Source: Planctomycetales bacterium 10988
GTDB lineage: Bacteria; Planctomycetota; Planctomycetia; Pirellulales; Pb10988
Assembly (NCBI GenBank): GCA_009664345.1
Contig: CP043547.1
Span: 5,298,709-5,362,708 of the forward strand
Direction of reading: 5' to 3'
Length of the DNA stretch: 64,000 nt
Position numbers and translations under genes: made by a program. The stretch's first letter is position 1. The number at the start of each line of letters is the position of its first letter. Positions 1 through 64,000 of the stretch are shown here, piece after piece. A model generated the notes under the pieces. It had not been told where the DNA came from and did not search any database. It was given only the letters and a program-made list of their open reading frames with translations.

Positions 1-929
1 TGAGTGAGAAGTTGGATCGCGCGAAATCGGCTGCGGATATCGAACGCTATCAAAAAGCCAAGACCCTTCTTGAAATGCAACTTCTCGACAAAACCGTTGA
101 TGCCGCCAAGTACGGTTATCAAGGGGGAACAGTTCCTGGCGAAGGTAGCCTCGAACCTTATACCTACGGAGCTTTGGAAGAACTCATTCGTTGGCGTTTG
201 TGGGATCGTACCGGAGGCGGCTTGATGGCGGAACTCGGTAGCCACCAATTGGATGCTGCCAGTATTTTCATCAGTGCTTTGCGAGAAGATGGCAAGAAGG
301 TTCGTCCGCTGGCGGTCTATTGCAACGGTGGTCGTCACACCTTTACCAATGATCGTGATTCCGCGGATCATGTTTATTGCACCTATGAATTCCCGGCCCA
401 GCCGTATTTCGATACCGATAGCGGCTATAAATACGATGGCTACGAACAGGACCCGGAAAAGAAAATCGTTGTGACCTATTCCTCCATCAATGGAAATGGG
501 TACGGCGGTTATGGGGAAGTCGTGGCGGGAACGAAGGGGACGATGATCCTCGACGCCGAAAAAGACGCCTATCTTTTCCTCGGGGCTTCGACCAAGACCC
601 AAATCACCGTCAAGAAAGATGCCGCGGTCAGCGCTTACGAAACTGCCGGCGGGACGATCGATGCGGTGGAAACGAACGCCTTGGGAAGTTACCCGCCGAG
701 CCGTGGTTATCAAGAAGAGATGGAACACTTCGCGTGGTGTATCCGCAACCGCGATCCGGAAAACAAACCACGTTGCTATCCGGAAGTCGCAATGGCCGAT
801 GCCATTCTCGCGTTGACCGCGAACATCTCGATGAAGCTCAATCGCCGTATCGAGTTCAAAGAAGAATGGTTCGATATGGATCATCCGGACTGCCCCGAAG
901 ATTTGCTCAAAAATCCTTCGGTCGTCTAA
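1..929 (+). CDS. Gfo/Idh/MocA family oxidoreductase, 5' truncated
   Basis: The reading frame is open to the window edge (codons in frame from position 3) and stops at TAA 927-929, so this is the C-terminal ~308 residues of a longer protein. The visible part fits the C-terminal alpha/beta dimerisation and substrate domain of Gfo/Idh/MocA proteins: GGGLMAELGSHQLD supplies the His-containing helix typical of the substrate site, and the late segment with SRGYQEEMEHFAWCIRN followed by AMADAILALTANISM is typical of the family's end. The NAD-binding Rossmann domain lies outside the window. Members oxidise or reduce sugars and inositols with NAD(P); the substrate cannot be told. A strong terminator follows at 971-1007, so this ends its transcript. 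Confidence 0.85.
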   Translation, partial: SEKLDRAKSAADIERYQKAKTLLEMQLLDKTVDAAKYGYQGGTVPGEGSLEPYTYGALEELIRWRLWDRTGGGLMAELGSHQLDAASIFISALREDGKKVRPLAVYCNGGRHTFTNDRDSADHVYCTYEFPAQPYFDTDSGYKYDGYEQDPEKKIVVTYSSINGNGYGGYGEVVAGTKGTMILDAEKDAYLFLGASTKTQITVKKDAAVSAYETAGGTIDAVETNALGSYPPSRGYQEEMEHFAWCIRNRDPENKPRCYPEVAMADAILALTANISMKLNRRIEFKEEWFDMDHPDCPEDLLKNPSVV

Positions 930-970
930 GCGATTTTCGTTCTTCGAAACGATAAAACTTGACAAAACTG

Positions 971-1007
971 AAAACCGTCGGGGGAACTTTCCCTTGGCGG
1001 TTTTTTT
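971..1007 (+). terminator. Intrinsic terminator after the Gfo/Idh/MocA gene
   Basis: A G+C-rich imperfect hairpin (ACCG...GGGGA / TTCCC...CGGT) is followed by seven T residues. It lies about 45 bases after the stop codon of the upstream gene. Confidence 0.8.
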
Positions 1008-1207
1008 GTTCTTGCTGGAAGGTGTTTTCCTCGCTTGCTGAGTGCGATATGCTAGAGTGCTTTCCTTTTGCCTGTCGCCATTTGGCTTGCTGCAACATCG
1101 TTTGACATCGTCGTTCTTGTTTTGCTGGCGCCAACCCGTCTACATTCAAAAGGAAAACTAAGGCGTGACTTACTTTGCCTAACCGAACTCAGCAGGGAGA
1201 TGGAACG

Positions 1208-2050
1208 ATGGAACGATGGCCGATTGGGGTTTTTGCCAGTGTCGATGCAGGGCTTGGAGTACATCTTGAGGTCGCCCACGAGTTGAAAGTCCCGACAATC
1301 CAGCTTCATGCTCCCAAGGCCGAGAGCCGGAATCATCAACAATCCAAGGATTTTTTGGCTCGCTGCCGTGACTACAAGCTTACGATCACCGCGGTGTTTG
1401 CCGGTTTCGAAGGGGAGAGCTACGCGGATATTCCTACTACGAAGAAGACCGTGGGTCTGGTGCCGGTCGAGACCCGATCCGCTCGGACACAAGAGATGAA
1501 GGAGATCGCCAACTATGCCGAATCCCTCGGCGTCGAAGTAGTGGCCTTGCACCTTGGCTTTATTCCGCATGATGTGAATTCTTCTCTTTTCCGCGAGACG
1601 GTCGCCGTGACTCAAGATGTCTGCGATCATTGCCAAGCCATGGGACAAACCTTGCATCTGGAAACCGGGCAAGAAACCGCCGAGGGCTTGCTGACCTTTT
1701 TGCAGGCGGTTGAACGGGACAATCTTTTCTTGAACTTTGACCCTGCCAATATGATTCTCTATGGAACGGGCAACCCGATCGAAGCCTTGGAGATGGTCGG
1801 GCAATACGTCCGTTCGGTGCATTGTAAAGATGCGACTTGGTCCGATCAGCCAGGCGAAACCTGGGGAAATGAAGTTCCCTTGGGCCAAGGCGATGTTGGG
1901 ATGGAGGACTATTTGCGGACTTTGCAGAAAATTGGATATGCCGGTCCTTTGACCATTGAGCGAGAAATTCCGCAAGAGCCGGATCGTCAAAAAGCGGAGA
2001 TTGGCCAAGCGGTTGCCTTGCTCAATCAATTGAAAGCAAAACTCGCTTAA
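1208..2050 (+). CDS. Sugar phosphate isomerase/epimerase (xylose isomerase-like TIM barrel)
   Basis: A 280-residue protein of the AP-endonuclease-2/xylose-isomerase TIM-barrel family, which isomerises or epimerises sugars with a divalent metal. Metal-site segments are recognisable: HLETGQE (Glu on a beta strand), FDPANM (Asp-Pro-x-N), VHCKDA (His-x-Lys-Asp) and TIEREI (final Glu). The frame can be extended to a TTG at 1175, but ATG 1208 is preferred because AGGGAGA lies about eight bases upstream and the protein then begins directly with the first barrel strand (WPIGVFAS). It stands alone, downstream of a terminator, with 230 bases before the next gene. Planctomycetes carry many such genes, often beside Gfo/Idh/MocA genes as here; the substrate is unknown. 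Confidence 0.85.
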   Translation: MERWPIGVFASVDAGLGVHLEVAHELKVPTIQLHAPKAESRNHQQSKDFLARCRDYKLTITAVFAGFEGESYADIPTTKKTVGLVPVETRSARTQEMKEIANYAESLGVEVVALHLGFIPHDVNSSLFRETVAVTQDVCDHCQAMGQTLHLETGQETAEGLLTFLQAVERDNLFLNFDPANMILYGTGNPIEALEMVGQYVRSVHCKDATWSDQPGETWGNEVPLGQGDVGMEDYLRTLQKIGYAGPLTIEREIPQEPDRQKAEIGQAVALLNQLKAKLA

Positions 2051-2280
2051 CCGCCCTGCGGCAGTCGAGTGGGAAAACTTTGGCTTTTTTCCGCTTTTTC
2101 CTGTGAAAAGTCAGAATGATCTTGCCCTGAAACGGGTGCCAGCGTACCTTACCACTTCTTCTTGAGGCAGAGTACCCATTTCAAATCGCCTCATTGCCAC
2201 CGATTTTGTCTTCAATCGAGTTCAACTCGGTGAACATTTCGAACCCTTCTTTCATTTCTGAATTTCACATGGAGGTTCCC

Positions 2281-3408
2281 ATGGCGAGGAAATATCGCCT
2301 ATTGCTCGCAGTTTGGCTGTGGGGAAGTTTACTCCTAGTCGCTTCGCCCGCTATTGCCGCTCCTTGGAATCAATGGTTTTTCCGACAAGTCGAGGCCGAT
2401 CCGGAGAAAAATTATGCCCTGGATGAGACCAATGGCCCGTGGATGGTGATGGCCGCTTCGTTCTCTGGCGATGGTGCCGAGAAGCAGGCGAAGGAGTTGG
2501 TTTTGGAACTTCGCCGCCGCTACAAGGTCAGTGCTTATACCTTCGATCGAGTCTTCGACTACTCCCAAGCTCAAAATGGCAACCGCCTGAATCGTTATGG
2601 AGAAGTCTCGAAAGTCCGCTACTTGCGAGGAGAACGCTATCAAGAAATCGCCGTCTTGGTGGGAGATTTTCCCGAAGTCGACGATCCCACGCTGCAAAAA
2701 ACCTTAAAACTCGTCAAAACTTCTCAGCCGGATTGCATGGAACTCGAACCTGGTAAAGAGGATCATCGCTCGCTAGGGGCCTTTCGCTACTTGCAAGAAC
2801 AAGTGCGAAAAGTGACCAGCAAGGAAGAAGTTTTGGGGCCGTTACGACATGCTTTCGTTGTCACAAATCCAATGCTGCCAGATGATTACTTCGCTCCCAA
2901 AGGGTTGGAAAAGTTCGTGGTCGATCTGAACAAACCACTGGAACATAGCCTGCTCACTTGTGATGGCAAATATACCTTGCAGATTGCAACCTTCACCGGA
3001 CGAACCTTGGTAGACCCCGAGCAGATCAAAAAAGTCGAAGCGGGGGGAGATATGAAAAGCGAACTCGCTCAGGCAGCCGAGAAAGCTCATAAAATCACCT
3101 TGGAATTGCGTCGCAAAGGGGTGGAAGCCTATGAGTTTCATGACCGCCATCAAAGTATCGTAACCGTCGGTAGTTTCAAGAATTACGGCTCCGAACGAAC
3201 CGATGGAAAGATTGAAATCAACCCGGCGATTCACCACCTAATGCAGGAATATAGTGCGGTCTCGTTCGATCCATCCGGCAGCAATCCCCGCATGGGTCAG
3301 CCAAAGATGGTCAAAGGGATTCCACTCGATATTCAACCCAAAATTGTCCAAGTACCCAAAGAATCGATCAGTTCCGCCTACAATCGGCGACCTGGTTTCT
3401 TCAAATAA
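2281..3408 (+). CDS. Exported protein with two SPOR-like segments
   Basis: A 375-residue protein with a clear Sec signal peptide (MARKYRLLL, a hydrophobic stretch, then a cut near AIAAPW). ATG 2281 is chosen because GGAGG at 2271-2275 sits five bases upstream; an upstream in-frame ATG at 2269 overlaps that site. Two segments resemble SPOR domains, which bind denuded peptidoglycan: one near residues 50-130 (GPWMVMAASF, then a helix and KVSAYTFDR), one near 240-330 (YTLQIATFTG, a helix, VEAYEFHDR, IVTVGSF). The middle and C-terminus match nothing I recognise. It is likely periplasmic. SPOR assignment is by pattern only. A textbook terminator follows directly. Confidence 0.7.
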   Translation: MARKYRLLLAVWLWGSLLLVASPAIAAPWNQWFFRQVEADPEKNYALDETNGPWMVMAASFSGDGAEKQAKELVLELRRRYKVSAYTFDRVFDYSQAQNGNRLNRYGEVSKVRYLRGERYQEIAVLVGDFPEVDDPTLQKTLKLVKTSQPDCMELEPGKEDHRSLGAFRYLQEQVRKVTSKEEVLGPLRHAFVVTNPMLPDDYFAPKGLEKFVVDLNKPLEHSLLTCDGKYTLQIATFTGRTLVDPEQIKKVEAGGDMKSELAQAAEKAHKITLELRRKGVEAYEFHDRHQSIVTVGSFKNYGSERTDGKIEINPAIHHLMQEYSAVSFDPSGSNPRMGQPKMVKGIPLDIQPKIVQVPKESISSAYNRRPGFFK

Positions 3409-3436
3409 CCCGTTCGCAACTCCTTTGCGAGTTTGC

Positions 3437-3463
3437 AAGCCGGCCTTCGGGTCGGCTTTTTTT
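3437..3463 (+). terminator. Intrinsic terminator with TTCG loop
   Basis: AGCCGGCC-TTCG-GGTCGGCT hairpin followed by seven T residues, about 30 bases past the stop codon of the SPOR-like gene. Textbook rho-independent structure. Confidence 0.92.
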
Positions 3464-3689
3464 ATGCGCTGAGAGGTGTTTTTTTCCGTAGAATGGCAAT
3501 GATTGCTGGCCATCGGCTTCGACAGAAAGTAGCCGAGGAAAAGCTGTACAAAGTAAAATGCACTATGCGGATGATGCTGATTACGAAGGGAGCATTTCGA
3601 GGGGCTCTTCGAAAAAAAGACGTGCCTCTGAGGAAGTTTCAGCTAGAATACAAGTAGATTTAGCTTCTTCCAACAGACAGTTAGGTACT

Positions 3690-4571
3690 ATGAGTTTAAT
3701 CGAATCGCCTTCCTCCCCGCTCTATCCCTCGATGGTTGCCCCTCCCCGGACCTTGGTGTTGGTGGCGACCTACAACGAACGGGAAAACCTTCCCCGTTTG
3801 AGCGAGAAAATTCTGGCCATTTTAACGGAAGCGGACCTGTTGGTGATCGATGACAACTCTCCCGATGGAACTGCGGACTGGTGTGAAAAGCTGGCTGATG
3901 AAGACGATCGGGTTTTCTGCCTGCGTCGTCGCGGAAAGCTGGGCCTCGGCACGGCGATTGTGGAAGGCATGCGAATCGCGATCGAAGAAGAATACGATCT
4001 CTTGATCAATCTCGATGCCGATTTCAGCCATGATCCCGCCGTCTTGCCGGAACTTCTGGAAGAATCCGAAGCGCAACAAGTAGATGTCGTTGTCGGTTCT
4101 CGCTATGCCTCCGGCGGGGGAATCGTCGGCTGGCCGTGGTATCGAAAGCTTACAAGTCGTGCGGTGAATTGGTTTGCTCGAACTCTGCTGGGCATCCCAG
4201 TTTCGGATTGCAGCGGTTCGTATCGTTGCTATCGCGTGGACAAATTGGCCGAACTCGACTTCAACGAGGTGCAGGCTCAAGGGTATGCCTTCTTCGAAGA
4301 AATCCTCTGGCTCTTGCAAAAAGCGGATGCCACCTTCGCGGAAGTTCCGATCTTGTTCCACGATCGAACCATCGGAGATAGTAAAGTGAATGGTCGAGAG
4401 CTTGTTCGCTCGCTGACCAATTTGGGACAGCTTGCCGTGCGGGCTTGGTGGCCGTTTGCCAAAGCAAAACCTAAGAAAGCAACTTCGTCTACCGAATCAA
4501 AATCCCAGGGCGTTCCATCTTTTGCCCGCTCACTTCGAGAAAAAACTTCGGCCAACGAAGGGCGGCGGTAA
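3690..4571 (+). CDS. Polyprenol monophosphomannose synthase-like glycosyltransferase (GT2)
   Basis: A 293-residue family-2 glycosyltransferase close to dolichol/polyprenol-phosphate mannosyltransferases (Dpm1/Ppm1), which move a sugar from a nucleotide donor onto a membrane polyprenol phosphate. Seen: LVLVATYNERENLP at the start, LLVIDDNSPDGT, LGLGTAIVEGMR, NLDADFSHDP (the DxD metal motif), VVGSRYASGG and DCSGSYRCY, all in the family's order. No C-terminal membrane segments, so it is the soluble catalytic-domain type. ATG 3690 begins just before the conserved domain; the frame extends 44 codons further up without family similarity. The last 83 bases overlap, tail to tail, the end of the M24-like gene on the other strand. 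Confidence 0.88.
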   Translation: MSLIESPSSPLYPSMVAPPRTLVLVATYNERENLPRLSEKILAILTEADLLVIDDNSPDGTADWCEKLADEDDRVFCLRRRGKLGLGTAIVEGMRIAIEEEYDLLINLDADFSHDPAVLPELLEESEAQQVDVVVGSRYASGGGIVGWPWYRKLTSRAVNWFARTLLGIPVSDCSGSYRCYRVDKLAELDFNEVQAQGYAFFEEILWLLQKADATFAEVPILFHDRTIGDSKVNGRELVRSLTNLGQLAVRAWWPFAKAKPKKATSSTESKSQGVPSFARSLREKTSANEGRR

Positions 4572-5610
4572 GATTTTCCTGGCCGTCTTCGTCGATATAA
4601 AACGTGTCGCAACTCATGCCTGCCAGATAGATCGGCTGCCACACGAGAACCGAACGGTCCACCAACCGAATCGGATGCGAGGGGAGAAAAATCAACTCAA
4701 AGGGATGATATCCGGTCAGTCCCCCTGGCGAGTCGATCGGCCAAGGGTCTTCGTGTTTCATCTGTTTGACTCGATGGCAAAGATGCTTTAAGAGCGAACT
4801 TCCGGCCACACCGGGGCGGGAATGATACACGGCTGCCGCGGAGAGCATCGAGGCCCGTTGAATCTGTTTTTCCCATTCCGGCTCGATGTCATCAAAGGAA
4901 ATCGCTCGGCCGGCGGTTGCACACAGGCCCCGCCACTTTGCGGTTGCCTTGATCCAGCAGGACTTTTCCAGCCGCTTTTCCGTATAGCCGCCTTCGTATA
5001 GATGTTGCAACCGATCATCGCAACAAACGGAAACATCCTCCGCGTGCAAACCATGTTTGATCAGCCGATTGGCCAACTGTCCGGCGATTTCCGCTTCGGA
5101 AAGTTTTTGCAAAATGCTCCGGCCGGTTGCTTCCAAGGCATGACTCAATCGCTTGCCAAGACGCTGATACTCTTCTCGTTCCCAAGCGGTGATCTGCACC
5201 CGAAGTCTGGCAATCGCTTGACGGCAATCTTCCATTCCTGCCAGCAACGAATCCCCGATCACTTTTCCTTCCGGGAGATGTTCCTCAACTTTCTCTTGCC
5301 AAGGGATATCCCAAGGATAGTATTCGCTGGAATCGAGCAAATGCCCGAACAATTCATCCGGTAGGCGATCGGCGAAATTTTCTTGCGAAAGAAGTTTGAT
5401 TTCCTCCTTGGTGATCAATAGCCCGGCTTGAACGGCTTGATAAATGCCCGTCTGATTCGACTCGCCTCCGGTGAGCCAGGCGAAATTGGCAGGGTCCGCA
5501 AGGAGGATTCCCTCCGCCTGTTGGTCTTCGAGAAATTCAAAAACCCGCTCGCGTTTGGTTTTGATCTCGGCGAGCCAGTGCGGAGATTGTAGCAAGGGAT
5601 CGGAGGACAC
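4489..5610 (-). CDS. M24-fold (Xaa-Pro peptidase-like) protein lacking metal ligands
   Basis: A 373-residue protein with the two-part layout of aminopeptidase P/creatinase proteins: an N-terminal domain with ADPANFAWLTGG (typical of the creatinase N-terminal domain), then a pita-bread-like domain with RLGKRLSHALEATG, HSRPGVAGSSL and GGLTGYHPFEL. In active M24 enzymes the second domain carries two Asp, one His and two Glu that bind two metal ions. At the matching place here I see IKATAKWRGLCATAGR with no Asp pair, and later ligands are not evident. It is therefore probably a non-catalytic member, perhaps a binding or regulatory protein. It overlaps the glycosyltransferase gene tail to tail by 83 bases. 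Confidence 0.65.
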   Translation of the reverse strand: MSSDPLLQSPHWLAEIKTKRERVFEFLEDQQAEGILLADPANFAWLTGGESNQTGIYQAVQAGLLITKEEIKLLSQENFADRLPDELFGHLLDSSEYYPWDIPWQEKVEEHLPEGKVIGDSLLAGMEDCRQAIARLRVQITAWEREEYQRLGKRLSHALEATGRSILQKLSEAEIAGQLANRLIKHGLHAEDVSVCCDDRLQHLYEGGYTEKRLEKSCWIKATAKWRGLCATAGRAISFDDIEPEWEKQIQRASMLSAAAVYHSRPGVAGSSLLKHLCHRVKQMKHEDPWPIDSPGGLTGYHPFELIFLPSHPIRLVDRSVLVWQPIYLAGMSCDTFYIDEDGQENLTAALRWPKFFLEVSGQKMERPGILIR

Positions 5611-5823
5611 TTGCGTTGAGCCCCAAGAAAAGTGTCAACGACGGGAGAATCACGAAAGTCCGAGCAGCGAAATGGTCACGATTGCTGGTTCCATTATGGG
5701 GCATTGAAATCCCATGTCGAGCAGAAAAGAGGCGATCTTGTACTTTTCCTTCTCTCGGAGTAGTTTGAACGGAGTCAATCCCCCTTCGATCCACCGACCA
5801 CATGCACCGCTGAAAGCTGTCCG

Positions 5824-6315
5824 ATGAGTGAAAATCAATCCGCGGAATCGACGACTTCCCCAGAACCGAAGACCGAGACAAAGGCTCCCACCCTGGGAAT
5901 TTTACAAACCGCTGGCTGGATGGCCATTTTGTTTTTGCTCTTTGATTTGGCTTTCGTTTGGCAGTGGGGATTCTCGATCGGCCGCCTGGTAGTCGCGATG
6001 GCCATCGGAGCCGTCACCGGGGCTTGGTGGACTTTTTCGCAATACTTAGGTCAGCTTCCGCTCAAAGGCTGGTCGTTGCTGAATGTTTTGGCCCGCAGCT
6101 GGTTTTTTCTGTGGGTGATCGGCGTGATGTTAGGATCATGGTTGGTGATTCCGCAAGGCCCGGGGAATTTTGAAGTCCCCCGAGTCTTGGGCATCAGTTT
6201 TCTCTGCATGATCTTGCCGGTGGGCATTTTGGCCCTGGTCCTCGAAGCTCTTTCTTTGGTGGGAAAGTATGAATTTCCCGCGATTCCTGAGGAAGCCAAT
6301 CCTGCCGAAAAATAA
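5824..6315 (+). CDS. Small multi-pass membrane protein, unknown
   Basis: A 163-residue protein with a polar, Ser/Thr/Glu-rich N-terminus of about 25 residues and then four hydrophobic segments (roughly residues 28-48, 52-72, 85-110, 122-145). I recognise no domain. It probably sits in the inner membrane. Its stop codon lies nine bases from the leuS stop codon on the other strand, so the two genes converge on a shared small palindrome. The gene is divergent from the M24-like gene, with 213 bases between them for the two promoters. Confidence 0.7.
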   Translation: MSENQSAESTTSPEPKTETKAPTLGILQTAGWMAILFLLFDLAFVWQWGFSIGRLVVAMAIGAVTGAWWTFSQYLGQLPLKGWSLLNVLARSWFFLWVIGVMLGSWLVIPQGPGNFEVPRVLGISFLCMILPVGILALVLEALSLVGKYEFPAIPEEANPAEK

Positions 6316-6326
6316 CTCTGGAGTTA
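6308..6326 (-). terminator. Possible weak leuS terminator overlapping both stop codons
   Basis: On the minus strand TAACT-CCAG-AGTTA is followed by five T residues. The two arms contain the stop codons of leuS and of the convergent membrane protein gene. The five-pair, A/T-rich stem is weak, so function is uncertain. Confidence 0.4.
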
Positions 6327-9203
6327 CTTCACCACCAAATTGACCAACCGCCCCGGAACGACAATCACCTTGATGATTTGTTTCCCGGCGGTTAGTTCCT
6401 GAATCCGCTCATCGGCGAGGGCCATTTTCTCTAAAGTGGCTTTGTCCGCATCTGCGGGAACTTCGATTTTCGAACGGAGTTTCCCTTTGATCTGGACGGG
6501 AATTTCAATCGAATCTTCCTTGATCATCTCTTCATCGAAGACCGGCCAAGGTTCATAGGCCAAGGTCTTTTCATGTCCCAGGGCCTTCCAAAGTTCTTCC
6601 GCGATATGCGGGGCGAACGGTGCGAGCAACAGACAAAAGCTATCCAGAGCTGCTTGGGGCCGAACTTTTTCCTTGGTGAAGTAGTTGCAAAACTCCATCA
6701 GTTTGGCAATTGCAGTATTGAATCCAAGTTGCTCCAAGTCCTCTGAGACTCCTTTGATGGTTTTGTGAAGCATCCGGTTTTGCTCTTCGGTCGGTTCGGT
6801 CGGCTGGACATTTTCCGCCAGTTGCATTTCCTCAGCCCGGTCATCGATGATCATTCGCCAAGCCCGATCCAGGAAGTTGCGTACCCCATTGACGCCGTTC
6901 ATATTCCAAGGCTTCGTCGCTTCCAACGGTCCCATGAACATTTCATACAGCCGCAAGGAATCCGCCCCATATTCTTTCACCACGAAATCAGGATTGACGA
7001 CGTTTCCACGACTCTTGGACATTTTAAAAGCACGGCTTTCGATGCGAATCTCGGGGGATTCGCTGAGGACGAAGTTTTCCCCTTTCTTCTCCACGGCGGT
7101 TGGTTCCACGGAAGCCGGAGTCACGGCGGAACCGTCCGACTTTTTGATCGGTTCGCCTTGCTCGTTCTCTTTGACGCCCTTGCTGCTGACCCAATTCCCA
7201 GCGGAATCCTTGTAGCCGGTGTATTCGGTTTCGCCGAGGATCATCCCTTGATTGACCAGCTTGTGGAAAGGCTCCGGCGTGCTGACATAGCCGCGATCGA
7301 AGAGGACCTTATGCCAAAAACGGGCGTACAACAGATGCAAGACGGCATGCTCTGCCCCGCCGATGTACAGATCGACCGGCATCCAGGCTTTTTCTTTCGC
7401 TGGATCGACGAAGGTTTGGTCATTTTTCGGATCGATGAAACGCAAATAGTACCAGCATGAACCGGCCCACTGTGGCATGGTATTCGTTTCGCGTTTGTAC
7501 TTCTTGCCGTCGATCTCGACAAAGAGCCATTCCTCCGGGGCTTTCCCCAGCGGCGGTTCGGGTTTGCCGTGCGGCTTGTAATCTTCCAGATGCGGCAACA
7601 TGACCGGCAGTTCTTCTAAGGCTACCGGACGCAATCGCCCGGTCGGATTCCCTTCGTCATCCAGTTCATGCAGAATCGGGAACGGTTCTCCCCAGAAGCG
7701 TTGGCGGCTGAAGAGCCATTCCCGCAGCTTGTAGTTGACGGCCTCTTTGCCGGTGCCCTGCGTTTCCAGGTCCGCGGAGATTTTTGCCTTGAATTCTGCG
7801 GTGGAAAGGCCGTCGTACTCACCCGAGTTGATGGCCGTTCCGTGTTCGGCGTAGGCTTGTTTGCCTTCTTCGTACTTCTGAAAATCTTTTTTCTTCGACT
7901 TTTGATAGTCGGCAGTCGGCTCGACGACCGGTTTGATGGGGATGTCGAACTGTTTGGCAAATTCGAAGTCGCGTTGATCGTGAGCGGGGACGGCCATAAT
8001 CGCCCCGGTTCCATACGAAGCCAAAACGTAATCGGCAATCCAGATCGGGACCGGTTCGCCACTGATAGGATTCAAGGCATACGATCCAGTGAAGACGCCG
8101 GTCTTTTCTTTGGCCAGGTCCGTGCGGTCCAGGTCGCTTTTCATGGCGGTCTGTTCGCGATACTTTTCGATGGCCGCTTGCTGTTCAGAAAGTGTTAAAC
8201 GTGAAACAGCCGGGTGCTCCGGAGCCAGCACCATATAGGTTGCCCCGAACAGGGTATCCGGGCGTGTGGTATAGACACGGATGACGTCCTCTTGCGGAGT
8301 TCGCGGAAAGCCACTTTGCTGACGACTTTTCAGAAAACTTTCAAAGGCTGCCTTTATCGGTTGGCCCGCTTCGCGGTCGGCTTCGCTTCCCAGGAAGAAA
8401 TCGACTTCCGCCCCGGTGCTGCGGCCGATCCAGTTCTTTTGCAAAGACTTGACACTTGCCGGCCAGTCGACCAATTCCAGGTCTTCTTCCAGGCGATCCG
8501 CATAAGCCGTGATTCGCAACATCCATTGACGCAGCGGCATCCGCACGACCGGATGACCACCACGCTCGCTGACTCCGCCGATCACTTCTTCATTGGCCAA
8601 AACCGTTCCCAACGCCGGACACCAATTGACGGGGGCTTCCGATTGAAAGGCTAGGCGGTGCTCATCTTGATAAGAACAAACGGCGTTTGGGCCTTCCTTT
8701 TCCACTTCGGCAGGGATCGGGAGTTCGGCGATGGGCCGACCCTTTTTCTGCTCGTGATCATACCAAGTGTCGAACAGCAGCAGAAAAATCCATTGCGTCC
8801 AGTGAAAATACTCGGGGTCCGTCGTCGAGATTTGCCGCTTCCAGTCATAGCTGAAACCCAGCATCTTCAACTGACGGACAAAGTTTTTGATATTCTTTTC
8901 CGTCGAAACCCGAGGGGGAACATTGTGCTTAATGGCATGCTCTTCTGCCGGAAGTCCAAAGGCATCGAAACCCATTGGGTGCAGAACGGCTTCCCCTTTC
9001 ATCCGGGCAAATCGCGACATGATATCCGTGGCGGTATAACCTTCGGGATGGCCGACGTGTAGCCCTTCGCCACTGGGATAGGGGAACATATCGAGGTAGT
9101 AACGCTTCTTTCCCTCCGGCATTTCCGGCGTGCGGAAGGTGTCGTTTTCTTCCCAGTAGGTTTGCCAAGCTGGCTCGATGATGGCTGGATTATAACGTGG
9201 CAT
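6324..9203 (-). CDS. leuS: Leucyl-tRNA synthetase
   Basis: A 959-residue class Ia aminoacyl-tRNA synthetase that joins leucine to tRNA-Leu in the cytoplasm. Seen in order: the HIGH-type motif HVGH (residues 49-52), the CP1 editing domain with [12 protein letters not shown] and [24 protein letters not shown] (727-731), then the helical anticodon-binding domain and the small C-terminal domain ending in [12 protein letters not shown]. It is longer than the E. coli enzyme (860) because of inserts, including a Gly/Lys/Glu-rich insert of about 60 residues just before KMSKS. ATG 9203 fits the family N-terminus (MPRYNP); an upstream ATG at 9281 adds 26 unrelated residues. It is monocistronic. Confidence 0.97.
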
Positions 9204-9697
9204 GGGGATCACTTCCCATTGGAGGATTTTTGAGATTTTTAAGTGGCTCCGGCAAAACCTCAATACTTGAAACATCAGCACTCGCGAGTGAGTGGTTGAA
9301 ATGTTCTTCGATCAGTTTTGACAGAGCTTCTAAGGTTCAGGAACTTCAAAAACCTGCTCGCAATCGCGGCGAGGAGGCTCGAAGATCGCTCTATATATTT
9401 AGGATAGACCTGGCGGTGAGTAGGCAGGTTCGTTCTTTCTTTGGTTCAGGGAGATATTGTAACGAGAGAGCTTCTAGCTGGGCAGTCCCTCCTAGGTGAA
9501 GATATCGAACTCCCACCGATGGTAGAGATCTGGAAGAAGTAAGCCTTGGACGCTTGTCAAAACGGCTTGGACCGGATAGGCTCCAAGGATACGTTTTGAG
9601 GGGCGTTCCGTGAATTCGCAGTCGGCCTCTCTCGGCACGTAGCCTTGCTCCCCAGCCGCACGAATGAGCTTCCAAGAAGTCTGAGTTATAGAAAGAT
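9204..9697. other. Divergent intergenic region between leuS and the ketosynthase gene
   Basis: 494 bases with no convincing gene. It should hold the promoters of leuS (leftward) and of the ketosynthase module (rightward). No tRNA, riboswitch or strong inverted repeat was seen. A minus-strand reading frame at 9391-9759 runs into the ketosynthase gene and looks like noise. Confidence 0.5.
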
Positions 9698-10939
9698 ATG
9701 CACGTTCCTCCCGCCCAGCAACGCATCGTCATCACCGGAATTGGTTTGACGGCTCCCAATGGAAATGATTTGGCTAGTTACCGCCAGGCATTGCTGGAAG
9801 GCAAAAGCGGCGTGCAGCCGTATGAAATCCGGTACGTCGGCAAGACCCTCGCCGGAATCTGCGACTATGATGCCTTGCGTTATCAAAAACGGAAAGAAGT
9901 CCGTCGCGGGACGCGGGCTGGAAGTGTGGCCGTTTATTGTGCCCAAGAAGCGGTGAAGAACAGTGGGATCGATTGGGCGAATACTGATCCCGCCCGAGTC
10001 GGCGTCTATGTCGGCGTGACCGAACATGGAAACGTCGAGACCGAGAACGAAATCTACGAAATCAAACAATTCGACTACGACACCAAATATTGGTCACATC
10101 ACCACAATCCCCGCACGGTGGCGAACAACCCCGCTGGCGAAGTGACCCTGAATATGGGAATCACCGGGCCGCACTATACCTTAGGGGCAGCTTGTGCGGC
10201 GGGTAATGTCGGCGTCATCGAAGGGATGCACATGCTCCGCTTGGGAGAATGTGACCTGGCCATCTGCGGCGGTGTTTCTGAAAGTATTCACACCTTCGGA
10301 ATCTTTGCGAGTTTTCATAGTCAAGGGGCCTTGGCCCACCATGAAGACCCTGCCCAGGCCTGCCGCCCGTTTGATGTGGATCGCAACGGGATCGTCGTTT
10401 CCGAAGGCGGTTGTCTCTATACTTTAGAGCGTTATGAGGACGCGGCCGCTCGCGGGGCCAGGATCTATGGTGAGATCGTCGGCTATGCGATCAATAGTGA
10501 TGCCTCCGATTTTGTCCTTCCCAACAGTAAGCGTCAAGCAGAATGTGTCCGTATCGCCCTGAAGAAGGCAGGCATCTCGGCGGATGAGATCGACCTTGTC
10601 AGTACGCATGCCACGGCGACTTCCTCCGGGGATATTCAAGAAATCACTGCCTTGCGGGAAGTTTTTAATGGACACTCGAAGACTGCCATCAATAATACGA
10701 AGAGCTTCATCGGGCATACAATGGGAGCCGCGGGGACTTTGGAGCTTACCGGAAATCTCCCCGCCTTCGAAGATGGCATAGCCCATGCTACAATCAATGT
10801 CGACGAACTGGACCCGGATTGTGCTCACGACGGGCTTGTCCTGAACGAGCCGCGTGAAATCGGGAAAGTCAATTATATTTTGAATAACTCGTTTGGGATG
10901 CTCGGAATCAACTCCGTGCTGATCATCAAACGGGTCTAA
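9698..10939 (+). CDS. Beta-ketoacyl-ACP synthase II-type ketosynthase (FabF-like)
   Basis: A 413-residue thiolase-fold ketosynthase that would condense an acyl chain with malonyl-ACP. All catalytic residues are present at nearly FabF positions: Cys166 (GAACAAG), His304 (STHATATSSGD), Lys335 and His340 (KSFIGHTMGAAG). The His loop reads HATAT instead of the usual HGTxT, and Asp replaces the usual Asn-Asp of housekeeping FabF, so this is a divergent clade. It starts a plus-strand group with an ACP (49 bases on) and two CrtI-like FAD enzymes, without FabD, FabG, FabZ or a thioesterase. I infer a specialised acyl product and not bulk fatty acid synthesis. The ribosome binding site before ATG 9698 is weak. 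Confidence 0.9.
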   Translation: MHVPPAQQRIVITGIGLTAPNGNDLASYRQALLEGKSGVQPYEIRYVGKTLAGICDYDALRYQKRKEVRRGTRAGSVAVYCAQEAVKNSGIDWANTDPARVGVYVGVTEHGNVETENEIYEIKQFDYDTKYWSHHHNPRTVANNPAGEVTLNMGITGPHYTLGAACAAGNVGVIEGMHMLRLGECDLAICGGVSESIHTFGIFASFHSQGALAHHEDPAQACRPFDVDRNGIVVSEGGCLYTLERYEDAAARGARIYGEIVGYAINSDASDFVLPNSKRQAECVRIALKKAGISADEIDLVSTHATATSSGDIQEITALREVFNGHSKTAINNTKSFIGHTMGAAGTLELTGNLPAFEDGIAHATINVDELDPDCAHDGLVLNEPREIGKVNYILNNSFGMLGINSVLIIKRV

Positions 10940-10988
10940 GCGCAGCAATCGAACTTTTTTACTTTTTTTGAGATAGCGGAGCGGATTC

Positions 10989-11246
10989 ATGACGCGCGAC
11001 GAGATTCGAGATGTCATCCTCGATATTCTGGAAGGGATTGCCCCGGATGAAAATCTGGACGACCTGAAAGATGAGGTTCCTTTTCGAGAACAACTCGAAC
11101 TCGATAGCATGGACTTCTTGGATATCGTGATGGAACTCCGCAAACGCTATCGCATTCAAATCCCGGAAGAGGATTACGGGGAATTGGTCTCGATGGAAAG
11201 CACGGTCAATTACCTGGAACCGCGGATGAAAGAAGTCGCCAAGTAG
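10989..11246 (+). CDS. Acyl carrier protein
   Basis: An 85-residue acidic four-helix carrier protein. Ser40 in ELDSMDFLD is the expected attachment point for 4'-phosphopantetheine, which carries the growing acyl chain as a thioester. It lies 49 bases after the ketosynthase gene and was probably co-transcribed with it; the pair should work together. It differs from housekeeping AcpP in motif context (LDSMDFLD instead of the usual DSLDTVE), again suggesting a dedicated pathway. It is followed after 121 bases by the first FAD oxidoreductase gene. Confidence 0.92.
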   Translation: MTRDEIRDVILDILEGIAPDENLDDLKDEVPFREQLELDSMDFLDIVMELRKRYRIQIPEEDYGELVSMESTVNYLEPRMKEVAK

Positions 11247-11367
11247 TTCTCTTTGGAAGAGAAGACTGTGCGGCGAGTGACAAGGATGGTTGCTCTGCGT
11301 TTTCAGATCAGAAGCCTGTTCTCTGTTCCATCCTTGCACTCTTCGTCAGGAACTTAGTGGCCTTGCC

Positions 11368-12741
11368 ATGTACGATACGGTGATCATCGGTGCCGGCATG
11401 TCCGGACTCGCGGCAGGAATTCGCTTGGCGTATTTCGATCAGAAGGTCTGTATCGTCGAACGGCACACGACCATCGGGGGGCTGAATTCGTTCTATCGGT
11501 TGCGGGGACGGAGCTACGATGTCGGTTTGCACGCCCTCACGAACTACACGCCGAAAGGAACGAAGAAAGGCCCGCTTGCTCGCCTGTTGCGTCAGCTGCG
11601 AATCGGTTGGGATGAGTTCGCCCTCGTGCCGCAGATCGGTTCCACGATCGCCTTCCCCGATGTGACCCTTTCCTTCAAGAATGACTTCGAATATTTTCGC
11701 CAACAGGTCAATGAAGCCTTTCCCCATGAGCGGGATAATTTCGAACGTCTCTTTCAAGCACTCGTCGATTACGATGATCTCGACTATACGACCGCGGACC
11801 GCTCCGCTCGGGAGGTCGTCGGCGAATACCTGAACGATCCCTACCTCATCGAGATGCTCTTCTTGCCGCTGATGTATTACGGCAGCGCTCGCGAAAACGA
11901 TATGGATTTCGCTCAGTTTTGTATCATGTTCCGCAGTATCTTCTGCGAAGGTTTCGCTCGTCCCTTCCAAGGCGTTCGGCTGATCCTCAAAAAGCTTTCG
12001 CAAAAATATCGCTCCCTCGGTGGCGAACTCAAACTCCGGACCGGCGTCTCGAAGCTGGCGATAGACAACGGCCGGGTCAAGCGAGTCGTCCTCGATGATG
12101 GTTCCGAGATTCTGGCGAAGCGAGTCCTTTCTTCCGCCGGTTGGGTGGAAACGCTCCGCATGTGTGATGACTTGCCGGCCCCTTCGCGTCGGCAGGCAGG
12201 GCAAGTTTCCTTTGTCGAAACCATCTCGTCCTTGGACCGCATGCCGCAGGACTTCAACCACGATCAAACGATCGTCTTTTTCAATGACTCCTCGAAGTTT
12301 CACTATGAGAAACCTGACGGCTTGGTGGACCTCCGCAGCGGGGTGATCTGTTCGCCGAACAACTATCAATATGATGAGCCACTCAAAGAAGGCGTCATGA
12401 GGGTGACTTGCTTGGCGAACTTCGACCGCTGGGCCGACTTGCCGGAAGAGGAATACCGCCTTGCCAAACTGGAGTGGTATGACCGCATCAATGGAAGTGC
12501 CATTCGCTTCGTGCCGGACTACCGCAGCTATGTGGTTGAGACGGATACATTCACGCCGACCACCATTCAGCGTTTCACGTGGCACGATAACGGCGCGGTC
12601 TACGGAGCCCCACAGAAACGGTACGACGGCACCACCCATCTGCGAAATCTCTTCGTTTGCGGAACGGATCAAGGTTTCATGGGGATTGTCGGAGCGATCA
12701 CCAGCGGCATCTCGATGGCCAATTGGCACTGCCTCCGCTGA
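11368..12741 (+). CDS. FAD-dependent oxidoreductase, phytoene desaturase (CrtI)-like, 1
   Basis: A 457-residue flavin amine-oxidase/CrtI-fold enzyme. The N-terminal dinucleotide motif is VIIGAGMSGLAAG (GxGxxG at residues 8-13), followed by IVERHTTIGGLNS, where the Glu binds the adenosine ribose and the GG motif is typical of CrtI. The C-terminal FAD motif is LFVCGTDQGFMGIVGAITSG. Relatives desaturate, saturate or isomerise long polyene or acyl chains. ATG 11368 starts right at the FAD domain; earlier in-frame starts add unrelated residues. It follows the ACP and precedes a second CrtI-like gene, so the likely substrate is the chain made by the ketosynthase/ACP pair. It has about the usual length, slightly short of CrtI (~490-510). 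Confidence 0.85.
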   Translation: MYDTVIIGAGMSGLAAGIRLAYFDQKVCIVERHTTIGGLNSFYRLRGRSYDVGLHALTNYTPKGTKKGPLARLLRQLRIGWDEFALVPQIGSTIAFPDVTLSFKNDFEYFRQQVNEAFPHERDNFERLFQALVDYDDLDYTTADRSAREVVGEYLNDPYLIEMLFLPLMYYGSARENDMDFAQFCIMFRSIFCEGFARPFQGVRLILKKLSQKYRSLGGELKLRTGVSKLAIDNGRVKRVVLDDGSEILAKRVLSSAGWVETLRMCDDLPAPSRRQAGQVSFVETISSLDRMPQDFNHDQTIVFFNDSSKFHYEKPDGLVDLRSGVICSPNNYQYDEPLKEGVMRVTCLANFDRWADLPEEEYRLAKLEWYDRINGSAIRFVPDYRSYVVETDTFTPTTIQRFTWHDNGAVYGAPQKRYDGTTHLRNLFVCGTDQGFMGIVGAITSGISMANWHCLR

Positions 12742-12925
12742 TTGAAACCGTTCCACACTTTTTCTTCTACTCCCACTCTGTTTCACGGGAAACCCTCGCT
12801 TTCTGCGATCGCCCCCTGGATGCTTCCCGCCTCTGCTGACTAGAATGGAAACAGCAAAAACATTCTTGATCAAACCATTTCCCGGCGAAATGAGACGACC
12901 CTAACTGGCTTGTGGCGGAGAGAGC

Positions 12926-14398
12926 ATGGCGAGAGACCCTTTAGAAGGCGTGCAAGACGAGTACGATGTGATTGTGATTGGAAGCGGTTTGGGTGCCCTG
13001 ACCGCGGCCAACACCTTGGCGAAGTCCGGCCACTCCGTCTTGCTTTGCGAGTTTCATAATCTCTTCGGCGGGCTGGCGACCTGGTTCAAGCGAAAGGGAG
13101 GGCACATCTTTGACATCTCCCTGCATGGCTTTCCAGTCGGCATGATCAAAAGCTGCCGGCGGTACTGGACCAAAGAGATCGCCGACTCGATCATTCAGCT
13201 CAAGAACATTCGCTTCGAAAACCCGATGTTCTCCCTCCAGACAACCTTCACCAGGGAGGATTTCACGCGGCAACTCGTCGAGAAATTCGGCATCGCCAAA
13301 GAGAATGTGGTGGCCTTCTTCGATGCCGCCCGCAGCATGAACTTTTACGATGACCAAGAGACAACCGCTGGTGAACTCTTTGAAAAGTATTTCCCTGGCC
13401 GCCCCGATGTCGTCCGTCTACTGATGGAACCGATTGTCTATGCGAACGGCTCCACCCTCGAAGACCCCGCGGTGAGTTACGGGATTGTTTTCTCGAACTT
13501 CATGAGCAAAGGGGTCTATTCTTTCCGCGGCGGAACGGATCACTTGATCGATCTAATGGCCGAAGAAATGCGGAAGAACGGCGTCGATGCCCGGACGCGG
13601 GCCGAGGTCGAAAAGATTCATATCGAAAACGGCCGCGTTACCGGGATCACCACCCGAGGAAAATTCATTCGGGCGAAGTCGGTCGTCTCGAATGCCAACC
13701 TTCGCGCGACCATTTTCAAGATGGCCGGCAAGGAGAATTTCCCAGCCGACTTCATTGACGAGGCCGAAGCGGTTCGGCTCAATAGTTCGAGTTGCCAAGT
13801 CTATATGGCCCTCAAGCCCGGCGACACCGTGGACGAAAGCACCGGCGATCTCCTTTTCACTTCGACCGCCAAAGAATTCCGAACAGACCTGCTACTTGAT
13901 CCCAATATCAGCAGCCGGACATATTCCTTCTACCATCCGCACCTGCGACCTGGTTCGGATCGATGCCTGATCGTTTCCAGTACGAATGCAAAATATTCTG
14001 ACTGGGACGGGATGGATCGGCAAGAGTACAAACAGCGGAAGAAAGTCATGATCGAAGAGACCCTCGATGCGGTCGAGGAGTACGTGCCGAACATCCGCGA
14101 GCGGGTGGCTCATGTGGAAGCCTCGACCCCGAAGACATTCGAAAAGTTCACCAAGCATCTCATGGGTGCCAGTTTCGGAACCAAGTTCGAAGGGCTGGCC
14201 GTCAGTCGTAAACTCCCCGAAGTCGTCGAAGGGCTGTACCATGCCGGTAGCGTCGGGATCATTATGTCCGGCTGGCTCGGAGCGATGAACTACGGGGTGA
14301 TCGTTGCCAATGATGTCGATTCGTATCTGATGAATGCCAAACCAGAGAGCGTCCTCTCTAGCACTTCGGTGGAAGGAAACACGTCAGAGGATTCTTGA
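12926..14398 (+). CDS. FAD-dependent oxidoreductase, phytoene desaturase (CrtI)-like, 2
   Basis: A 490-residue CrtI-like enzyme, of the same superfamily as its upstream neighbour but clearly different in sequence. FAD motif [15 protein letters not shown] (residues 15-29), then [14 protein letters not shown], a middle substrate domain, and a C-terminal [24 protein letters not shown]-closing motif. ATG 12926 has GGAGAGAG just upstream. A gap of 184 bases separates it from the first FAD gene, so it may have its own promoter. Two CrtI-like enzymes next to a ketosynthase and an ACP recall the phytoene-desaturase-like genes in the proposed ladderane clusters of anammox planctomycetes, though no radical SAM gene is visible here. 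The reaction is unknown. Confidence 0.85.
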
Positions 14399-14517
14399 TC
14401 GTAATGGATCATGCGGAAAGTTTCCGGCGAGTCTCTGGCAGACCGCAACGGGGTGGAGTACGATAGCAGGTTGAATTTCAATCTTGTTTGCAACACCCCC
14501 AAGATAAAGGAACACGT

Positions 14518-15543
14518 ATGATTTCCCTCACCCGGATGCTGACGGTCTCCCTCCTCAGCTTGAGTCTTCTCTTGGCAACTTCCGAGGCCGCCGAAGAATT
14601 CACCGTCGATAAGACCGAACACGGCGTGACGGTGAAGCTCGGGGAATATCCCTTTGCCAAATATGATATCGTCTCCGGACCGAAGCCGTTCGTTTGGCCA
14701 ATCTACGGACCAGGCGGTGTCGAAATGACGCGGGCCTATCCAATGGAAGACCGCCCAGGCGAAAGTCAAGACCATCCCCATCACCGATCGCTTTGGATTG
14801 GCCAAGAGCTTGTCAATGGTGTCAACTATTGGCATGAAGAAGAACATAGTGGCAAGATCGTCCACCGCAAGTTCACGAAGACCGAAGGCGGTAAGAAGGC
14901 AACGATTCAGGTGGTCAACGATTGGCTGGATGTCGAAGGACACAAGATTCTGGAAGACCGAACCACTTATCAATTCCTAACCCTCCCCAATGACAAGCGG
15001 GCGATCGATGTGACCTTCCGTCTCAAAGCCAGCGAAGGCCCGATCACCTGGGGCGACACCAAGGAAGGTTTCTTTGCCGTTCGGGTCGCTTCTTCGATGG
15101 AAGTCAAAGGGAAAACGAATAACTCTTCTGGAACGATTGTGACCAGCGAAGGGAAGAAGAGCTATGTCACTCCGGAAGGCGATGTCGTCAAAGATGCCTG
15201 GGGCACCCGAGCCAAGTGGGTTGATTACTACGGAGATGTCGCTGGCGAAACGAAAGGGATCGCCGTCCTCAATCATCCTTCGAGCTTCCGCTATCCGACT
15301 TATTGGCATGTTCGCGTCTATGGTCTTTTCGGGGCGAATCCATTCGGGGAAAAAGCCTTCACCGGGAATGAAGAGGCCGATGGCACCTACGTTCAACCAG
15401 AAGGCGAAACGTTAATGGTCCGCTATCGCGTGATCTTCCACAACGGAACAACCGAGGAAGCGAACATCGAAAAGGAATTCGAAAAATATGCCAAGGTGAG
15501 AGCAAAGCAAGCGGCTGCTAAAAAGAAAGCCAAGGCCGAGTAG
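14518..15543 (+). CDS. PmoA family (DUF6807) exported protein
   Basis: A 341-residue protein with a Sec signal peptide (hydrophobic stretch ending near ATSEAAEE). The core matches the PmoA-like DUF6807 family common in planctomycetes and Verrucomicrobia: DHPHHRSLWIG, VNGVNYWHEEEH, later NHPSSFRYPTYWHVR and NPFGEKAFTG. The name comes from an old annotation as methane oxygenase subunit; no methane-oxidising activity is implied. Family members occur near sugar-degradation genes and may bind or cut carbohydrate. ATG 14518 follows AAAGGA by about eight bases; a TTG ten codons upstream is less likely. It lies 119 bases after the second CrtI-like gene; functional connection to that module is doubtful. 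Confidence 0.85.
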   Translation: MISLTRMLTVSLLSLSLLLATSEAAEEFTVDKTEHGVTVKLGEYPFAKYDIVSGPKPFVWPIYGPGGVEMTRAYPMEDRPGESQDHPHHRSLWIGQELVNGVNYWHEEEHSGKIVHRKFTKTEGGKKATIQVVNDWLDVEGHKILEDRTTYQFLTLPNDKRAIDVTFRLKASEGPITWGDTKEGFFAVRVASSMEVKGKTNNSSGTIVTSEGKKSYVTPEGDVVKDAWGTRAKWVDYYGDVAGETKGIAVLNHPSSFRYPTYWHVRVYGLFGANPFGEKAFTGNEEADGTYVQPEGETLMVRYRVIFHNGTTEEANIEKEFEKYAKVRAKQAAAKKKAKAE

Positions 15544-15656
15544 CTGACTCATCGCTGGGCAATACTTGATAAGATCCTCCGCTTTTCGGCCCGCCTTGAA
15601 CTTCCCGATTTCGGAAAGCTGGTCGTCATAATCGTTAAATTTTAACGTTTCTTGAT

Positions 15657-15712
15657 GCGGCTATCTGACAGGGGAACGATTCCGGAAGGAACTTCCCTCG
15701 CCGGATAGCCGA
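15657..15712 (+). promoter_or_regulatory. Long imperfect hairpin in the intergenic region
   Basis: CGGCTATC at 15658-15665 is exactly complementary to GATAGCCG at 15704-15711, and the inner part (AGGGGAA...TTCCCT, then TTCCGGAA) can pair further. No T tract follows. It could end the PmoA-like transcript or shape the leader of the gene starting at 15802. Confidence 0.45.
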
Positions 15713-15789
15713 TATTCATTATTGTTGAGATTGCTTCGTAGAGACGGAAACCCGAGCGTTTTGAGGTTGGTCGTTTCGCAACAAGGTCA

Positions 15790-15798
15790 GGGAGGTGA
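15790..15798 (+). promoter_or_regulatory. Strong Shine-Dalgarno that selects a TTG start
   Basis: GGGAGGTGA lies three bases before TTG 15802. No in-frame ATG is nearby, so this near-perfect site decides the start of the 117-residue protein. Confidence 0.75.
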
Positions 15799-15801
15799 CC
15801 T

Positions 15802-16155
15802 TTGAGTGAACAGCGTGCCCCAGCGTTGCATTCCTTGGAAGACTTGCGAGCTTTTGTCTTAGAATCGCTGGCTTCGATTGATGACTTGGTCCCCGAGGCG
15901 TTCCCCTTTTCCGAGCGAGTCTTGCTCAAGGGTGGCCGTCCGTGTGGACTTTATTTCTGTCTGCATGGCCCTCGTGCGGCCAAATTCACGGCCATTTGGG
16001 AAACAGACAAGAATACGATTCTCTTCTATGGACCCAGTGGCGAACGCGTGCAACGGACACAACTCGTCACATTGAACCGCTTCCAACAGCATGCCGGTCC
16101 CCACTTCTCGAAGAACCCTGCCGCAAAAGCAAAACGATCCGCCAAGAAAGTCTAG
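15802..16155 (+). CDS. Small conserved-looking hypothetical protein, TTG start
   Basis: A 117-residue soluble protein, no signal or membrane segment. The N-terminal half is acidic and helical, the middle (CGLYFCLHGPRAAKFTAIWETDKNTILFYGPSGER) looks like beta strands, and the last 25 residues are Lys/Ala-rich. I recognise no family. The strand part could bind a ligand, and the basic tail (KNPAAKAKRSAKK) could contact nucleic acid; both are guesses. The gene ends 62 bases from the convergent SDR gene. The TTG start rests on the strong ribosome binding site at 15790-15798. Confidence 0.7.
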   Translation: MSEQRAPALHSLEDLRAFVLESLASIDDLVPEAFPFSERVLLKGGRPCGLYFCLHGPRAAKFTAIWETDKNTILFYGPSGERVQRTQLVTLNRFQQHAGPHFSKNPAAKAKRSAKKV

Positions 16156-16217
16156 GTCTGTTTCAAGCTCGTTTCCCGTGGAACAACCAATATTGTGGAA
16201 ACGAGATACTCAACGCT

Positions 16218-16904
16218 CTAGCTCACGGAGAGCGAGCGGCCACTATCGCGAGGCCCGAAGCTGAGGATGAGCGGGACGGCTTGCTTCGCCCAACTTTCCG
16301 CTTTCGGATAAGCAGAGGCACCCTCGCCGAAGGCACTTTGCAACATGTCCGTGTGGATCACGCCAGGATTGAGCGGAATGGCGGCCATGCCGGCGGGGAG
16401 TTCTTGAGCGAGGGCCTTGGTCATCCCTTCAATTGCATATTTGGAAGCACAATAGGGAGCGACTTCCGGGGAGGTCGAGCGTCCCCAGCCGGAAGAGAAG
16501 TTCACAATGGTGCCTTCTCCTCGAGAGACCATCGCCGGCAAGAAAGCCCGACAGACATGAAATGTTCCCATGAGATTGATCTGGAACAGCTCGCCCACGG
16601 CCTCGACCGGCATTTCCCAGAGCGGAGCATTCGGATTGATAATCGCCGCATTATTGATCAACAAGTCGGGCAGGTCGCCTTCTTGCAAAACGGACTGAGC
16701 CCAGCTGGATACCGCCTTCCAATCCGAGACATCGACACAATCGAATCGATGCGGATTCGGAAGACTTTCTTGCAGCGCTTCAATCGCCGACATGCTGCGG
16801 GAACAGCCGATAATCTGATGTCCCTTCTGAGCAAAGCCTTCTACCATGGCTCGGCCTAATCCTCGCGAGACTCCGGTAATGACGATTTTCCTCGGGGTGG
16901 CCAT
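16218..16904 (-). CDS. Short-chain dehydrogenase/reductase (SDR)
   Basis: A 228-residue classical SDR with a Rossmann fold. TGVSRGLG (residues 10-17) binds NAD(P), NNAAI follows at 84-88, and the catalytic Ser (137/138, NFSSG), Tyr151 and Lys155 (YCASK) are all present, so it should be active. The Arg in the first motif (SRG) suggests preference for NADP. ATG 16904 has AAGGA five bases upstream; an extension to 16958 adds 18 unrelated residues. The substrate is unknown. A FabG-like role for the ketosynthase module is conceivable, but the gene is on the opposite strand 1.8 kb away. Confidence 0.88.
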   Translation of the reverse strand: MATPRKIVITGVSRGLGRAMVEGFAQKGHQIIGCSRSMSAIEALQESLPNPHRFDCVDVSDWKAVSSWAQSVLQEGDLPDLLINNAAIINPNAPLWEMPVEAVGELFQINLMGTFHVCRAFLPAMVSRGEGTIVNFSSGWGRSTSPEVAPYCASKYAIEGMTKALAQELPAGMAAIPLNPGVIHTDMLQSAFGEGASAYPKAESWAKQAVPLILSFGPRDSGRSLSVS

Positions 16905-17020
16905 AGCATTCCTTTTAGGCGAGAGACAGCAAACGCAACGTTTCCAATAGTGGATCAACGGATTCCATTATAGACAATCCGCTTGAGTTGAGTAGTTGCC
17001 CACTTGGGTGAGATGCTGGA

Positions 17021-19894
17021 TTACTGCCGTGAGGTAAGGTCGGCTTCCTCTGTGAAGGAGTCTTCGTTTTCGTCTTCTTCCGAAGCTTCCTTGGAGGAGG
17101 GATTTGCCGACGAGCTGCCTTCGGAACCGGTAGAGGCCCCGTTTGTCTGATGGATAGAATCTTCTGGCGAGAGGACTGCGTCGGAGTTTTCTTCCTGTTC
17201 GTCCTCGCTATTTACGAAGGTGACCTCAGCAGGTTTATCGACCGACAGGGTCATCTCGGCCGAGGAACCATACAGTTCATCGCCTGCATCATAGACAGGT
17301 TCGAGGTTATCCGAAGAGTCGGAAAGATCATCGGGAGATTCAGAGAAGGCCTCTTCCAAGAGTGACTGTTTCTGCTGGGAGTGCGGAGGTTCTTCCGGCG
17401 AGGCGGCTAGCTCTTTCACCAATTTTCGCAAGGCGTCGACGGACTCTTTGGACTCTTCTTCCTCCGAGGAAGGGTGATCGGTGAACTCAATCAGTTCTTG
17501 GCTCGGAGTGTGATGATTGGCGGATTCTCCATCGCCGGTGTCGTCTGAGGAATCTGAAAACGGAGAACCGAAGACTGACTCTTCTTGGGCAGAGTCCAGG
17601 AATTCCGCTTCGGGGGCATCCTCCAGTTCTCCGTCTGAATGGAAGCCAGTGCGGCCAATTCCATAGGTGGTCTTTTCAGCTTCGAAGGCATCCCAGGAAG
17701 GCGTCTCGCGTTCAACTTCAGGAGGAGCAGGAGCCGGAGTGGATTGAATCATGGCTTTGAGTTCCTCCGCCGAAGGAGACATGGCGGTTTCTTCACGTTC
17801 CACGTCGGAATCGATATCCGCTTCCGAATACTCGATCTCCGCCGATAGCTCATCGAGAAGCCCGGAGTTTTCAGAAATGGATTCTTCGGGGTGTGACTGC
17901 GGAGAAGGATTCGAAACCACCTCGATCGGCGATTCGGATTCCTTGTTCGCTTTTGGCTCCTCCTCGAACGGTTGGTTCTCTTCTGTCACTGAAGAAAGGT
18001 CCGAGGATGGATGATTCGGAACCTCTGCCAACTCCTCTTCGCGGAACTGCATGGATAGGGTGCGTTCCTCACTCGGCTCGGAATCAGAAATCGGAGCAGC
18101 CTCAGGAATACCCGCACCGGGGGCCATGTCTGAATCATCTTTGAGAACGGGCGATGAATTGGAAGCGTGCTCCAACAGGGCCGCTTCGCGTTCTCGAAGT
18201 TCCTCTTCCAAACGGTTCAAGTCCTGCTCGCGTTTGAGGACCTCTTCCATTCGCTTCCGCTCTTGCTCGACGACAAGCGTCAGCTTTTTAAGATGCTCCT
18301 TCATCTTCAAAGCCCGGGCTTTGAAACGTTCCTCGCGACTGCGGAGTTCGTGCTCACGTGCCTGGTAGACCCGGGTGCGTTGTTCTAGCATCTCTTCTAA
18401 TTTTCGGAAGCGAGCACGATTATGTTCGAAGTGTTGCAGGTCTACACTCAAGCGACGGTTGTGAACCTCCAGACGACTTTCGCGATGACGAATCTGACTT
18501 TCTTTTGCGGTGATGATCCGTTCTTTCCGTTCGATTTCCGCTTGTTGATCGTCGAGTTGGGCCGCCCGTTGTTTGAGTCGAGCCTCTCGACTACTCAGGA
18601 TTGACTCGCGGCCATCGAGGGCATCTCGCCGAGTATCCAGCTTTCTGCGAAGGGAGACCAAGTCTTCTTCGTTGAGAGAGCTTGGCTTGGAACCCGAGAG
18701 GGCTCCACTGGCCGAGTCGGAATAATTCAGCTCGTGACCGATATGGGAAAAGACCGTTGAGCCGGCTTCACCGGGTTGCCGAGGATTGGCCGAAAGCGAT
18801 TTCCAAGGACGTTCTTCCGAGGTGAAGTTCGTCGGGTCATCCTCACTCGGATGAATGCGAGAGGCCTCATCCAAAAATTGTTCGAGAACCTCGGCAAGTT
18901 CCCCAGCCGTTTGATAACGAAGCTGTGGCTTTTTGGCCATCATCTTGCGGATGATGATTTCCAATTCCTCGGGAACTTCCGGACGAAGATTCCGCAAAGA
19001 TTCCGGTTCCTCGAACTGATGTTGCATCAGCCGTTGGCCTTGGTTCCCTTCGTGAAAAGGGGCATGGCCTGCCAAAAAATAATAGAGCGTGCAGCCGAGG
19101 CTATAGATATCCGCTCGCGTGTCGACGTTATGGCTGTCGAGGGATTGCTCGGGAGCAATGAAGTCGATCGTTCCCACCAGGCGTTCGTTGTTCATCAGGG
19201 TGACCGAAGTCGCTCCCTCTTCACGAATCCGAGTCAGGCCCATATCCAACAGCTTGACGACTCCCCGCCGATCGACCAACAGATTCGCCGGTTTGATATC
19301 GCGGTGAATGATCCCGCGTTCGTGGGCATGTGCCAAGCCGCGAGCGGCCTGCCGGGTATAATCGACGGCATCCCAAATCGCGAGCGGGCCCGTTTTCTTG
19401 ACACGCGCTCGCAGGTCTTGACCCTCAACATATTCCAAGACGAGAAAGTGGAAATTCCCGTCTTTGGCAATGTCGTAAGCCCGCACGATATTCGGATGGT
19501 CCAAACGAGCAATCGCCCGGGACTCGACATAGAACCGATCGAGATAAGAAGAGTTTTCGGTGAGCGAAGGGGGCAGAACTTTAATGGCCACGCGGCGCTT
19601 CATTTGGAGATGTTCGGCTAAATAAATATTGCTCATTCCCCCGGTGGCAATGTGATCGAGCAATTTATAGTTGCCGAGAAAGAAGCCTTTGTATCGACCT
19701 AACAGGAGCTTTTGATGCTGCCAAGGCGTAACGAGATCAGCCGCTTGAAAGCGACGCGCAACGTAATCGCGATCAACGGCTTCCCCCTGAGCTTCTTGAA
19801 GGACTTTGGAAAGCACGGTTGAAACTTGATCGCGTGTCGCGAGTCCGCTATCGAGCAGACATTGGACGTATTCTTCAAGTTCGGATTTGCTCAT
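17021..19894 (-). CDS. Serine/threonine protein kinase with coiled coil and long acidic tail
   Basis: A 957-residue protein. Residues 1-70 are an N-terminal segment common before planctomycete kinases. The kinase domain spans about 76-340: Gly-rich loop (ATGGMSN), Lys105 (VAIKVL), HRDIKPANLL at 197-206, and DMG at 217-219 in place of DFG, as is frequent in this phylum; APEQ at 248-251. It should be active. Residues ~410-575 form a long charged coiled coil with heptad-like Arg/Glu-rich repeats. The last ~380 residues are very rich in Ser, Glu, Asp and Pro and probably disordered. No membrane segment is seen, so it should be cytosolic, unlike the usual membrane-anchored PknB type. Targets are unknown. 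It is divergent from the lipoprotein gene at 20348. Confidence 0.9.
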   Translation of the reverse strand: MSKSELEEYVQCLLDSGLATRDQVSTVLSKVLQEAQGEAVDRDYVARRFQAADLVTPWQHQKLLLGRYKGFFLGNYKLLDHIATGGMSNIYLAEHLQMKRRVAIKVLPPSLTENSSYLDRFYVESRAIARLDHPNIVRAYDIAKDGNFHFLVLEYVEGQDLRARVKKTGPLAIWDAVDYTRQAARGLAHAHERGIIHRDIKPANLLVDRRGVVKLLDMGLTRIREEGATSVTLMNNERLVGTIDFIAPEQSLDSHNVDTRADIYSLGCTLYYFLAGHAPFHEGNQGQRLMQHQFEEPESLRNLRPEVPEELEIIIRKMMAKKPQLRYQTAGELAEVLEQFLDEASRIHPSEDDPTNFTSEERPWKSLSANPRQPGEAGSTVFSHIGHELNYSDSASGALSGSKPSSLNEEDLVSLRRKLDTRRDALDGRESILSSREARLKQRAAQLDDQQAEIERKERIITAKESQIRHRESRLEVHNRRLSVDLQHFEHNRARFRKLEEMLEQRTRVYQAREHELRSREERFKARALKMKEHLKKLTLVVEQERKRMEEVLKREQDLNRLEEELREREAALLEHASNSSPVLKDDSDMAPGAGIPEAAPISDSEPSEERTLSMQFREEELAEVPNHPSSDLSSVTEENQPFEEEPKANKESESPIEVVSNPSPQSHPEESISENSGLLDELSAEIEYSEADIDSDVEREETAMSPSAEELKAMIQSTPAPAPPEVERETPSWDAFEAEKTTYGIGRTGFHSDGELEDAPEAEFLDSAQEESVFGSPFSDSSDDTGDGESANHHTPSQELIEFTDHPSSEEEESKESVDALRKLVKELAASPEEPPHSQQKQSLLEEAFSESPDDLSDSSDNLEPVYDAGDELYGSSAEMTLSVDKPAEVTFVNSEDEQEENSDAVLSPEDSIHQTNGASTGSEGSSSANPSSKEASEEDENEDSFTEEADLTSRQ

Positions 19895-20347
19895 GGTTCA
19901 CCCAAGCGGGGGTGCAAGCGAATTGCGTAGAGAGTGCGAGCAACCGATTCTTCGGTCGAGACAATAGCCTCTATCATACCTAGAAAAACCGGTTTCGACT
20001 ACTAACTATCTAGGGAAACCGTGACTTTTTGGAATCCTAGAAAAATTGCCCCAGTATGATTTTTTTCAAGATTCTCTTTTTTATGCTACGAACCTTGGTC
20101 CGAAATAGCAAAAGAATTATTTCCATTTACAAGCTTTCTTCTCGCGGAGATTTCAACTTGGCTTGCATTTTCTGAGCCAGTTCAGAAGTTTTCCGAATCA
20201 TCAAAACTTGACAACAAACCCATTGCGGCACGGCTTCACGTAAAGAACAATAGAAAGGCATGATGAAGGTTGCTCCCTGAACTACGGCTTCCGACAACCT
20301 TCAAAGATTCCGATTCGATACACTTAGCGATTCGCACAGCACTTCTT
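19895..20347. other. Divergent intergenic region, kinase / HEAT lipoprotein
   Basis: 453 bases, A+T-rich in the middle. It should contain promoters for the kinase gene (leftward) and the lipoprotein gene (rightward). A TTGACA occurs near 20207 but I found no convincing -10 box. No gene or RNA seen. Confidence 0.4.
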
Positions 20348-21781
20348 ATGATGAATACTTGCTCGACAAGATCGGCCTTCCTCTGGAAAGGGCTATTGCT
20401 TGGCGGTTGTCTTTTGGGCATCGTAGGCTGCGACCAGGGGATTCCTCCGCAGGGAACCTACGATGCCGATGGTAACAAACAAGGCAAATGGACGTACTTC
20501 TACAAAAATGGCCAACGGGAACGAGAAGGCAGTTTTCTGCAAGGGGTCGAAGAAGGAGAGTGGGTTTACTGGTATCCCAATGGGCAACGAAAACAAGCCG
20601 GTCAATTCGAGACTGGGCTGCGGCAAGGTAATTGGACTTTTTGGTATGAAAATGGCCAGAAATTCAAAGAGGGAAAATTCCAACGCGATCGCCAGGTCGG
20701 CAAATGGAACTTCTGGCATGAAAACGGACAGCGTGCCCGGAGCGGTGTCTATCAGGATGGAGCCGAGTATGGGGAATGGCTCGCCTGGAGCGAAGATGGC
20801 AAACCCTATAGTCAACTTTATGCAGGGCAAGGCCGGAGCGACTTGGCTCCGCTGATTCAAAAGCTGCAAACAGGTCCCCTCGCTTCCCGGCGTCAGGCAG
20901 TGTCTGAAATCGCTGAAGTCGGTAAACGAGCCGTGCCGGAATTGGTTTCTCTGTTGAGAGATTCCGACCAAGTCGCCCGGATGCTCGCCGCGGAAACCTT
21001 GGCGGAGATCGGCGATGAAAGCAGTCTTGCAGCGGGTGACCTTGTCCGGGCGTTTTCGGATCGTTCCCCCGAAGTCCGCGAAGCAGCAAGCGATGCCTTG
21101 GTTGCCATCGGAATGCCTTCGATCGAATATCTGGAACGGACCTTGGATTCAAACAATCCCGAAGTGCGACTGCTTTCCGCGGCAACCTTGGGGAAAATGG
21201 GAGAAATCGCCGCCTCGGCACTCCCGGCCCTTTCGAATAATTTGAAAGATCGTACACCAGCGGTCCGGCGAGGGGCCGCCTTGGCGATGGGGGCGATTGG
21301 GCCGAAATCCATTCCCTTTCTCCAAAAAGCAGTTCGCGACGACCTGCCGGAAGTCCGTATTCTCGCCATCGAAGGGCTTACCGGAATCCGAAGTCCGGAC
21401 CATCAAGCGGAAGTCGTCGGCTTGATGATTCCTGCCCTTTTTGACTCCGTTTCGAAAGTGCGTGACCAGGCTAGTCATTCATTAAGTCGGATCGGCGAAC
21501 CGGCCATCGACTCTCTTATTCGAGTTTTCTACTCAGATGAGGTGGAAGCGAACTTGGCTGCGGCGATTGCCTTGGCGGAGATTGGGCCGCCTGCCCTGCC
21601 TGCTTTGGAAGATGGATTGCAGAATTCTCGACTAAACGTCCGCATCTGGTCGGCGAACTCTTTGGGGAAAATGGGAGCCACGGCAAGGCCCTCGCTTTCG
21701 GCATTGGAAGCCATGGAACGCCAAGGAGGCGATGATGGGAAATACGCCAGAGATGCCATCGAAGCCATCCGCAATGATTAG
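20348..21781 (+). CDS. Lipoprotein with MORN_2 (YwqK-type) and HEAT repeats
   Basis: A 477-residue protein with a lipoprotein signal (hydrophobic stretch ending LLGIVGC, with Cys the lipid site). Next come five MORN_2-type repeats at about residues 35-160, each a variation on Gly-x-Trp-x-x-(Trp/Tyr)-x-x-Asn-Gly-Gln. The C-terminal 290 residues are HEAT/PBS-lyase-like repeats (AVPELVSLLRDSD, VRRGAALAMGAIG and so on). MORN_2 repeats are the fold of the so-called YwqK antitoxin family, but no toxin is adjacent, so that name should not be taken as function. It probably is a membrane-tethered binding scaffold. ATG 20348 or ATG 20351 can both be the start. Confidence 0.85.
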   Translation: MMNTCSTRSAFLWKGLLLGGCLLGIVGCDQGIPPQGTYDADGNKQGKWTYFYKNGQREREGSFLQGVEEGEWVYWYPNGQRKQAGQFETGLRQGNWTFWYENGQKFKEGKFQRDRQVGKWNFWHENGQRARSGVYQDGAEYGEWLAWSEDGKPYSQLYAGQGRSDLAPLIQKLQTGPLASRRQAVSEIAEVGKRAVPELVSLLRDSDQVARMLAAETLAEIGDESSLAAGDLVRAFSDRSPEVREAASDALVAIGMPSIEYLERTLDSNNPEVRLLSAATLGKMGEIAASALPALSNNLKDRTPAVRRGAALAMGAIGPKSIPFLQKAVRDDLPEVRILAIEGLTGIRSPDHQAEVVGLMIPALFDSVSKVRDQASHSLSRIGEPAIDSLIRVFYSDEVEANLAAAIALAEIGPPALPALEDGLQNSRLNVRIWSANSLGKMGATARPSLSALEAMERQGGDDGKYARDAIEAIRND

Positions 21782-21845
21782 CCCGTGTTGTCGCGAAATG
21801 GCACGCATGAGAACATGTTTCACAAGAAACGGAAGAAAGCCCTCG

Positions 21846-22583
21846 ATGAAGGAAACCACCAAACTCCAGACATCACGTCGCATCCCGAAGCTACTTCCAT
21901 TCGCATTCATTATCATTTGCTGTGCTTCGATCGGCTCCCCTTCTATTTTGATGGCCGCTCCTCCGGAAGAGAACCCCTACCGTCCGCCTGCCGGCAATTC
22001 GATCCAGGGTTATTTAGATCACTATCAAGTCTTGCTGGAAAAGCCGGAGATTCTCAAAAGCCGAAGTGCCTTTCGTTGGGGCCTCGCTGCTACCTTGGAA
22101 AAAATCCTCGAACACGGCGATGAGCTAGAGGACACCAAGCAAGAAACCTTTCAAAATCTTCAACTGAAAACACTGCGTGATCTCGCCGAAGCAAAGGACG
22201 AGGAAGCAGAGAAAGAACTCTTTCGTCTGGCGAGGACTTACGAAAAGAGCCCTTTCCAAAGCGTTCGCCAGGAAGCTCAATTGCTGCTTTGGGAAGAACG
22301 GTTGCGAGCGATTGAAGAGCCGGATCAAGCGACCCTACCCGAATTGTTGATTGATTTGAAGAAGTTTCTCGACACGCTGCCGGAACTCGGGGAACGTCAT
22401 TTGGAAGTCGCCTCACACAGCGTCCGCTTGATCAATGCCTTGGAAGATGAAGAGTTCGCTCCGGCGTTTTACGGGGTCTATGGGGAACTGTATGCCAAAA
22501 GTGAATACCGAGCCTTAAAAGCTTATGGCGAACGACTGCAAACCTTCGGCAAGAAGTTCGAGGCATCTTTGCAATCTGAATGA
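21846..22583 (+). CDS. Exported alpha-helical protein, unknown
   Basis: About 245 residues. A basic start (MKETTKLQTSRRIPK) is followed by a hydrophobic segment (LLPFAFIIICCASI) and a likely signal cut near LMAAPP; the rest is charged and helical, without a family I recognise. The start is uncertain: ATG 21846 gives a sensible signal peptide and has GGAAGAAAG upstream, but the frame runs back to ATG 21732 inside the preceding gene. It lies 64 bases after the HEAT-repeat lipoprotein and is probably co-transcribed with it, suggesting a shared envelope role. Confidence 0.7.
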   Translation: MKETTKLQTSRRIPKLLPFAFIIICCASIGSPSILMAAPPEENPYRPPAGNSIQGYLDHYQVLLEKPEILKSRSAFRWGLAATLEKILEHGDELEDTKQETFQNLQLKTLRDLAEAKDEEAEKELFRLARTYEKSPFQSVRQEAQLLLWEERLRAIEEPDQATLPELLIDLKKFLDTLPELGERHLEVASHSVRLINALEDEEFAPAFYGVYGELYAKSEYRALKAYGERLQTFGKKFEASLQSE

Positions 22584-22835
22584 TTTTCCGTCCAGAGGAA
22601 GCGAAATCATCTGTTGGCTAGACCTTGAAACCAAACTCCGCCTTCGTCACCTTCGCAAGACAGCTTGAATTTTTTTTGCCTCTTGCTTGTAACTTGCACA
22701 GCAGGAAATCTTCCGCAAAGAAACCCCTCTCTTTTGTACATTCTCTAAAATTCTCCTTTTAGCCAGAACTCCCAGACTTCCGATACTACCAAGCAGAATA
22801 CGTTGCCGTAGCTATCGAGGAGAAGGAGAGAAGGC

Positions 22836-25652
22836 ATGTTCAGAAGACAAGGAGGCGTGATTTGCGGATTGCTCATCTTAGGGTGTGCCTTCTATGTGCA
22901 AGTAAATCCAGGCGTAGTATGGAAACAACCCGAAGTTCCCAATACATGGCGGGAATTGGTCATCGAGTATCAGGACCATTTGCGATCTTCCGATTTCGCT
23001 CGGGAGGCTGCTCATATCTCGCTGGCGGATGTCAGCTCGATTGGGCCTTTGCTCCCGGTTCGTGAAGAAACGCAATCGCCGGAGCCGAACGTCAAACCGA
23101 CCTTTCATTCGGGAAAGCTCCGTTCACGAAACATAAAGCGTTATCAAAGTTATCCACCCTTGGGGCCGAGTGAAGCGAACCTTGCCCCTCGATTTAAACG
23201 CATCGAGTCTCAAACCTCGCAATCCTCCTCAGGGGAAGTGCTCTTGATCGCGGCTCGTCAGACTGGAAGAAACGCCTGGCAGCCAGGTGGGAAGCGGTCG
23301 CTGGGGAGCTTTGATCGTTCGATTGAAGATTTGAAATTGTCTCTGGAACAATCCGAGCAAAAGCTTTCCAAGAAGGCGGTCGCCAAAAATCATACAATCC
23401 TCTTTCTGCCGGAACTTGAGGAAATTTCGATTGCGGAAGTCGCTCGCCTAGAGAAAAAAGAGGAAGCGTCTTTCAGCAAGAAGGCGGTCGTGGCATCGAC
23501 GTCTGAGTCTTTGTTTCCTGTTCAAAAGCATGGCCCGTCGTTGATTGAACTTCTCAAGCCGCAGCTCGCCATGAAGAGTTCGACCGAGATCCGCTTGCCC
23601 GAGCAAGCCCCGCAGTCGGGATCGCGGTTCCTTCAGATGCAAGAGCGTCTTCCTTTCCCGGCGATGGGGTCGGAGTCCGCTCAGGGGAAAGCCGCTTCGG
23701 TCGCTCAAGAGAAGCAATCCACGTTGGCTCTCCTGACTCAAAAGTTAAAGATTCCGCAGATCACTCAACTCTATCCCGCTTTTGAATGGTCCCTCTCTGA
23801 ATCGTTGGAAACTCGATTGCAAGCCGAGAGCGGTCTCGCCGAAGTGGATTCCTGGAGCGAGGAATTGTTGGCCCAGATGCAACGAATGGCCCAGCGGTGT
23901 CACGATCCGCAGGAAGTTCAATACCGAGCGGACTACCTTCAGGAAATGCTGCAATCCGCCCGCGATTGGCAGGCTCCTGAGGGGACGCAGGGGGAAGAAG
24001 GGCGGATTCGTCGCCATTTGGTGATGCGGTGGTTGGAGACAAGTCTCGCCGCGGTTTCTTGTTGGCAAGCCCGCTTTGATTCCTTTCAAGGACCGACGGA
24101 AAATTGGAAATTGTTGACCGCTCAGCCGGAAGGGTTACCGGTTCCCTTCACACCGATTTCGCTCAAAGTTCGTACGCCTTCTGCGATTCCTCAAGGGATT
24201 GCCTTGGACCACATTAATGAGGCGATTACCGCTTGGGAAAGTGAACCAAGCCCGGAAAACTCCGAGCAACTGGCACTCTCGATCAAGGGGCTTCACGAAA
24301 GTGAGCGGCCCAATGAACAGAACCTTGGCCGGATTTTAGAGGATCACTACCGCAATCATAATCTCCGGGTGACGCTTCATATTGACCTTTTGCGTCGAGG
24401 ACTTCCGCAGGCGGAAAAGAGCCAACAACCGGTGCGTGAGCGATTGGCCGGGATTCCGGTTCGAGGAACGGCCTGGACCGATCAACAGTTGGATTTGACG
24501 CTCCAGCCGCATCCCAATCAGTTGCGAATGGTCCTGATGGCAAGAGGTGAAATCCTCTCGAATACCCAAAGCTTTAGCCCCCCCGTGACGGCCTATTCCT
24601 TTGGGCGAACGACCTTCCAAGCGGAGACGCCGTTGCAGTTTTCCGTTGAAGGTTGGAAGATCGACCCGACTCAGGTCAGCACCCACAACAACTCGCAACT
24701 CCGCTCGATGCGTTCGGAGTACGATCAAATTCCGATCGTTGGTGATATTGTGCAGAACATGGCTCGCCGTCGACATGCGGAATTACGCTCTCGCGTTCGT
24801 TGGGAAGCGGAATGGAAATCCGCTCAAAAGGTGGAAGCTCAAATCAATGAGCGAATCGAAGAGCAACTGGCCCAAGTCGCCGCGGATTTCCAAGAGAAAG
24901 TCCAAAAGCCTTTGGAAAGTGTGGGCATGAAGCCCGAGCGGACCCAGATGGAAACAACCGAGGAACGCGTTGTCATTCGCAGCCGACTGGCAACCAGCGG
25001 GCAACTTGCTGCCCATACCCCACGACCGTGGGCCTTGGCTTCGAACTTGGGAACGTTCCAGATTCATGAATCGGCGGTGAACAATGTTCTCGATCAAATT
25101 CCTTTCGAAGAGAAGACCTACAATCCTGAAGAATTGCGAGTCTTTTTGCGACAACAGTTCTCTTTGCCCGAGCAAGAACAAGGCGAGCAAGACCCTGAAC
25201 TTGGAGATGATGTCCGCTTTGAATTTGCGAAGAATGACCCCATTCGTGTACGGATTGAAGAGGAGGAACTCAAGCTCATATTGAAACTGGATCGACTCAG
25301 CAAGGGGTCGAGCGTTGCCGAAGATGTCTATGTGGAAGTCGGCTACCGTCCGGTTCGAGATGGTCGCAATATGCTGTTGGAACGAACGGATACTTTCCGC
25401 ATCGGCTTCGGTCGGGCTTCGTATCGATCCAAATTTGTCCTGCGAGCCGTCTTCACGAAGGTCTTCTCCCGCAGTAAAACGCTGCCGCTTCTCTCCAAGA
25501 CCTTTATGGAAGATGAGCGGTGGAATGACCTGGGCTTGGTCGCCGTTGATTTGCGAGAAGGTTGGATGGGCGTCAATCTCGGAAAAGTAGACGCCGACAC
25601 AATCGATTCAACTCCCAAGATTGCCAAAGATCGTACTGAAGAAGAAGAGTAA
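22836..25652 (+). CDS. Large exported protein of unknown function
   Basis: A 938-residue protein starting at ATG 22836 behind a strong AGGAGA site. The N-terminus has one hydrophobic segment (GVICGLLILGCAFYVQV), acting as signal peptide or anchor. A low-complexity linker (about residues 60-290) rich in Ser, Glu and Lys leads to a helical part (~300-560), a beta-rich part (~560-650), a coiled-coil stretch (~655-730, many Glu/Gln/Arg) and a beta-rich C-terminus. I recognise no domain. It is probably periplasmic and structural or binding. It is flanked by other envelope proteins and ends at an intrinsic terminator. Confidence 0.75.
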   Translation: MFRRQGGVICGLLILGCAFYVQVNPGVVWKQPEVPNTWRELVIEYQDHLRSSDFAREAAHISLADVSSIGPLLPVREETQSPEPNVKPTFHSGKLRSRNIKRYQSYPPLGPSEANLAPRFKRIESQTSQSSSGEVLLIAARQTGRNAWQPGGKRSLGSFDRSIEDLKLSLEQSEQKLSKKAVAKNHTILFLPELEEISIAEVARLEKKEEASFSKKAVVASTSESLFPVQKHGPSLIELLKPQLAMKSSTEIRLPEQAPQSGSRFLQMQERLPFPAMGSESAQGKAASVAQEKQSTLALLTQKLKIPQITQLYPAFEWSLSESLETRLQAESGLAEVDSWSEELLAQMQRMAQRCHDPQEVQYRADYLQEMLQSARDWQAPEGTQGEEGRIRRHLVMRWLETSLAAVSCWQARFDSFQGPTENWKLLTAQPEGLPVPFTPISLKVRTPSAIPQGIALDHINEAITAWESEPSPENSEQLALSIKGLHESERPNEQNLGRILEDHYRNHNLRVTLHIDLLRRGLPQAEKSQQPVRERLAGIPVRGTAWTDQQLDLTLQPHPNQLRMVLMARGEILSNTQSFSPPVTAYSFGRTTFQAETPLQFSVEGWKIDPTQVSTHNNSQLRSMRSEYDQIPIVGDIVQNMARRRHAELRSRVRWEAEWKSAQKVEAQINERIEEQLAQVAADFQEKVQKPLESVGMKPERTQMETTEERVVIRSRLATSGQLAAHTPRPWALASNLGTFQIHESAVNNVLDQIPFEEKTYNPEELRVFLRQQFSLPEQEQGEQDPELGDDVRFEFAKNDPIRVRIEEEELKLILKLDRLSKGSSVAEDVYVEVGYRPVRDGRNMLLERTDTFRIGFGRASYRSKFVLRAVFTKVFSRSKTLPLLSKTFMEDERWNDLGLVAVDLREGWMGVNLGKVDADTIDSTPKIAKDRTEEEE

Positions 25653-25684
25653 AGAGTACGGCTCTGCATTCTTCCTTCACCATC

Positions 25685-25727
25685 AAATCCCAGCCGCTCG
25701 CTCCCATCCGAGTCGCTGGGATTTTTT
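25685..25727 (+). terminator. Intrinsic terminator after the 938-residue protein gene
   Basis: AAATCCCAGC pairs with GCTGGGATT across a loop of about 20 bases and is followed by six T residues. Confidence 0.88.
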
Positions 25728-25881
25728 CGTTTCAAATGAGGGCGAAAAAGAAAACCCCACCCCTATATTCCCTTCGATCCTTGCGAGCGGACCCCCGAGT
25801 CGTCATCATCAGAATTACTTCTTTTCTGATTCTCGTCTTCCTGCTGGAACTTTCGTTCCATTCGAATAACAATAGAACCAC

Positions 25882-25890
25882 AGGAGGTGG
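25882..25890 (+). promoter_or_regulatory. Strong Shine-Dalgarno before a TTG start
   Basis: AGGAGGTGG lies six bases before TTG 25897. It argues for that start over ATG 25948, which has only a weak, distant GGAG. Confidence 0.65.
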
Positions 25891-25896
25891 ACCCTT

Positions 25897-28299
25897 TTGT
25901 TCCCTCGTTTCTTTGACTCGTTCTCCCTAGGGGATGGAGCATCTAGAATGCGTCAGCCAGTTCTGACGTGCTTGGTGGCATGGTTGATGTGCCTTTGCAT
26001 GGCCTTGGAAACATCGCCGCTCTGGGCACAAGAAGTTCAAGAGAATACGCCGCAAGTACCGATTCCCTCAGTTCCTCCTACCGAAGCGATCTTGAAGGTC
26101 CATGCTCCGCTCGGGGTCGTAATTACCATTGACGGGAATCGATTCGAAGGGCCGACGACGTTCCGGTTCCGCGACCTGGTGCCGAATCGCCGTTATCATT
26201 CAATGGTTACCGTTTCGCTCCAAGGGAAAGAACTTGCCAACCGCATCCTCTTTATTCTCGGTGGTTCTCAAATCGAATGGGCCGTACCTGAGCTACAAGA
26301 AGCGAAGCTCCCCTTCCCGCCGCAGACTGGGCATCAACTTCCCGTCACTTCTTTGGATGCCGACCAAGTGGGCTTGCGCGTCATTACCGGATCACTCGAT
26401 AAAACCTTAGCCGTGTGGGATGTGGCTTCCGGTTGGAAACTCAGCGAATTACGAGGGCATACTCAAGCTATCTCTTCGGTTTCTATGAGTAGCAATGGAC
26501 TCCGCGCGGTCAGTGGAGCAGGTTCGAATCCCTTTCTTCCGGCAGAAGCCTTTGTTTGGAATCTGGAAGACGCGACCATTCTTCATAAGCTGAAATTGGA
26601 GGAAACCGTTCTGACCGATGTGGCAATTTCTCCTGATGGGAAAGAAGTCGCCACCGGGACGGAAGACGGAACGGTGACCATTTGGGACGTCGATCTTGGC
26701 GAAATTGTGCGAGAACTTTCGACCGTGGAAAGTCCGATTCAAACGCTCGCCTTCGACCATTCGGCCACGCATTTAGTCGCGACCAATGCCCAAGGCGAAC
26801 TCTTTCTTTGGGACCGTGGTTCCGGAGATGAAGGCGTTTCGCTTGAACGCGAACCGACTGCCATTGAGGCGCTTGCCTTTCATCCGATCAAAAATCAGCT
26901 CTTGATCTCTTCGCAAAAGGGAACCTTGGAAGTTTGGAATCTAGGCGATGGTTCCCTCTTACAGGCAATGCCAAAGACTCCACGCCCGGTTCACTCGGTC
27001 GGTTTCTCGCCCACGGGCGATCGGATTCTCGTCGGTTCGCGTGATCAAGAAGTGTACCTCTTGGATGCTGATTCAGGGGAAAACATTCGTACCTTTCGGA
27101 CAGGGGCTTACGGCCCGGTAACCGCTTGTTTCACGGGAAACGACACCTTTGTGACCCGCGGAGGAAGTGGCATCGAGGCCAGTTCGATTCAGCGTTGGCG
27201 AACGATCGATGGCGAACAACTTGATGCCTTGGTCGGTCGTCTCAAGCCCGTCACCGGCGTTGCCTTTCAAGATGGTGGAAATGCCTTTGTGACCGTGGAT
27301 GGGCAGATGTGGATTTGGAATCCGCTCTGGACAAAAGTTCGCAAGATCGGCACCGCCGGCAACTGGGGATATCGCGAAGGTTACCTACATCCCGATGGTC
27401 AAACGATTTTGGGAATTTCCCAACAGCTTGAACTTTGGAAGTCCGATGGGACCGAATTGATGCAGGCAATGCAACCCAGCGATGGGAAGCCGAAGTGCCT
27501 TTCCTGGTCGCCGAAGCGGGCTCAAGCCTTCACTGGAAGTGAAGGAGGAACCTTTTGGAATATCGCCTCCGGGGAGCAAGCCGGACGGATCTTCGAACAT
27601 GGCGCAAGTCTGGATTCGGCGGACTTCGATTTCTCCGGGGACTACCTAATCACCGGTGGACATCTTGAGCCGGAAGCCTTCGTTTGGGATGTAAAAACGT
27701 CTTCCAAGCAACGGATTCTCCGCGGTCATACAGATGGAATTTCTTCCGTTCGCTTTGATTCCTCAGGCGGAAAGGCGATTACCGGGTCGTTGGATGGAAC
27801 AGCGAAAGTTTGGGACCTGACTGATGGTTCGGAGCTATTAAGCTTGGAAGGACACAGTGGAGAAGTAACCGCCGTGGCCTTTGATCCCTTAGCCAAACTT
27901 GTGATCACGGGTTCTGAAAAGGGAGAACTTTTCGTCTGGGATGCGAATGAAGGAACCCTCCTGAGAGAGTGGCATCTTCACCAAGGTCGGATTCATAGCT
28001 TGAGCGTACATCATGAAGGCCGCCTTGTCTTGACCGGATCGCATGACGGAACCGCCCGCTTATGGGACCTTTATACGGGCGATGAGCTGCTCCAATTGCT
28101 GACAACGAAAAGCGGCGAATGGTTGATCGTTAGTCCGCTCGGGTTTGTCTATGGCAATGACAATGCGATTCCGAAGCTCGGCTGGCAGTGGAATCCTAAC
28201 AAGGAAGAATCCGAAATCCGCTCCATTCCCACCAAGTGGCTTGCTCCCGGTTTGCTCCCTCGCCTCCTTTCCGGCGAACGCTGGCTACCCAGTTGGTAG
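25897..28299 (+). CDS. Exported WD40 repeat (beta-propeller) protein
   Basis: An 800-residue protein from TTG 25897 (783 from ATG 25948). Both starts give a signal peptide whose core is CLVAWLMCLCMALE and whose cut is near LWAQEV. A short beta domain (~55-130, resembling the PEGA-like TIGR03000 type seen in planctomycetes) comes first. Then follow about 13-14 WD40-type blades, each with an SxDGTxxVWD-like end (for example GSLDKTLAVWD, GTEDGTVTIWD, GSLDGTAKVWD, GSHDGTARLWD), likely forming two propellers. It would bind other proteins in the periplasm or at the cell surface. No enzyme domain is seen. TTG is preferred because of the AGGAGGTGG at 25882-25890. Confidence 0.88.
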   Translation: MFPRFFDSFSLGDGASRMRQPVLTCLVAWLMCLCMALETSPLWAQEVQENTPQVPIPSVPPTEAILKVHAPLGVVITIDGNRFEGPTTFRFRDLVPNRRYHSMVTVSLQGKELANRILFILGGSQIEWAVPELQEAKLPFPPQTGHQLPVTSLDADQVGLRVITGSLDKTLAVWDVASGWKLSELRGHTQAISSVSMSSNGLRAVSGAGSNPFLPAEAFVWNLEDATILHKLKLEETVLTDVAISPDGKEVATGTEDGTVTIWDVDLGEIVRELSTVESPIQTLAFDHSATHLVATNAQGELFLWDRGSGDEGVSLEREPTAIEALAFHPIKNQLLISSQKGTLEVWNLGDGSLLQAMPKTPRPVHSVGFSPTGDRILVGSRDQEVYLLDADSGENIRTFRTGAYGPVTACFTGNDTFVTRGGSGIEASSIQRWRTIDGEQLDALVGRLKPVTGVAFQDGGNAFVTVDGQMWIWNPLWTKVRKIGTAGNWGYREGYLHPDGQTILGISQQLELWKSDGTELMQAMQPSDGKPKCLSWSPKRAQAFTGSEGGTFWNIASGEQAGRIFEHGASLDSADFDFSGDYLITGGHLEPEAFVWDVKTSSKQRILRGHTDGISSVRFDSSGGKAITGSLDGTAKVWDLTDGSELLSLEGHSGEVTAVAFDPLAKLVITGSEKGELFVWDANEGTLLREWHLHQGRIHSLSVHHEGRLVLTGSHDGTARLWDLYTGDELLQLLTTKSGEWLIVSPLGFVYGNDNAIPKLGWQWNPNKEESEIRSIPTKWLAPGLLPRLLSGERWLPSW

Positions 28300-28420
28300 A
28301 CTAACGAAAATCATGGTGGAAAAAAATTGATCTTGCCTCAGTAGGGCCGAAATCGGTATGCAATACAGATGCAAACCGTTCTCGGCACACCCTACATTCA
28401 TTTCAGGCAAGGATGCCATC

Positions 28421-29179
28421 ATGTCTCAATCCTCCAGCTTTGTCGTCATTCCCGCTCGGCTAGCCTCGACCCGGCTCCCTCGCAAACTTTTGCTGCGAGA
28501 TACCGGAAAGTCCGTCCTTCGACATACTTATGAAGCCGTCCAGCAAGCGAAGCTCCCCCGCGGAGTTTGCGTTGGAGTAGACCATGCGGAGCTTTTCGAA
28601 GAGGTCCGTTCCTTCGGCGGGCAGGCTCTTTATACAAGAGAAGATCATGCCAGCGGCACGGACCGTGTGGCGGAAGTTGCCGAAAAGTTGAGTGATGCGG
28701 AGATCATTGTCAATGTCCAAGCGGACGAACCGGAAATCTCCGGCGAGGCGATTGACCTGCTTATTCAGCTTTTGCAGGATCATCCTGAAGCCTCGATGGC
28801 GACCTTGTCCACGCCGATTCGCTCCCGATCGCAACTTCATGATCCTTCGTGTGTGAAAGTGGTTCGCGATGAATTAGGTCGGGCGATGTACTTCAGTCGG
28901 GCATCGATTCCCTTCGCTCGGCAGTGGCATGACGAACTTCTGGAAGAAGACCCACCGCTCTTCTATCAGCATCTTGGAATCTATGCCTACCGGCGTTCGT
29001 TTTTGTTGGAATTGGCCAAGTTGCCTCCGGCTCCCCTCGAACTGGTGGAATGTCTAGAACAACTCCGGGTACTGTCTGCGGGTTATACGATTTTGGTGGG
29101 AGAACTCGACGAACCGACCATCGGAATTGACACCGAACAGGACTATCAGGCCTTTGTCAATCGCGTCCGTTGTGGATAG
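28421..29179 (+). CDS. kdsB: 3-deoxy-manno-octulosonate cytidylyltransferase
   Basis: A 252-residue enzyme that activates Kdo with CTP to CMP-Kdo for the LPS inner core, in the cytoplasm. Seen: VVIPARLASTRLPRKLL (nucleotide binding), HASGTDRVAEVAE, NVQADEPEI (metal-binding Asp), and LEQLRVLSAGYTI with GIDTEQDYQAF at the end, all in family order. The length is normal (about 245-250). ATG 28421 follows AAGGA by seven bases. pyrG, which makes the CTP substrate, follows 50 bases later on the same strand, a pairing known from other bacteria. It supports an LPS-bearing outer membrane in this organism. Confidence 0.93.
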   Translation: MSQSSSFVVIPARLASTRLPRKLLLRDTGKSVLRHTYEAVQQAKLPRGVCVGVDHAELFEEVRSFGGQALYTREDHASGTDRVAEVAEKLSDAEIIVNVQADEPEISGEAIDLLIQLLQDHPEASMATLSTPIRSRSQLHDPSCVKVVRDELGRAMYFSRASIPFARQWHDELLEEDPPLFYQHLGIYAYRRSFLLELAKLPPAPLELVECLEQLRVLSAGYTILVGELDEPTIGIDTEQDYQAFVNRVRCG

Positions 29180-29229
29180 AATAGCGGCTGAAGAAACCAT
29201 CCTTCCTGCTGATTCCACCCTGGTTCGCA

Positions 29230-30864
29230 ATGACAAAACATATCTTCGTCACTGGCGGCGTCGTAAGTTCCTTGGGGAAAGGACTTACAAGTGCGTCGAT
29301 CGGTCTCTTATTGGAACATCGCGGCCTGCGGGTTCGCATGCAAAAGCTTGACCCTTATATCAATGTCGATCCCGGCACGATGAGCCCCTATCAACACGGG
29401 GAAGTTTATGTCCTCGATGATGGCAGCGAAACCGACCTCGATCTTGGCCATTACGAACGTTTTACGCATAGCCCGCTGACCCGAGATTCCAACTATACGA
29501 CTGGTCAGATTTACCTTTCGGTCATTGAAAAAGAACGCCGCGGCGAATTTCTCGGCAAGACCGTGCAAGTCATTCCCCACATCACCGATGAGATCAAAGA
29601 GTGTATTCATAAGCTCGCCGGCGATGATGTCGATGTCGTGATCACCGAGATCGGCGGAACCGTCGGGGATATCGAAAGCCAGCCCTTCCTCGAAGCCATT
29701 CGCCAATTCGCCCTCGATGTCGGCAAAGAAAATTGTCTTTATATTCACCTCACGTTGGTCCCCTACCTCAAAGCAGCGGGGGAACTCAAGACGAAGCCTT
29801 CCCAGCATTCGGTCGGTCTCTTGCGGCAAATCGGGATTCAACCCGATGTCCTCATCTGTCGAACCGAACGCGAGATGTCGCACGATGAAAAAGAGAAAAT
29901 CGCCCTCTTTTGCAACATCCCTTTGAAAGCGGTCATCGAGGAACGGGACAAAGATTTCTCGATTTATGAAGTCCCCTTGAGCTTGCTCGATAATCGTCTC
30001 GATCAATTGATCGTCGATCGGATGCAGCTTTCTGGCGGCCGTCCGGACCTCGCCGCCTGGCAAGACCTTCTGCATCGACTACGAAACCCCCGCTATGAAA
30101 TCAGCATCGCGGTCGTCGGGAAATATGCGGAACACCGAGATGCTTACAAGTCGATTTATGAAGCCCTGGACCATGCCGGGATGGCCCCTCACTTGCAGGC
30201 TCAGATTCGGATTCAGCCGATTCAAAGCGAGGATATCGAACGAGATGGCCCCGAGCGTTTGCTTTCCGGCTTTGATGGAATCCTCGTGCCCGGCGGCTTC
30301 GGAGAACGGGGCATCGAAGGAAAAGTGGCCGCCATTCGCTACGCTCGCACCCGCAAAATTCCGTTCTTCGGCATTTGCCTAGGAATGCAATGTGCGGTGA
30401 TCGAGTTCGCGCGAAACGTCCTGGGCTTTGAAGATGCCCACTCGACCGAGTTCCAGAAAGATACGTCTCATCCGGTCATCTGCTTGTTGGATGAACAGAA
30501 GGATGTCACTCGCAAAGGCGGCACCATGCGGCTGGGGGGGCAAGATGCCTACTTGGTGCCCAATAGCTTGGCTCGCCAGTGTTATCAAAGCGAGACCGTT
30601 CGCGAACGCCACCGACACCGATACGAATTCAATTCGCATTTTCGTTCGACTTTCGAAGAGGCCGGCGTCCGCTTTTCCGGTACGAATGCCGATCAAAAGC
30701 TAATGGAAATTCTCGAGATCGAGGACCATCCGTGGTTCTTGGCCGTGCAGTTCCATCCGGAATTTCAATCCAAACCGCTCGCCTGCCATCCGCTCTTCGC
30801 TGGCTTCATCCAAGCCGCCATCCAGCGACGCAACCACCGCGAGGACCCACCGGAAAAGCCCTGA
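29230..30864 (+). CDS. pyrG: CTP synthase
   Basis: A 544-residue cytoplasmic enzyme that makes CTP from UTP, ATP and glutamine. The N-terminal amidoligase domain has [15 protein letters not shown] (residues 6-20), [13 protein letters not shown] and the CTP/UTP site segments; the C-terminal glutaminase has its nucleophile Cys383 in GICLGMQ, preceded by [10 protein letters not shown], with the catalytic His-Glu in QFHPEF near residue 520. The length is normal. It starts at ATG 29230, 50 bases after kdsB, and is probably co-transcribed with it; its product feeds KdsB as well as RNA and phospholipid synthesis. Confidence 0.97.
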
Positions 30865-31017
30865 ACAAACTGGCTAAAATCGGTTCCGCCCCCTCCATCC
30901 GCTGGGCCTCCCATTGACCGTTCCATTTTTCTCGATTTCAATAAGGGTTTGAGCAACGGTAGTCCGAACCGTTGACAGCGACCGATTCGAGAAACTCACG
31001 CAAGGATTGAGGAACCC

Positions 31018-31446
31018 ATGAGCCAAGACCCTAGTTCTTCGGAAAAGCCGAAGCTACATATCGACGAAGATTGGAAAACGAAGGTTCAAGCGGAAAAGGA
31101 AGCCTTGAAGAAGGAAGCCGAGACGCCTCCGCCAGAGACCCCGGAAGAACCAGCAAGTGCCCACGAACCGCCTCCGGAAAAATATCCTCCGGCGGAACTT
31201 TTGAGCCTGGTGCAAATGCTCTTGACGCAAGCCTTGCTGACAATGGGGCAAATGCCGAATCCGATGGATGGGCAAACCACCGTCGATCTTGGAGCTGCGA
31301 AACACTTCATCGACTTGATTGCGGTATTGGAAGAGAAGACGAAATCCGACTCAACGACACGAGAGAAGCAAGCAATCTCTTCGGTCCTGCACGAACTTCG
31401 AATGAAATTTATCGAGGTGCAACGTTCTCAGAAGTCTTCTTCGTAA
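31018..31446 (+). CDS. DUF1844 domain protein
   Basis: A 142-residue soluble protein. The first ~55 residues are charged and Pro/Glu-rich. The rest matches DUF1844: LLSLVQMLLTQALLTMGQMPNP, then DLGAAKHFIDLIAVLEEKTK and a final helix. The family is widespread in planctomycetes and related phyla, of unknown function. It lies 153 bases after pyrG. Its last 38 bases overlap the end of the RND transporter gene on the opposite strand. Confidence 0.85.
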   Translation: MSQDPSSSEKPKLHIDEDWKTKVQAEKEALKKEAETPPPETPEEPASAHEPPPEKYPPAELLSLVQMLLTQALLTMGQMPNPMDGQTTVDLGAAKHFIDLIAVLEEKTKSDSTTREKQAISSVLHELRMKFIEVQRSQKSSS

Positions 31447-34285
31447 GCAAAGACGATTCGGCCTCGACGAGGTGAGGATCAGCAAGTGAGTGGGACGGAT
31501 CGACACGCAGAAGTCGGTCCTCCCCTTGATGGTTCTGGTCCTCTTCGGAGGTTTGTTCATCGAAAGTTGCGATGTTTTCTTCTTCAATCGCTCGATCTCT
31601 CGAAAGCCAAGCCAACAGCGGCGGCAACATCACCAGTGAAGTGAAGCAACAGCTCCCCACTCCTAGCACCAAAACTTTGCCGAGGCTCTGAATCCCTTGA
31701 TGATCGGCCAGCATCAAACTCCCAAAGCCGAGCATCGTCGTCAGCGAGGTGAGCAACACGGCATTGGCGGTTGAAAGAGAGAGCCGATACGGTCCGCGGC
31801 AGTGACGATAGTCATGGATCAGGTGGACCCCATCATCGACCCCGATTCCGAGGATTAAAGGCAGCACAATGATATTGGCCGGATTGAGTGGAATTCCCAG
31901 CCAACCCAAGAGGCCGAAGAGTTGCAGCGATCCCACCGCCAGCGGCAGCAGGGCTAAGAGGACATGCCCTAGGTTCCGCAGATCGAGCAGAAGGACGAGG
32001 ATAATCGCCCCCAGTGCCCACAGCGCGGCCTGTTGATAACAGCTTTTCATTTGCCGAGAAGCCTCGAACGTCTGAATCGGCATCCCGGTGATCTCGGGGT
32101 CAACTGACCGAAGCTCTTGCACGAATCGCTGCAAATGCTCCATCTCCCAAATATCCCCTTCGGCATAGATTCGAAGTTGGTGCGTGCCTCCACTCCCCAT
32201 AAAACGATGCAACAGCGGCTCGGGCAAGTCCGCTAGTTCCGGCAGATTGGGATTGCAGATTCTACGGAGCAAACCGATTCGCTCCCATAACTCTTGGGCC
32301 ATGCCTTGTTGAAAGTCGGAAGTTAACGCATAGTAGTCCGCCGGGGCCATCTCCGCGACACGCTCCCGCAACTGCTTCACACGGTAATGCGTGGTGACTT
32401 GCAAATCCCGCGCTTCATCGGAAAGCGGCTGGCCTTGTTGCAAGAGAGTCATTCGCCGCAGCGAGAGTTCCAATTGATCTAGCCGTTGCAGAAGCCGGTT
32501 CGGTTGTTGGATAGGAATCAAAGGAGGGGAAGGAACTTTTTGCCGAACCTGTCTGCTGATCCGTTCGATAACAGGAAGTTTGCCAGGAAGTTCTTGCGGA
32601 ACCAAAGAGACAATTTCTTCACATCGCTGAACCGAAGGAAGTTGCAAAAACTGCTTTTTATATTGAAGCAAGGTCTCGCGATCTTTCGAAAGCGAAACGG
32701 CAAACCACACGCTACGGTCCGATTCTTCGATTAACTTTTGTTCCCAATGTACGCTCGGTAGTTGCTTGGGTTGGAGATTCAGCAAGTTGTGATCGTAAGA
32801 CAAATCGGAAAGCCCCCAGGCACAACCGGCGGTGATCACCAAGCAACTTCCAAAAAGTGGTATTGGAAAGCTCGCCAACGGGTTGAACCATCGATGGACC
32901 GCCAGTGGTTTCGCCAGCGGATCGCCATTTTCTTCTCTATCGGCTATGCGAATTAAGGCCGGTAGGACGACCAGGGCAGCAATCCCACAGAGGAAAATCC
33001 CTCCACCGGCAATGAATCCCAGTTCGGCGACGCCAGTAAATTCCGTAAAGCCCGCGGCGAAGAAAGCAACCGCCGTGGTGACGATCCCCGCCATTAATCC
33101 AGGACCGACCGAGGCGGAAGTCTCCAGCAAAGCCTGATCGCGGGCATGGCCTTCCTTGCGGCATTGCAAATAACGAAGGCAATAATGAATCCCAAAGTCG
33201 ATCCCCAGACCGATTAAAATCACCGCAAAAGAAACGCTCAATATATTGAGGTGCCCGACCAAGAGCGTCAAATAGCCAAATGACCAGCCCATCCCAATCA
33301 ACAGGGCAAAGACGGTGAGTAGCGGATGCCGAATCCCGCCGAAGCCGAGCATAAAGAGCAAAGCCACCCCGATCATCGAAAGGAAACTGGCCGTCGTCAT
33401 CGCCGACTGACTACTTTGCATCTCATCGTATTCGAGAATCGGCAGCCCGGTCAGCCCTATCGTGACTTCCGGAAGTTCTCGTTCGACCTGAGCGATGATC
33501 GCTCGTAGTGCTACGATCGCATCTTGATGCGGAACAAAGCTTGATTCGTCTGTCGGAAATCGAACCAAGACAAGCCCTAACTTGTCCGGCGTCGCTTCCA
33601 AATATTTCGCAGGAGCCGTATCCCAATCGAGGGAAGCATCGCCAAGTTCCTTCCAGGGAGGAACGAAACGTTCTTCCGTCAGATTGATCAAGAGACTCTC
33701 CGAGAAACGCCGCAGTTCTCGCAAAACGTCCTCTTGAGATTCCTTTTGATCCTCAGCAAAAAGCCGATATTGAAAGCCACCCAATTGATTGCCGACATTC
33801 AGCAGCGACCAATCCCCTTGGAAGATTGGTTCGGTTTGCTCAAGGAAATCTTCGGCCTGCTGGAGGGCTTGCGGCGAAAGATGATACAGCCCTTTGCCAT
33901 GAAGTTTGCGGAGATCGACTTTGTAAAAGATGTGTTCGAAGTGTTTCGGCTGCTCGTTCAGGTAGGCTGCTAGCCGGTCTTGAGCGGCATGCATGAGCCG
34001 GGGGTCTTCCGCTTCCACCAAGATGATGGCATCTTCCTCGGCCCCGAATTCCTCGACATAGGCCAGCCACCGCTTGTTAAAATCACTTTTTGGATTCAAC
34101 AAAGCCAGACGGCTGGTATGAAACTCCATCTGGGAAGCCGTGACCGCAACGCCAGCCAGGGCGAGGGCAATCGCCACAAACAAAACGACACCGGGGAACT
34201 GAACGATCGCTTGCGTCAGTTTCACAAACAGGCCAGAGACCCCGGTTCTCTGTCGGGCGGGGTGCCCCGATTCCTCAAGTTCCAA
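31409..34285 (-). CDS. MMPL/RND superfamily exporter (HpnN-like)
   Basis: A 958-residue inner-membrane protein with the RND layout: one membrane helix (~25-45), a large periplasmic domain, helices 2-6 (including LIGLGIDFGIHY, a typical MMPL/sterol-sensing motif), a second periplasmic loop, then helices 8-12 with LILGIGVDDGVHLIHDY. It resembles HpnN-type exporters, which move hopanoids or lipids to the outer membrane; the cargo here is unknown. The start appears to be TTG 34285 (AAAGGG about seven bases before); no ATG occurs before the first helix. It lies 63 bases after the gene at 34349-35827, a likely partner, and overlaps the DUF1844 gene tail to tail by 38 bases. Confidence 0.88.
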   Translation of the reverse strand: MELEESGHPARQRTGVSGLFVKLTQAIVQFPGVVLFVAIALALAGVAVTASQMEFHTSRLALLNPKSDFNKRWLAYVEEFGAEEDAIILVEAEDPRLMHAAQDRLAAYLNEQPKHFEHIFYKVDLRKLHGKGLYHLSPQALQQAEDFLEQTEPIFQGDWSLLNVGNQLGGFQYRLFAEDQKESQEDVLRELRRFSESLLINLTEERFVPPWKELGDASLDWDTAPAKYLEATPDKLGLVLVRFPTDESSFVPHQDAIVALRAIIAQVERELPEVTIGLTGLPILEYDEMQSSQSAMTTASFLSMIGVALLFMLGFGGIRHPLLTVFALLIGMGWSFGYLTLLVGHLNILSVSFAVILIGLGIDFGIHYCLRYLQCRKEGHARDQALLETSASVGPGLMAGIVTTAVAFFAAGFTEFTGVAELGFIAGGGIFLCGIAALVVLPALIRIADREENGDPLAKPLAVHRWFNPLASFPIPLFGSCLVITAGCAWGLSDLSYDHNLLNLQPKQLPSVHWEQKLIEESDRSVWFAVSLSKDRETLLQYKKQFLQLPSVQRCEEIVSLVPQELPGKLPVIERISRQVRQKVPSPPLIPIQQPNRLLQRLDQLELSLRRMTLLQQGQPLSDEARDLQVTTHYRVKQLRERVAEMAPADYYALTSDFQQGMAQELWERIGLLRRICNPNLPELADLPEPLLHRFMGSGGTHQLRIYAEGDIWEMEHLQRFVQELRSVDPEITGMPIQTFEASRQMKSCYQQAALWALGAIILVLLLDLRNLGHVLLALLPLAVGSLQLFGLLGWLGIPLNPANIIVLPLILGIGVDDGVHLIHDYRHCRGPYRLSLSTANAVLLTSLTTMLGFGSLMLADHQGIQSLGKVLVLGVGSCCFTSLVMLPPLLAWLSRDRAIEEENIATFDEQTSEEDQNHQGEDRLLRVDPSHSLADPHLVEAESSLLTKKTSENVAPR

Positions 34286-34348
34286 TGCTGACCCTTTTCC
34301 GATCGGTCGATTCTCGGCGAGATTTGATTCGTGGAAGTTGCAAGTCGC

Positions 34349-35827
34349 TTATCGCACTTCTTTCGGCCGCGTTGCGATCGATCGCGGGGGTTGTTGCTTA
34401 GGCTCGGATGGGGAATAGCTCGGTGGCAGCTTCAACTTAAGATGTGTCACCAAGCAGTGTCGTTCATACGAAAGCAAATAAAGATGGACTACGTTCGGAT
34501 CACGGAGGTCTTGGTGCAGTACCGGGCCGTCGATCGCCACCGTGTGATGATCGATCCAACGATCTTCCTGATCCAACAAGAAACTATAAAAGGGGCTTTC
34601 GTGCGGCAGATTTTTCTGGAGATCCTCATAGGTTTGATAGAACGGAGGCACCCCGATCCCCATCGGCATATAGAGACCGTGAGGATATTCGTCAGTGCTT
34701 AGCTGCGGAAGCGAGTCCAAATCAACGCCCCCCACGAGGAACCGGCACGTTTCGTTTCCACTCGCATCGGTGTAAACAAGTTCCACTTCATGCAAGACTT
34801 CATCACTCGCCGGGGTGATCACCTCGCGAAGGATCGTTTCTTGAAGCTGGGCAATGCGCCAATATTCATTCCCCCACGGGACGGATTTTTCGTAATATCC
34901 CGGTGGATGGAACGAGGCGAACGTGATGTCTTCGGCGGATTGCAGGCTTTGCCAAGTCTCACATTTCTGCCCGAAGATATTTTTCAATTTGCGACGTTGT
35001 TCTCCCTGAGAGAGAACCGCTGCTTGAGGATTGTGCTGTACTTCAAGGTTCGCTTCTGAAATCACTTCCCGCAGTGGCTCGAGGTTGATTACCGTGCCGG
35101 CGGGGTCGGACCAATGTTCGAGCTTGTACCAATGTTTCCAGTATGAAATCTGGGTATTGCGTTCCATCAGTCGTTTATAATGGCCCATCGGAAAGGTGAA
35201 CCAGCCTTGATATAGCAAGGCCTTTTCGCCTTGTTCATTGGGATGAAAGAGCAGGACTTCCCACAATCCGGCGTTAAGGCAGTTCTTCGCCAGGGCAACT
35301 TCGGTCAAGCTCTTTCGTTCGAGACCATCACCCCCGAGGACCTCGACATGTTCGGAGGGAAGGGGAAAACGGACCTGTTGGCGGTTCCATTCACGATCGG
35401 TCAAAGCAACGCGGATCAGTCCTTCATCGCCTTTCGTCCACTCGGGCACCGAGGGCGTCATCAGACTGACATCGATATTTTTGAAGTGAATCTTCGCGAT
35501 CTGTTCGTTATCGGATTCCAAGATAAAATCAAAATGGGTGTCGTCCCGCTGGATCAGCGTCAGCTCACGTTCTTGATATTTCCCATGATGCTGACTCTTG
35601 ATCGAGGGGTCTTCGGGATATTCCGCCGCAGACATTTCCTCCAGCGGGAGGTTCATGAGGTCATCCGCTTCATAGCGAGAGAAGAACCACCAGCCTCCCG
35701 AAACCCCCACCAGCAGCGAGCAGACCAAACCAATCATTGCCAAGTGGGCGAGCCGTTCGAAGAAACTTGACGAGCGAGGTGACGGAGGGCGGACTTCCTG
35801 TTTTCGGTCTAATTGCTGCATCGCCAT
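34349..35827 (-). CDS. Single-pass membrane protein, likely partner of the RND exporter
   Basis: A 492-residue protein with a cytoplasmic N-terminus of ~25 residues, one membrane helix (LAHLAMIGLVCSLLVGVSGGWWFF) and a large periplasmic, beta-rich domain full of Trp and Tyr. I recognise no family. ATG 35827 is chosen because AAGGAG lies eight bases upstream; ATG 35821 is also possible. Its position directly before the RND gene suggests a membrane-fusion or accessory role, but it lacks the coiled coil and lipoyl-like motifs of standard adaptor proteins, so this is only inference from context. Confidence 0.7.
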   Translation of the reverse strand: MAMQQLDRKQEVRPPSPRSSSFFERLAHLAMIGLVCSLLVGVSGGWWFFSRYEADDLMNLPLEEMSAAEYPEDPSIKSQHHGKYQERELTLIQRDDTHFDFILESDNEQIAKIHFKNIDVSLMTPSVPEWTKGDEGLIRVALTDREWNRQQVRFPLPSEHVEVLGGDGLERKSLTEVALAKNCLNAGLWEVLLFHPNEQGEKALLYQGWFTFPMGHYKRLMERNTQISYWKHWYKLEHWSDPAGTVINLEPLREVISEANLEVQHNPQAAVLSQGEQRRKLKNIFGQKCETWQSLQSAEDITFASFHPPGYYEKSVPWGNEYWRIAQLQETILREVITPASDEVLHEVELVYTDASGNETCRFLVGGVDLDSLPQLSTDEYPHGLYMPMGIGVPPFYQTYEDLQKNLPHESPFYSFLLDQEDRWIDHHTVAIDGPVLHQDLRDPNVVHLYLLSYERHCLVTHLKLKLPPSYSPSEPKQQPPRSIATRPKEVR

Positions 35828-36025
35828 CGTGTCCACTCCTTCGCCCCGTGGGCTTGCAAACCCTGCCTTGGCGACGTTCAATACAAAGAGAACTTGGAAA
35901 CTAGCAAAACGTTTTGATGTTCAAAGGGGTGATTTATCCAGGTTGTGCCAAACTAGGTCAAGGCGAGTTCTCGAAAATCTCTCAACCTCGCCCGTCCCTT
36001 TCTTGCTTATGAGGGCTTACTCTCC

Positions 36026-37027
36026 ATGCGACTTTGTCGATTTCTCCCAGCACCCCTAACCTCCCCGGCGGAGGCTCAACCGATTCCCCAATTCGGCTTT
36101 TATCAGGAAGATGCCATCATCCCGCTGAAGGCCACCTTCCAAACTTATCGCTCCGAATCAACCGAGCCGCCGGGACCGCTTCCCGATTTTGTTTCCGCGA
36201 AGATGACGGACTTTCTGCCCCCTGATGGAAAGTGGTTTGAAGCAACGAAGGCGGTTTTTCAGTGGCTTTCCGAGAATCCCCAAACTTCCCAAAACCTTGC
36301 CATTCCTGACTTTCAACTTGAAATCCCTGTAGACATTCCCCCCAAGTTTCTTCTGTTGGCAGGCAACTATCCCAAACATGTCGAAGAACGGGGCGATACG
36401 GCTGCGGAACGCCGGGAGACCTTTCCTTATGTCTTCTGGAAACCGCCAACGACGAGCCTCCGTCCGAGTGGAGCAACGATCCCGTTGCCGGCGATCAACC
36501 CGAACGCTTGGGATTACGAATTGGAATTGGCTGTCTTGATCGGACGCAGGGCGTTTCAGGTTTCCGAAGAAGACGCGTTGGGATATGTCGCTGGATATAC
36601 GATTGTCAATGATTTGTCCGATCGGAACTTTCGCCCCAATCCTGATCGTCGCGAACGCCCTCGAGATCGATTCTTTGACTGGCTGCATGGAAAATGGCAC
36701 GAAGGCTCGGCCCCTTGTGGACCATGTGTTGCGTCCGCAAGTTCCTTGTCTGACCCGCAGGCTTTGGACATGCAACTAACGATCAACGGAGAAATCCGTC
36801 AAGATGCGAACACCTCGCAGCAAGTCTTTTCCGTCGCTGCGGTGATTAGCTTCCTTAGTTCCTTTGTCCCCTTAGAACCAGGGGATTTGATTTCTACCGG
36901 AACTCCAGCAGGCGTTGGTGCTGCAACCGGAAGATTTCTCCAACCAGGCGATCTCATTGAAGCGAAGATCGAATCGATTGGGACTTTAGTGACCAAGATT
37001 GCTCAAGATTCGAGCGAAATGCAATAA
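36026..37027 (+). CDS. Fumarylacetoacetate hydrolase (FAH) family protein
   Basis: A 333-residue enzyme. The C-terminal FAH domain has the metal ligands in YELELAVLIG (Glu-x-Glu), VNDLSDRNF (Asp) and the family signature GDLISTGTPAGVG. Relatives hydrolyse or decarboxylate 2-oxo acids, such as fumarylpyruvate, acylpyruvates or 2-oxohept-3-ene-dioate, with Mg2+. The N-terminal ~100 residues are less conserved. ATG 36026 is the best start, although its ribosome binding site is weak. The substrate cannot be told. It stands alone and converges with the tiny membrane protein gene 20 bases downstream. Confidence 0.88.
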   Translation: MRLCRFLPAPLTSPAEAQPIPQFGFYQEDAIIPLKATFQTYRSESTEPPGPLPDFVSAKMTDFLPPDGKWFEATKAVFQWLSENPQTSQNLAIPDFQLEIPVDIPPKFLLLAGNYPKHVEERGDTAAERRETFPYVFWKPPTTSLRPSGATIPLPAINPNAWDYELELAVLIGRRAFQVSEEDALGYVAGYTIVNDLSDRNFRPNPDRRERPRDRFFDWLHGKWHEGSAPCGPCVASASSLSDPQALDMQLTINGEIRQDANTSQQVFSVAAVISFLSSFVPLEPGDLISTGTPAGVGAATGRFLQPGDLIEAKIESIGTLVTKIAQDSSEMQ

Positions 37028-37047
37028 ATCGTTGAAAAGAAAAGACC

Positions 37048-37137
37048 TTACCAATTTTTTCGATTGGCTCGCAAGATTTCCACCACGGCGGCCATGACGA
37101 CAAAAAACGCAAAGGTGAGCGCGGTATCTACTCCCAT
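37048..37137 (-). CDS. 29-residue single-pass membrane microprotein
   Basis: The peptide is MGVDTALTF, then AFFVVMAAVVEIL, then RANRKNW: a single membrane helix with a basic C-terminal end (Arg, Arg, Lys), which predicts an N-out/C-in orientation. ATG 37137 is preceded, at five bases, by GGAGGAGA, among the best ribosome binding sites in the window. The frame extends upstream to a TTG at 37239, but that has no such site. No family recognised. It has its own upstream region of about 170 bases from the next minus-strand gene. Peptides of this type often modulate a larger membrane complex. Confidence 0.55.
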   Translation of the reverse strand: MGVDTALTFAFFVVMAAVVEILRANRKNW

Positions 37138-37142
37138 CGAGG

Positions 37143-37150
37143 TCTCCTCC
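37143..37150 (-). promoter_or_regulatory. Strong Shine-Dalgarno of the 29-residue protein
   Basis: GGAGGAGA on the minus strand, five bases before ATG 37137. It is the main reason for calling such a short gene. Confidence 0.6.
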
Positions 37151-37313
37151 AGATAGCTGAGGTGTTTTGAATCGAAGTCGAATGTCTTCAATATCGGCAG
37201 GAGAGTTTCTAGGAATTCACCATTTTTGTCGAGAGGCAATTTTTCTTTAATCGGAAGACTTTGGCAGGCTTCTTGAAACTAACATTCGTTAAGATGGGGA
37301 AAATAGAAAGATT

Positions 37314-38006
37314 TTAGTGTTTGATAATTAGAGAGCGACCTTGGGAGGAGGGAGCTGGTGGCATGGAGCGGGATGGTTCAAGAGGTTGTTCGATTTTCTG
37401 CTGGGGAAAATCGGGTTCTTCGGGACCTGTCGCGGTCGTCATCGGGTAGGTGCTGGGTTTGGGACCGAGTTGGATGCGACCTTGGTCGTCGAGGTGCCAC
37501 TCTCCTCGCATGTAGCGGCCCGCGACTGTATTGCTGGCTCCATAATTTCGAAAGACAGGGCGATCGCCGACATTGGGAATGACTCCGATGACGAAAGGAC
37601 TTTGCGAAACATCTCCTACAAAGCCATAGGTGCCATTAAGCCCGGTCATGGTGGGTGTTTGATTCAAAATGCGGGAATTGCTTCCTTGATTGAAACCAAA
37701 ACGTCCATTCAAAGACCCGCCACCAAAAGGAAAGCCGATGCCGAATCCGCTGGCATTATTCGGCTGAACTCCGCCATAACCGGGGTTCGTGAGTCTGCCA
37801 GGTCCTAGCTGAAGATTGAAACGAACATTGCCACGGTTGTGCTGATAGTTGGCATTGAAACCGGACTGTTCATAGAAAGAATGCCCCGAAGTCGTGAAGG
37901 GGGTTCCGGTCGTCGCAGCCGTTTGCTGGGCCAGTGCATCGTTCTCTAATAAGAAGATGAGTGGCAAAGCCGCAACAAGCGTGAAGATGAACAAGGAACG
38001 AGACAT
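37314..38006 (-). CDS. Exported Gly/Asn-rich protein, unknown
   Basis: A 230-residue protein with a Sec signal peptide (MSRSLFIFTLVAALPL, cut near DALAQQ). The mature part is rich in Gly, Asn and Phe (GYGGVQPNN, GFGIGFPFGGGSLNGRFGF) and ends in a Pro-rich tail. The pattern suits a surface or outer-membrane-associated protein; I recognise no domain. ATG 38006 places the signal peptide at the very start; the frame runs 13 codons further up. No terminator was found downstream. Confidence 0.7.
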   Translation of the reverse strand: MSRSLFIFTLVAALPLIFLLENDALAQQTAATTGTPFTTSGHSFYEQSGFNANYQHNRGNVRFNLQLGPGRLTNPGYGGVQPNNASGFGIGFPFGGGSLNGRFGFNQGSNSRILNQTPTMTGLNGTYGFVGDVSQSPFVIGVIPNVGDRPVFRNYGASNTVAGRYMRGEWHLDDQGRIQLGPKPSTYPMTTATGPEEPDFPQQKIEQPLEPSRSMPPAPSSQGRSLIIKH

Positions 38007-38096
38007 GGCATTTTCCCAGTATTGAAAAGCAAACTTTCTCTTCAATATAGCAAAGGGAAAACCTTGAGAACAACCAATTTCTCAACGCTTCCGCGC

Positions 38097-38127
38097 AAAA
38101 GAAAACCGATGCACAGGCACCGGCTTC
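38097..38127 (-). terminator. Intrinsic terminator of the gene at 38148-38651
   Basis: On the minus strand AAGCCGGTGC-CTGT-GCATCGGTTTT is a hairpin with a four-base loop, followed by a T-rich tract. It lies about 20 bases past the stop codon. Confidence 0.8.
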
Positions 38128-38147
38128 TCGATGTAGTTGCCAGATAA

Positions 38148-38651
38148 TTAAGGCTGATTGAGAATGTCAGTCGGCCAGTTATCGGGGTCGAGATCATCGA
38201 CCAAGCGGCCAAAGACTTCGAGGGTCATCTGACAGGCGATCGGGTGGCGATGGGTTTGCGTTTTCTCTTTGCGATAACGTTTCAAAGAAAGCGAACCGCC
38301 GGTCTTCAGCAACAACTCATAATATTGAACGGCTTGCGGTTCTTGTTGCGGTTTGGCCGACCGCATCATCACGCTCGGGCCTTGCGGGTCCTCTTCCAAG
38401 AGATGGATCGGTTCCAAGAGGTAGGTCAAGCGTTCTTCCAAGGCTTTGCCCAACTCACGAAGTTGATCCATGGTGGCCGTGGCCAACTGCGTCGTGGTAA
38501 TTTCAAAACCATCAAACGCCCCCGCGAGCGATTCGACAGCGGTGAAATTGCATTCCAGCGTGGTATCCCCTTGAGGAACCCGCAACAGCCACGGAGTCGG
38601 CGGCCGCGTGTTTTGTTGTATTTGACGCAGTGCGTCCTCTTTTAATCCCAT
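38148..38651 (-). CDS. Hypothetical protein, 167 residues
   Basis: A soluble protein without signal or membrane segments. The N-terminus (LKEDALRQIQQNTRPPTPWLL) is followed by strands and helices with no motif I know. ATG 38651 has AGGGGGA about seven bases upstream. It lies 110 bases after spoVR on the same strand, so it could be the last gene of the prkA-yhbH-spoVR transcript; the terminator at 38097-38127 follows it directly, which supports that. A role in the same stress response is inference from position only. Confidence 0.65.
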   Translation of the reverse strand: MGLKEDALRQIQQNTRPPTPWLLRVPQGDTTLECNFTAVESLAGAFDGFEITTTQLATATMDQLRELGKALEERLTYLLEPIHLLEEDPQGPSVMMRSAKPQQEPQAVQYYELLLKTGGSLSLKRYRKEKTQTHRHPIACQMTLEVFGRLVDDLDPDNWPTDILNQP

Positions 38652-38761
38652 GTGATTCCCCCTTTTATGTTCAAGAGCGCAGCAAAGTGCGTCTATCAGT
38701 ATTATAGTTTGAAAGTCAAGATCATCGAATGAATTGTTAGGTTCGGTCGAAATAAAATCGG

Positions 38762-40318
38762 CTAGGTTACGACGCTGACGACTTCGAAGGTGTTGCCTTG
38801 ATCTTCGGCGAATTCACTTCCATCAAAAGACAGCACACTCTTCACCTCATCGACGACGGTTTCTAGGTGAACGGGCCGTTTCCAAAGCAAATAGAGATTC
38901 GCCAACGTATCTCTGGCATAATCCATCTGCAGTTCAATGCCTTGGAAAATGTGTTGCAATAACAACTCGCCCCGGTTTTTGTAATTGCCGTCGAGCACCT
39001 GAATCCGCGGTTGCCCACGATTGGTCAGTTGAAAAAGAAGTCTCTGTTTAATTTTCGGAAATTCCCGACTCTCGATTTCATAGACTTCACTCGAATCATT
39101 GAAGCCGAAAGAAAATAATTTCTGTTCGTGGCAAAATTCCGGGGTCAGGAAAGTATCGATGAACGTCAAATCGTTATGAATCCGGCGAACTTCGTAAATC
39201 TTTTCTTTCCCCAACCCGGCTCCGGTATCCCAATTCTTTCGCTCTTGCCAGTCGTCGCATTCTTCCCAGTCCTTGCCAAACTGGCCTCGATCCCAGCGTT
39301 CTTCAATATTGCGGAAGAGTTCGATGCCGAGTTTATAAGGGTTTAATCGTCCACCGTGAGTCGCGACCGTACCGGAATGATGCTCGGCATAATGGATGAT
39401 ATCGTTCGGCTCGATCAAGTATTTGGTCATTAACTTCGAGTGCCAATAACTGGCCCAACCTTCGTTCATGATTTTGGTTTGGCCCTGCGGAGCGAAGTAA
39501 TAAGCCTCATCACGAATGATCGAAAGGATATCGATTTGCCACGGCTTCAGCGGTGCATGCTCTAGTAAGAAGAGCAAGACATCGAACATCGGTTGCTCGG
39601 GCACCTTGCGGGCGTCCTTGATTTTATCCGTTTGCACCCTGCGGCGGGCTTCCGCTTCGGCGGCGAGGACATCCGGCGGATTGACAAATGGATCAAGATA
39701 GTTCTTCGCACGAAATCGCCCTGGCGTTCGACGATCTTCTTCATAATCCCCATCTTCCTCCACGGGAATTTCAGAAGGTTTCCCATCGTGCCGCTTCATG
39801 AAGGTGGAATGAATGTCAATCAAGTCATCAATACTGAGGCAGGCATCAATGAAGGTCTCGACGGCTTCGATGCCAAATCGATCGATATAACGACGAACCC
39901 GTTGGGCATGGTTGGCCATTTGGTCCATCATCTTGCGATTCGTATGGTCGAAATAGAGATTGTTCTTGAAGAAATCGCAGTGACCATAGACGTGGGCCAT
40001 CACGAGTTTTTGATCGGTCAGCGGATTGCATTTCAGCAAGTAGGCGTAGCACGGATCGTTATTGATCACGAGTTCGTAGATCTTCGAAAGCCCATACGAA
40101 TAGCTTTTGGAAAGCTGCTCGTATTCCATCCCGAACCGCCAATGCGGATAGCGGGTGGGAAAACCTCCGTAGGCGGCGATTTCATTGAGCTGGTTATAAT
40201 CGACGACTTCGAAGATCGTATCGTAATAATCGAGGCCGTGCGCGGTGGCATAGCCTTCGATTTCCACTTGCAGATTGGCAAGTTCCTTGGGCAGATGTTC
40301 CAATGGCTGGGTCGGCAT
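38762..40318 (-). CDS. spoVR: SpoVR family protein
   Basis: A 518-residue cytoplasmic protein of the SpoVR/YcgB family. Typical segments are seen: PHWRFGMEYEQLSKSYSYGLSKIYELVINNDPCYAYLL (in the family's N-terminal half), LVMAHVYGHCDFFKNN, and the NEGWASYWHSKLM segment. The name comes from spore cortex formation in Bacillus, but the family is widespread in non-sporulating bacteria, where it travels with PrkA and YhbH, as here. Its biochemical role is unknown. The start lies three bases after the yhbH stop codon, and the ribosome binding site (GGGAAGGGACG) is within the end of yhbH, so translation is probably coupled. Confidence 0.95.
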   Translation of the reverse strand: MPTQPLEHLPKELANLQVEIEGYATAHGLDYYDTIFEVVDYNQLNEIAAYGGFPTRYPHWRFGMEYEQLSKSYSYGLSKIYELVINNDPCYAYLLKCNPLTDQKLVMAHVYGHCDFFKNNLYFDHTNRKMMDQMANHAQRVRRYIDRFGIEAVETFIDACLSIDDLIDIHSTFMKRHDGKPSEIPVEEDGDYEEDRRTPGRFRAKNYLDPFVNPPDVLAAEAEARRRVQTDKIKDARKVPEQPMFDVLLFLLEHAPLKPWQIDILSIIRDEAYYFAPQGQTKIMNEGWASYWHSKLMTKYLIEPNDIIHYAEHHSGTVATHGGRLNPYKLGIELFRNIEERWDRGQFGKDWEECDDWQERKNWDTGAGLGKEKIYEVRRIHNDLTFIDTFLTPEFCHEQKLFSFGFNDSSEVYEIESREFPKIKQRLLFQLTNRGQPRIQVLDGNYKNRGELLLQHIFQGIELQMDYARDTLANLYLLWKRPVHLETVVDEVKSVLSFDGSEFAEDQGNTFEVVSVVT

Positions 40319-40321
40319 GTG

Positions 40322-41437
40322 TTAACGTCCCTTCCCTAAGAAAAGCTTGATCGAATCGAGAATGGCCTCGCGGTCCGGGATTTCCGAAAGCACCAAATTA
40401 TCGCAGACGCCACGGAAGCGTTCGAAGAGGGCCGGCAAAAACTCGCCACTTCCGTAAGGGCTTTCCACTTGGCCATAACAAAAGAGATTTACATTCGGCA
40501 AAATATGTTCGGAAAGCACATCGAAACAGGTTTCGTTATCTTCGCCCCAGTTATCGCCATCGGAGAAATGGAAACAATAGATGTTCCAATCCTCCGGTGG
40601 AAACTGCTTCTTGATCAAATCAAGACAGACATTATACGCCGAACTAATCCGGGTTCCGCCACTTTCACGTGTGTGGAAAAAAGTATCCTCATCGACTTCG
40701 CGAGCCAGGGCATCGTGGATAATGTACCGGCGTTCGATGCCATCATATTGGCTACGGAGCCAAGTATCGATCCAGAAGGCTTCCGTCCGCACAATCTCTT
40801 TTTGTTCTTCCGCCATCGAGCCGGAGACGTCCATCATATAAATAATGGCCGCGTTCGCTTCGGGGATTTGATACGTTTTCCAAGAGCGATAACGTTTGTC
40901 TTCCTTGATCGGCACGACACGGGGATTGTCAGGGTTATACGTTCCCGTCGAAACCTGGCGGCGAAGGGCCTCTTTGTACGTCCGCTTAAAATGCCGGAGC
41001 GACTCGGGACCCGAGCGGCGAATCCCGGTGTAGCGGGATTTTTCCTCGACAATGTTCGCCTTGCCTTTGGGTTCGATACGGGGAAGTTCTAGCTCTTCGC
41101 CAAGGATTTCGGCAAGTTCTTCCAAAGAGACATCGACTTCCAGGACGTGGCCGCCGGGTTCATTTCCTGCCGAGCCGGGACCGCCGGGTTGATCGCCATC
41201 TTGCCCTCGTCCGACAGGTTGACCGACTTCGCCTTCGCCTTGGCCGACGCCACCGGAGTTGCGGTCGCCGTGACGAAAGTGAGGCATATCGAGTTGCGGC
41301 AGAGGAATGCTGACCAGGTCCTTCCCTTTCCGGCCAATCATCTCTCCGTGCTTGACATATTTCTTCAGGTTCTGGCGGATTTTTCCGCGCACAATTTGCT
41401 TGAAGCGAGACTGGTCCCGCTCAATCCGCATGACCAT
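40322..41437 (-). CDS. yhbH: YeaH/YhbH family protein (DUF444, VWA fold)
   Basis: A 371-residue protein of the DUF444 family. The N-terminal part has a Gly-rich stretch ([12 protein letters not shown] and following), the C-terminal half is a von Willebrand A-like domain with the metal site [10 protein letters not shown] (DxSGS). It is the standard second member of the PrkA-YhbH-SpoVR set, induced in stationary phase or stress in other bacteria. ATG 41437 or ATG 41431 may be used; the ribosome binding site is weak. The 148-base gap after prkA contains a stable hairpin (41461-41486), which could set its expression relative to prkA. Confidence 0.93.
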
Positions 41438-41460
41438 AGTTCATCCCGTCAAAAGAGTGG

Positions 41461-41486
41461 GCAACCGCCCGAAGGCGACTGCCCCC
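41461..41486 (-). promoter_or_regulatory. Stable intercistronic hairpin with cUUCGg loop, prkA-yhbH
   Basis: On the minus strand GGGCA and TGCCC enclose CGCC-TTCG-GGCG, with a small symmetric internal loop. C(UUCG)G is an exceptionally stable tetraloop. It lies 23 bases before the yhbH start. A second, weaker hairpin (AACGG-TTGG-CCGTT, then TTTT) lies at 41551-41564. Confidence 0.6.
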
Positions 41487-41585
41487 AAAGTTCAGCTAGT
41501 AAGAGGTTGGCTCAGGAAAAATTTCACTAAGAGTTACAGACCGCTAGCAAAACGGCCAACCGTTCCTTGATCACCTGACAATTCG

Positions 41586-43652
41586 TTACTCGTCCTCTTT
41601 GGCATCTCCGCGAGCGAAGATACTGGCGACATAGTTCAAAACATCGGTAGCGCTCTCTTCGTTATATCCATAGTCCCGAATCAAGCGGCTTTTGACGACA
41701 TCGATCTTCGCCTGGGTATCGGCATCGACCACGTTACTGACAAGACTGGTCAGCTTGATGGTGTCCTTCTGATCTTCAAAGAGTTTGAGTTCCAGGGCTT
41801 TGTGCAAGCGTTCGTTGGTGCGATAATCGAACTTCCGACCATCGATCGCCAAGGCCCCGATGTAGTTCATGATCTCGCGGCGGAAATCATCTTTGCGGGA
41901 CGAAGGGATCTCGATCTTCTCTTCAATTGATCGCATCAAGCGTTCATCCGGTTCTTCGTATTGGCCGGTATATTTGTTCTTCACTTTCTCACGCTGCGTA
42001 TATGCCTTGACGTTGTCGATATAGTTGGCACAGAGACGGCTGAGGGCATCTTCATCGGCGGCGATGGCACGACGGACCTCGTTCTTGACCGCATCTTCAT
42101 ATTCTGCTTTCACCATATTCAACAATTCCCGATAGCGAGCTTTCACTTCTTCATCATTAATGAGGCTGTGATGTTTCAAGCCGGCCTCCAACTCATTGAG
42201 GACCATGAAGGGATTGATGGAAGTCGCTGTCGGGTGCGTGACCAGGGCATTCGAAACCTTGTCTTGCACATAGCGGGGCGAAATCCCATGCAGCCCTTCG
42301 CTTTGGCTTTGCTCTTTGAGTTCCTTGATGTTTTCCTCGGTGAAACCGGGAAGGCTCTTGCCGTTGTAAAGTTTGAGCTTTTGCATCAAGGAGATATTGG
42401 CGTTCTTCGGGTCTTCGAGTCGCGTGAGGATCGCCCACATCGCGGCCATCTCGATGGTGTGCGGAGCGATATGCTTGCTGACTTTCTCGGTGTTGTAATC
42501 CTTTTTATAGATACGGATTTCATCATCGAGGCGGGTGACATAAGGCACATCGATCTTCACGGTCCGATCGCGGAGGGCTTCCATAAATTCATTCGATTGT
42601 AAGCGGCGATATTCAGGCTCATTGGTATGCCCGAGAATCACCTCATCAATATCGGTTTGGGCGAACTTCTTCGGCTTGACCTTATGCTCTTGGCTGGCAC
42701 CCAGCAGATCGTACAAGAAGGCCACATCCAACTTGAGGACTTCCACGAACTCGATGATCCCTCGATTGGCGACATTGAATTCCCCATCGAAGTTGAAAGC
42801 CCGCGGGTCGCTATCGCTGCCGTATTCGGCGATCTTGCGATAGTTGATATCCCCGGTGAGTTCGGTCGAGTCCTGGTTTTTCTCGTCCTTCGGCTGGAAG
42901 GTTCCAATGCCAATACGGTCTTTTTCGCTGAGAATCAGCCGTTTGACGCGGACATCTTTGACCACTTGCGTCCAGTCTCCGCCGTAACGCTTCAGGCGTT
43001 CCGAATAGAGATGGCGGGTGAAAGGACAAAGTTCACCAGTAATGCGAATGCGATAACAATCCGGGGGAAGACTCGCGTTGAGTTGCTCCTCCACCGTGGA
43101 ACGGAATCGCTGCGGAATCAGATGCAGAGGCTCACCATTCATCGGACACCAATGAATGAGGTCCGGATTCTCCAGATCGACGAATCCTAAGGTATAAATA
43201 GCTCCAGCATCGCTCTGGCTGTAGCGTTCCAGGCCTTTCTTCAGCATACGGGCGATCGTACTTTTGCTACTTCCCACCGGGCCATGCAATAGAAGCACCC
43301 GGCGTTCGATCCCATAACCTTTGGCCGCACTTTCAAAGGCATTGACGAGGGCCATCAAGGTCTCATCCAAGCCGAAGACCGCATCTTGGCCGTTATGATC
43401 AGGATCATCAAAAAAGCGGTAGCGTACCCGTTTCTCGCGGGCGACTTCGTATTCTTCCTTCCCATAAGAAAGGACCATGTCATAAACCCGCTGAAACGCG
43501 TTGCGGGTAACTTTCGGGTTTTCTTTCACAATATCCAAGTACTGCTCGAACGTCCCGATCCAATTCTTTTTACGGAATTGCTCGAGGTCCTGATGCTCCG
43601 CAATCAGGTCCATGATGGAACGTCCGGCGGCGTTGGAAAGTTCGGAACTCAT
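41586..43652 (-). CDS. prkA: PrkA family serine protein kinase
   Basis: A 688-residue protein of the PrkA/YeaG family. The N-terminal AAA-like domain has Walker A GPVGSSKS (residues 124-131) and an expected Walker B region; the C-terminal part is the PrkA C-terminal domain with distant kinase similarity. In other bacteria PrkA responds to nutrient stress and sporulation; protein kinase and ATPase/protease-like activities have been reported. ATG 43652 follows a GGGGGAAAG site. It is the first gene of the operon with yhbH and spoVR and is preceded by about 1.1 kb without a gene, where its promoter should lie. Length is normal for the family (~640-690). Confidence 0.95.
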
Positions 43653-44761
43653 AGGAATGCTTTCCCCCGTAAATCAAAGTCGTCAGGACATCTCTGAATG
43701 CCACGCTCCAAGCATGTTTCCCGAGGGAAAACCTTCCACAGAAGGCTGGCAGTGCCGAGAGACCTTTTGCCTTTTAAGTATGTTGTCCACACCGTTACCG
43801 CGAAGTTTCTCCAGGCTTCTTTGGTCAAAGTTATTTACCTGGCTGGTTGTACCAGTGAGAACCGATGCGGAGGAGTACCATCCTTGACTCCTAATAGAAG
43901 AAGAGAAGAGAGGAACTCCTGAGGCTCGCGCGAGTGTTTGGAAAGAAACCAAACCAGGAGCAAGAGTCCGATCGACGTCTCGTGGGTGAAACGCTTGACC
44001 TAAGAAAACTTGGAAAAGAGCGAGTTGGGGAACGGGATTGAGAAATTTGAAATCTGAGAGAATTCTATCGGGCGACGTTCGAAAGTTAATGTTTTTCTTG
44101 CCAAAGCGTGTCCAAAAATGGAACTTCTTCCTGGCAACGAATCGCGATAGAAACTCAAGCAGACATCAGTAATGATTGGGTTTTGATACTCACACCGGGC
44201 ATACAACAGGAATCATTATAGTTGAATGCTCTTGTATCCTAGTATGATTAGTATCTGATTCCTCCGCAAACTCGGCAATCTTTTCTCCAGGCTTCCTAAT
44301 CCCTGTAAAACGACTCACTGAGTTTGGTCAACCATCCTAAATCCTTCCCTGATTTACATTTACCATCCAATGTCAACTGGGAGACGGGTCGTCGGATTTT
44401 TAATGAGATTCTTTTAGCTCGGGGGGTTCAAGACTGCTAGCATTTAGGACTCTCTCGGTACAGTCACCGTCCGAAGAGTCATTTGGAAAACCTCTTTTCG
44501 GCGAAGGAAGGTTGTATAAGACTTACTCATACTCCCACGCCCTACATCCCGAAAAAAGAATATTCATTTCTATTATTGCACGAATTTCCCATTCGTTACA
44601 AGCGATATTTTTTGGAAGGGTCAAGATCTTCGGATCTTTCGTCGATACCGTTAGAGAAGCCGATCAAGGATGACCAAAAAATCGCCTCTAAATTTCTTTG
44701 TAACTCACAATGAAATCGGGCACAAATCTTAACCTATCCCCTTGGCAAAGGATGCTGTCAA
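43653..44761. other. Long intergenic region without a recognisable gene
   Basis: 1.1 kb between prkA (leftward) and the surface protein gene (rightward). Short frames here, for instance 44483-44713, lack a ribosome binding site and protein-like composition. Visible elements: a ten-base palindrome CTCGCGCGAG near 43925 and a perfect AAGATC-TTCG-GATCTT hairpin at 44623-44638. It must hold both promoters, and could hold a small RNA or a decayed gene; nothing more can be supported by reading. Confidence 0.45.
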
Positions 44762-46840
44762 ATGGGCCTGCTTCCCCAACCCCTGCAACAGTGGGTTCAC
44801 ACCTGGAGAGAACAAAAAAGCCGCCTCAAGCGGCTAGGCGAGTCCCGTCGGATGGACCGCATGAGCTATGTTTCCTTGGAATCCTTGGAAAATCGGCTCT
44901 GTCTTTCGGTCGAGCCACTGATGACATTTACCGGAAACATCGGAGTTTCTACCGATGCCCTTGGCACCACCGATCAAGGGATTCTGCAGGCGGAAATTCC
45001 TGCCGGTAGCACCATTGAAGCTGCTTATCTCCATGTAGGAAATGTCGGTGTTTGGGGAGCTCCTCATACACAGGTGAGCTTTGATGGGGAACTCGTCGAT
45101 TTGATCGACATTGCCCATGTTGATCCTGCCGGGATGGTGCAGTTTTCCGTTGGTCGTGCGGATGTGACTGATATTGTTTCCGATCATGTCGGCACCAGCG
45201 GGGGTATTTTTGACTTTGTCGTGGATGAAACAGCCACCGGCGATCCGCTGCTGATTGAAGGAACCTCGCTGACGGTTGTTTACTCCAATGCTGGGCTTCC
45301 CGAGCAAACCGTGATTGTGATGGATGGAGGTCTGACTTCCACTAGCTCGACGAATGTCTATCTCGGTCAATCGGTTGATACCTCGGATACCGATTTTGTG
45401 GCGGAACTCCGGCTGGGGATTCAATACGGCTACAATGGTGGCGGCTATCAATACAGTGTCGTCGATGTCAACGGTCAGCGTCTGACTAGCTCCGCCGGGG
45501 ATTATGACGATGGCAACAACATGGGAGAAAACGGAACCCTCATCACCTTGGGAGGGATCGGAGACAGCACGGCCAATCCGATGAATCCGTATGACACAAC
45601 TTCTCCCGATGATGAACTTTACGACTTGACGCCCTTCTTGAGTCATGGCGATACCGTCATTCAAGTCGATACCGATAATCCTTCTCGGGATGATTCTCTC
45701 TTCTTGATGGTCTTTACGATCTCCGGGACGGCCAGCCTCGATCCGATTCCCGTCGAAGACCCACCTCTTGACGATCCGGTCGACGAAGATCCGATGGACG
45801 AAGACCCCATGGACGAGGATCCTGTCGAAGAAGACCCGACGGAAGAAGATCCGGTGGTCGAGGACCCCGTCGAAGACGACCCGGTTATTGAAGACCCGGT
45901 TATTGAAGACCCCATCGAGGAAGAGCCAGTCGTTGAGGACCCGATTCTTGAAGAAGAACCGGTTGAGGATGAACCTCCGGTTGTCGAAGAAGAGGAAGAG
46001 ACTCCGGTTGTGGAAACTCCTCCCGTCTTCGAAGAACCTCCTCAAGAGGAGAATGTCGTCGATCCGGTCGATGAACCGATTGAGCAAATCGAACTTTATG
46101 GGGAATATTTCTACGACGAAGGGTTTCCCTTCCAAGAAACCCCAGGGACTTCGAGCACGCTCGTCACGATCGAGTCCGGCACTCCCAGAATGGATTACTT
46201 CGTGGAGGAGCCGATCAACGAACAGCCCGTTCTGGATGATGGACCGGGCGAACACCTGAGCAATCAAGCTCGTTGGCTGTTGACGTTGGACCAAATTAGC
46301 GGCACGGAAGGTCGAATCGTCCGTCGAGTGTTGACTTTACGCAGTGAGCAAGGTCAAGCCACCGACGGCTTACTTTCCAACCTGCCTTCTGGCTGGTATC
46401 GCGTTTCGATCTATGCCGAGGATCATATTACTTACGAATTCCACTCGGAAAATATCGACCTGCTCCCCCGAGCCCTCTTCGATCAGATTTGGAACTTCAC
46501 GGACTTGCAGGACCAACTTCGAGATATTTTTGAACTTCCGGTTGAACAAGTCGAGCGTGTTGGACCGATCATTAAACCGATCAAGATTCAACTTCCGCCG
46601 GAAGCTCCTCCAACGGGTTCGGCGGCTCAGAACGATCCGGTGAAAGCCGAAGGGGAAGACCTCTGGGAAAAGAGCGCTGCTTCTGAAAAAGAGGAAGTCA
46701 GCGATCTGGACAATGCTTGGGCCATCGGCGGCATAAGTGCGGTTGCCGGGGCGACGATCCTGCGAGAACTGGCCAAAAGCCGTTCCAAGCGGCAATGGAA
46801 AGAAGAGATCGACGAGCTGATGTCCGTCTTGAATAACTAG
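44762..46840 (+). CDS. Surface protein with LEPR-XLL-like leader and acidic Asp-Pro repeat
   Basis: A 692-residue protein. The N-terminus is basic and then carries SLESLENRLCLS (residues 38-49), which fits the planctomycete LEPR-XLL-type leader for exported giant or surface proteins. A beta-rich domain (~50-330) follows, with features of DUF3344-like domains (AAYLHVGNVG, SLTVVYSN, YDLTPFLSHGDTVIQV). Residues ~327-440 are an acidic linker built from Asp/Glu-Asp-Pro-Val-type units. A further beta domain (~460-600) and a C-terminal hydrophobic segment (AIGGISAVAGATIL) with basic residues beyond look like a membrane anchor. ATG 44762 has AAAGGA eight bases upstream. Likely a cell-surface protein; ligand unknown. 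Confidence 0.78.
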   Translation: MGLLPQPLQQWVHTWREQKSRLKRLGESRRMDRMSYVSLESLENRLCLSVEPLMTFTGNIGVSTDALGTTDQGILQAEIPAGSTIEAAYLHVGNVGVWGAPHTQVSFDGELVDLIDIAHVDPAGMVQFSVGRADVTDIVSDHVGTSGGIFDFVVDETATGDPLLIEGTSLTVVYSNAGLPEQTVIVMDGGLTSTSSTNVYLGQSVDTSDTDFVAELRLGIQYGYNGGGYQYSVVDVNGQRLTSSAGDYDDGNNMGENGTLITLGGIGDSTANPMNPYDTTSPDDELYDLTPFLSHGDTVIQVDTDNPSRDDSLFLMVFTISGTASLDPIPVEDPPLDDPVDEDPMDEDPMDEDPVEEDPTEEDPVVEDPVEDDPVIEDPVIEDPIEEEPVVEDPILEEEPVEDEPPVVEEEEETPVVETPPVFEEPPQEENVVDPVDEPIEQIELYGEYFYDEGFPFQETPGTSSTLVTIESGTPRMDYFVEEPINEQPVLDDGPGEHLSNQARWLLTLDQISGTEGRIVRRVLTLRSEQGQATDGLLSNLPSGWYRVSIYAEDHITYEFHSENIDLLPRALFDQIWNFTDLQDQLRDIFELPVEQVERVGPIIKPIKIQLPPEAPPTGSAAQNDPVKAEGEDLWEKSAASEKEEVSDLDNAWAIGGISAVAGATILRELAKSRSKRQWKEEIDELMSVLNN
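45739..46083 (+). repeat. Degenerate tandem repeat coding for Asp-Pro-Val/Glu units
   Basis: Roughly twenty imperfect units of about 15-18 bases (GAAGACCCGGT-like) encode an acidic DPVxED-type linker within the surface protein. Units differ in wobble positions, so the protein pattern is conserved better than the DNA. Confidence 0.75.
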
Positions 46841-46892
46841 ACGAAACCAACAAAACACGAATCGAAAAGCAATTCAATTTCGGTTCACTACT

Positions 46893-46953
46893 CAGCCGAC
46901 GTTCAGCCTTTGTGGATGACTTTTCCCTTAGGCTCAAGTCGGCTGTTTTTTTT
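46893..46953 (+). terminator. Intrinsic terminator after the surface protein gene
   Basis: CAGCCGAC pairs exactly with GTCGGCTG, with an inner AGCCT/AGGCT stem, followed by eight T residues. It sits between two convergent genes and could serve the plus strand mainly. Confidence 0.88.
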
Positions 46954-46961
46954 GCGCGGGG

Positions 46962-47138
46962 TCAATCCGTCTCTTTCCAAGTCTCGGCCCAGTACAGCTG
47001 CTTATGCTTAAGTGCAGTATAAGAATGGACTTGCCTCTCTGCCTCAGCCCTAGTTAATCCTTTCTCCACCAAGAAAACATTGCCATTGTCATCTTGCCGA
47101 TAGACGGCCCATTCGAGTGTTTCTAGCTTTTCTTGCAT
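46962..47138 (-). CDS. 58-residue conserved-looking small protein
   Basis: A short soluble protein read directly from the sequence: MQEKLETLEWAVYRQDD at the start, NGNVFLVEKGLTRAEAER in the middle, HKQLYWAETWKETD at the end. The layout (aromatic strand with RQDDNGN, strand, helix with Glu/Ala, strand with HKQxYW) is protein-like and recalls small one-domain proteins of the SPOR-like alpha/beta type found in many bacteria; I cannot name a family with certainty. Start ATG 47138; AGGAAAGG lies 11 bases upstream, a little far. It converges on the terminator after the surface protein and is divergent from the lipoprotein gene at 47321. Confidence 0.6.
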   Translation of the reverse strand: MQEKLETLEWAVYRQDDNGNVFLVEKGLTRAEAERQVHSYTALKHKQLYWAETWKETD

Positions 47139-47320
47139 GAGATGCTTTGCCTTTCCTGAAAAATCTGTCTTGACCCAATTCCAGCTTCTTGAGACATTTC
47201 TTTCTCGCTAGGCTCATTCTATTCAGTAGGCTCGAGCCGGTGAATCTCAACAAGGTATCAATCAGGTGGGCGAGTTGCTCGCCGGTTCCAACCGAAATAC
47301 GCTTAAGGAGGATAGGTGCG

Positions 47321-48013
47321 ATGGAGCGCATCCAAAAACGAATGACCTGGCTGGCGGTCGTGACCTTGGTCAGTTGGGGAGGACTGGGAATCATTGGCTG
47401 TGGAGACGCTTCCAAAACTCCAACTCCTGAGACTCAATCCGCCGAGAAGCCCACGGAGTCCAATGAAGCGGCTTCAGACTCGATGGTCATGAAGACTCCG
47501 GTCGATGCCGTGCAAAAATTCCTCACCGCCGTCAAAGGGGGGGATAATGCCTTAGCCGATCAACTTTTGACTCCGGTCGCTCGTCAAAAAATCGAAGAGC
47601 ATAACCTCTATGTTGCCCCTCCAGGAACGCCGACGGCAAAGTTCCAAGTCGGGGAATTCGAAGTCAAAGACGATGGAGCCCAGGTCTATAGCACTTGGAC
47701 CGATGTCGATGAATATGGCGAAGAACATACCGACAAGTTGGTTTGGATTCTTCGTGATGAAGACAATATCGGCTGGCGAATCGCAGGCGTTGCTACGACC
47801 GTCATCGAAGGTCGTCCGCCGCTCATTCTCAACTTCGAAGACCCTGAAGAGATGGAATACAAGAAGCAATTGTTAGCAGAAGAAATTGCTCGATTGCAAC
47901 AAGAGGAACAACGCCAACAACAAGCCACCGAGGAAGCCGACAACTCCGGTGAGAAAGAAACACCTCCCCGCGTTGCCAGCCAACCGGATGATGGCCCGAA
48001 TGTCAGTAAATAA
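47321..48013 (+). CDS. Lipoprotein, unknown
   Basis: A 230-residue protein with a lipoprotein signal (basic start, hydrophobic stretch, LGIIGC lipid site). After a Pro/Thr/Glu-rich linker the core (about residues 55-185: PVDAVQKFLTAVKGGDNALADQLLTPVAR ... WILRDEDNIGWRIAGVA) resembles DUF4878/NTF2-like lumazine-type alpha+beta folds often found in lipoproteins. The C-terminus is a Gln/Glu-rich helix (RLQQEEQRQQQ) and a disordered tail. ATG 47321 is supported by AAGGAGGA eight bases upstream; the frame is open 44 codons further. Probably anchored to a membrane facing the periplasm; function unknown. Confidence 0.78.
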   Translation: MERIQKRMTWLAVVTLVSWGGLGIIGCGDASKTPTPETQSAEKPTESNEAASDSMVMKTPVDAVQKFLTAVKGGDNALADQLLTPVARQKIEEHNLYVAPPGTPTAKFQVGEFEVKDDGAQVYSTWTDVDEYGEEHTDKLVWILRDEDNIGWRIAGVATTVIEGRPPLILNFEDPEEMEYKKQLLAEEIARLQQEEQRQQQATEEADNSGEKETPPRVASQPDDGPNVSK

Positions 48014-48036
48014 CATTGAGTTGTTATAAAAAATTC

Positions 48037-48083
48037 AAAAAAGAAACAGGCCCGAACTATTGTTTGTGGCCTGTTTCTTTTTA
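48037..48083. terminator. Bidirectional intrinsic terminator
   Basis: AAAAAGAAACAGGCC and GGCCTGTTTCTTTTT form a long perfect stem with A- and T-rich flanks, between a plus-strand and a minus-strand gene that converge. Either strand can serve as terminator. Confidence 0.9.
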
Positions 48084-48099
48084 TTTATCAAGTGTCATG

Positions 48100-48477
48100 C
48101 TATCCGGCAGCTTCCTTTGCTCGCCGGGCATCAATAAATGACTTGATACACAAGACTATAAAAATAAGCGAAAGACCAGCTACTAGCGATTGTGAAATAA
48201 TTGCGGCTGGCCGCTCAACTTCCCCACCACTTAACAGTGTGGGCAGACTGAACACTCCTTTGATGGTGCCTAAAAAAGCCAACAGTCCAATGACCGCCGC
48301 GCCGTGCATGGCATGTTTTAAATAGGCTTCCTTTAATGCAAAGAAACCACAAACTATAGCAGGGATTCCAATGGCAGCAGGGATCAAAGCCGTTTTAGAA
48401 ACCCCTCCGGTTCCGAAGTAACCAATGACCCCGATAAGGACGAGCAACGTTCCATAAACAATCGTTACGATCGGCAT
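48100..48477 (-). CDS. Small four-helix membrane protein, unknown
   Basis: A 125-residue protein with four hydrophobic segments (about 4-22, 28-46, 57-73, 92-112) and a basic/acidic C-terminal tail (KSFIDARRAKEAAG), so both ends should face the cytoplasm. Gly and Ala in the helices (GVIGYFGTGG, AAIGIPAIVCG) recall TMEM14-like proteins, but I cannot assign the family. It is flanked by a bidirectional terminator and lies 86 bases after the Lys-rich protein gene. Confidence 0.7.
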   Translation of the reverse strand: MPIVTIVYGTLLVLIGVIGYFGTGGVSKTALIPAAIGIPAIVCGFFALKEAYLKHAMHGAAVIGLLAFLGTIKGVFSLPTLLSGGEVERPAAIISQSLVAGLSLIFIVLCIKSFIDARRAKEAAG

Positions 48478-48563
48478 GTATTTTTAGCTCCGAGTAAGCG
48501 TTGGATGACAAAATATTTTCTCTACAAAATCTGACAGTCGATTCCTGTAAATAAACAGTCAGA

Positions 48564-49424
48564 CTATTTGGATATACTGGATTCTAACTTTTTCAATTTA
48601 TCTGCAAACATTTTAACGGCAGATTCGATCAGCCTCATTCCTTTGACTTTCAAAACTTCGCGTTCTTGATTCAGCTCCTCTTCGGTAGCCCCACGGCTTT
48701 TCTTTTTTCCTTCGGTTCGAAGTAAAGATTTCCAGTCACTCTCATAAATACTAAGCTCTGAACTTAGCTTTCCTGCAGCGCTCAGTGCGGTTTTGACTTC
48801 ACCTGCTTGGTTGTCCATCACCACAGTGAGGTTTGTAAGTTGGTCAAAAGTACTGTCAAACAATGCCTCTTTAATCTGATCTTTCCTGACAGCCGCTTTT
48901 AAAGAACTTTGAAACTTTTTAAACGAAGCGTTTAAACTTTTCATGCGAGACTCAAGCTCTTTTTTATCTGCTTTGCCACCCGCTTGAGGAGTTTTGTCTT
49001 TCTTCTTGGAAGACTCTTTTTGTTCATCCAATTCCCAAGGCAAAGTCTTCGCGGATTTAATCGACTTTTCCAAAGTACTTAAAGGAGTGATTAAATTTTT
49101 CTTTAAGGCGGCTTTCGTTTCTCGATCTTTTCCCAGTCCAAGATCAAAGGCATTGAGCTTTTTTTGTAACCAAGCAACAGCCTTTGTTAAATCTTTGCGA
49201 GAGTCTGCTTCTTTATAGAGTGTATGAAACTCACGAATGGCCAACCCTAGAAAAACACCACGGCTCTCTTCCGGGATTCCGGCTTTAGAGGCGATCTTGT
49301 CCCATTTTGTCCGTTCCGGGATGAGCTTCTTTCTTTGATCGTCAAGTTTCTTCTTTTCTTTTTCCGCGGACTTGACGCGGATTTCCTCCTTCTTTTCCAA
49401 CAACTCTTCAGGGGTGATTGCCAT
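48564..49424 (-). CDS. Lys/Glu-rich helical protein, unknown
   Basis: A 286-residue soluble, strongly charged protein predicted to be almost wholly helical, with two coiled-coil-like stretches (about 5-40 and 150-185) and a Lys/Gly linker between. No signal peptide, membrane segment or known motif. ATG 49424 has AGGGAGA six bases upstream. The DNA is somewhat more A+T-rich than its neighbours, which may point to a different history. It lies 46 bases after hemQ on the same strand and may be co-transcribed, without an obvious link to haem. Confidence 0.65.
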   Translation of the reverse strand: MAITPEELLEKKEEIRVKSAEKEKKKLDDQRKKLIPERTKWDKIASKAGIPEESRGVFLGLAIREFHTLYKEADSRKDLTKAVAWLQKKLNAFDLGLGKDRETKAALKKNLITPLSTLEKSIKSAKTLPWELDEQKESSKKKDKTPQAGGKADKKELESRMKSLNASFKKFQSSLKAAVRKDQIKEALFDSTFDQLTNLTVVMDNQAGEVKTALSAAGKLSSELSIYESDWKSLLRTEGKKKSRGATEEELNQEREVLKVKGMRLIESAVKMFADKLKKLESSISK

Positions 49425-49470
49425 AAGAAGTCTCCCTAAATCGAACCAAGGTAGTAAAAGAAAATAAATA

Positions 49471-50310
49471 CTAAGTTTTTACAATCTGACAGTGAGATAA
49501 AATTTCATCGGCAGGCGTTATATAGCTGACATAAAACGGCCCGAATTCTGCATATTTTGCGCTCGCTTCATCGAAACGCATTTTATAAACAATGTTTGCT
49601 AAATATCCAGGGTTTGTTGCCCAGAGTGTTACGCCCCATTCCCAGTCATCCATTCCAAAACTGACTGTCACAAGTTGGGTGACCTTTCCGGCAAAAGTCA
49701 TTCCGGTGCGGCCATGTTCGGACATCAAGGAATCTCTGACAGAAAACGGCAGGGCATACCAGTTCGCGGCCGGATCACGCCATTTGTTCATTGGGTAGAA
49801 ACAGGTCGCTGGCCAGTCGGATAGCTTCGGCGTCAGGCGTTGTTTGTTCATTGCCTCTAAACGACGGCTGTAGCCAGAGACCTTCGTTTTGTACTCTTCG
49901 CCTTCGGGATCGAGTCCTTCTTTTTGCAGGCGTTCGCCGAATCGTTCGACAGTCGGGACATATTCCGAAACTTCCGTCAGCGAAGTAAACGAATAGCTAG
50001 GGATCAAGGCCGGACCCAAGGGGCTAGCGAGCAGCTTTTGTTGCAGAAGGTTGAGCTTGAGCGGATCGGGATCGAGGGCCATGATCCCGAAGTCGGCCTT
50101 GTGCCCCATAATGATCGAGGTTTGCAGTTGTGCCGGGGCATGCTCAGCCTGTGGATCAAGGATTTGAGTAAACGCAGCCTGGCCTTGGGCGATTTTTTCC
50201 GGCGAAAAGGACGCAATTCGGCTCCGGTCAAAGGTATAGAACCAATGTTGACAATGCCAACCTTCGGTGGGGGTGAGGGAGGTCTCGACCTCTTGCGGTT
50301 GCGGACGCAT
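49471..50310 (-). CDS. hemQ: Coproheme decarboxylase (HemQ/ChdC, chlorite dismutase family)
   Basis: A 279-residue cytoplasmic protein. The C-terminal half has the family's signature: FYPMNKWR with Tyr172 (the radical-forming Tyr), NWYALPFSVRDSLMSEHG with His199 as expected haem ligand, then SFGMDDWEWGVTLWATNP and MRFDEASAKYAEFGPFY. The enzyme removes two carboxyl groups from Fe-coproporphyrin III with peroxide, giving haem b, the last step of the coproporphyrin-dependent route. The distal residue typical of true chlorite dismutases (Arg) is not evident, favouring HemQ. Somewhat longer than Firmicute HemQ (~250). ATG 50310 is the first start in frame. Confidence 0.88.
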   Translation of the reverse strand: MRPQPQEVETSLTPTEGWHCQHWFYTFDRSRIASFSPEKIAQGQAAFTQILDPQAEHAPAQLQTSIIMGHKADFGIMALDPDPLKLNLLQQKLLASPLGPALIPSYSFTSLTEVSEYVPTVERFGERLQKEGLDPEGEEYKTKVSGYSRRLEAMNKQRLTPKLSDWPATCFYPMNKWRDPAANWYALPFSVRDSLMSEHGRTGMTFAGKVTQLVTVSFGMDDWEWGVTLWATNPGYLANIVYKMRFDEASAKYAEFGPFYVSYITPADEILSHCQIVKT

Positions 50311-50467
50311 GCTGTTGCCTTGTGGATAGAATGCAAGGAGAAGAAGCGCTCGTCGTAGCTCTTCCTAGATAAACTTCTCCCTCAAGCATAATCGATTCTA
50401 TCTTTCAGCAAATAGTGTCGGAGGAAGGAACGGGACGGATTTTCTGAAGGCCAGTCGTTTGCTGGGG

Positions 50468-51976
50468 CTAACGCATCAAGCTTTGGCGGAGATATTCGTG
50501 ATACTCTTGATCGAGCCGTTCGTAGGAAGTTCCGGTCAGTTCGACCAGGAGATGGCGGTGTTCCCGGCCTTCGTAAATCGCTTTCAGATAAGCCATCAGG
50601 GCGGGGCGATACTTTCCATTTTCATAATGCATCAAAAAATGCGTTTGCCCCGTCGCCTGGCTGTAGAGCTTGACGACGTCGGGATGCGTTTGAAACGACT
50701 GCATATTCAGCGAGGTCATCTCTTCAAAAGGCAGATAGAATCCTGGTTGCGTCACGACATGATAGCGAGCGGCTCGGACCCGATCGTGCTCAAAACCCCC
50801 GAACGTAAAGAAATCTTCGCCTTCTTCATACGATTCTAGGTAGCAAGCGATCCCTTCGAGAATCCAAAAATGATGGGGTTTGGCCGTCCAGAAGTTCCGC
50901 CGTTCTCCTTTGCTGCGGATTTTGGGATCGGTTTCACTGAAAAGCTGATGCGAGGCTTCATGAATTTGCGTGGCCCGGTCGGACCCTTCGCCTGCGAAAA
51001 AGAACGATCGCCGCTTATCGCTCATATAAAAGCCGGTCGATTGGGAAACATCACCGAAGCCACTGCCCTGGAGATACTGAATGTATTCCTCTCTCGAACT
51101 GAAGTAGACAACGCGGTGGAGAAACGGACGATAAGGGGAATGCCTTCCGGCGAATTGTAATTCCAGCTCGCGCTGCGAACTGTGAAAGGATACAAAAAGG
51201 AGCGACCATATCTTTCGATAGGTTTCGAGTCGGGCGGCAAGTTGGACGGCATTCTCCAGCGATTCATTGGAAATTACTTCGAAGTGGGCCGTTTGAACTT
51301 TATAACCTTTTTCAATATCGCTGCGTAACTTCCGAACGATGCTTTCATCCATCCATCCGCTTCGCCATGGTCGTTTGTGTGCTTCGAGTTGGCGTTTTTC
51401 AAAACTGGAGACCCAACCGAACTTTTCATCCCAGGTCTTTCGAGCGGCATACTGAGACCGGGCGAAGGGGCTGATCCATTCGTTTTGGTAGCTCACTTCT
51501 CCCAGTGCTTGCCGGGCCGCTTCGAGTCCAGGGTCCTGCCGAGCGGCTTCAAATGCCAGTTCGATCGACAAAGTCAGGGCATTTTGGCTCAAGGCTGTTT
51601 GCGAGAGTTCCATGAGTTCCAAAGCATACGCTTCCCGAAGCTCCCACCATTTTGCATGGAACTCTAATTCGGCATCCGTGGCATTCTCCGGGGGGTTCTT
51701 CACTTCGCCCGGTTGAGGAAGTTTGGGGATGCGAATCACGTCGGCGGGTGGCTCCGCGATCCAGTTTTCCAATGCCCGGCGTTCTTCGGTCAAGGAAGGG
51801 TCGTCCGCGCACCACTTGGCAAGCGCCTCGATTTCCACCTCGAACTTCTCTTGGAGGATCGTCTGCTGTTCCTTCAGGCCGGCCTCTTGGGCATCGACAG
51901 AAGTAGGAAAGAGAAAAACTCCTCCTCCGGCGAGCAGCAGCAACATCAACAAAGCAGGGATCGAGCGAAAATTCAT
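50468..51976 (-). CDS. DUF1570 domain protein, putative exported metalloprotease
   Basis: A 502-residue protein with a Sec signal peptide (MNFRSIPALLMLLLLAGGG, cut near VDAQEA). After a helical region (about 30-215) comes DUF1570 with HEASH at residues 339-343, an HExxH-type zinc motif, in QIHEASHQLFSE; a downstream Glu in ILEGIACYLESYEEG fits as third ligand of gluzincins. I infer a periplasmic or secreted peptidase-like protein; activity is untested for the family as far as I know. It lies 157 bases upstream of hemQ, same strand, and diverges from the FG-GAP gene. Confidence 0.85.
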   Translation of the reverse strand: MNFRSIPALLMLLLLAGGGVFLFPTSVDAQEAGLKEQQTILQEKFEVEIEALAKWCADDPSLTEERRALENWIAEPPADVIRIPKLPQPGEVKNPPENATDAELEFHAKWWELREAYALELMELSQTALSQNALTLSIELAFEAARQDPGLEAARQALGEVSYQNEWISPFARSQYAARKTWDEKFGWVSSFEKRQLEAHKRPWRSGWMDESIVRKLRSDIEKGYKVQTAHFEVISNESLENAVQLAARLETYRKIWSLLFVSFHSSQRELELQFAGRHSPYRPFLHRVVYFSSREEYIQYLQGSGFGDVSQSTGFYMSDKRRSFFFAGEGSDRATQIHEASHQLFSETDPKIRSKGERRNFWTAKPHHFWILEGIACYLESYEEGEDFFTFGGFEHDRVRAARYHVVTQPGFYLPFEEMTSLNMQSFQTHPDVVKLYSQATGQTHFLMHYENGKYRPALMAYLKAIYEGREHRHLLVELTGTSYERLDQEYHEYLRQSLMR

Positions 51977-52194
51977 AGCATTCCCGAGTCTTGATTTTTA
52001 AAAGAATGCCAAGTCAAAATGGCATTTCTCAACGAAACGATGGATCATGGTCGTCGAGGCGAAAACCTTCCCCCTGTTGATAACAGGCAGGAGACTACGC
52101 TACGCTGAAGGTTTCCGACAATCGGTTAGGGTCGATCGTCGATGCGTTTGTGGAATCCCTTTGTTCTGCCTGCCCTTGAGGAAGAGCACCCTCG

Positions 52195-54744
52195 ATGAAT
52201 CTATCTAGCACTCTTTGCGACCATGCTACCCAATCTCTCGATCAGGGCGGAAGGCATTGCCTTTCCACTCCCCAAGCTACCACATATCGCAACTTGCAGA
52301 AACGGAAATTTTCCGCCCGTTTCCTCTTAGCACTCTTCCCTTTCCTCATGCTTTGTTGGGGAACAAGTCCACTCTTCGTCTCGTTTGGTCTCTCTCAGGA
52401 AACAGAAACCGATGCGGAAGTTGACGATGATCTCGATCCGCTTGAAGATACCCCGTTCGATAGCGAACTTTCGGAGGACTATGGTTTTCTGCCGCTGGAG
52501 GTCTTCAAGCTCTCGGAGGATATCGAGTATTTGCAGTCCCGTGACTTGAACCAAGACGGCTATCCTGAGTTGCTTGTTGTAGATAATGAACAGTCGCGAA
52601 TTGACATTCTCTATCAACGGACTCCGTGGGAGCGAAAAGAGAAACAAGCCGAAAAAGCCGAAGAGTTGCAAGTGAATGAACTCCCGGACTTGCCCCGTTT
52701 CCGCCAAGAGAAAGTGCCAGTCAACGAATCGATTGAATGGCTAGGCACCGGCGATGTGAACGGAGATGGTTGGCTCGATCTGATCTATACCGGCGATTCG
52801 CACCTTTTTGTCCGCCCCGGCGATGAAGCGCAGACTTGGCAGACGGTCTATAAATTACGATTGGCCGATTCGGATATTTCCAAGCTCTGGCGATTCACCG
52901 TGAAGGACCTGGATCAGGATGGCTTTGAGGAAGTCGTCATCTTGGGAGAAGACACTACGCGGATTTTCGCTGGCCGCAAAGAAATGCCTTGGGCTCCGGC
53001 GAAGGAACTTTCGAATACTTCCAAAGATTTCAGTATGCTCTGGATTGTCGATCTCAATCAAGATGGGCGTCTTGATCTGCTCTTTTGGAATACCCGCGGA
53101 GAGGATCACCCCGTGGTTGTTCGCCTCCAAGATGAAAGTGGAACCTTTGGCCCGGAGTGGCAGTTGGAGTTATCGAACCCCCGAGCTATGGAAATCGCCG
53201 CGACGCTCAAATTAGGGGAAGAGGAGAAGCCGGAGCTTCTGACCATCGACGAGCAGACCGGGCGGTTGCAAGTCTCTCAATTCGTGGAAACGCCCGAGGT
53301 CGAGGATGCTTTTATGAGTCCGCTAGTCGAATATGGATTCGGCAAGCGGTCGCGTGGTTCTTCGCGGGAGCAATTTCTCAAGACGGGCGATATCAATGGC
53401 GATGACTTGACGGATATCGTCGTGGTGCATGGCGGTTCGGCCCTCATGGATGTTTATCTCCAAGACGAAGAAAACGGCATCCGTGAACCTCAATCGTTCC
53501 CCGGCCTGACCGGCATTCGGTCGCTCCAACTTGCCGACATTGATCAAGATGGCCGAGATGAAATTCTCCTAGCAAGCGATCGCGAAAAAATCCTGGCCGT
53601 TAGTTATTGGCGAAATGGGCGGTTGAGTTTCCCTTCCGCGTTGCCCACGGTCGGCATTCCGATGACCTTGACGATGGCCGATTTTGAAGGCCGGGGCTTG
53701 CACGATATCGCTTATATTTCCAGCGGCCGCACTTCGACCTTTGGCAGTAGTTCCTATTCGCTGCACAAGCTGCACTATGATCGGGATGAAGGTTGGCAGA
53801 CAACGACGTTTCAAGGGGAAGAATCGCTGGAACTAAAGGACCTTCGCTCGGTCCCTGCGGAGTTGCTGGCTTTTGATGCCGATCGCGATGGCCGCGATGA
53901 TCTGATGATTCTCTCGCAAAACGAGCCGGTTTCGTTTCTTTTGACGAATACCCGAGGCATCCCCGAACCGCAGGAACAACGCAACAGCGATCGCCTCGGT
54001 TCGGTATCCCCGGGGCAAGTGACGATTGGACGGCTTGATGGTCAGGCGATTCTCTTGGCACAGAACAACTTTGCCCGTCGCGTGAAGTTGGATGTCGAAG
54101 ATCAATGGAGTGTCGTCGATCAGATCAATGCGGAATCTTCTGCGGCGAAGATCAGTGCCTCGGCGATTCTCGATGCAGATAACGACGGAGAAAATGAAAT
54201 CGCTCTGGTCGACAATGGGACGAAACAACTCCGTTTCTATAAACGAACCGAGGGACTCTTCCGGCCGTGGCGGGAAGTCGAGCTTGGCAATTTCAGCTTT
54301 GGACAGATTGTCGTTGCAGATTTCAATCGGGATAATCGACCCGATATTCTCATCGAAGGCCCGGATCGCTTTGGCATTCTCTATGCTGGCATGACAGGGC
54401 CTCAATTGCAAACTGTGACGACTTTTGAAACGAATCTTCGCAAAGCCGATCATCGCGATCTTGTTGTTGGCGACTTGGGCGGAGGTGCTGAGCCGGAGAT
54501 CGCTCTCATTGATATGCAGGAGAAACGGCTGGAACTTCTCAGTTGGCGAGAGGAAGCCTGGAAGTCGGTCCTGGCTTTCAAGGTGATTGAAACAAGCGAT
54601 ATTCAAGGCGGAGGCGGGAGCGAGCCCCGCGAAATCAAGTCCTTCGATGTAACCGGAGATGGGCTGGACGATCTGGTCTTCATCGCCAACGACCGTATCT
54701 TACTTTATCCGCAAGACCCTGGTCCCGCCGAAGAATCGGAATAG
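52195..54744 (+). CDS. Exported FG-GAP/VCBS repeat protein
   Basis: An 849-residue protein. The N-terminus has ~40 polar residues, then a hydrophobic stretch (FLLALFPFLMLCWG) as signal or anchor. The mature part contains at least ten FG-GAP-type repeats with the calcium-binding pattern DxNxDGxxD (DLNQDGYPE, DVNGDGWLD, DLDQDGFEE, DLNQDGRLD, DIDQDGRDE, DADRDGRDD, DVTGDGLDD and others), forming integrin-like beta propellers. Such proteins bind partners or glycans outside the cytoplasm; no enzyme domain is seen. ATG 52195 follows GAGGAAGAG. It ends 64 bases before the thioredoxin gene. Confidence 0.88.
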   Translation: MNLSSTLCDHATQSLDQGGRHCLSTPQATTYRNLQKRKFSARFLLALFPFLMLCWGTSPLFVSFGLSQETETDAEVDDDLDPLEDTPFDSELSEDYGFLPLEVFKLSEDIEYLQSRDLNQDGYPELLVVDNEQSRIDILYQRTPWERKEKQAEKAEELQVNELPDLPRFRQEKVPVNESIEWLGTGDVNGDGWLDLIYTGDSHLFVRPGDEAQTWQTVYKLRLADSDISKLWRFTVKDLDQDGFEEVVILGEDTTRIFAGRKEMPWAPAKELSNTSKDFSMLWIVDLNQDGRLDLLFWNTRGEDHPVVVRLQDESGTFGPEWQLELSNPRAMEIAATLKLGEEEKPELLTIDEQTGRLQVSQFVETPEVEDAFMSPLVEYGFGKRSRGSSREQFLKTGDINGDDLTDIVVVHGGSALMDVYLQDEENGIREPQSFPGLTGIRSLQLADIDQDGRDEILLASDREKILAVSYWRNGRLSFPSALPTVGIPMTLTMADFEGRGLHDIAYISSGRTSTFGSSSYSLHKLHYDRDEGWQTTTFQGEESLELKDLRSVPAELLAFDADRDGRDDLMILSQNEPVSFLLTNTRGIPEPQEQRNSDRLGSVSPGQVTIGRLDGQAILLAQNNFARRVKLDVEDQWSVVDQINAESSAAKISASAILDADNDGENEIALVDNGTKQLRFYKRTEGLFRPWREVELGNFSFGQIVVADFNRDNRPDILIEGPDRFGILYAGMTGPQLQTVTTFETNLRKADHRDLVVGDLGGGAEPEIALIDMQEKRLELLSWREEAWKSVLAFKVIETSDIQGGGGSEPREIKSFDVTGDGLDDLVFIANDRILLYPQDPGPAEESE

Positions 54745-54808
54745 AAAACGCCCTCTTCGCGGCCAAGCCGATGGTAATCAATCGCGGCGATTCTACTACG
54801 CAAACGAC

Positions 54809-55717
54809 ATGGAGCCCCCCGTGGACGATCCCTCCCCCCAATCCTCTCCCTCTTCGGAAACCCAAACCGATTGGGTCTATGACGTGACGATCGATCAATT
54901 CGAACGCAAGGTGCTTGCTGCCTCGCGGGAGGTTCCGATCGTGGTCGATTTTCACGCGACTTGGTGCCAGCCTTGTTTGATGCTTGGCCCGGTTCTCGAA
55001 CAAGCGGTGATGGAGAAAGCCGGTCAAGTCCGTCTTGCCAAGATCAATTCGGATGAAGAACCGGAGCTTGCCGCCCGTTATCAAGTGCAAGCCCTACCAA
55101 CGGTCCTGGCGATTTTTCAAGGGGAAGTGATCGAAGGTTTTCAAGGTATGCAGACCGAGCCTCAACTTGCGGCTTGGCTTGATCGCATCATTCCGAGTGA
55201 AGCGGACCTCCGCTATCAAGAAGGAATGAAGCTCTTCAAGGAAGACCCCGAAGAGGCTCAGGCCTGCTTCCGCATTGCCTTGCAAGCCGACGAGAAACAC
55301 CTTCCCACCAGGATCGCCCTGGCCAAATTGCTTGTCAAAAGGGGACGTCTCGATCAGGCTCAAGAGATTGCCGACACGCTGCAAGCCACTGGCGACTTGG
55401 AATATCATGCCCCTGACCTGGCGGCAACCCTGGCCTTGGCAAAGCAGGCTCAAGCCGCTGGTTCGGTCGAAGATTGCCGTGCCCGCTATCAAGAGAACCC
55501 AGAGGACCTGCAAGCGAAACTCCATCTCGGTCAAGCCCTTTTGGCTACGGAACAATTCGAAGAAGGTCTTCAACTCTGTCTTGAGGTCGTTCAAGAAGAT
55601 AAGAAAGGTCTCGGCCAACCGGCCAAAGAATCGATGGTGCATGCCTTCCAAGTGCTCGGCAATGAGAGCGACCTTGTCTTTGCGTTCCGATCGAAGTTAT
55701 CCAGTGCATTGTTTTAA
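54809..55717 (+). CDS. Thioredoxin-TPR fusion protein (CnoX/YbbN-like)
   Basis: A 302-residue protein. Residues ~25-130 are a thioredoxin fold with an intact WCQPC (Cys53, Cys56) and the cis-Pro segment QALPTVLAI; residues ~135-300 are TPR-like helices. This is the architecture of CnoX/YbbN, a chaperone that protects proteins during oxidative stress. E. coli CnoX lacks a full CxxC, whereas this one has it, so redox activity is likely. No signal peptide: cytoplasmic. ATG 54809 gives a short Pro/Ser-rich lead; its ribosome binding site is poor, and the frame opens back into the FG-GAP gene. Confidence 0.88.
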   Translation: MEPPVDDPSPQSSPSSETQTDWVYDVTIDQFERKVLAASREVPIVVDFHATWCQPCLMLGPVLEQAVMEKAGQVRLAKINSDEEPELAARYQVQALPTVLAIFQGEVIEGFQGMQTEPQLAAWLDRIIPSEADLRYQEGMKLFKEDPEEAQACFRIALQADEKHLPTRIALAKLLVKRGRLDQAQEIADTLQATGDLEYHAPDLAATLALAKQAQAAGSVEDCRARYQENPEDLQAKLHLGQALLATEQFEEGLQLCLEVVQEDKKGLGQPAKESMVHAFQVLGNESDLVFAFRSKLSSALF

Positions 55718-55810
55718 TTTCAGTGGAACTCTCGAAAACATAAAAACTACTTTTTAACGATTCGAACTCTCTTTCTTTCCAAAAATCACTTTTTATCAAT
55801 TGAGTGCAAG

Positions 55811-56284
55811 ATGAAAAAATCACTTTTTGCTTTCTTGTTTGTCTTCGTCCTTGGCAGTTGTTACACCATCACGGGTTGTACTCCGCCCGCGGCTCCCGAG
55901 TCGGACCATGCCGAGGAAGATCATGACCACGATCATGACCACGACCATCACGATCCCGAGAACTTCAAGGAACTGGTCGCTGAAATCGAGGAATTGAACG
56001 GAGAAATCAAAAGCGGTTTTGAAGGTGATGATCACGAAGCCGCCCATGATCCGTTGCACGAGTTGGGGGAATTTCTGGAAATGCTCCCTGCCATGGCCGA
56101 TGAATCCGATCTCTCCGAGGACCAAAAAGAAGCTGTCAAAAAAGCGGGCAATCAGTTGATGTACCAGTTCGGCGAAGTCGATGCCAAGATGCATGGCGGT
56201 CCCGGCAAGGACTATGCCGACATCGAAGAGGCGATCAGTGAACCGTTGAAGACTCTCAAAGAAGCCGCTGATTCGCTTGAATAG
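55811..56284 (+). CDS. His/Asp-rich lipoprotein, possible metal binder
   Basis: A 157-residue protein. Lipoprotein signal: MKKSLFAFLFVFVLGSC with a second candidate lipid site in TITGC. Immediately after, residues ~32-48 alternate Asp and His (EEDHDHDHDHDHHD), a pattern that binds Zn, Ni or Cu. The remainder is acidic and helical, with further His (DDHEAAHDPLHELGE). I infer a periplasmic metal-holding lipoprotein; no family recognised. It lies 94 bases after the thioredoxin gene and 56 bases before the sulfatase gene. Confidence 0.75.
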   Translation: MKKSLFAFLFVFVLGSCYTITGCTPPAAPESDHAEEDHDHDHDHDHHDPENFKELVAEIEELNGEIKSGFEGDDHEAAHDPLHELGEFLEMLPAMADESDLSEDQKEAVKKAGNQLMYQFGEVDAKMHGGPGKDYADIEEAISEPLKTLKEAADSLE

Positions 56285-56340
56285 AGCATTGATCAGACAC
56301 GCTAGCCCCCCTTTTTCCCCATTTGATATCGGAGACTCGG

Positions 56341-57822
56341 ATGAACGGTTTGCAAAAAGTACTTTTTTGGCTCGGCCGGCTCGGACCCACCTTGCTACTG
56401 CTGGGAATGTTCCTCACGGAAGAATCTAAAAACCACTTTTTGCAAGCTGCCGAGCAGCCGAATCTTATTTTCATCTTAGCGGATGACCTCGGCTGGGGAG
56501 ATGTTGCCTTTCACGGATCGGAAATTCAAACGCCCAACCTCGATCGACTTGTTCAGGAAGGAGCGGAGCTAGAGCGATTTTATGTCTGTCCGGTTTGTAG
56601 TCCCACCCGAGCGGGGCTGATGACCGGCCGCTATCCGATTCGCTTCGGGTTGATGAGAGCGGTCCTTCCCCCTTGGCGAGAGGGTGGCCTCGATCCGCAA
56701 GAAACGACCTTGGCGGAGAAATTGGCGGACGCCGGCTACCGGCACCGAGGCGTCTTTGGCAAGTGGCACTTAGGGCATTCCTCGCGCATGTATCATCCTC
56801 TTGAACAAGGCTTCACCGAGTTTCTGGGCCATTACAATGGAGCCATCGACTACTTTACGCATGAACGAGAAGGGGAACAGGACTGGCATCGGGGCTTCGA
56901 GCCGCTCTCGCAAAAGGGCTACACAACCGATCTCATCGCGAGAGCTTCGGCAGATTTCATCAAACGAAATCATCAGGATGGCCCCTTCTTCTGCTATATT
57001 CCCTTCAATGCTCCTCACAGCCCATTACAGGCGAAGAAAAAAGACTTGGCCAAATACAAAGACCTTGGACCGCCACAGGCTTCCTCTGGGAAAAAGGTTC
57101 GTCAAGACCGGAAGACCCTCGCGGCGATGATCGATTCGATGGATCAAGGAATCGGGCTCATTCTGCAAACCCTGGATGAGCTAGACTTGGCGGAAAATAC
57201 GGTAGTTTGGTTCTCTTCCGACAATGGCGGGGTGGATCGAGTAGCCGTCAATCGTCCGTATCGTGGCCACAAGTCAACGGTCTTCGAAGGCGGCATCCGT
57301 GTCCCAGCCGTCGTGCGGTGGCCGGCGAAAATTCCGGCAGGTAAAAAGATCGACGCACCACTGGGCTATATCGATGTCTTCCCGACAATGGTCGAGATGG
57401 CAGGGATCGCAAAGAAAACAGCTCCCTCAGGTCGTCCCTTGGATGGCATTTCGGCCTATGACCTTCTCTTGGGTGAGGCCACTCCAGGTGAGCGAGGCTT
57501 CTATTCCTATATTGGTCAGTCCGGCGAAGAGAAGGAGCAGATCGCATTGCACGAGGGAGATTGGAAACTCGTCTGCATCGGGCAAAGGCTCGATGATCTC
57601 GATGCCCAGGACTCCCAACGAGAGTTCTTCCTCTTCGATATCAAGAAAGACCCTTATGAAGAGACCAACCTTGCCTCGAAGCATCCCGAAGTCGTTCAAA
57701 AGATGTTGACCAAATTAATCCTATTCCGGCAATCGCAGCCAGCCGATGCGGTTCCTCCTTATAACGTAGGAAAAGTAAGGTCGTTCCAAGCCCCGAAAAA
57801 TTGGCAAATTCCCGCCAATTGA
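56341..57822 (+). CDS. Sulfatase (arylsulfatase-type, formylglycine dependent)
   Basis: A 493-residue sulfatase that would hydrolyse sulfate esters, probably on glycans. Signal peptide at the start (GPTLLLLGMFLT). Then NLIFILADDLGWGD with the metal-binding Asp pair (48-49), CSPTR at 86-90, where Cys86 becomes formylglycine, GRYPIRFG, GKWHLGH, and the later SSDNGG metal site. All catalytic elements are intact. The C-terminal domain is normal. ATG 56341 has GGAGA five bases upstream; a TTG six codons earlier is weaker. The substrate cannot be told. Planctomycetes hold many such genes; maturation needs a formylglycine-generating enzyme elsewhere. Confidence 0.93.
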   Translation: MNGLQKVLFWLGRLGPTLLLLGMFLTEESKNHFLQAAEQPNLIFILADDLGWGDVAFHGSEIQTPNLDRLVQEGAELERFYVCPVCSPTRAGLMTGRYPIRFGLMRAVLPPWREGGLDPQETTLAEKLADAGYRHRGVFGKWHLGHSSRMYHPLEQGFTEFLGHYNGAIDYFTHEREGEQDWHRGFEPLSQKGYTTDLIARASADFIKRNHQDGPFFCYIPFNAPHSPLQAKKKDLAKYKDLGPPQASSGKKVRQDRKTLAAMIDSMDQGIGLILQTLDELDLAENTVVWFSSDNGGVDRVAVNRPYRGHKSTVFEGGIRVPAVVRWPAKIPAGKKIDAPLGYIDVFPTMVEMAGIAKKTAPSGRPLDGISAYDLLLGEATPGERGFYSYIGQSGEEKEQIALHEGDWKLVCIGQRLDDLDAQDSQREFFLFDIKKDPYEETNLASKHPEVVQKMLTKLILFRQSQPADAVPPYNVGKVRSFQAPKNWQIPAN

Positions 57823-58061
57823 TCCTTGAATTTTCTCGAAGAGGAGAATCTGCTTGATTCCCCCAACCCATCACGCTACGCTTATGGGTATCGCTTCTCG
57901 TCCCCCTAGGCAACCCGCCTAGCGAGCGAGAAAGAGTCTGCTTGTTTTTTCGTGGAAAGCCCGGAGCGGAGAGGTCGCGATCGACAGGGAAACCTCCCGA
58001 AGGCGTTGACCGGATGCTTCTAGCTTCTCGCGTTTGCATGTTCATTGAAAAGGAACCCCCG

Positions 58062-59546
58062 ATGGCCATTACTCGTCGTGATTTTTTAAAGACCACCGCT
58101 GTCACCACCGCGGCCTTGTCCTTTCCTCTCGCCTCGGCTCGGGCCTATGGTGCGAACGATACGATCCGCGTCGCGGTCATCGGGTTGAATGGCCGAGGGA
58201 AAACCCACATGAGCCGTTTCGCTGGCGGTCATGGTTCGAAGATCGTCGCCCTCTGCGATTGTGATGAAGCTGTTCTCGGTAAACAATCCGATAGCTTCGA
58301 GAAGAAAAACTACAAGGTCGATCGCGTTCAAGACTATCGAAAACTCCTCGATCGCGATGATATCGATGTCATTTCGATCGCTACACCGAACCACACACAC
58401 TCCCTCTTGGCCATCCAAGCCGCGGAAGCCGGCAAAGATGTTTATCTCGAAAAACCCGTCTCGCACAATGTTTGGGAAGGCCGCCAAGCCGTCAATGCCT
58501 CGGAAAAATACGGCCGCTTGATCCAAACCGGAACGCAAGCCCGCTCTTATCCCGGTGTCAAAGCCGCGGTCGAATACGTTCAATCCGGCAAGCTCGGCAA
58601 GATCAAAAAAGTCGTCGGTATTTGCTACAAGCCACGTAAAAGCATCGGCAAACTTTCGCAACCGCTCGATATTCCGCAGTCAATCAATTACGACCTCTGG
58701 TGCGGTCCGGCTGCGATGGTCGATCTCTATCGTCCGAAGTTGCACTATGATTGGCACTGGGATTTCAATACCGGCAACGGCGACATGGGCAACCAAGGGA
58801 TTCACCAAATGGACGTCGCTCGCTGGTTCCTCGGGGAAGATGCCCTCAGCAGCCGCGTCCTCAGTATCGGCGGTCGCGTCGGTTATGAAGACGCCGGCGA
58901 TACCCCGAACACCCAAGTCGTCTATCATGAATTTGCCACCGCTCCTCTGATCTTTGAAACCCGCGGACTTCCCGAATCGAAAGAAGCCCAAGCCCGCTGG
59001 AAGCCGATGGACGATTATAAAGGTCTCACCATCGGGGTCGTCGTTCATTGTGAAAATGGCTATGCCACCGCCGAACACAACGGCAAAGGGGCCGTCTACA
59101 CTAACGATGGCGAAGAGATCGAATCCTGGCGAGAAGGCGAACAACATTTCGAAAACTTCCTCGATGCCGTTCGTGCTGGCGACCGCAGCCTCTTGCATGC
59201 CGATATCAAGGAAGGCCACCTTTCCAGTGCCTTGTGCCACACCGGGAATATTTCCCACCGCGTCGGCCAACAAGCCACCGAAGAAGAAATTCACTCCATG
59301 GCCTCCAGTCAAGGAGAAGCGTTGAGCGAGTCGGTCGAAAGCCTCATGGCTCACCTCGAACGCAACCAGATCAAGGTCAACGAAGGCATCGTCCTCGGCC
59401 CCTGGTTGGAAATGGACCCCCAAACCGAACGCTTCACCAACAGCGACCAAGCCAACAAGCTTCTCCGTCGCGATGGCCGCAAGCCGTTCATGGTTCCGGA
59501 CCTTTCCCCGCAAAAGTCCGCTGCACTTTCAACTGATCAAGCCTAA
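58062..59546 (+). CDS. Gfo/Idh/MocA family oxidoreductase with Tat signal
   Basis: A 494-residue protein. Tat signal TRRDFLK at residues 4-10, then a hydrophobic stretch and a cut near SARAYG. The NAD(P) Rossmann domain has VAVIGLNGRGKTH and ISIATPNHTHSLLAIQA; EKPVSHN holds the conserved Lys-Pro; the C-terminal domain has WDFNTGNGDMGNQGIHQMD, with Gly and His at the substrate site. Since Tat exports folded proteins, the cofactor is probably carried bound, as in glucose-fructose oxidoreductase. ATG 58062 has AAAAGGA eight bases upstream; extension to 57942 is not family-like. A terminator follows. Confidence 0.93.
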   Translation: MAITRRDFLKTTAVTTAALSFPLASARAYGANDTIRVAVIGLNGRGKTHMSRFAGGHGSKIVALCDCDEAVLGKQSDSFEKKNYKVDRVQDYRKLLDRDDIDVISIATPNHTHSLLAIQAAEAGKDVYLEKPVSHNVWEGRQAVNASEKYGRLIQTGTQARSYPGVKAAVEYVQSGKLGKIKKVVGICYKPRKSIGKLSQPLDIPQSINYDLWCGPAAMVDLYRPKLHYDWHWDFNTGNGDMGNQGIHQMDVARWFLGEDALSSRVLSIGGRVGYEDAGDTPNTQVVYHEFATAPLIFETRGLPESKEAQARWKPMDDYKGLTIGVVVHCENGYATAEHNGKGAVYTNDGEEIESWREGEQHFENFLDAVRAGDRSLLHADIKEGHLSSALCHTGNISHRVGQQATEEEIHSMASSQGEALSESVESLMAHLERNQIKVNEGIVLGPWLEMDPQTERFTNSDQANKLLRRDGRKPFMVPDLSPQKSAALSTDQA

Positions 59547-59586
59547 TCGCTTAGAGCCAGTGGTCAAAACCTGACAACACTCAACC

Positions 59587-59620
59587 AAGGCCGACCTGGC
59601 GACAGGCCCGGCCTTTTTTT
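59587..59620 (+). terminator. Intrinsic terminator after the Tat oxidoreductase gene
   Basis: AAGGCCG pairs with CGGCCTT across a 15-base loop, followed by seven T residues, 40 bases past the stop codon. Confidence 0.9.
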
Positions 59621-59671
59621 ACGCTACATACCCTCAGCCCAGCTCTTTCCTTTGAATAATCGAGAAGATAG

Positions 59672-60817
59672 ATGCAAAGAATCATTCCCGTACTGTGTCT
59701 TGGTATTTCCGCTGCCTTTGTTAATTTCCTCTCTGCCCAAGAGCCGGCGTTTTTGGAACCTCCGCAGTGGATCGGCAAGGCAAAATCGCGGCATGCGGTG
59801 ACGAATCGGGCCTTTCAAGGGATTCCGAGCATGGCGATTGCCCCGAACGGGCGACTCTGGGCGGATTGGTACGCCGGGCCGACGCCGGGGGAAGATGAAA
59901 ATAACTATGTTGTCCTGAGTACCAGCGGCGATGGTGGCGAGACTTGGAATGAAATTTTGGTCATCGATCCCGATGCCAGGGGGCCGGTGCGGGCCTTTGA
60001 CCCGGAACTCTGGCTGGCCCCGGATGGCAGGCTTTTCGTCTTTTGGGCACAGGCCGAAGGGCATGATGGAAAGATTTCCGGCGTCTGGTGCATCGAAACG
60101 AAGGAACCGAACAAGAAAAATCCCAAATGGAGCCCGCCGCGACGCCTCACCGATGGCATTATGATGTGCAAACCGTTGGTGCTCTCCAGTGGCGAATGGA
60201 TCCTCCCCGCTTCGACTTGGCGAGAAACAGACAACAGTGCCAGGGTGATCGTTTCAACAGATCAAGGGAAGACATGGAAGCTCCGCGGGGCCTGCAATGT
60301 CCCTGTCGAGGCCCGCCAGTTCGACGAACATATGCTCATCGAGCGAGAAAACGGTTCGCTCTGGATGCTCGTGCGTACCAAGTATGGCATCGGGGAAAGC
60401 ATCTCCACCGATCGAGGCAAGACGTGGCCGGAGTTGAAACCTTCGTCGATCGCTCACCCAGGGGCACGTTTCTTCATTCGACGGTTGGAATCAGGGAACT
60501 TGCTGCTGGTGAAGCACGGCAAGATCGAGGAGAAGACCGGGCGTTCGCATTTGATGGCCTTTCTCTCCGATGATGATGGGCACACTTGGCAAGGCGGGCT
60601 GCTACTCGATGAACGAAATGGCGTCTCATATCCCGATGGCCAGCAAGCCGCCGACGGCCGTATCTCGATCATCTACGACTACAGCCGCACCCGCGAGCGT
60701 CACATCTTGATGGCTCACTTCCGCGAAGCGGACATCCTTGCCGAGCAAGCCACCTCCCCCGATACCCAACTCCGCCAACTCGTCAGTGAAGCCAGCGGCG
60801 GTAGAGAGAAAGAGTGA
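59672..60817 (+). CDS. Exported sialidase-like BNR-repeat protein
   Basis: A 381-residue protein with a Sec signal peptide (MQRIIPVLCLGISAAF, cut near LSAQEP). Four Asp-box/BNR motifs (SxDxGxxW type) are seen: SGDGGETW, STDQGKTW, STDRGKTW and SDDDGHTW, which mark a six-bladed propeller. FQGIPSMAIAPNGRLWADW near the start and HMLIEREN/SYPDGQQAADGRI later fit the exo-alpha-sialidase superfamily. Whether it cuts sialic acid or another glycan is unknown; planctomycete members are usually of unproven specificity. Start ATG 59672, behind GAGAAGATAG. It converges with the island of small genes 16 bases away. Confidence 0.85.
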   Translation: MQRIIPVLCLGISAAFVNFLSAQEPAFLEPPQWIGKAKSRHAVTNRAFQGIPSMAIAPNGRLWADWYAGPTPGEDENNYVVLSTSGDGGETWNEILVIDPDARGPVRAFDPELWLAPDGRLFVFWAQAEGHDGKISGVWCIETKEPNKKNPKWSPPRRLTDGIMMCKPLVLSSGEWILPASTWRETDNSARVIVSTDQGKTWKLRGACNVPVEARQFDEHMLIERENGSLWMLVRTKYGIGESISTDRGKTWPELKPSSIAHPGARFFIRRLESGNLLLVKHGKIEEKTGRSHLMAFLSDDDGHTWQGGLLLDERNGVSYPDGQQAADGRISIIYDYSRTRERHILMAHFREADILAEQATSPDTQLRQLVSEASGGREKE

Positions 60818-60833
60818 TTAAACACCCATCTAT

Positions 60834-61343
60834 TCAAGTTAACTCGTCAAAGTGTTTTAAATGTTTAACAGGCTGGAGATTAAACCGCTGGAGAACTTCT
60901 TTGGATTTAACATGGGCGATGATTCTTTGTTTTTCTATAAAAATATTGAATGACGGAAAGAGTGTATTGCCATCTGGATAATATATCATGGACAACGCAT
61001 TACAGATATCCACGCTATAATCTGGTGAAAAATTGCAAACAACCTCATGCACCTGCGTTAAAACACTTTGAGTTACCATGGCCAGACGACAGAGGGCAAC
61101 ACACAAGAGCCTAGTAGGTTCAGGATCATCAATCATTCCCACGGCTGGGCTGAGATAATCAGAAAAATCCGGCCATTCGGCTAAGAGTTTCTTTTGTATC
61201 AGGTGGTAGATTGTTTCCCACTCTTCAATATGATCACGTTTTAAATAACTGGAAGTGTAGAGAGGTTGATTGTATCCAACCTCCATATATCTCAATGCTT
61301 CAGCTCGACTGATAGTATAGCAAGGTGGCAGTTGTTTATTCAT
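60834..61343 (-). CDS. Hypothetical protein, immunity-like size and context
   Basis: A 169-residue soluble, mostly helical protein (TISRAEALRYMEVG near the start; RLLCVALCRLAMVTQSVL in the middle). No known motif. It is the last gene of a row of small minus-strand genes in A+T-richer DNA. Size, solubility and position among unrelated small genes resemble immunity genes of polymorphic toxin systems, but no toxin is present in the window. That reading is inference only. Confidence 0.6.
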   Translation of the reverse strand: MNKQLPPCYTISRAEALRYMEVGYNQPLYTSSYLKRDHIEEWETIYHLIQKKLLAEWPDFSDYLSPAVGMIDDPEPTRLLCVALCRLAMVTQSVLTQVHEVVCNFSPDYSVDICNALSMIYYPDGNTLFPSFNIFIEKQRIIAHVKSKEVLQRFNLQPVKHLKHFDELT

Positions 61344-61426
61344 AACACAAAGTTACTTTCCCCAAACCTGACAGTAGAGTTTTAAAAGGAATAGAGAATA
61401 GATCAATAAAATATTGTTTACATCCA

Positions 61427-61744
61427 TCATTGCCGACCGGTTTTTGAACGTCTTGATTCTACAATCTTCAGCGTTTCAGTAAGTGGTTTCCAATCTGGGT
61501 CCAACGGTTCATGGTCTTTCGGCGGACGGCAATGCTTTTTCATTTGTTCCTCACAGGCACCGAGGAGGATGAAGTTTGCTTGGGCTTCAGAAAACGTCAT
61601 TCCTCGATTGGCTTGCGAAGTCTGGTCTTTTTCATCTTCAAGGAGCGTATCATCTTCCCAGAAACAGACCGGGCAAATATCCCAATCACACCTTGCATCA
61701 AGCGTTTTGTGACCGCAAACAAAACACGTATATAAATTACTCAC
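61427..61744 (-). CDS. CPCC-type cysteine-rich protein, GTG start
   Basis: A 105-residue protein with Cys7, Cys10, Cys19, Cys24 and Cys27, in FVCGHKTL and DICPVCFWEDD, followed by NFILLGACEE. This matches the cysteine-rich CPCC family (a zinc-ribbon-like fold), where the first motif is usually CPCCG and is here FVCG. CPCC proteins are often found in immunity-gene arrays of toxin systems. The start is GTG 61744, with AGGA seven bases upstream. It lies 31 bases after the 120-residue gene. Confidence 0.8.
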   Translation of the reverse strand: MSNLYTCFVCGHKTLDARCDWDICPVCFWEDDTLLEDEKDQTSQANRGMTFSEAQANFILLGACEEQMKKHCRPPKDHEPLDPDWKPLTETLKIVESRRSKTGRQ

Positions 61745-61775
61745 TGACAGTTCCTAGCAATGGTCGTTCTAGCCA

Positions 61776-62138
61776 TCATTGTATTTTGTATTTATTGAAT
61801 AATTCTAACACTTCATCTAGAGTCTCAACGCGGAACTCTTCGTTGCTATCTTCCAGGTCTAAGTAGAAACAAGGTTGATATTCATCTGTAGATGCGGGGA
61901 AAATACTGCCTTGAAGTTTGTCATTTACTTCTACAGTGATATAGATCGTGCAGTCATCAAGCAGGAAGAGTTCACACTTGCTTCCTGACAGTTGCAAAAG
62001 AATCGTGGCTGCCGCCACTTGTATCCGCTTTAAGTCCGACTTGACATCTCCATCATACCAGCTTGGATCAAATTTGCCGCCATCGAGAGCTGGATGGTTA
62101 GAGAGGTCGTGCCAGGTTGAGGGATCGTTGGTCTTCAT
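61776..62138 (-). CDS. Hypothetical acidic protein, immunity-like
   Basis: A 120-residue acidic, soluble alpha/beta protein (IQVAAATILLQLSGSKCELFLLDDCTIYITVEV in the middle is strand-rich; ETLDEVLELFNKYKIQ is the final helix). No family recognised. ATG 62138 has GAGGTAA five bases upstream. Acidic, small, soluble proteins of this kind in a row of unrelated neighbours are typical of toxin-immunity arrays; inference from context. Confidence 0.65.
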   Translation of the reverse strand: MKTNDPSTWHDLSNHPALDGGKFDPSWYDGDVKSDLKRIQVAAATILLQLSGSKCELFLLDDCTIYITVEVNDKLQGSIFPASTDEYQPCFYLDLEDSNEEFRVETLDEVLELFNKYKIQ

Positions 62139-62218
62139 GACGTTACCTCGGAGTCTTCATGAATCAAAACAGATTGTTTAAGGTGTCATCTGGAACACAA
62201 TTACAATGTAATAATTTG

Positions 62219-62598
62219 TTAGGTGGAATCCCATACAATAGACATTCCACCTCTACTTGCATCTTCTCTGATCTTAAGTTGTTGAGAATCTGTAAAGGTT
62301 ATTATCAAAAAACTATCAGCCATTTCGATAGACTTAATAACCTCTTTAAAGACATTGGTTACGTCAAAGATGTCAATATATTTTTCATTGTCGGCTAAAT
62401 CATCTTCTGGGTCTGGTTGAGTTGTTGTCCAGAAGAGAATCCCTTGATGGATGAAAAAGCGATACCATTCTTCGTTTGCTTGTAGAAAAACACATAAAAT
62501 AGATTTTCGTGTTTAGAGCCAATTCCTAGCACTCTTGTGCAAAGAGTTCCTGTCAGTTCGTGTATAGAAGTTCTATCATGTTGACGAGTGATTTTCAT
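62219..62598 (-). pseudogene. Small immunity-like gene interrupted by a frameshift
   Basis: Read from ATG 62598, the frame stops at TAG 62395-62397 after 67 codons. A second minus-strand frame without a start codon continues to TAA 62219-62221 and is more protein-like (EEWYRFFIHQGILFW, DVTNVFKEVIKSIEMADSF, DASRGGMSIVWD). Adding one base in the run of five T (minus strand; plus A-run at 62485-62489) joins both into a 126-residue protein. I infer a one-base deletion there, by mutation or by sequencing error. The ATG lies 15 bases past the stop of the upstream gene. No family recognised for the joined product. Confidence 0.65.
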
Positions 62599-62613
62599 GT
62601 TGCTGTTTGTAGG

Positions 62614-63105
62614 CTATCGATATCTGATCTGTATGACGGTTCCGTAAAAGGGATCGTCTGACTGTTGATGGATGGATTGAGGGTAACGATCGATCTTATT
62701 CACTTGAAACTCGTCCGTGTTTAGTTGCAGATGGAGACTCGCTTGGCCATTTCGATCCCACAAGATCACATCGGTCAAGGAAGACTCTAAACTATCGGCA
62801 TTGCCCCACACCTCGGTCACGGAATCGACCTCCTCCAACGTTGCTACTTTTGTCAGAAAGAGTTGTTCTTCATCCTCAATAGGAATAAGTCGAATGGCTT
62901 CCTGTCGAGGAAGGTTATGAAAAGATGTATCGCCCTGCATGATTTTACAGATCAGTGTTCAGTTGTTCGCAAACTCTATACATAGAGAGTCGAGCATCGT
63001 GAGCGGTTCACTGATTTCCGCAATGAGAACCTGCGGCTGAAGGATAGAAATGCTACCTGTTCCGATCAGTGGGCGAAACGGATATTCGTAGGTCATGCTT
63101 AGCAT
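62614..63105 (-). pseudogene. Small immunity-like gene interrupted by an in-frame TGA
   Basis: Two frames, 62959-63105 (48 residues from ATG 63105, or 45 from ATG 63096) and 62614-62940 (108 residues), lie in the same reading frame with only one TGA (62959-62961) and six codons between them. Read through as Trp the junction is CIEFANN-W-TLICKIM, a plausible beta strand. Neither ATG 62940 nor the upstream ATGs has a clear ribosome binding site. I infer a ~160-residue gene with a TGG-to-TGA nonsense change. The downstream part (ILWDRNGQASLHLQLN, YGTVIQIRY) is strand-rich; no family recognised. Two separate genes remain possible. Confidence 0.55.
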
Positions 63106-63168
63106 GGGTGGCCTCGATCTACGGATTGGGAGACGGCCTTCGAGGTTTCCGTTCAGGCCGCTCGCCAA

Positions 63169-64000
63169 TTATCGCAGGAAGCCGGGGAGTTGGACAGGGA
63201 GGCGTTCGCGAATGGTTTGGAACTCTTCGCGTTGTTGCATTTGTTGGAGGGGTTCTTCGATTTGCTCGCGGATGCGATTAACTGCGGGCGAGTTGAGCCG
63301 GGCGGCCAGGCGTTGCTCGGCGGCTTGTCGAAGTTGGGTCAGTTCGAGTTGGCCGCTTTCCCATTGCTTGGCGATTTGCTGAGGCCCGGCTTGAAGATAA
63401 CTTTCGAGACGCGCGCGGAGTTCGCCCGACTTTTGTTCCACCTGGGCTCTTAGCTCTTCGCGTTTTTGCTGAAATTGAATGGCGATGGCCTCTTTGAGTT
63501 TTCCTTCCACCATCTCCGCCAGTGGCGAATCGATCGACCACTTCGGTTGTTCCAGCGTTCCGCGAATCGTAACGACTGCGGTGAGTTCATCAACCGAAGC
63601 GAAGGTTTCGGTCAGGCTGCTGGAAATCTGGGAAGAAGCGAGGAAGCCGCTGAAGCTGGGCTGAATGGAAAGGCCCGTTTGCTGCCAATGAATCGTGCCT
63701 TCGATGTTCTTCTCGATGAGCAACAGGTCGGCTTTCACCGAAGCCAACGAGGGACCAAGCTGCAAAGCGATCTGGTCGGGATCGCCCCAACTGCGGGCTT
63801 TCATCGGCAGGTCGGAGTAAGCAAGGTGGAGGGTGTCCCGCTTCTCTTCCTGCGTGCGATCACAACGGAGGTTCACCGCGATTGGGCGATTGCCTTGCAA
63901 AGTGAGGTCCAGCGTTGTGGGTAGCATCGTGCGTTTGGGATGCGTGGACCATTCCGAGAGCGTGCCTTGGAAGGGAAAGGTTTTCCCGTTCAGTTCCGCT
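63169..64000 (-). CDS. AsmA-like/TIGR03545-like protein, 5' truncated
   Basis: The frame is open from the window edge to a stop at 63169-63171, giving the last ~276 residues. The visible part has beta-rich segments (LDLTLQGNRPIAVNLRCD, ADLLLIEKNIEGTIHWQQ, LTAVVTIRGTLEQPKWSIDS) followed by a long charged coiled coil (residues with many Gln, Glu, Arg: FQQKREELRAQVEQ, RQAAEQRLAARL) and a short end LPVQLPGFLR. Repeated strands of the form 'GTLxxPxWxxxS' recall AsmA/TIGR03545-type envelope proteins that bridge membranes. The assignment is tentative because the N-terminus is missing. Confidence 0.6.
   Translation of the reverse strand, partial: AELNGKTFPFQGTLSEWSTHPKRTMLPTTLDLTLQGNRPIAVNLRCDRTQEEKRDTLHLAYSDLPMKARSWGDPDQIALQLGPSLASVKADLLLIEKNIEGTIHWQQTGLSIQPSFSGFLASSQISSSLTETFASVDELTAVVTIRGTLEQPKWSIDSPLAEMVEGKLKEAIAIQFQQKREELRAQVEQKSGELRARLESYLQAGPQQIAKQWESGQLELTQLRQAAEQRLAARLNSPAVNRIREQIEEPLQQMQQREEFQTIRERLPVQLPGFLR

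What the first reader, a model, noticed from the sequence alone, without database searches (positions are those of the whole stretch)
37048..37137. 29-codon membrane protein behind an excellent ribosome binding site
GGAGGAGA five bases before an ATG opens a frame for one membrane helix with a basic end. It is far below usual gene-calling limits and may be a regulatory peptide of a membrane complex.
Basis: partly seen in the sequence, partly recalled or inferred. Interest (0 to 1): 0.5.

Follow-up and report, generated by a model that had tools for sequence, protein, structure and literature searches.

The report
Unconserved 29-residue membrane peptide gene
A bacterial chromosome carries a tiny frame for a 29-residue membrane-spanning peptide that has several marks of a real gene, but no relative of it turned up in the genomes searched, so its role is unknown and it is probably an ordinary kind of lineage-specific small membrane protein.

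Summary
In detail: ATG 37137 (minus strand) opens a 29-codon frame ending at 37048, GGAGGAGA five bases before it. In 2.06 Mb of this genome (about 31%), two intergenic frames behind a Shine-Dalgarno (SD) site are as hydrophobic (shuffles: mean 0.36, maximum 2), and only this one also has coding-like codons (0 in 25 shuffles; cut-offs set after seeing it). The codon signal begins at the ATG, not in the extension to 37239. Probably translated, not proven.

Conservation was not found: one copy in its own genome and no credible relative in overlapping samples of 57, 396, 392 and 397 genomes (own included), nor in phages, plasmids, Pfam, NCBIfam or PDB. None of the sampled relatives is closer than the same order, so a family-restricted gene remains possible.

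Immediate neighbours name no partner; the nearest large membrane protein is an RND transporter about 2.8 kb away. An upstream arm (11 of 13 complementary) could hide the ribosome site, as in some type I toxin mRNAs; suggestive only. Best reading: lineage-restricted single-span membrane peptide, more likely accessory or regulatory than toxic. Interest low.

The parts
37048..37137 (-). 29-codon frame, ATG start, TAA stop; one hydrophobic segment (about residues 5-22, by eye) and basic C-terminal end
   Evidence: hydropathy; codon signal
37143..37150 (-). Shine-Dalgarno-like GGAGGAGA, 5 bases before the ATG
   Evidence: SD use in this genome
37143..37155 (-). 3' arm (in the mRNA sense) of an inverted repeat that contains the ribosome site
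37192..37204 (-). 5' arm of the same inverted repeat (11 of 13 complementary); could mask the ribosome site in the mRNA
37138..37239 (-). in-frame upstream extension to a TTG (63-residue frame); no coding-like codon signal, judged not part of the gene

Best explanation
A lineage-restricted gene for a 29-residue single-span inner-membrane peptide, started at ATG 37137. Seen in the sequence: the frame, the ribosome site, the hydrophobic segment, the coding-like codons. Inferred: the peptide inserts with its basic C-terminal tail in the cytoplasm (positive-inside rule), packs its helix (with an acidic residue, E20, near that end) against a larger membrane protein and alters that partner's stability or activity, as KdpF or AcrZ do. 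The partner is unknown; by position alone the nearest large membrane protein is the HpnN-like RND transporter at 31409-34285 on the same strand, which would be an AcrZ-like arrangement, but nothing tests this. A 13-base upstream arm may keep the ribosome site folded away so that translation is held low. I put about 0.6 on 'translated small membrane protein' and, of that, more than half on an accessory or regulatory role.
For: Frame and ribosome site. The only one of 81 intergenic SD+ATG small frames in 2.064 Mb that is both strongly hydrophobic and coding-like; 0 in 25 shuffles. Codon signal starts at the ATG. SD sites are used in this genome. [quoted passage not shown]
Against: No credible relative in samples of 57, 396, 392 and 397 genomes, own included, nor in phage or plasmid records. 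No SD-plus-hydrophobic small frame near 23 FAA-hydrolase loci, 29 loci matching the 243-residue neighbour, or 19 SpoVR loci of other genomes. No promoter-like or terminator-like site in 36900-37450. At a hydropathy cut-off of 1.8 there is no clear excess over shuffles. The immediate neighbours are not an evident membrane complex. Accessory subunits often sit beside their partner gene and are conserved with it (recalled).
Confidence: 0.4

Rival explanations
1. It is not a gene: a chance open frame in an intergenic stretch that happens to have a good SD and a hydrophobic reading.
For: No conservation found. SD+ATG small frames in this genome are no more frequent than in shuffles, so most are chance; scaled to the whole genome about one strongly hydrophobic one is expected by chance. 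No promoter-like or terminator-like site beside it.
Against: SD, hydropathy and codon usage together not reached in 25 shuffles of the intergenic parts of 2.064 Mb (cut-offs set afterwards); codon signal confined to the frame.
Confidence: 0.35
2. It is a type I toxin-like membrane peptide: the mRNA hides its ribosome site by folding, an antisense RNA (perhaps read-through from the convergent FAA-hydrolase gene, whose stop lies 20 bases away) holds it down, and the peptide depolarises the cell's own membrane when released.
For: Size and build (29 residues, one helix, charged residues, basic end). Passages of PMC8309996: TisB is a 29-residue inner-membrane peptide with an inhibitory leader structure, and the Fst mRNA holds its SD in a stem-loop. 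Here the SD arm has an 11-of-13 complement upstream, reached by 0.45% of 2000 shuffled leaders and by 0 of 127 long frames with a strong SD. Such toxins are often narrowly distributed (recalled).
Against: No Pfam or NCBIfam match, no Rfam match in the window. Predicted SD accessibility is not exceptional: 25 of 127 long frames are as low, and 7% of 300 shuffled leaders; fold energies are ordinary. No promoter-like site for an antisense RNA near. Single copy.
Confidence: 0.15
3. The true product is a longer protein from TTG 37239 (63 residues), or a decayed remnant of one.
For: The frame is open upstream, 76 residues in all.
Against: The 34 extra codons have log-odds -0.5 and synonymous log-odds -0.6, against 6.8 and 4.3 for the 29 codons; no Pfam match.
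Confidence: 0.06

Closest known systems
Accessory small membrane proteins of bacterial complexes (KdpF, CydX, AcrZ, MgtS)
   Same: Very short, one hydrophobic helix, few charged residues
   Different: No Pfam or NCBIfam match, no known partner complex directly beside it, no conservation found
Membrane-active type I toxins (TisB, Fst and others)
   Same: 29 residues as TisB, single helix, possible masking of the ribosome site
   Different: No family match, no antisense RNA shown, toxicity untested, predicted masking within the range of ordinary genes
Lineage-specific or newly arisen small hydrophobic ORFs (discussed in passages of PMC10065794)
   Same: Short, hydrophobic, intergenic, no relatives found
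   Different: Codon usage is gene-like; origin from non-coding DNA not testable without near relatives

Membership tests
Known accessory small membrane proteins (KdpF, CydX, AcrZ and the like) | Match to the family profile | tested here: not met
   No Pfam family and no NCBIfam family at E<=10; HMMER filters drop most weak matches, so sensitivity for 29 residues is limited
Known accessory small membrane proteins (KdpF, CydX, AcrZ and the like) | Gene beside that of the partner complex, or shown to bind it | tested here: inconclusive
   Next genes: FAA hydrolase, 243- and 167-residue proteins without confident family, SpoVR, DUF444. An HpnN-like RND transporter is about 2.8 kb away. Binding not testable here.
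Type I toxin | Short hydrophobic peptide | tested here: met
Type I toxin | Antisense RNA antitoxin | tested here: inconclusive
   No Rfam match in the window, no promoter-like site in 36900-37450; transcription not measured
Type I toxin | Ribosome site sequestered in the mRNA (some members) | tested here: inconclusive
   11-of-13 complement upstream, but accessibility within the range of ordinary genes (25 of 127 as low) and fold z-scores of 0.57, -0.25 and -0.61
Type I toxin | Growth arrest on over-expression | not testable with these tools
   needs an experiment
Conserved small protein gene | Homologues in related genomes | tested here: not met
   sensitivity controls; no sampled genome closer than the same order

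The most novel reading that the evidence does not exclude
A family-restricted, riboregulated membrane peptide: translation is held down by a leader arm that masks its ribosome site, perhaps with antisense read-through from the convergent gene, giving either a type I toxin-like peptide or a stress-released regulator of a membrane transporter, in what I take to be a planctomycete. I did not search the literature for type I toxins in that phylum.
Probability: 0.1. Interest if true: 0.5.

Novelty: new member of a known kind. Interest (0 to 1): 0.2.

Why it matters
If translated, it is one more small membrane protein that length-based gene calling would miss, in a lineage with no closer relative than the same order among the genomes sampled. 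It would show that such genes can be picked out by ribosome site, hydropathy and codon usage even without relatives. It does not by itself open a new mechanism.

Tried and rejected
Homologues. In the order sample 29 of 396 genomes match at E<=5, the own genome included, in 31 places; best other E 0.06. Loci were given for 19 of the 30 other places, and I read these by eye; the other 11 were not inspected. Four matches of one genus (L006-L009) seem to lie antisense to a ribosomal-protein-like frame (my reading by eye of DNA printed, not searched). Of the other short frames, L005 has a stop inside, and L010 and L012 show no GGAG, GAGG or AGGA just before an ATG; the rest are parts of longer frames. 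G770 (E 0.19) lies in a 564-residue open frame and was not looked at further. I take all as chance; E-values are per genome, so chance gives this many.

Synteny. No SD-plus-hydrophobic small frame downstream of 17 FAA-hydrolase relatives of 50-55% identity. A second scan took 74 loci around FAA hydrolase, the 243-residue neighbour and SpoVR; 3 are of the own genome, and two of these show this frame while the third does not reach it; the other 71 show none. Loci were given for only part of the matches (30 and 20 loci), each with 1500 bases or less on either side. Many matches of the 243-residue query are to short parts of much longer proteins and are not orthologues.

Genome contigs with the FAA hydrolase gave 6 distant loci: no named near relative. 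That tool, like, says that records of the same or a very near genome may be left out. The PHROG match (phrog_29735, E 0.075) is treated as chance.

Leader peptide: rejected because no gene on the same strand follows at once; the next gene downstream is convergent. AlphaFold was not run: the peptide is below the 30-residue minimum.

Full report
What is there. On the minus strand an ATG at 37137 opens a frame of 29 codons that ends with TAA at 37048. GGAGGAGA lies at 37150-37143, five bases before the ATG. The peptide has one hydrophobic stretch with charged residues at either end (D4; E20, R23, R26, K27). The window lies at 5298709-5362708 of a single-contig genome of 6.65 Mb; of the 56 other genomes drawn as relatives, none is closer than the same order. 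That it is a planctomycete is my recollection from gene content; no call names the organism.

Neighbourhood. On the plus strand an FAA-hydrolase-family gene ends at 37027 (PF01557, E 4e-58), so the two are convergent with 20 bases between. Upstream on the minus strand lie a 243-residue protein (37314-38045, signal-peptide-like start by eye, no confident family), a 167-residue protein (38148-38651, no confident family), SpoVR (38762-40318) and a DUF444 protein (40322-41437). Further downstream on the minus strand lie a 510-residue protein without confident family (34349-35881) and an RND/MMPL transporter (31409-34285) that resembles HpnN below that family's cut-off. No sigma-70-like promoter or intrinsic terminator was found in 36900-37450. 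In 36900-38200 there are two promoter-like and one terminator-like sites, all on the plus strand, about as many as in shuffles.

Is it more than chance? I took 20 stretches of 20 kb and 80 more of the same genome as background. Over 464 kb, intergenic SD+ATG frames of 20-60 codons number 19 against 16.4 (sd 3.4) in 30 dinucleotide shuffles, so such frames are not in excess; only one, this one, has a 17-residue hydropathy mean of 2.0 or more, against 0.03 in shuffles. Over 2.064 Mb the numbers are 81 against 72.2 (sd 7.3), and two against 0.36 (maximum 2); at a cut-off of 1.8 they are two against 1.16, no clear excess. Asking for hydropathy of 2.0 and a coding log-odds of 3 or more leaves only this frame, against none in 25 shuffles. 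The second hydrophobic frame (L123 8854-8979 minus) has a negative log-odds. By codon usage the frame sits at the 78th percentile of 1290 gene segments and above 99.8% of 6022 short stop-bounded frames; against intergenic stop-free stretches alone, 9 of 1313 score as high, and 16 of 1313 on synonymous choice alone. The 34 codons upstream to the TTG at 37239 score -0.5, so the signal begins at the ATG. SD sites are in use in this genome: 193 of 778 first in-frame ATGs of long frames against 2.6% of 12705 out-of-frame ATGs. All this was computed after the frame had been singled out, with cut-offs set in view of it, and is descriptive.

Conservation. The peptide occurs once in its own genome. Counting the own genome in each sample: among 57 genomes one other weak match (E 0.58); among 396 of the order 28 others at E<=5, best 0.06; among 392 of the phylum one other at 0.19 (E<=0.5 asked); among 397 of the class one other at 0.16 (E<=0.2 asked). 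The samples overlap. E-values are per genome, so chance gives this many. The 19 other loci that I could read look like chance. Controls: two altered copies of the peptide, 62% and 36% identical by the tool's count with mostly conservative changes, found the locus at E 8e-8 and 0.003, so a well-aligned relative of moderate identity should have been seen; I tried no copy with unlike changes. Phage and plasmid records hold no match at E<=1; Pfam, NCBIfam and the PDB none at E<=10; PHROGs one weak (E 0.075). Around relatives of the neighbouring genes there is no comparable frame. The limit is that the relatives are all distant; the test that matters, a near relative, could not be made.

RNA. The ribosome site lies in one arm (37143-37155) of an inverted repeat whose other arm is at 37192-37204, 11 of 13 complementary, 36 bases apart. 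Predicted probability that the SD is unpaired: 0.08-0.09 for transcripts starting at 37313, 37260 or 37220 and running to the stop, 0.12-0.23 for a start at 37204, and 0.45-0.47 for a start at 37190, which lacks the arm. A complement as good occurs in 0.45% of 2000 shuffled leaders and in none of 127 long frames with a strong SD. Against it: fold energies are ordinary (z 0.57, -0.25 and -0.61; the first lacks part of the arm), 7% of 300 shuffled leaders hide the SD as well, and 25 of the 127 frames have as low an accessibility. The repeat was noticed first and tested afterwards. Masking is possible, not shown.

How it would work. If translated, a 29-residue single-span peptide with a basic end most likely inserts with the C-terminus inside and acts through a larger membrane protein. 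Passages of PMC11539335 name KdpF, AcrZ, MgrB, SafA, MgtS and MntS as such regulators, and type I toxins among those that act on the membrane itself. PMC8309996 (passages) describes TisB as a 29-residue inner-membrane peptide and SD masking in the Fst system. PMC10903887 (abstract and outline; first part of section 13) and PMC4325964 (abstract and outline) treat small membrane proteins and the difficulty of identifying small proteins; PMC10065794 (passages) discusses small hydrophobic frames without relatives. By position the RND transporter at 31409-34285 is the nearest large membrane protein, and AcrZ is known to bind an RND pump (abstract of PMC7267776 as listed), but nothing here tests such a pairing. 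None of the 12 titles listed, of 136 papers found, in one search for planctomycete small proteins names that phylum; this is no proof of absence.

Verdict. Observation confirmed; gene status probable but unproven; regulatory role unsupported beyond analogy; ordinary in kind. Interest 0.2.

Noticed in passing
window 37143-37155 and 37192-37204: Inverted repeat whose one arm contains the ribosome site of the small frame; could mask it in the mRNA.
   Followed up: yes
window 37027-37048: FAA-hydrolase gene and the small frame converge with 20 bases between and no terminator-like site found, so antisense read-through is possible.
   Followed up: partly
window 38762-41437: SpoVR and DUF444 genes side by side, followed upstream by a 688-residue frame at 41586-43652 that could be the usual PrkA-type kinase (not searched).
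   Followed up: no
window 31409-34285: RND/MMPL transporter resembling the hopanoid-associated HpnN (TIGR03480 E 7e-168 but below its cut-off); nearest large membrane protein to the small frame.
   Followed up: no
L123:8854-8979 (minus): A second SD-preceded hydrophobic 41-residue frame in the same genome, with a lysine-rich end but no coding-like codon signal.
   Followed up: no
window 48001-50000: G+C falls to 0.433; most of the other 2-kb bins lie between 0.47 and 0.55.
   Followed up: no
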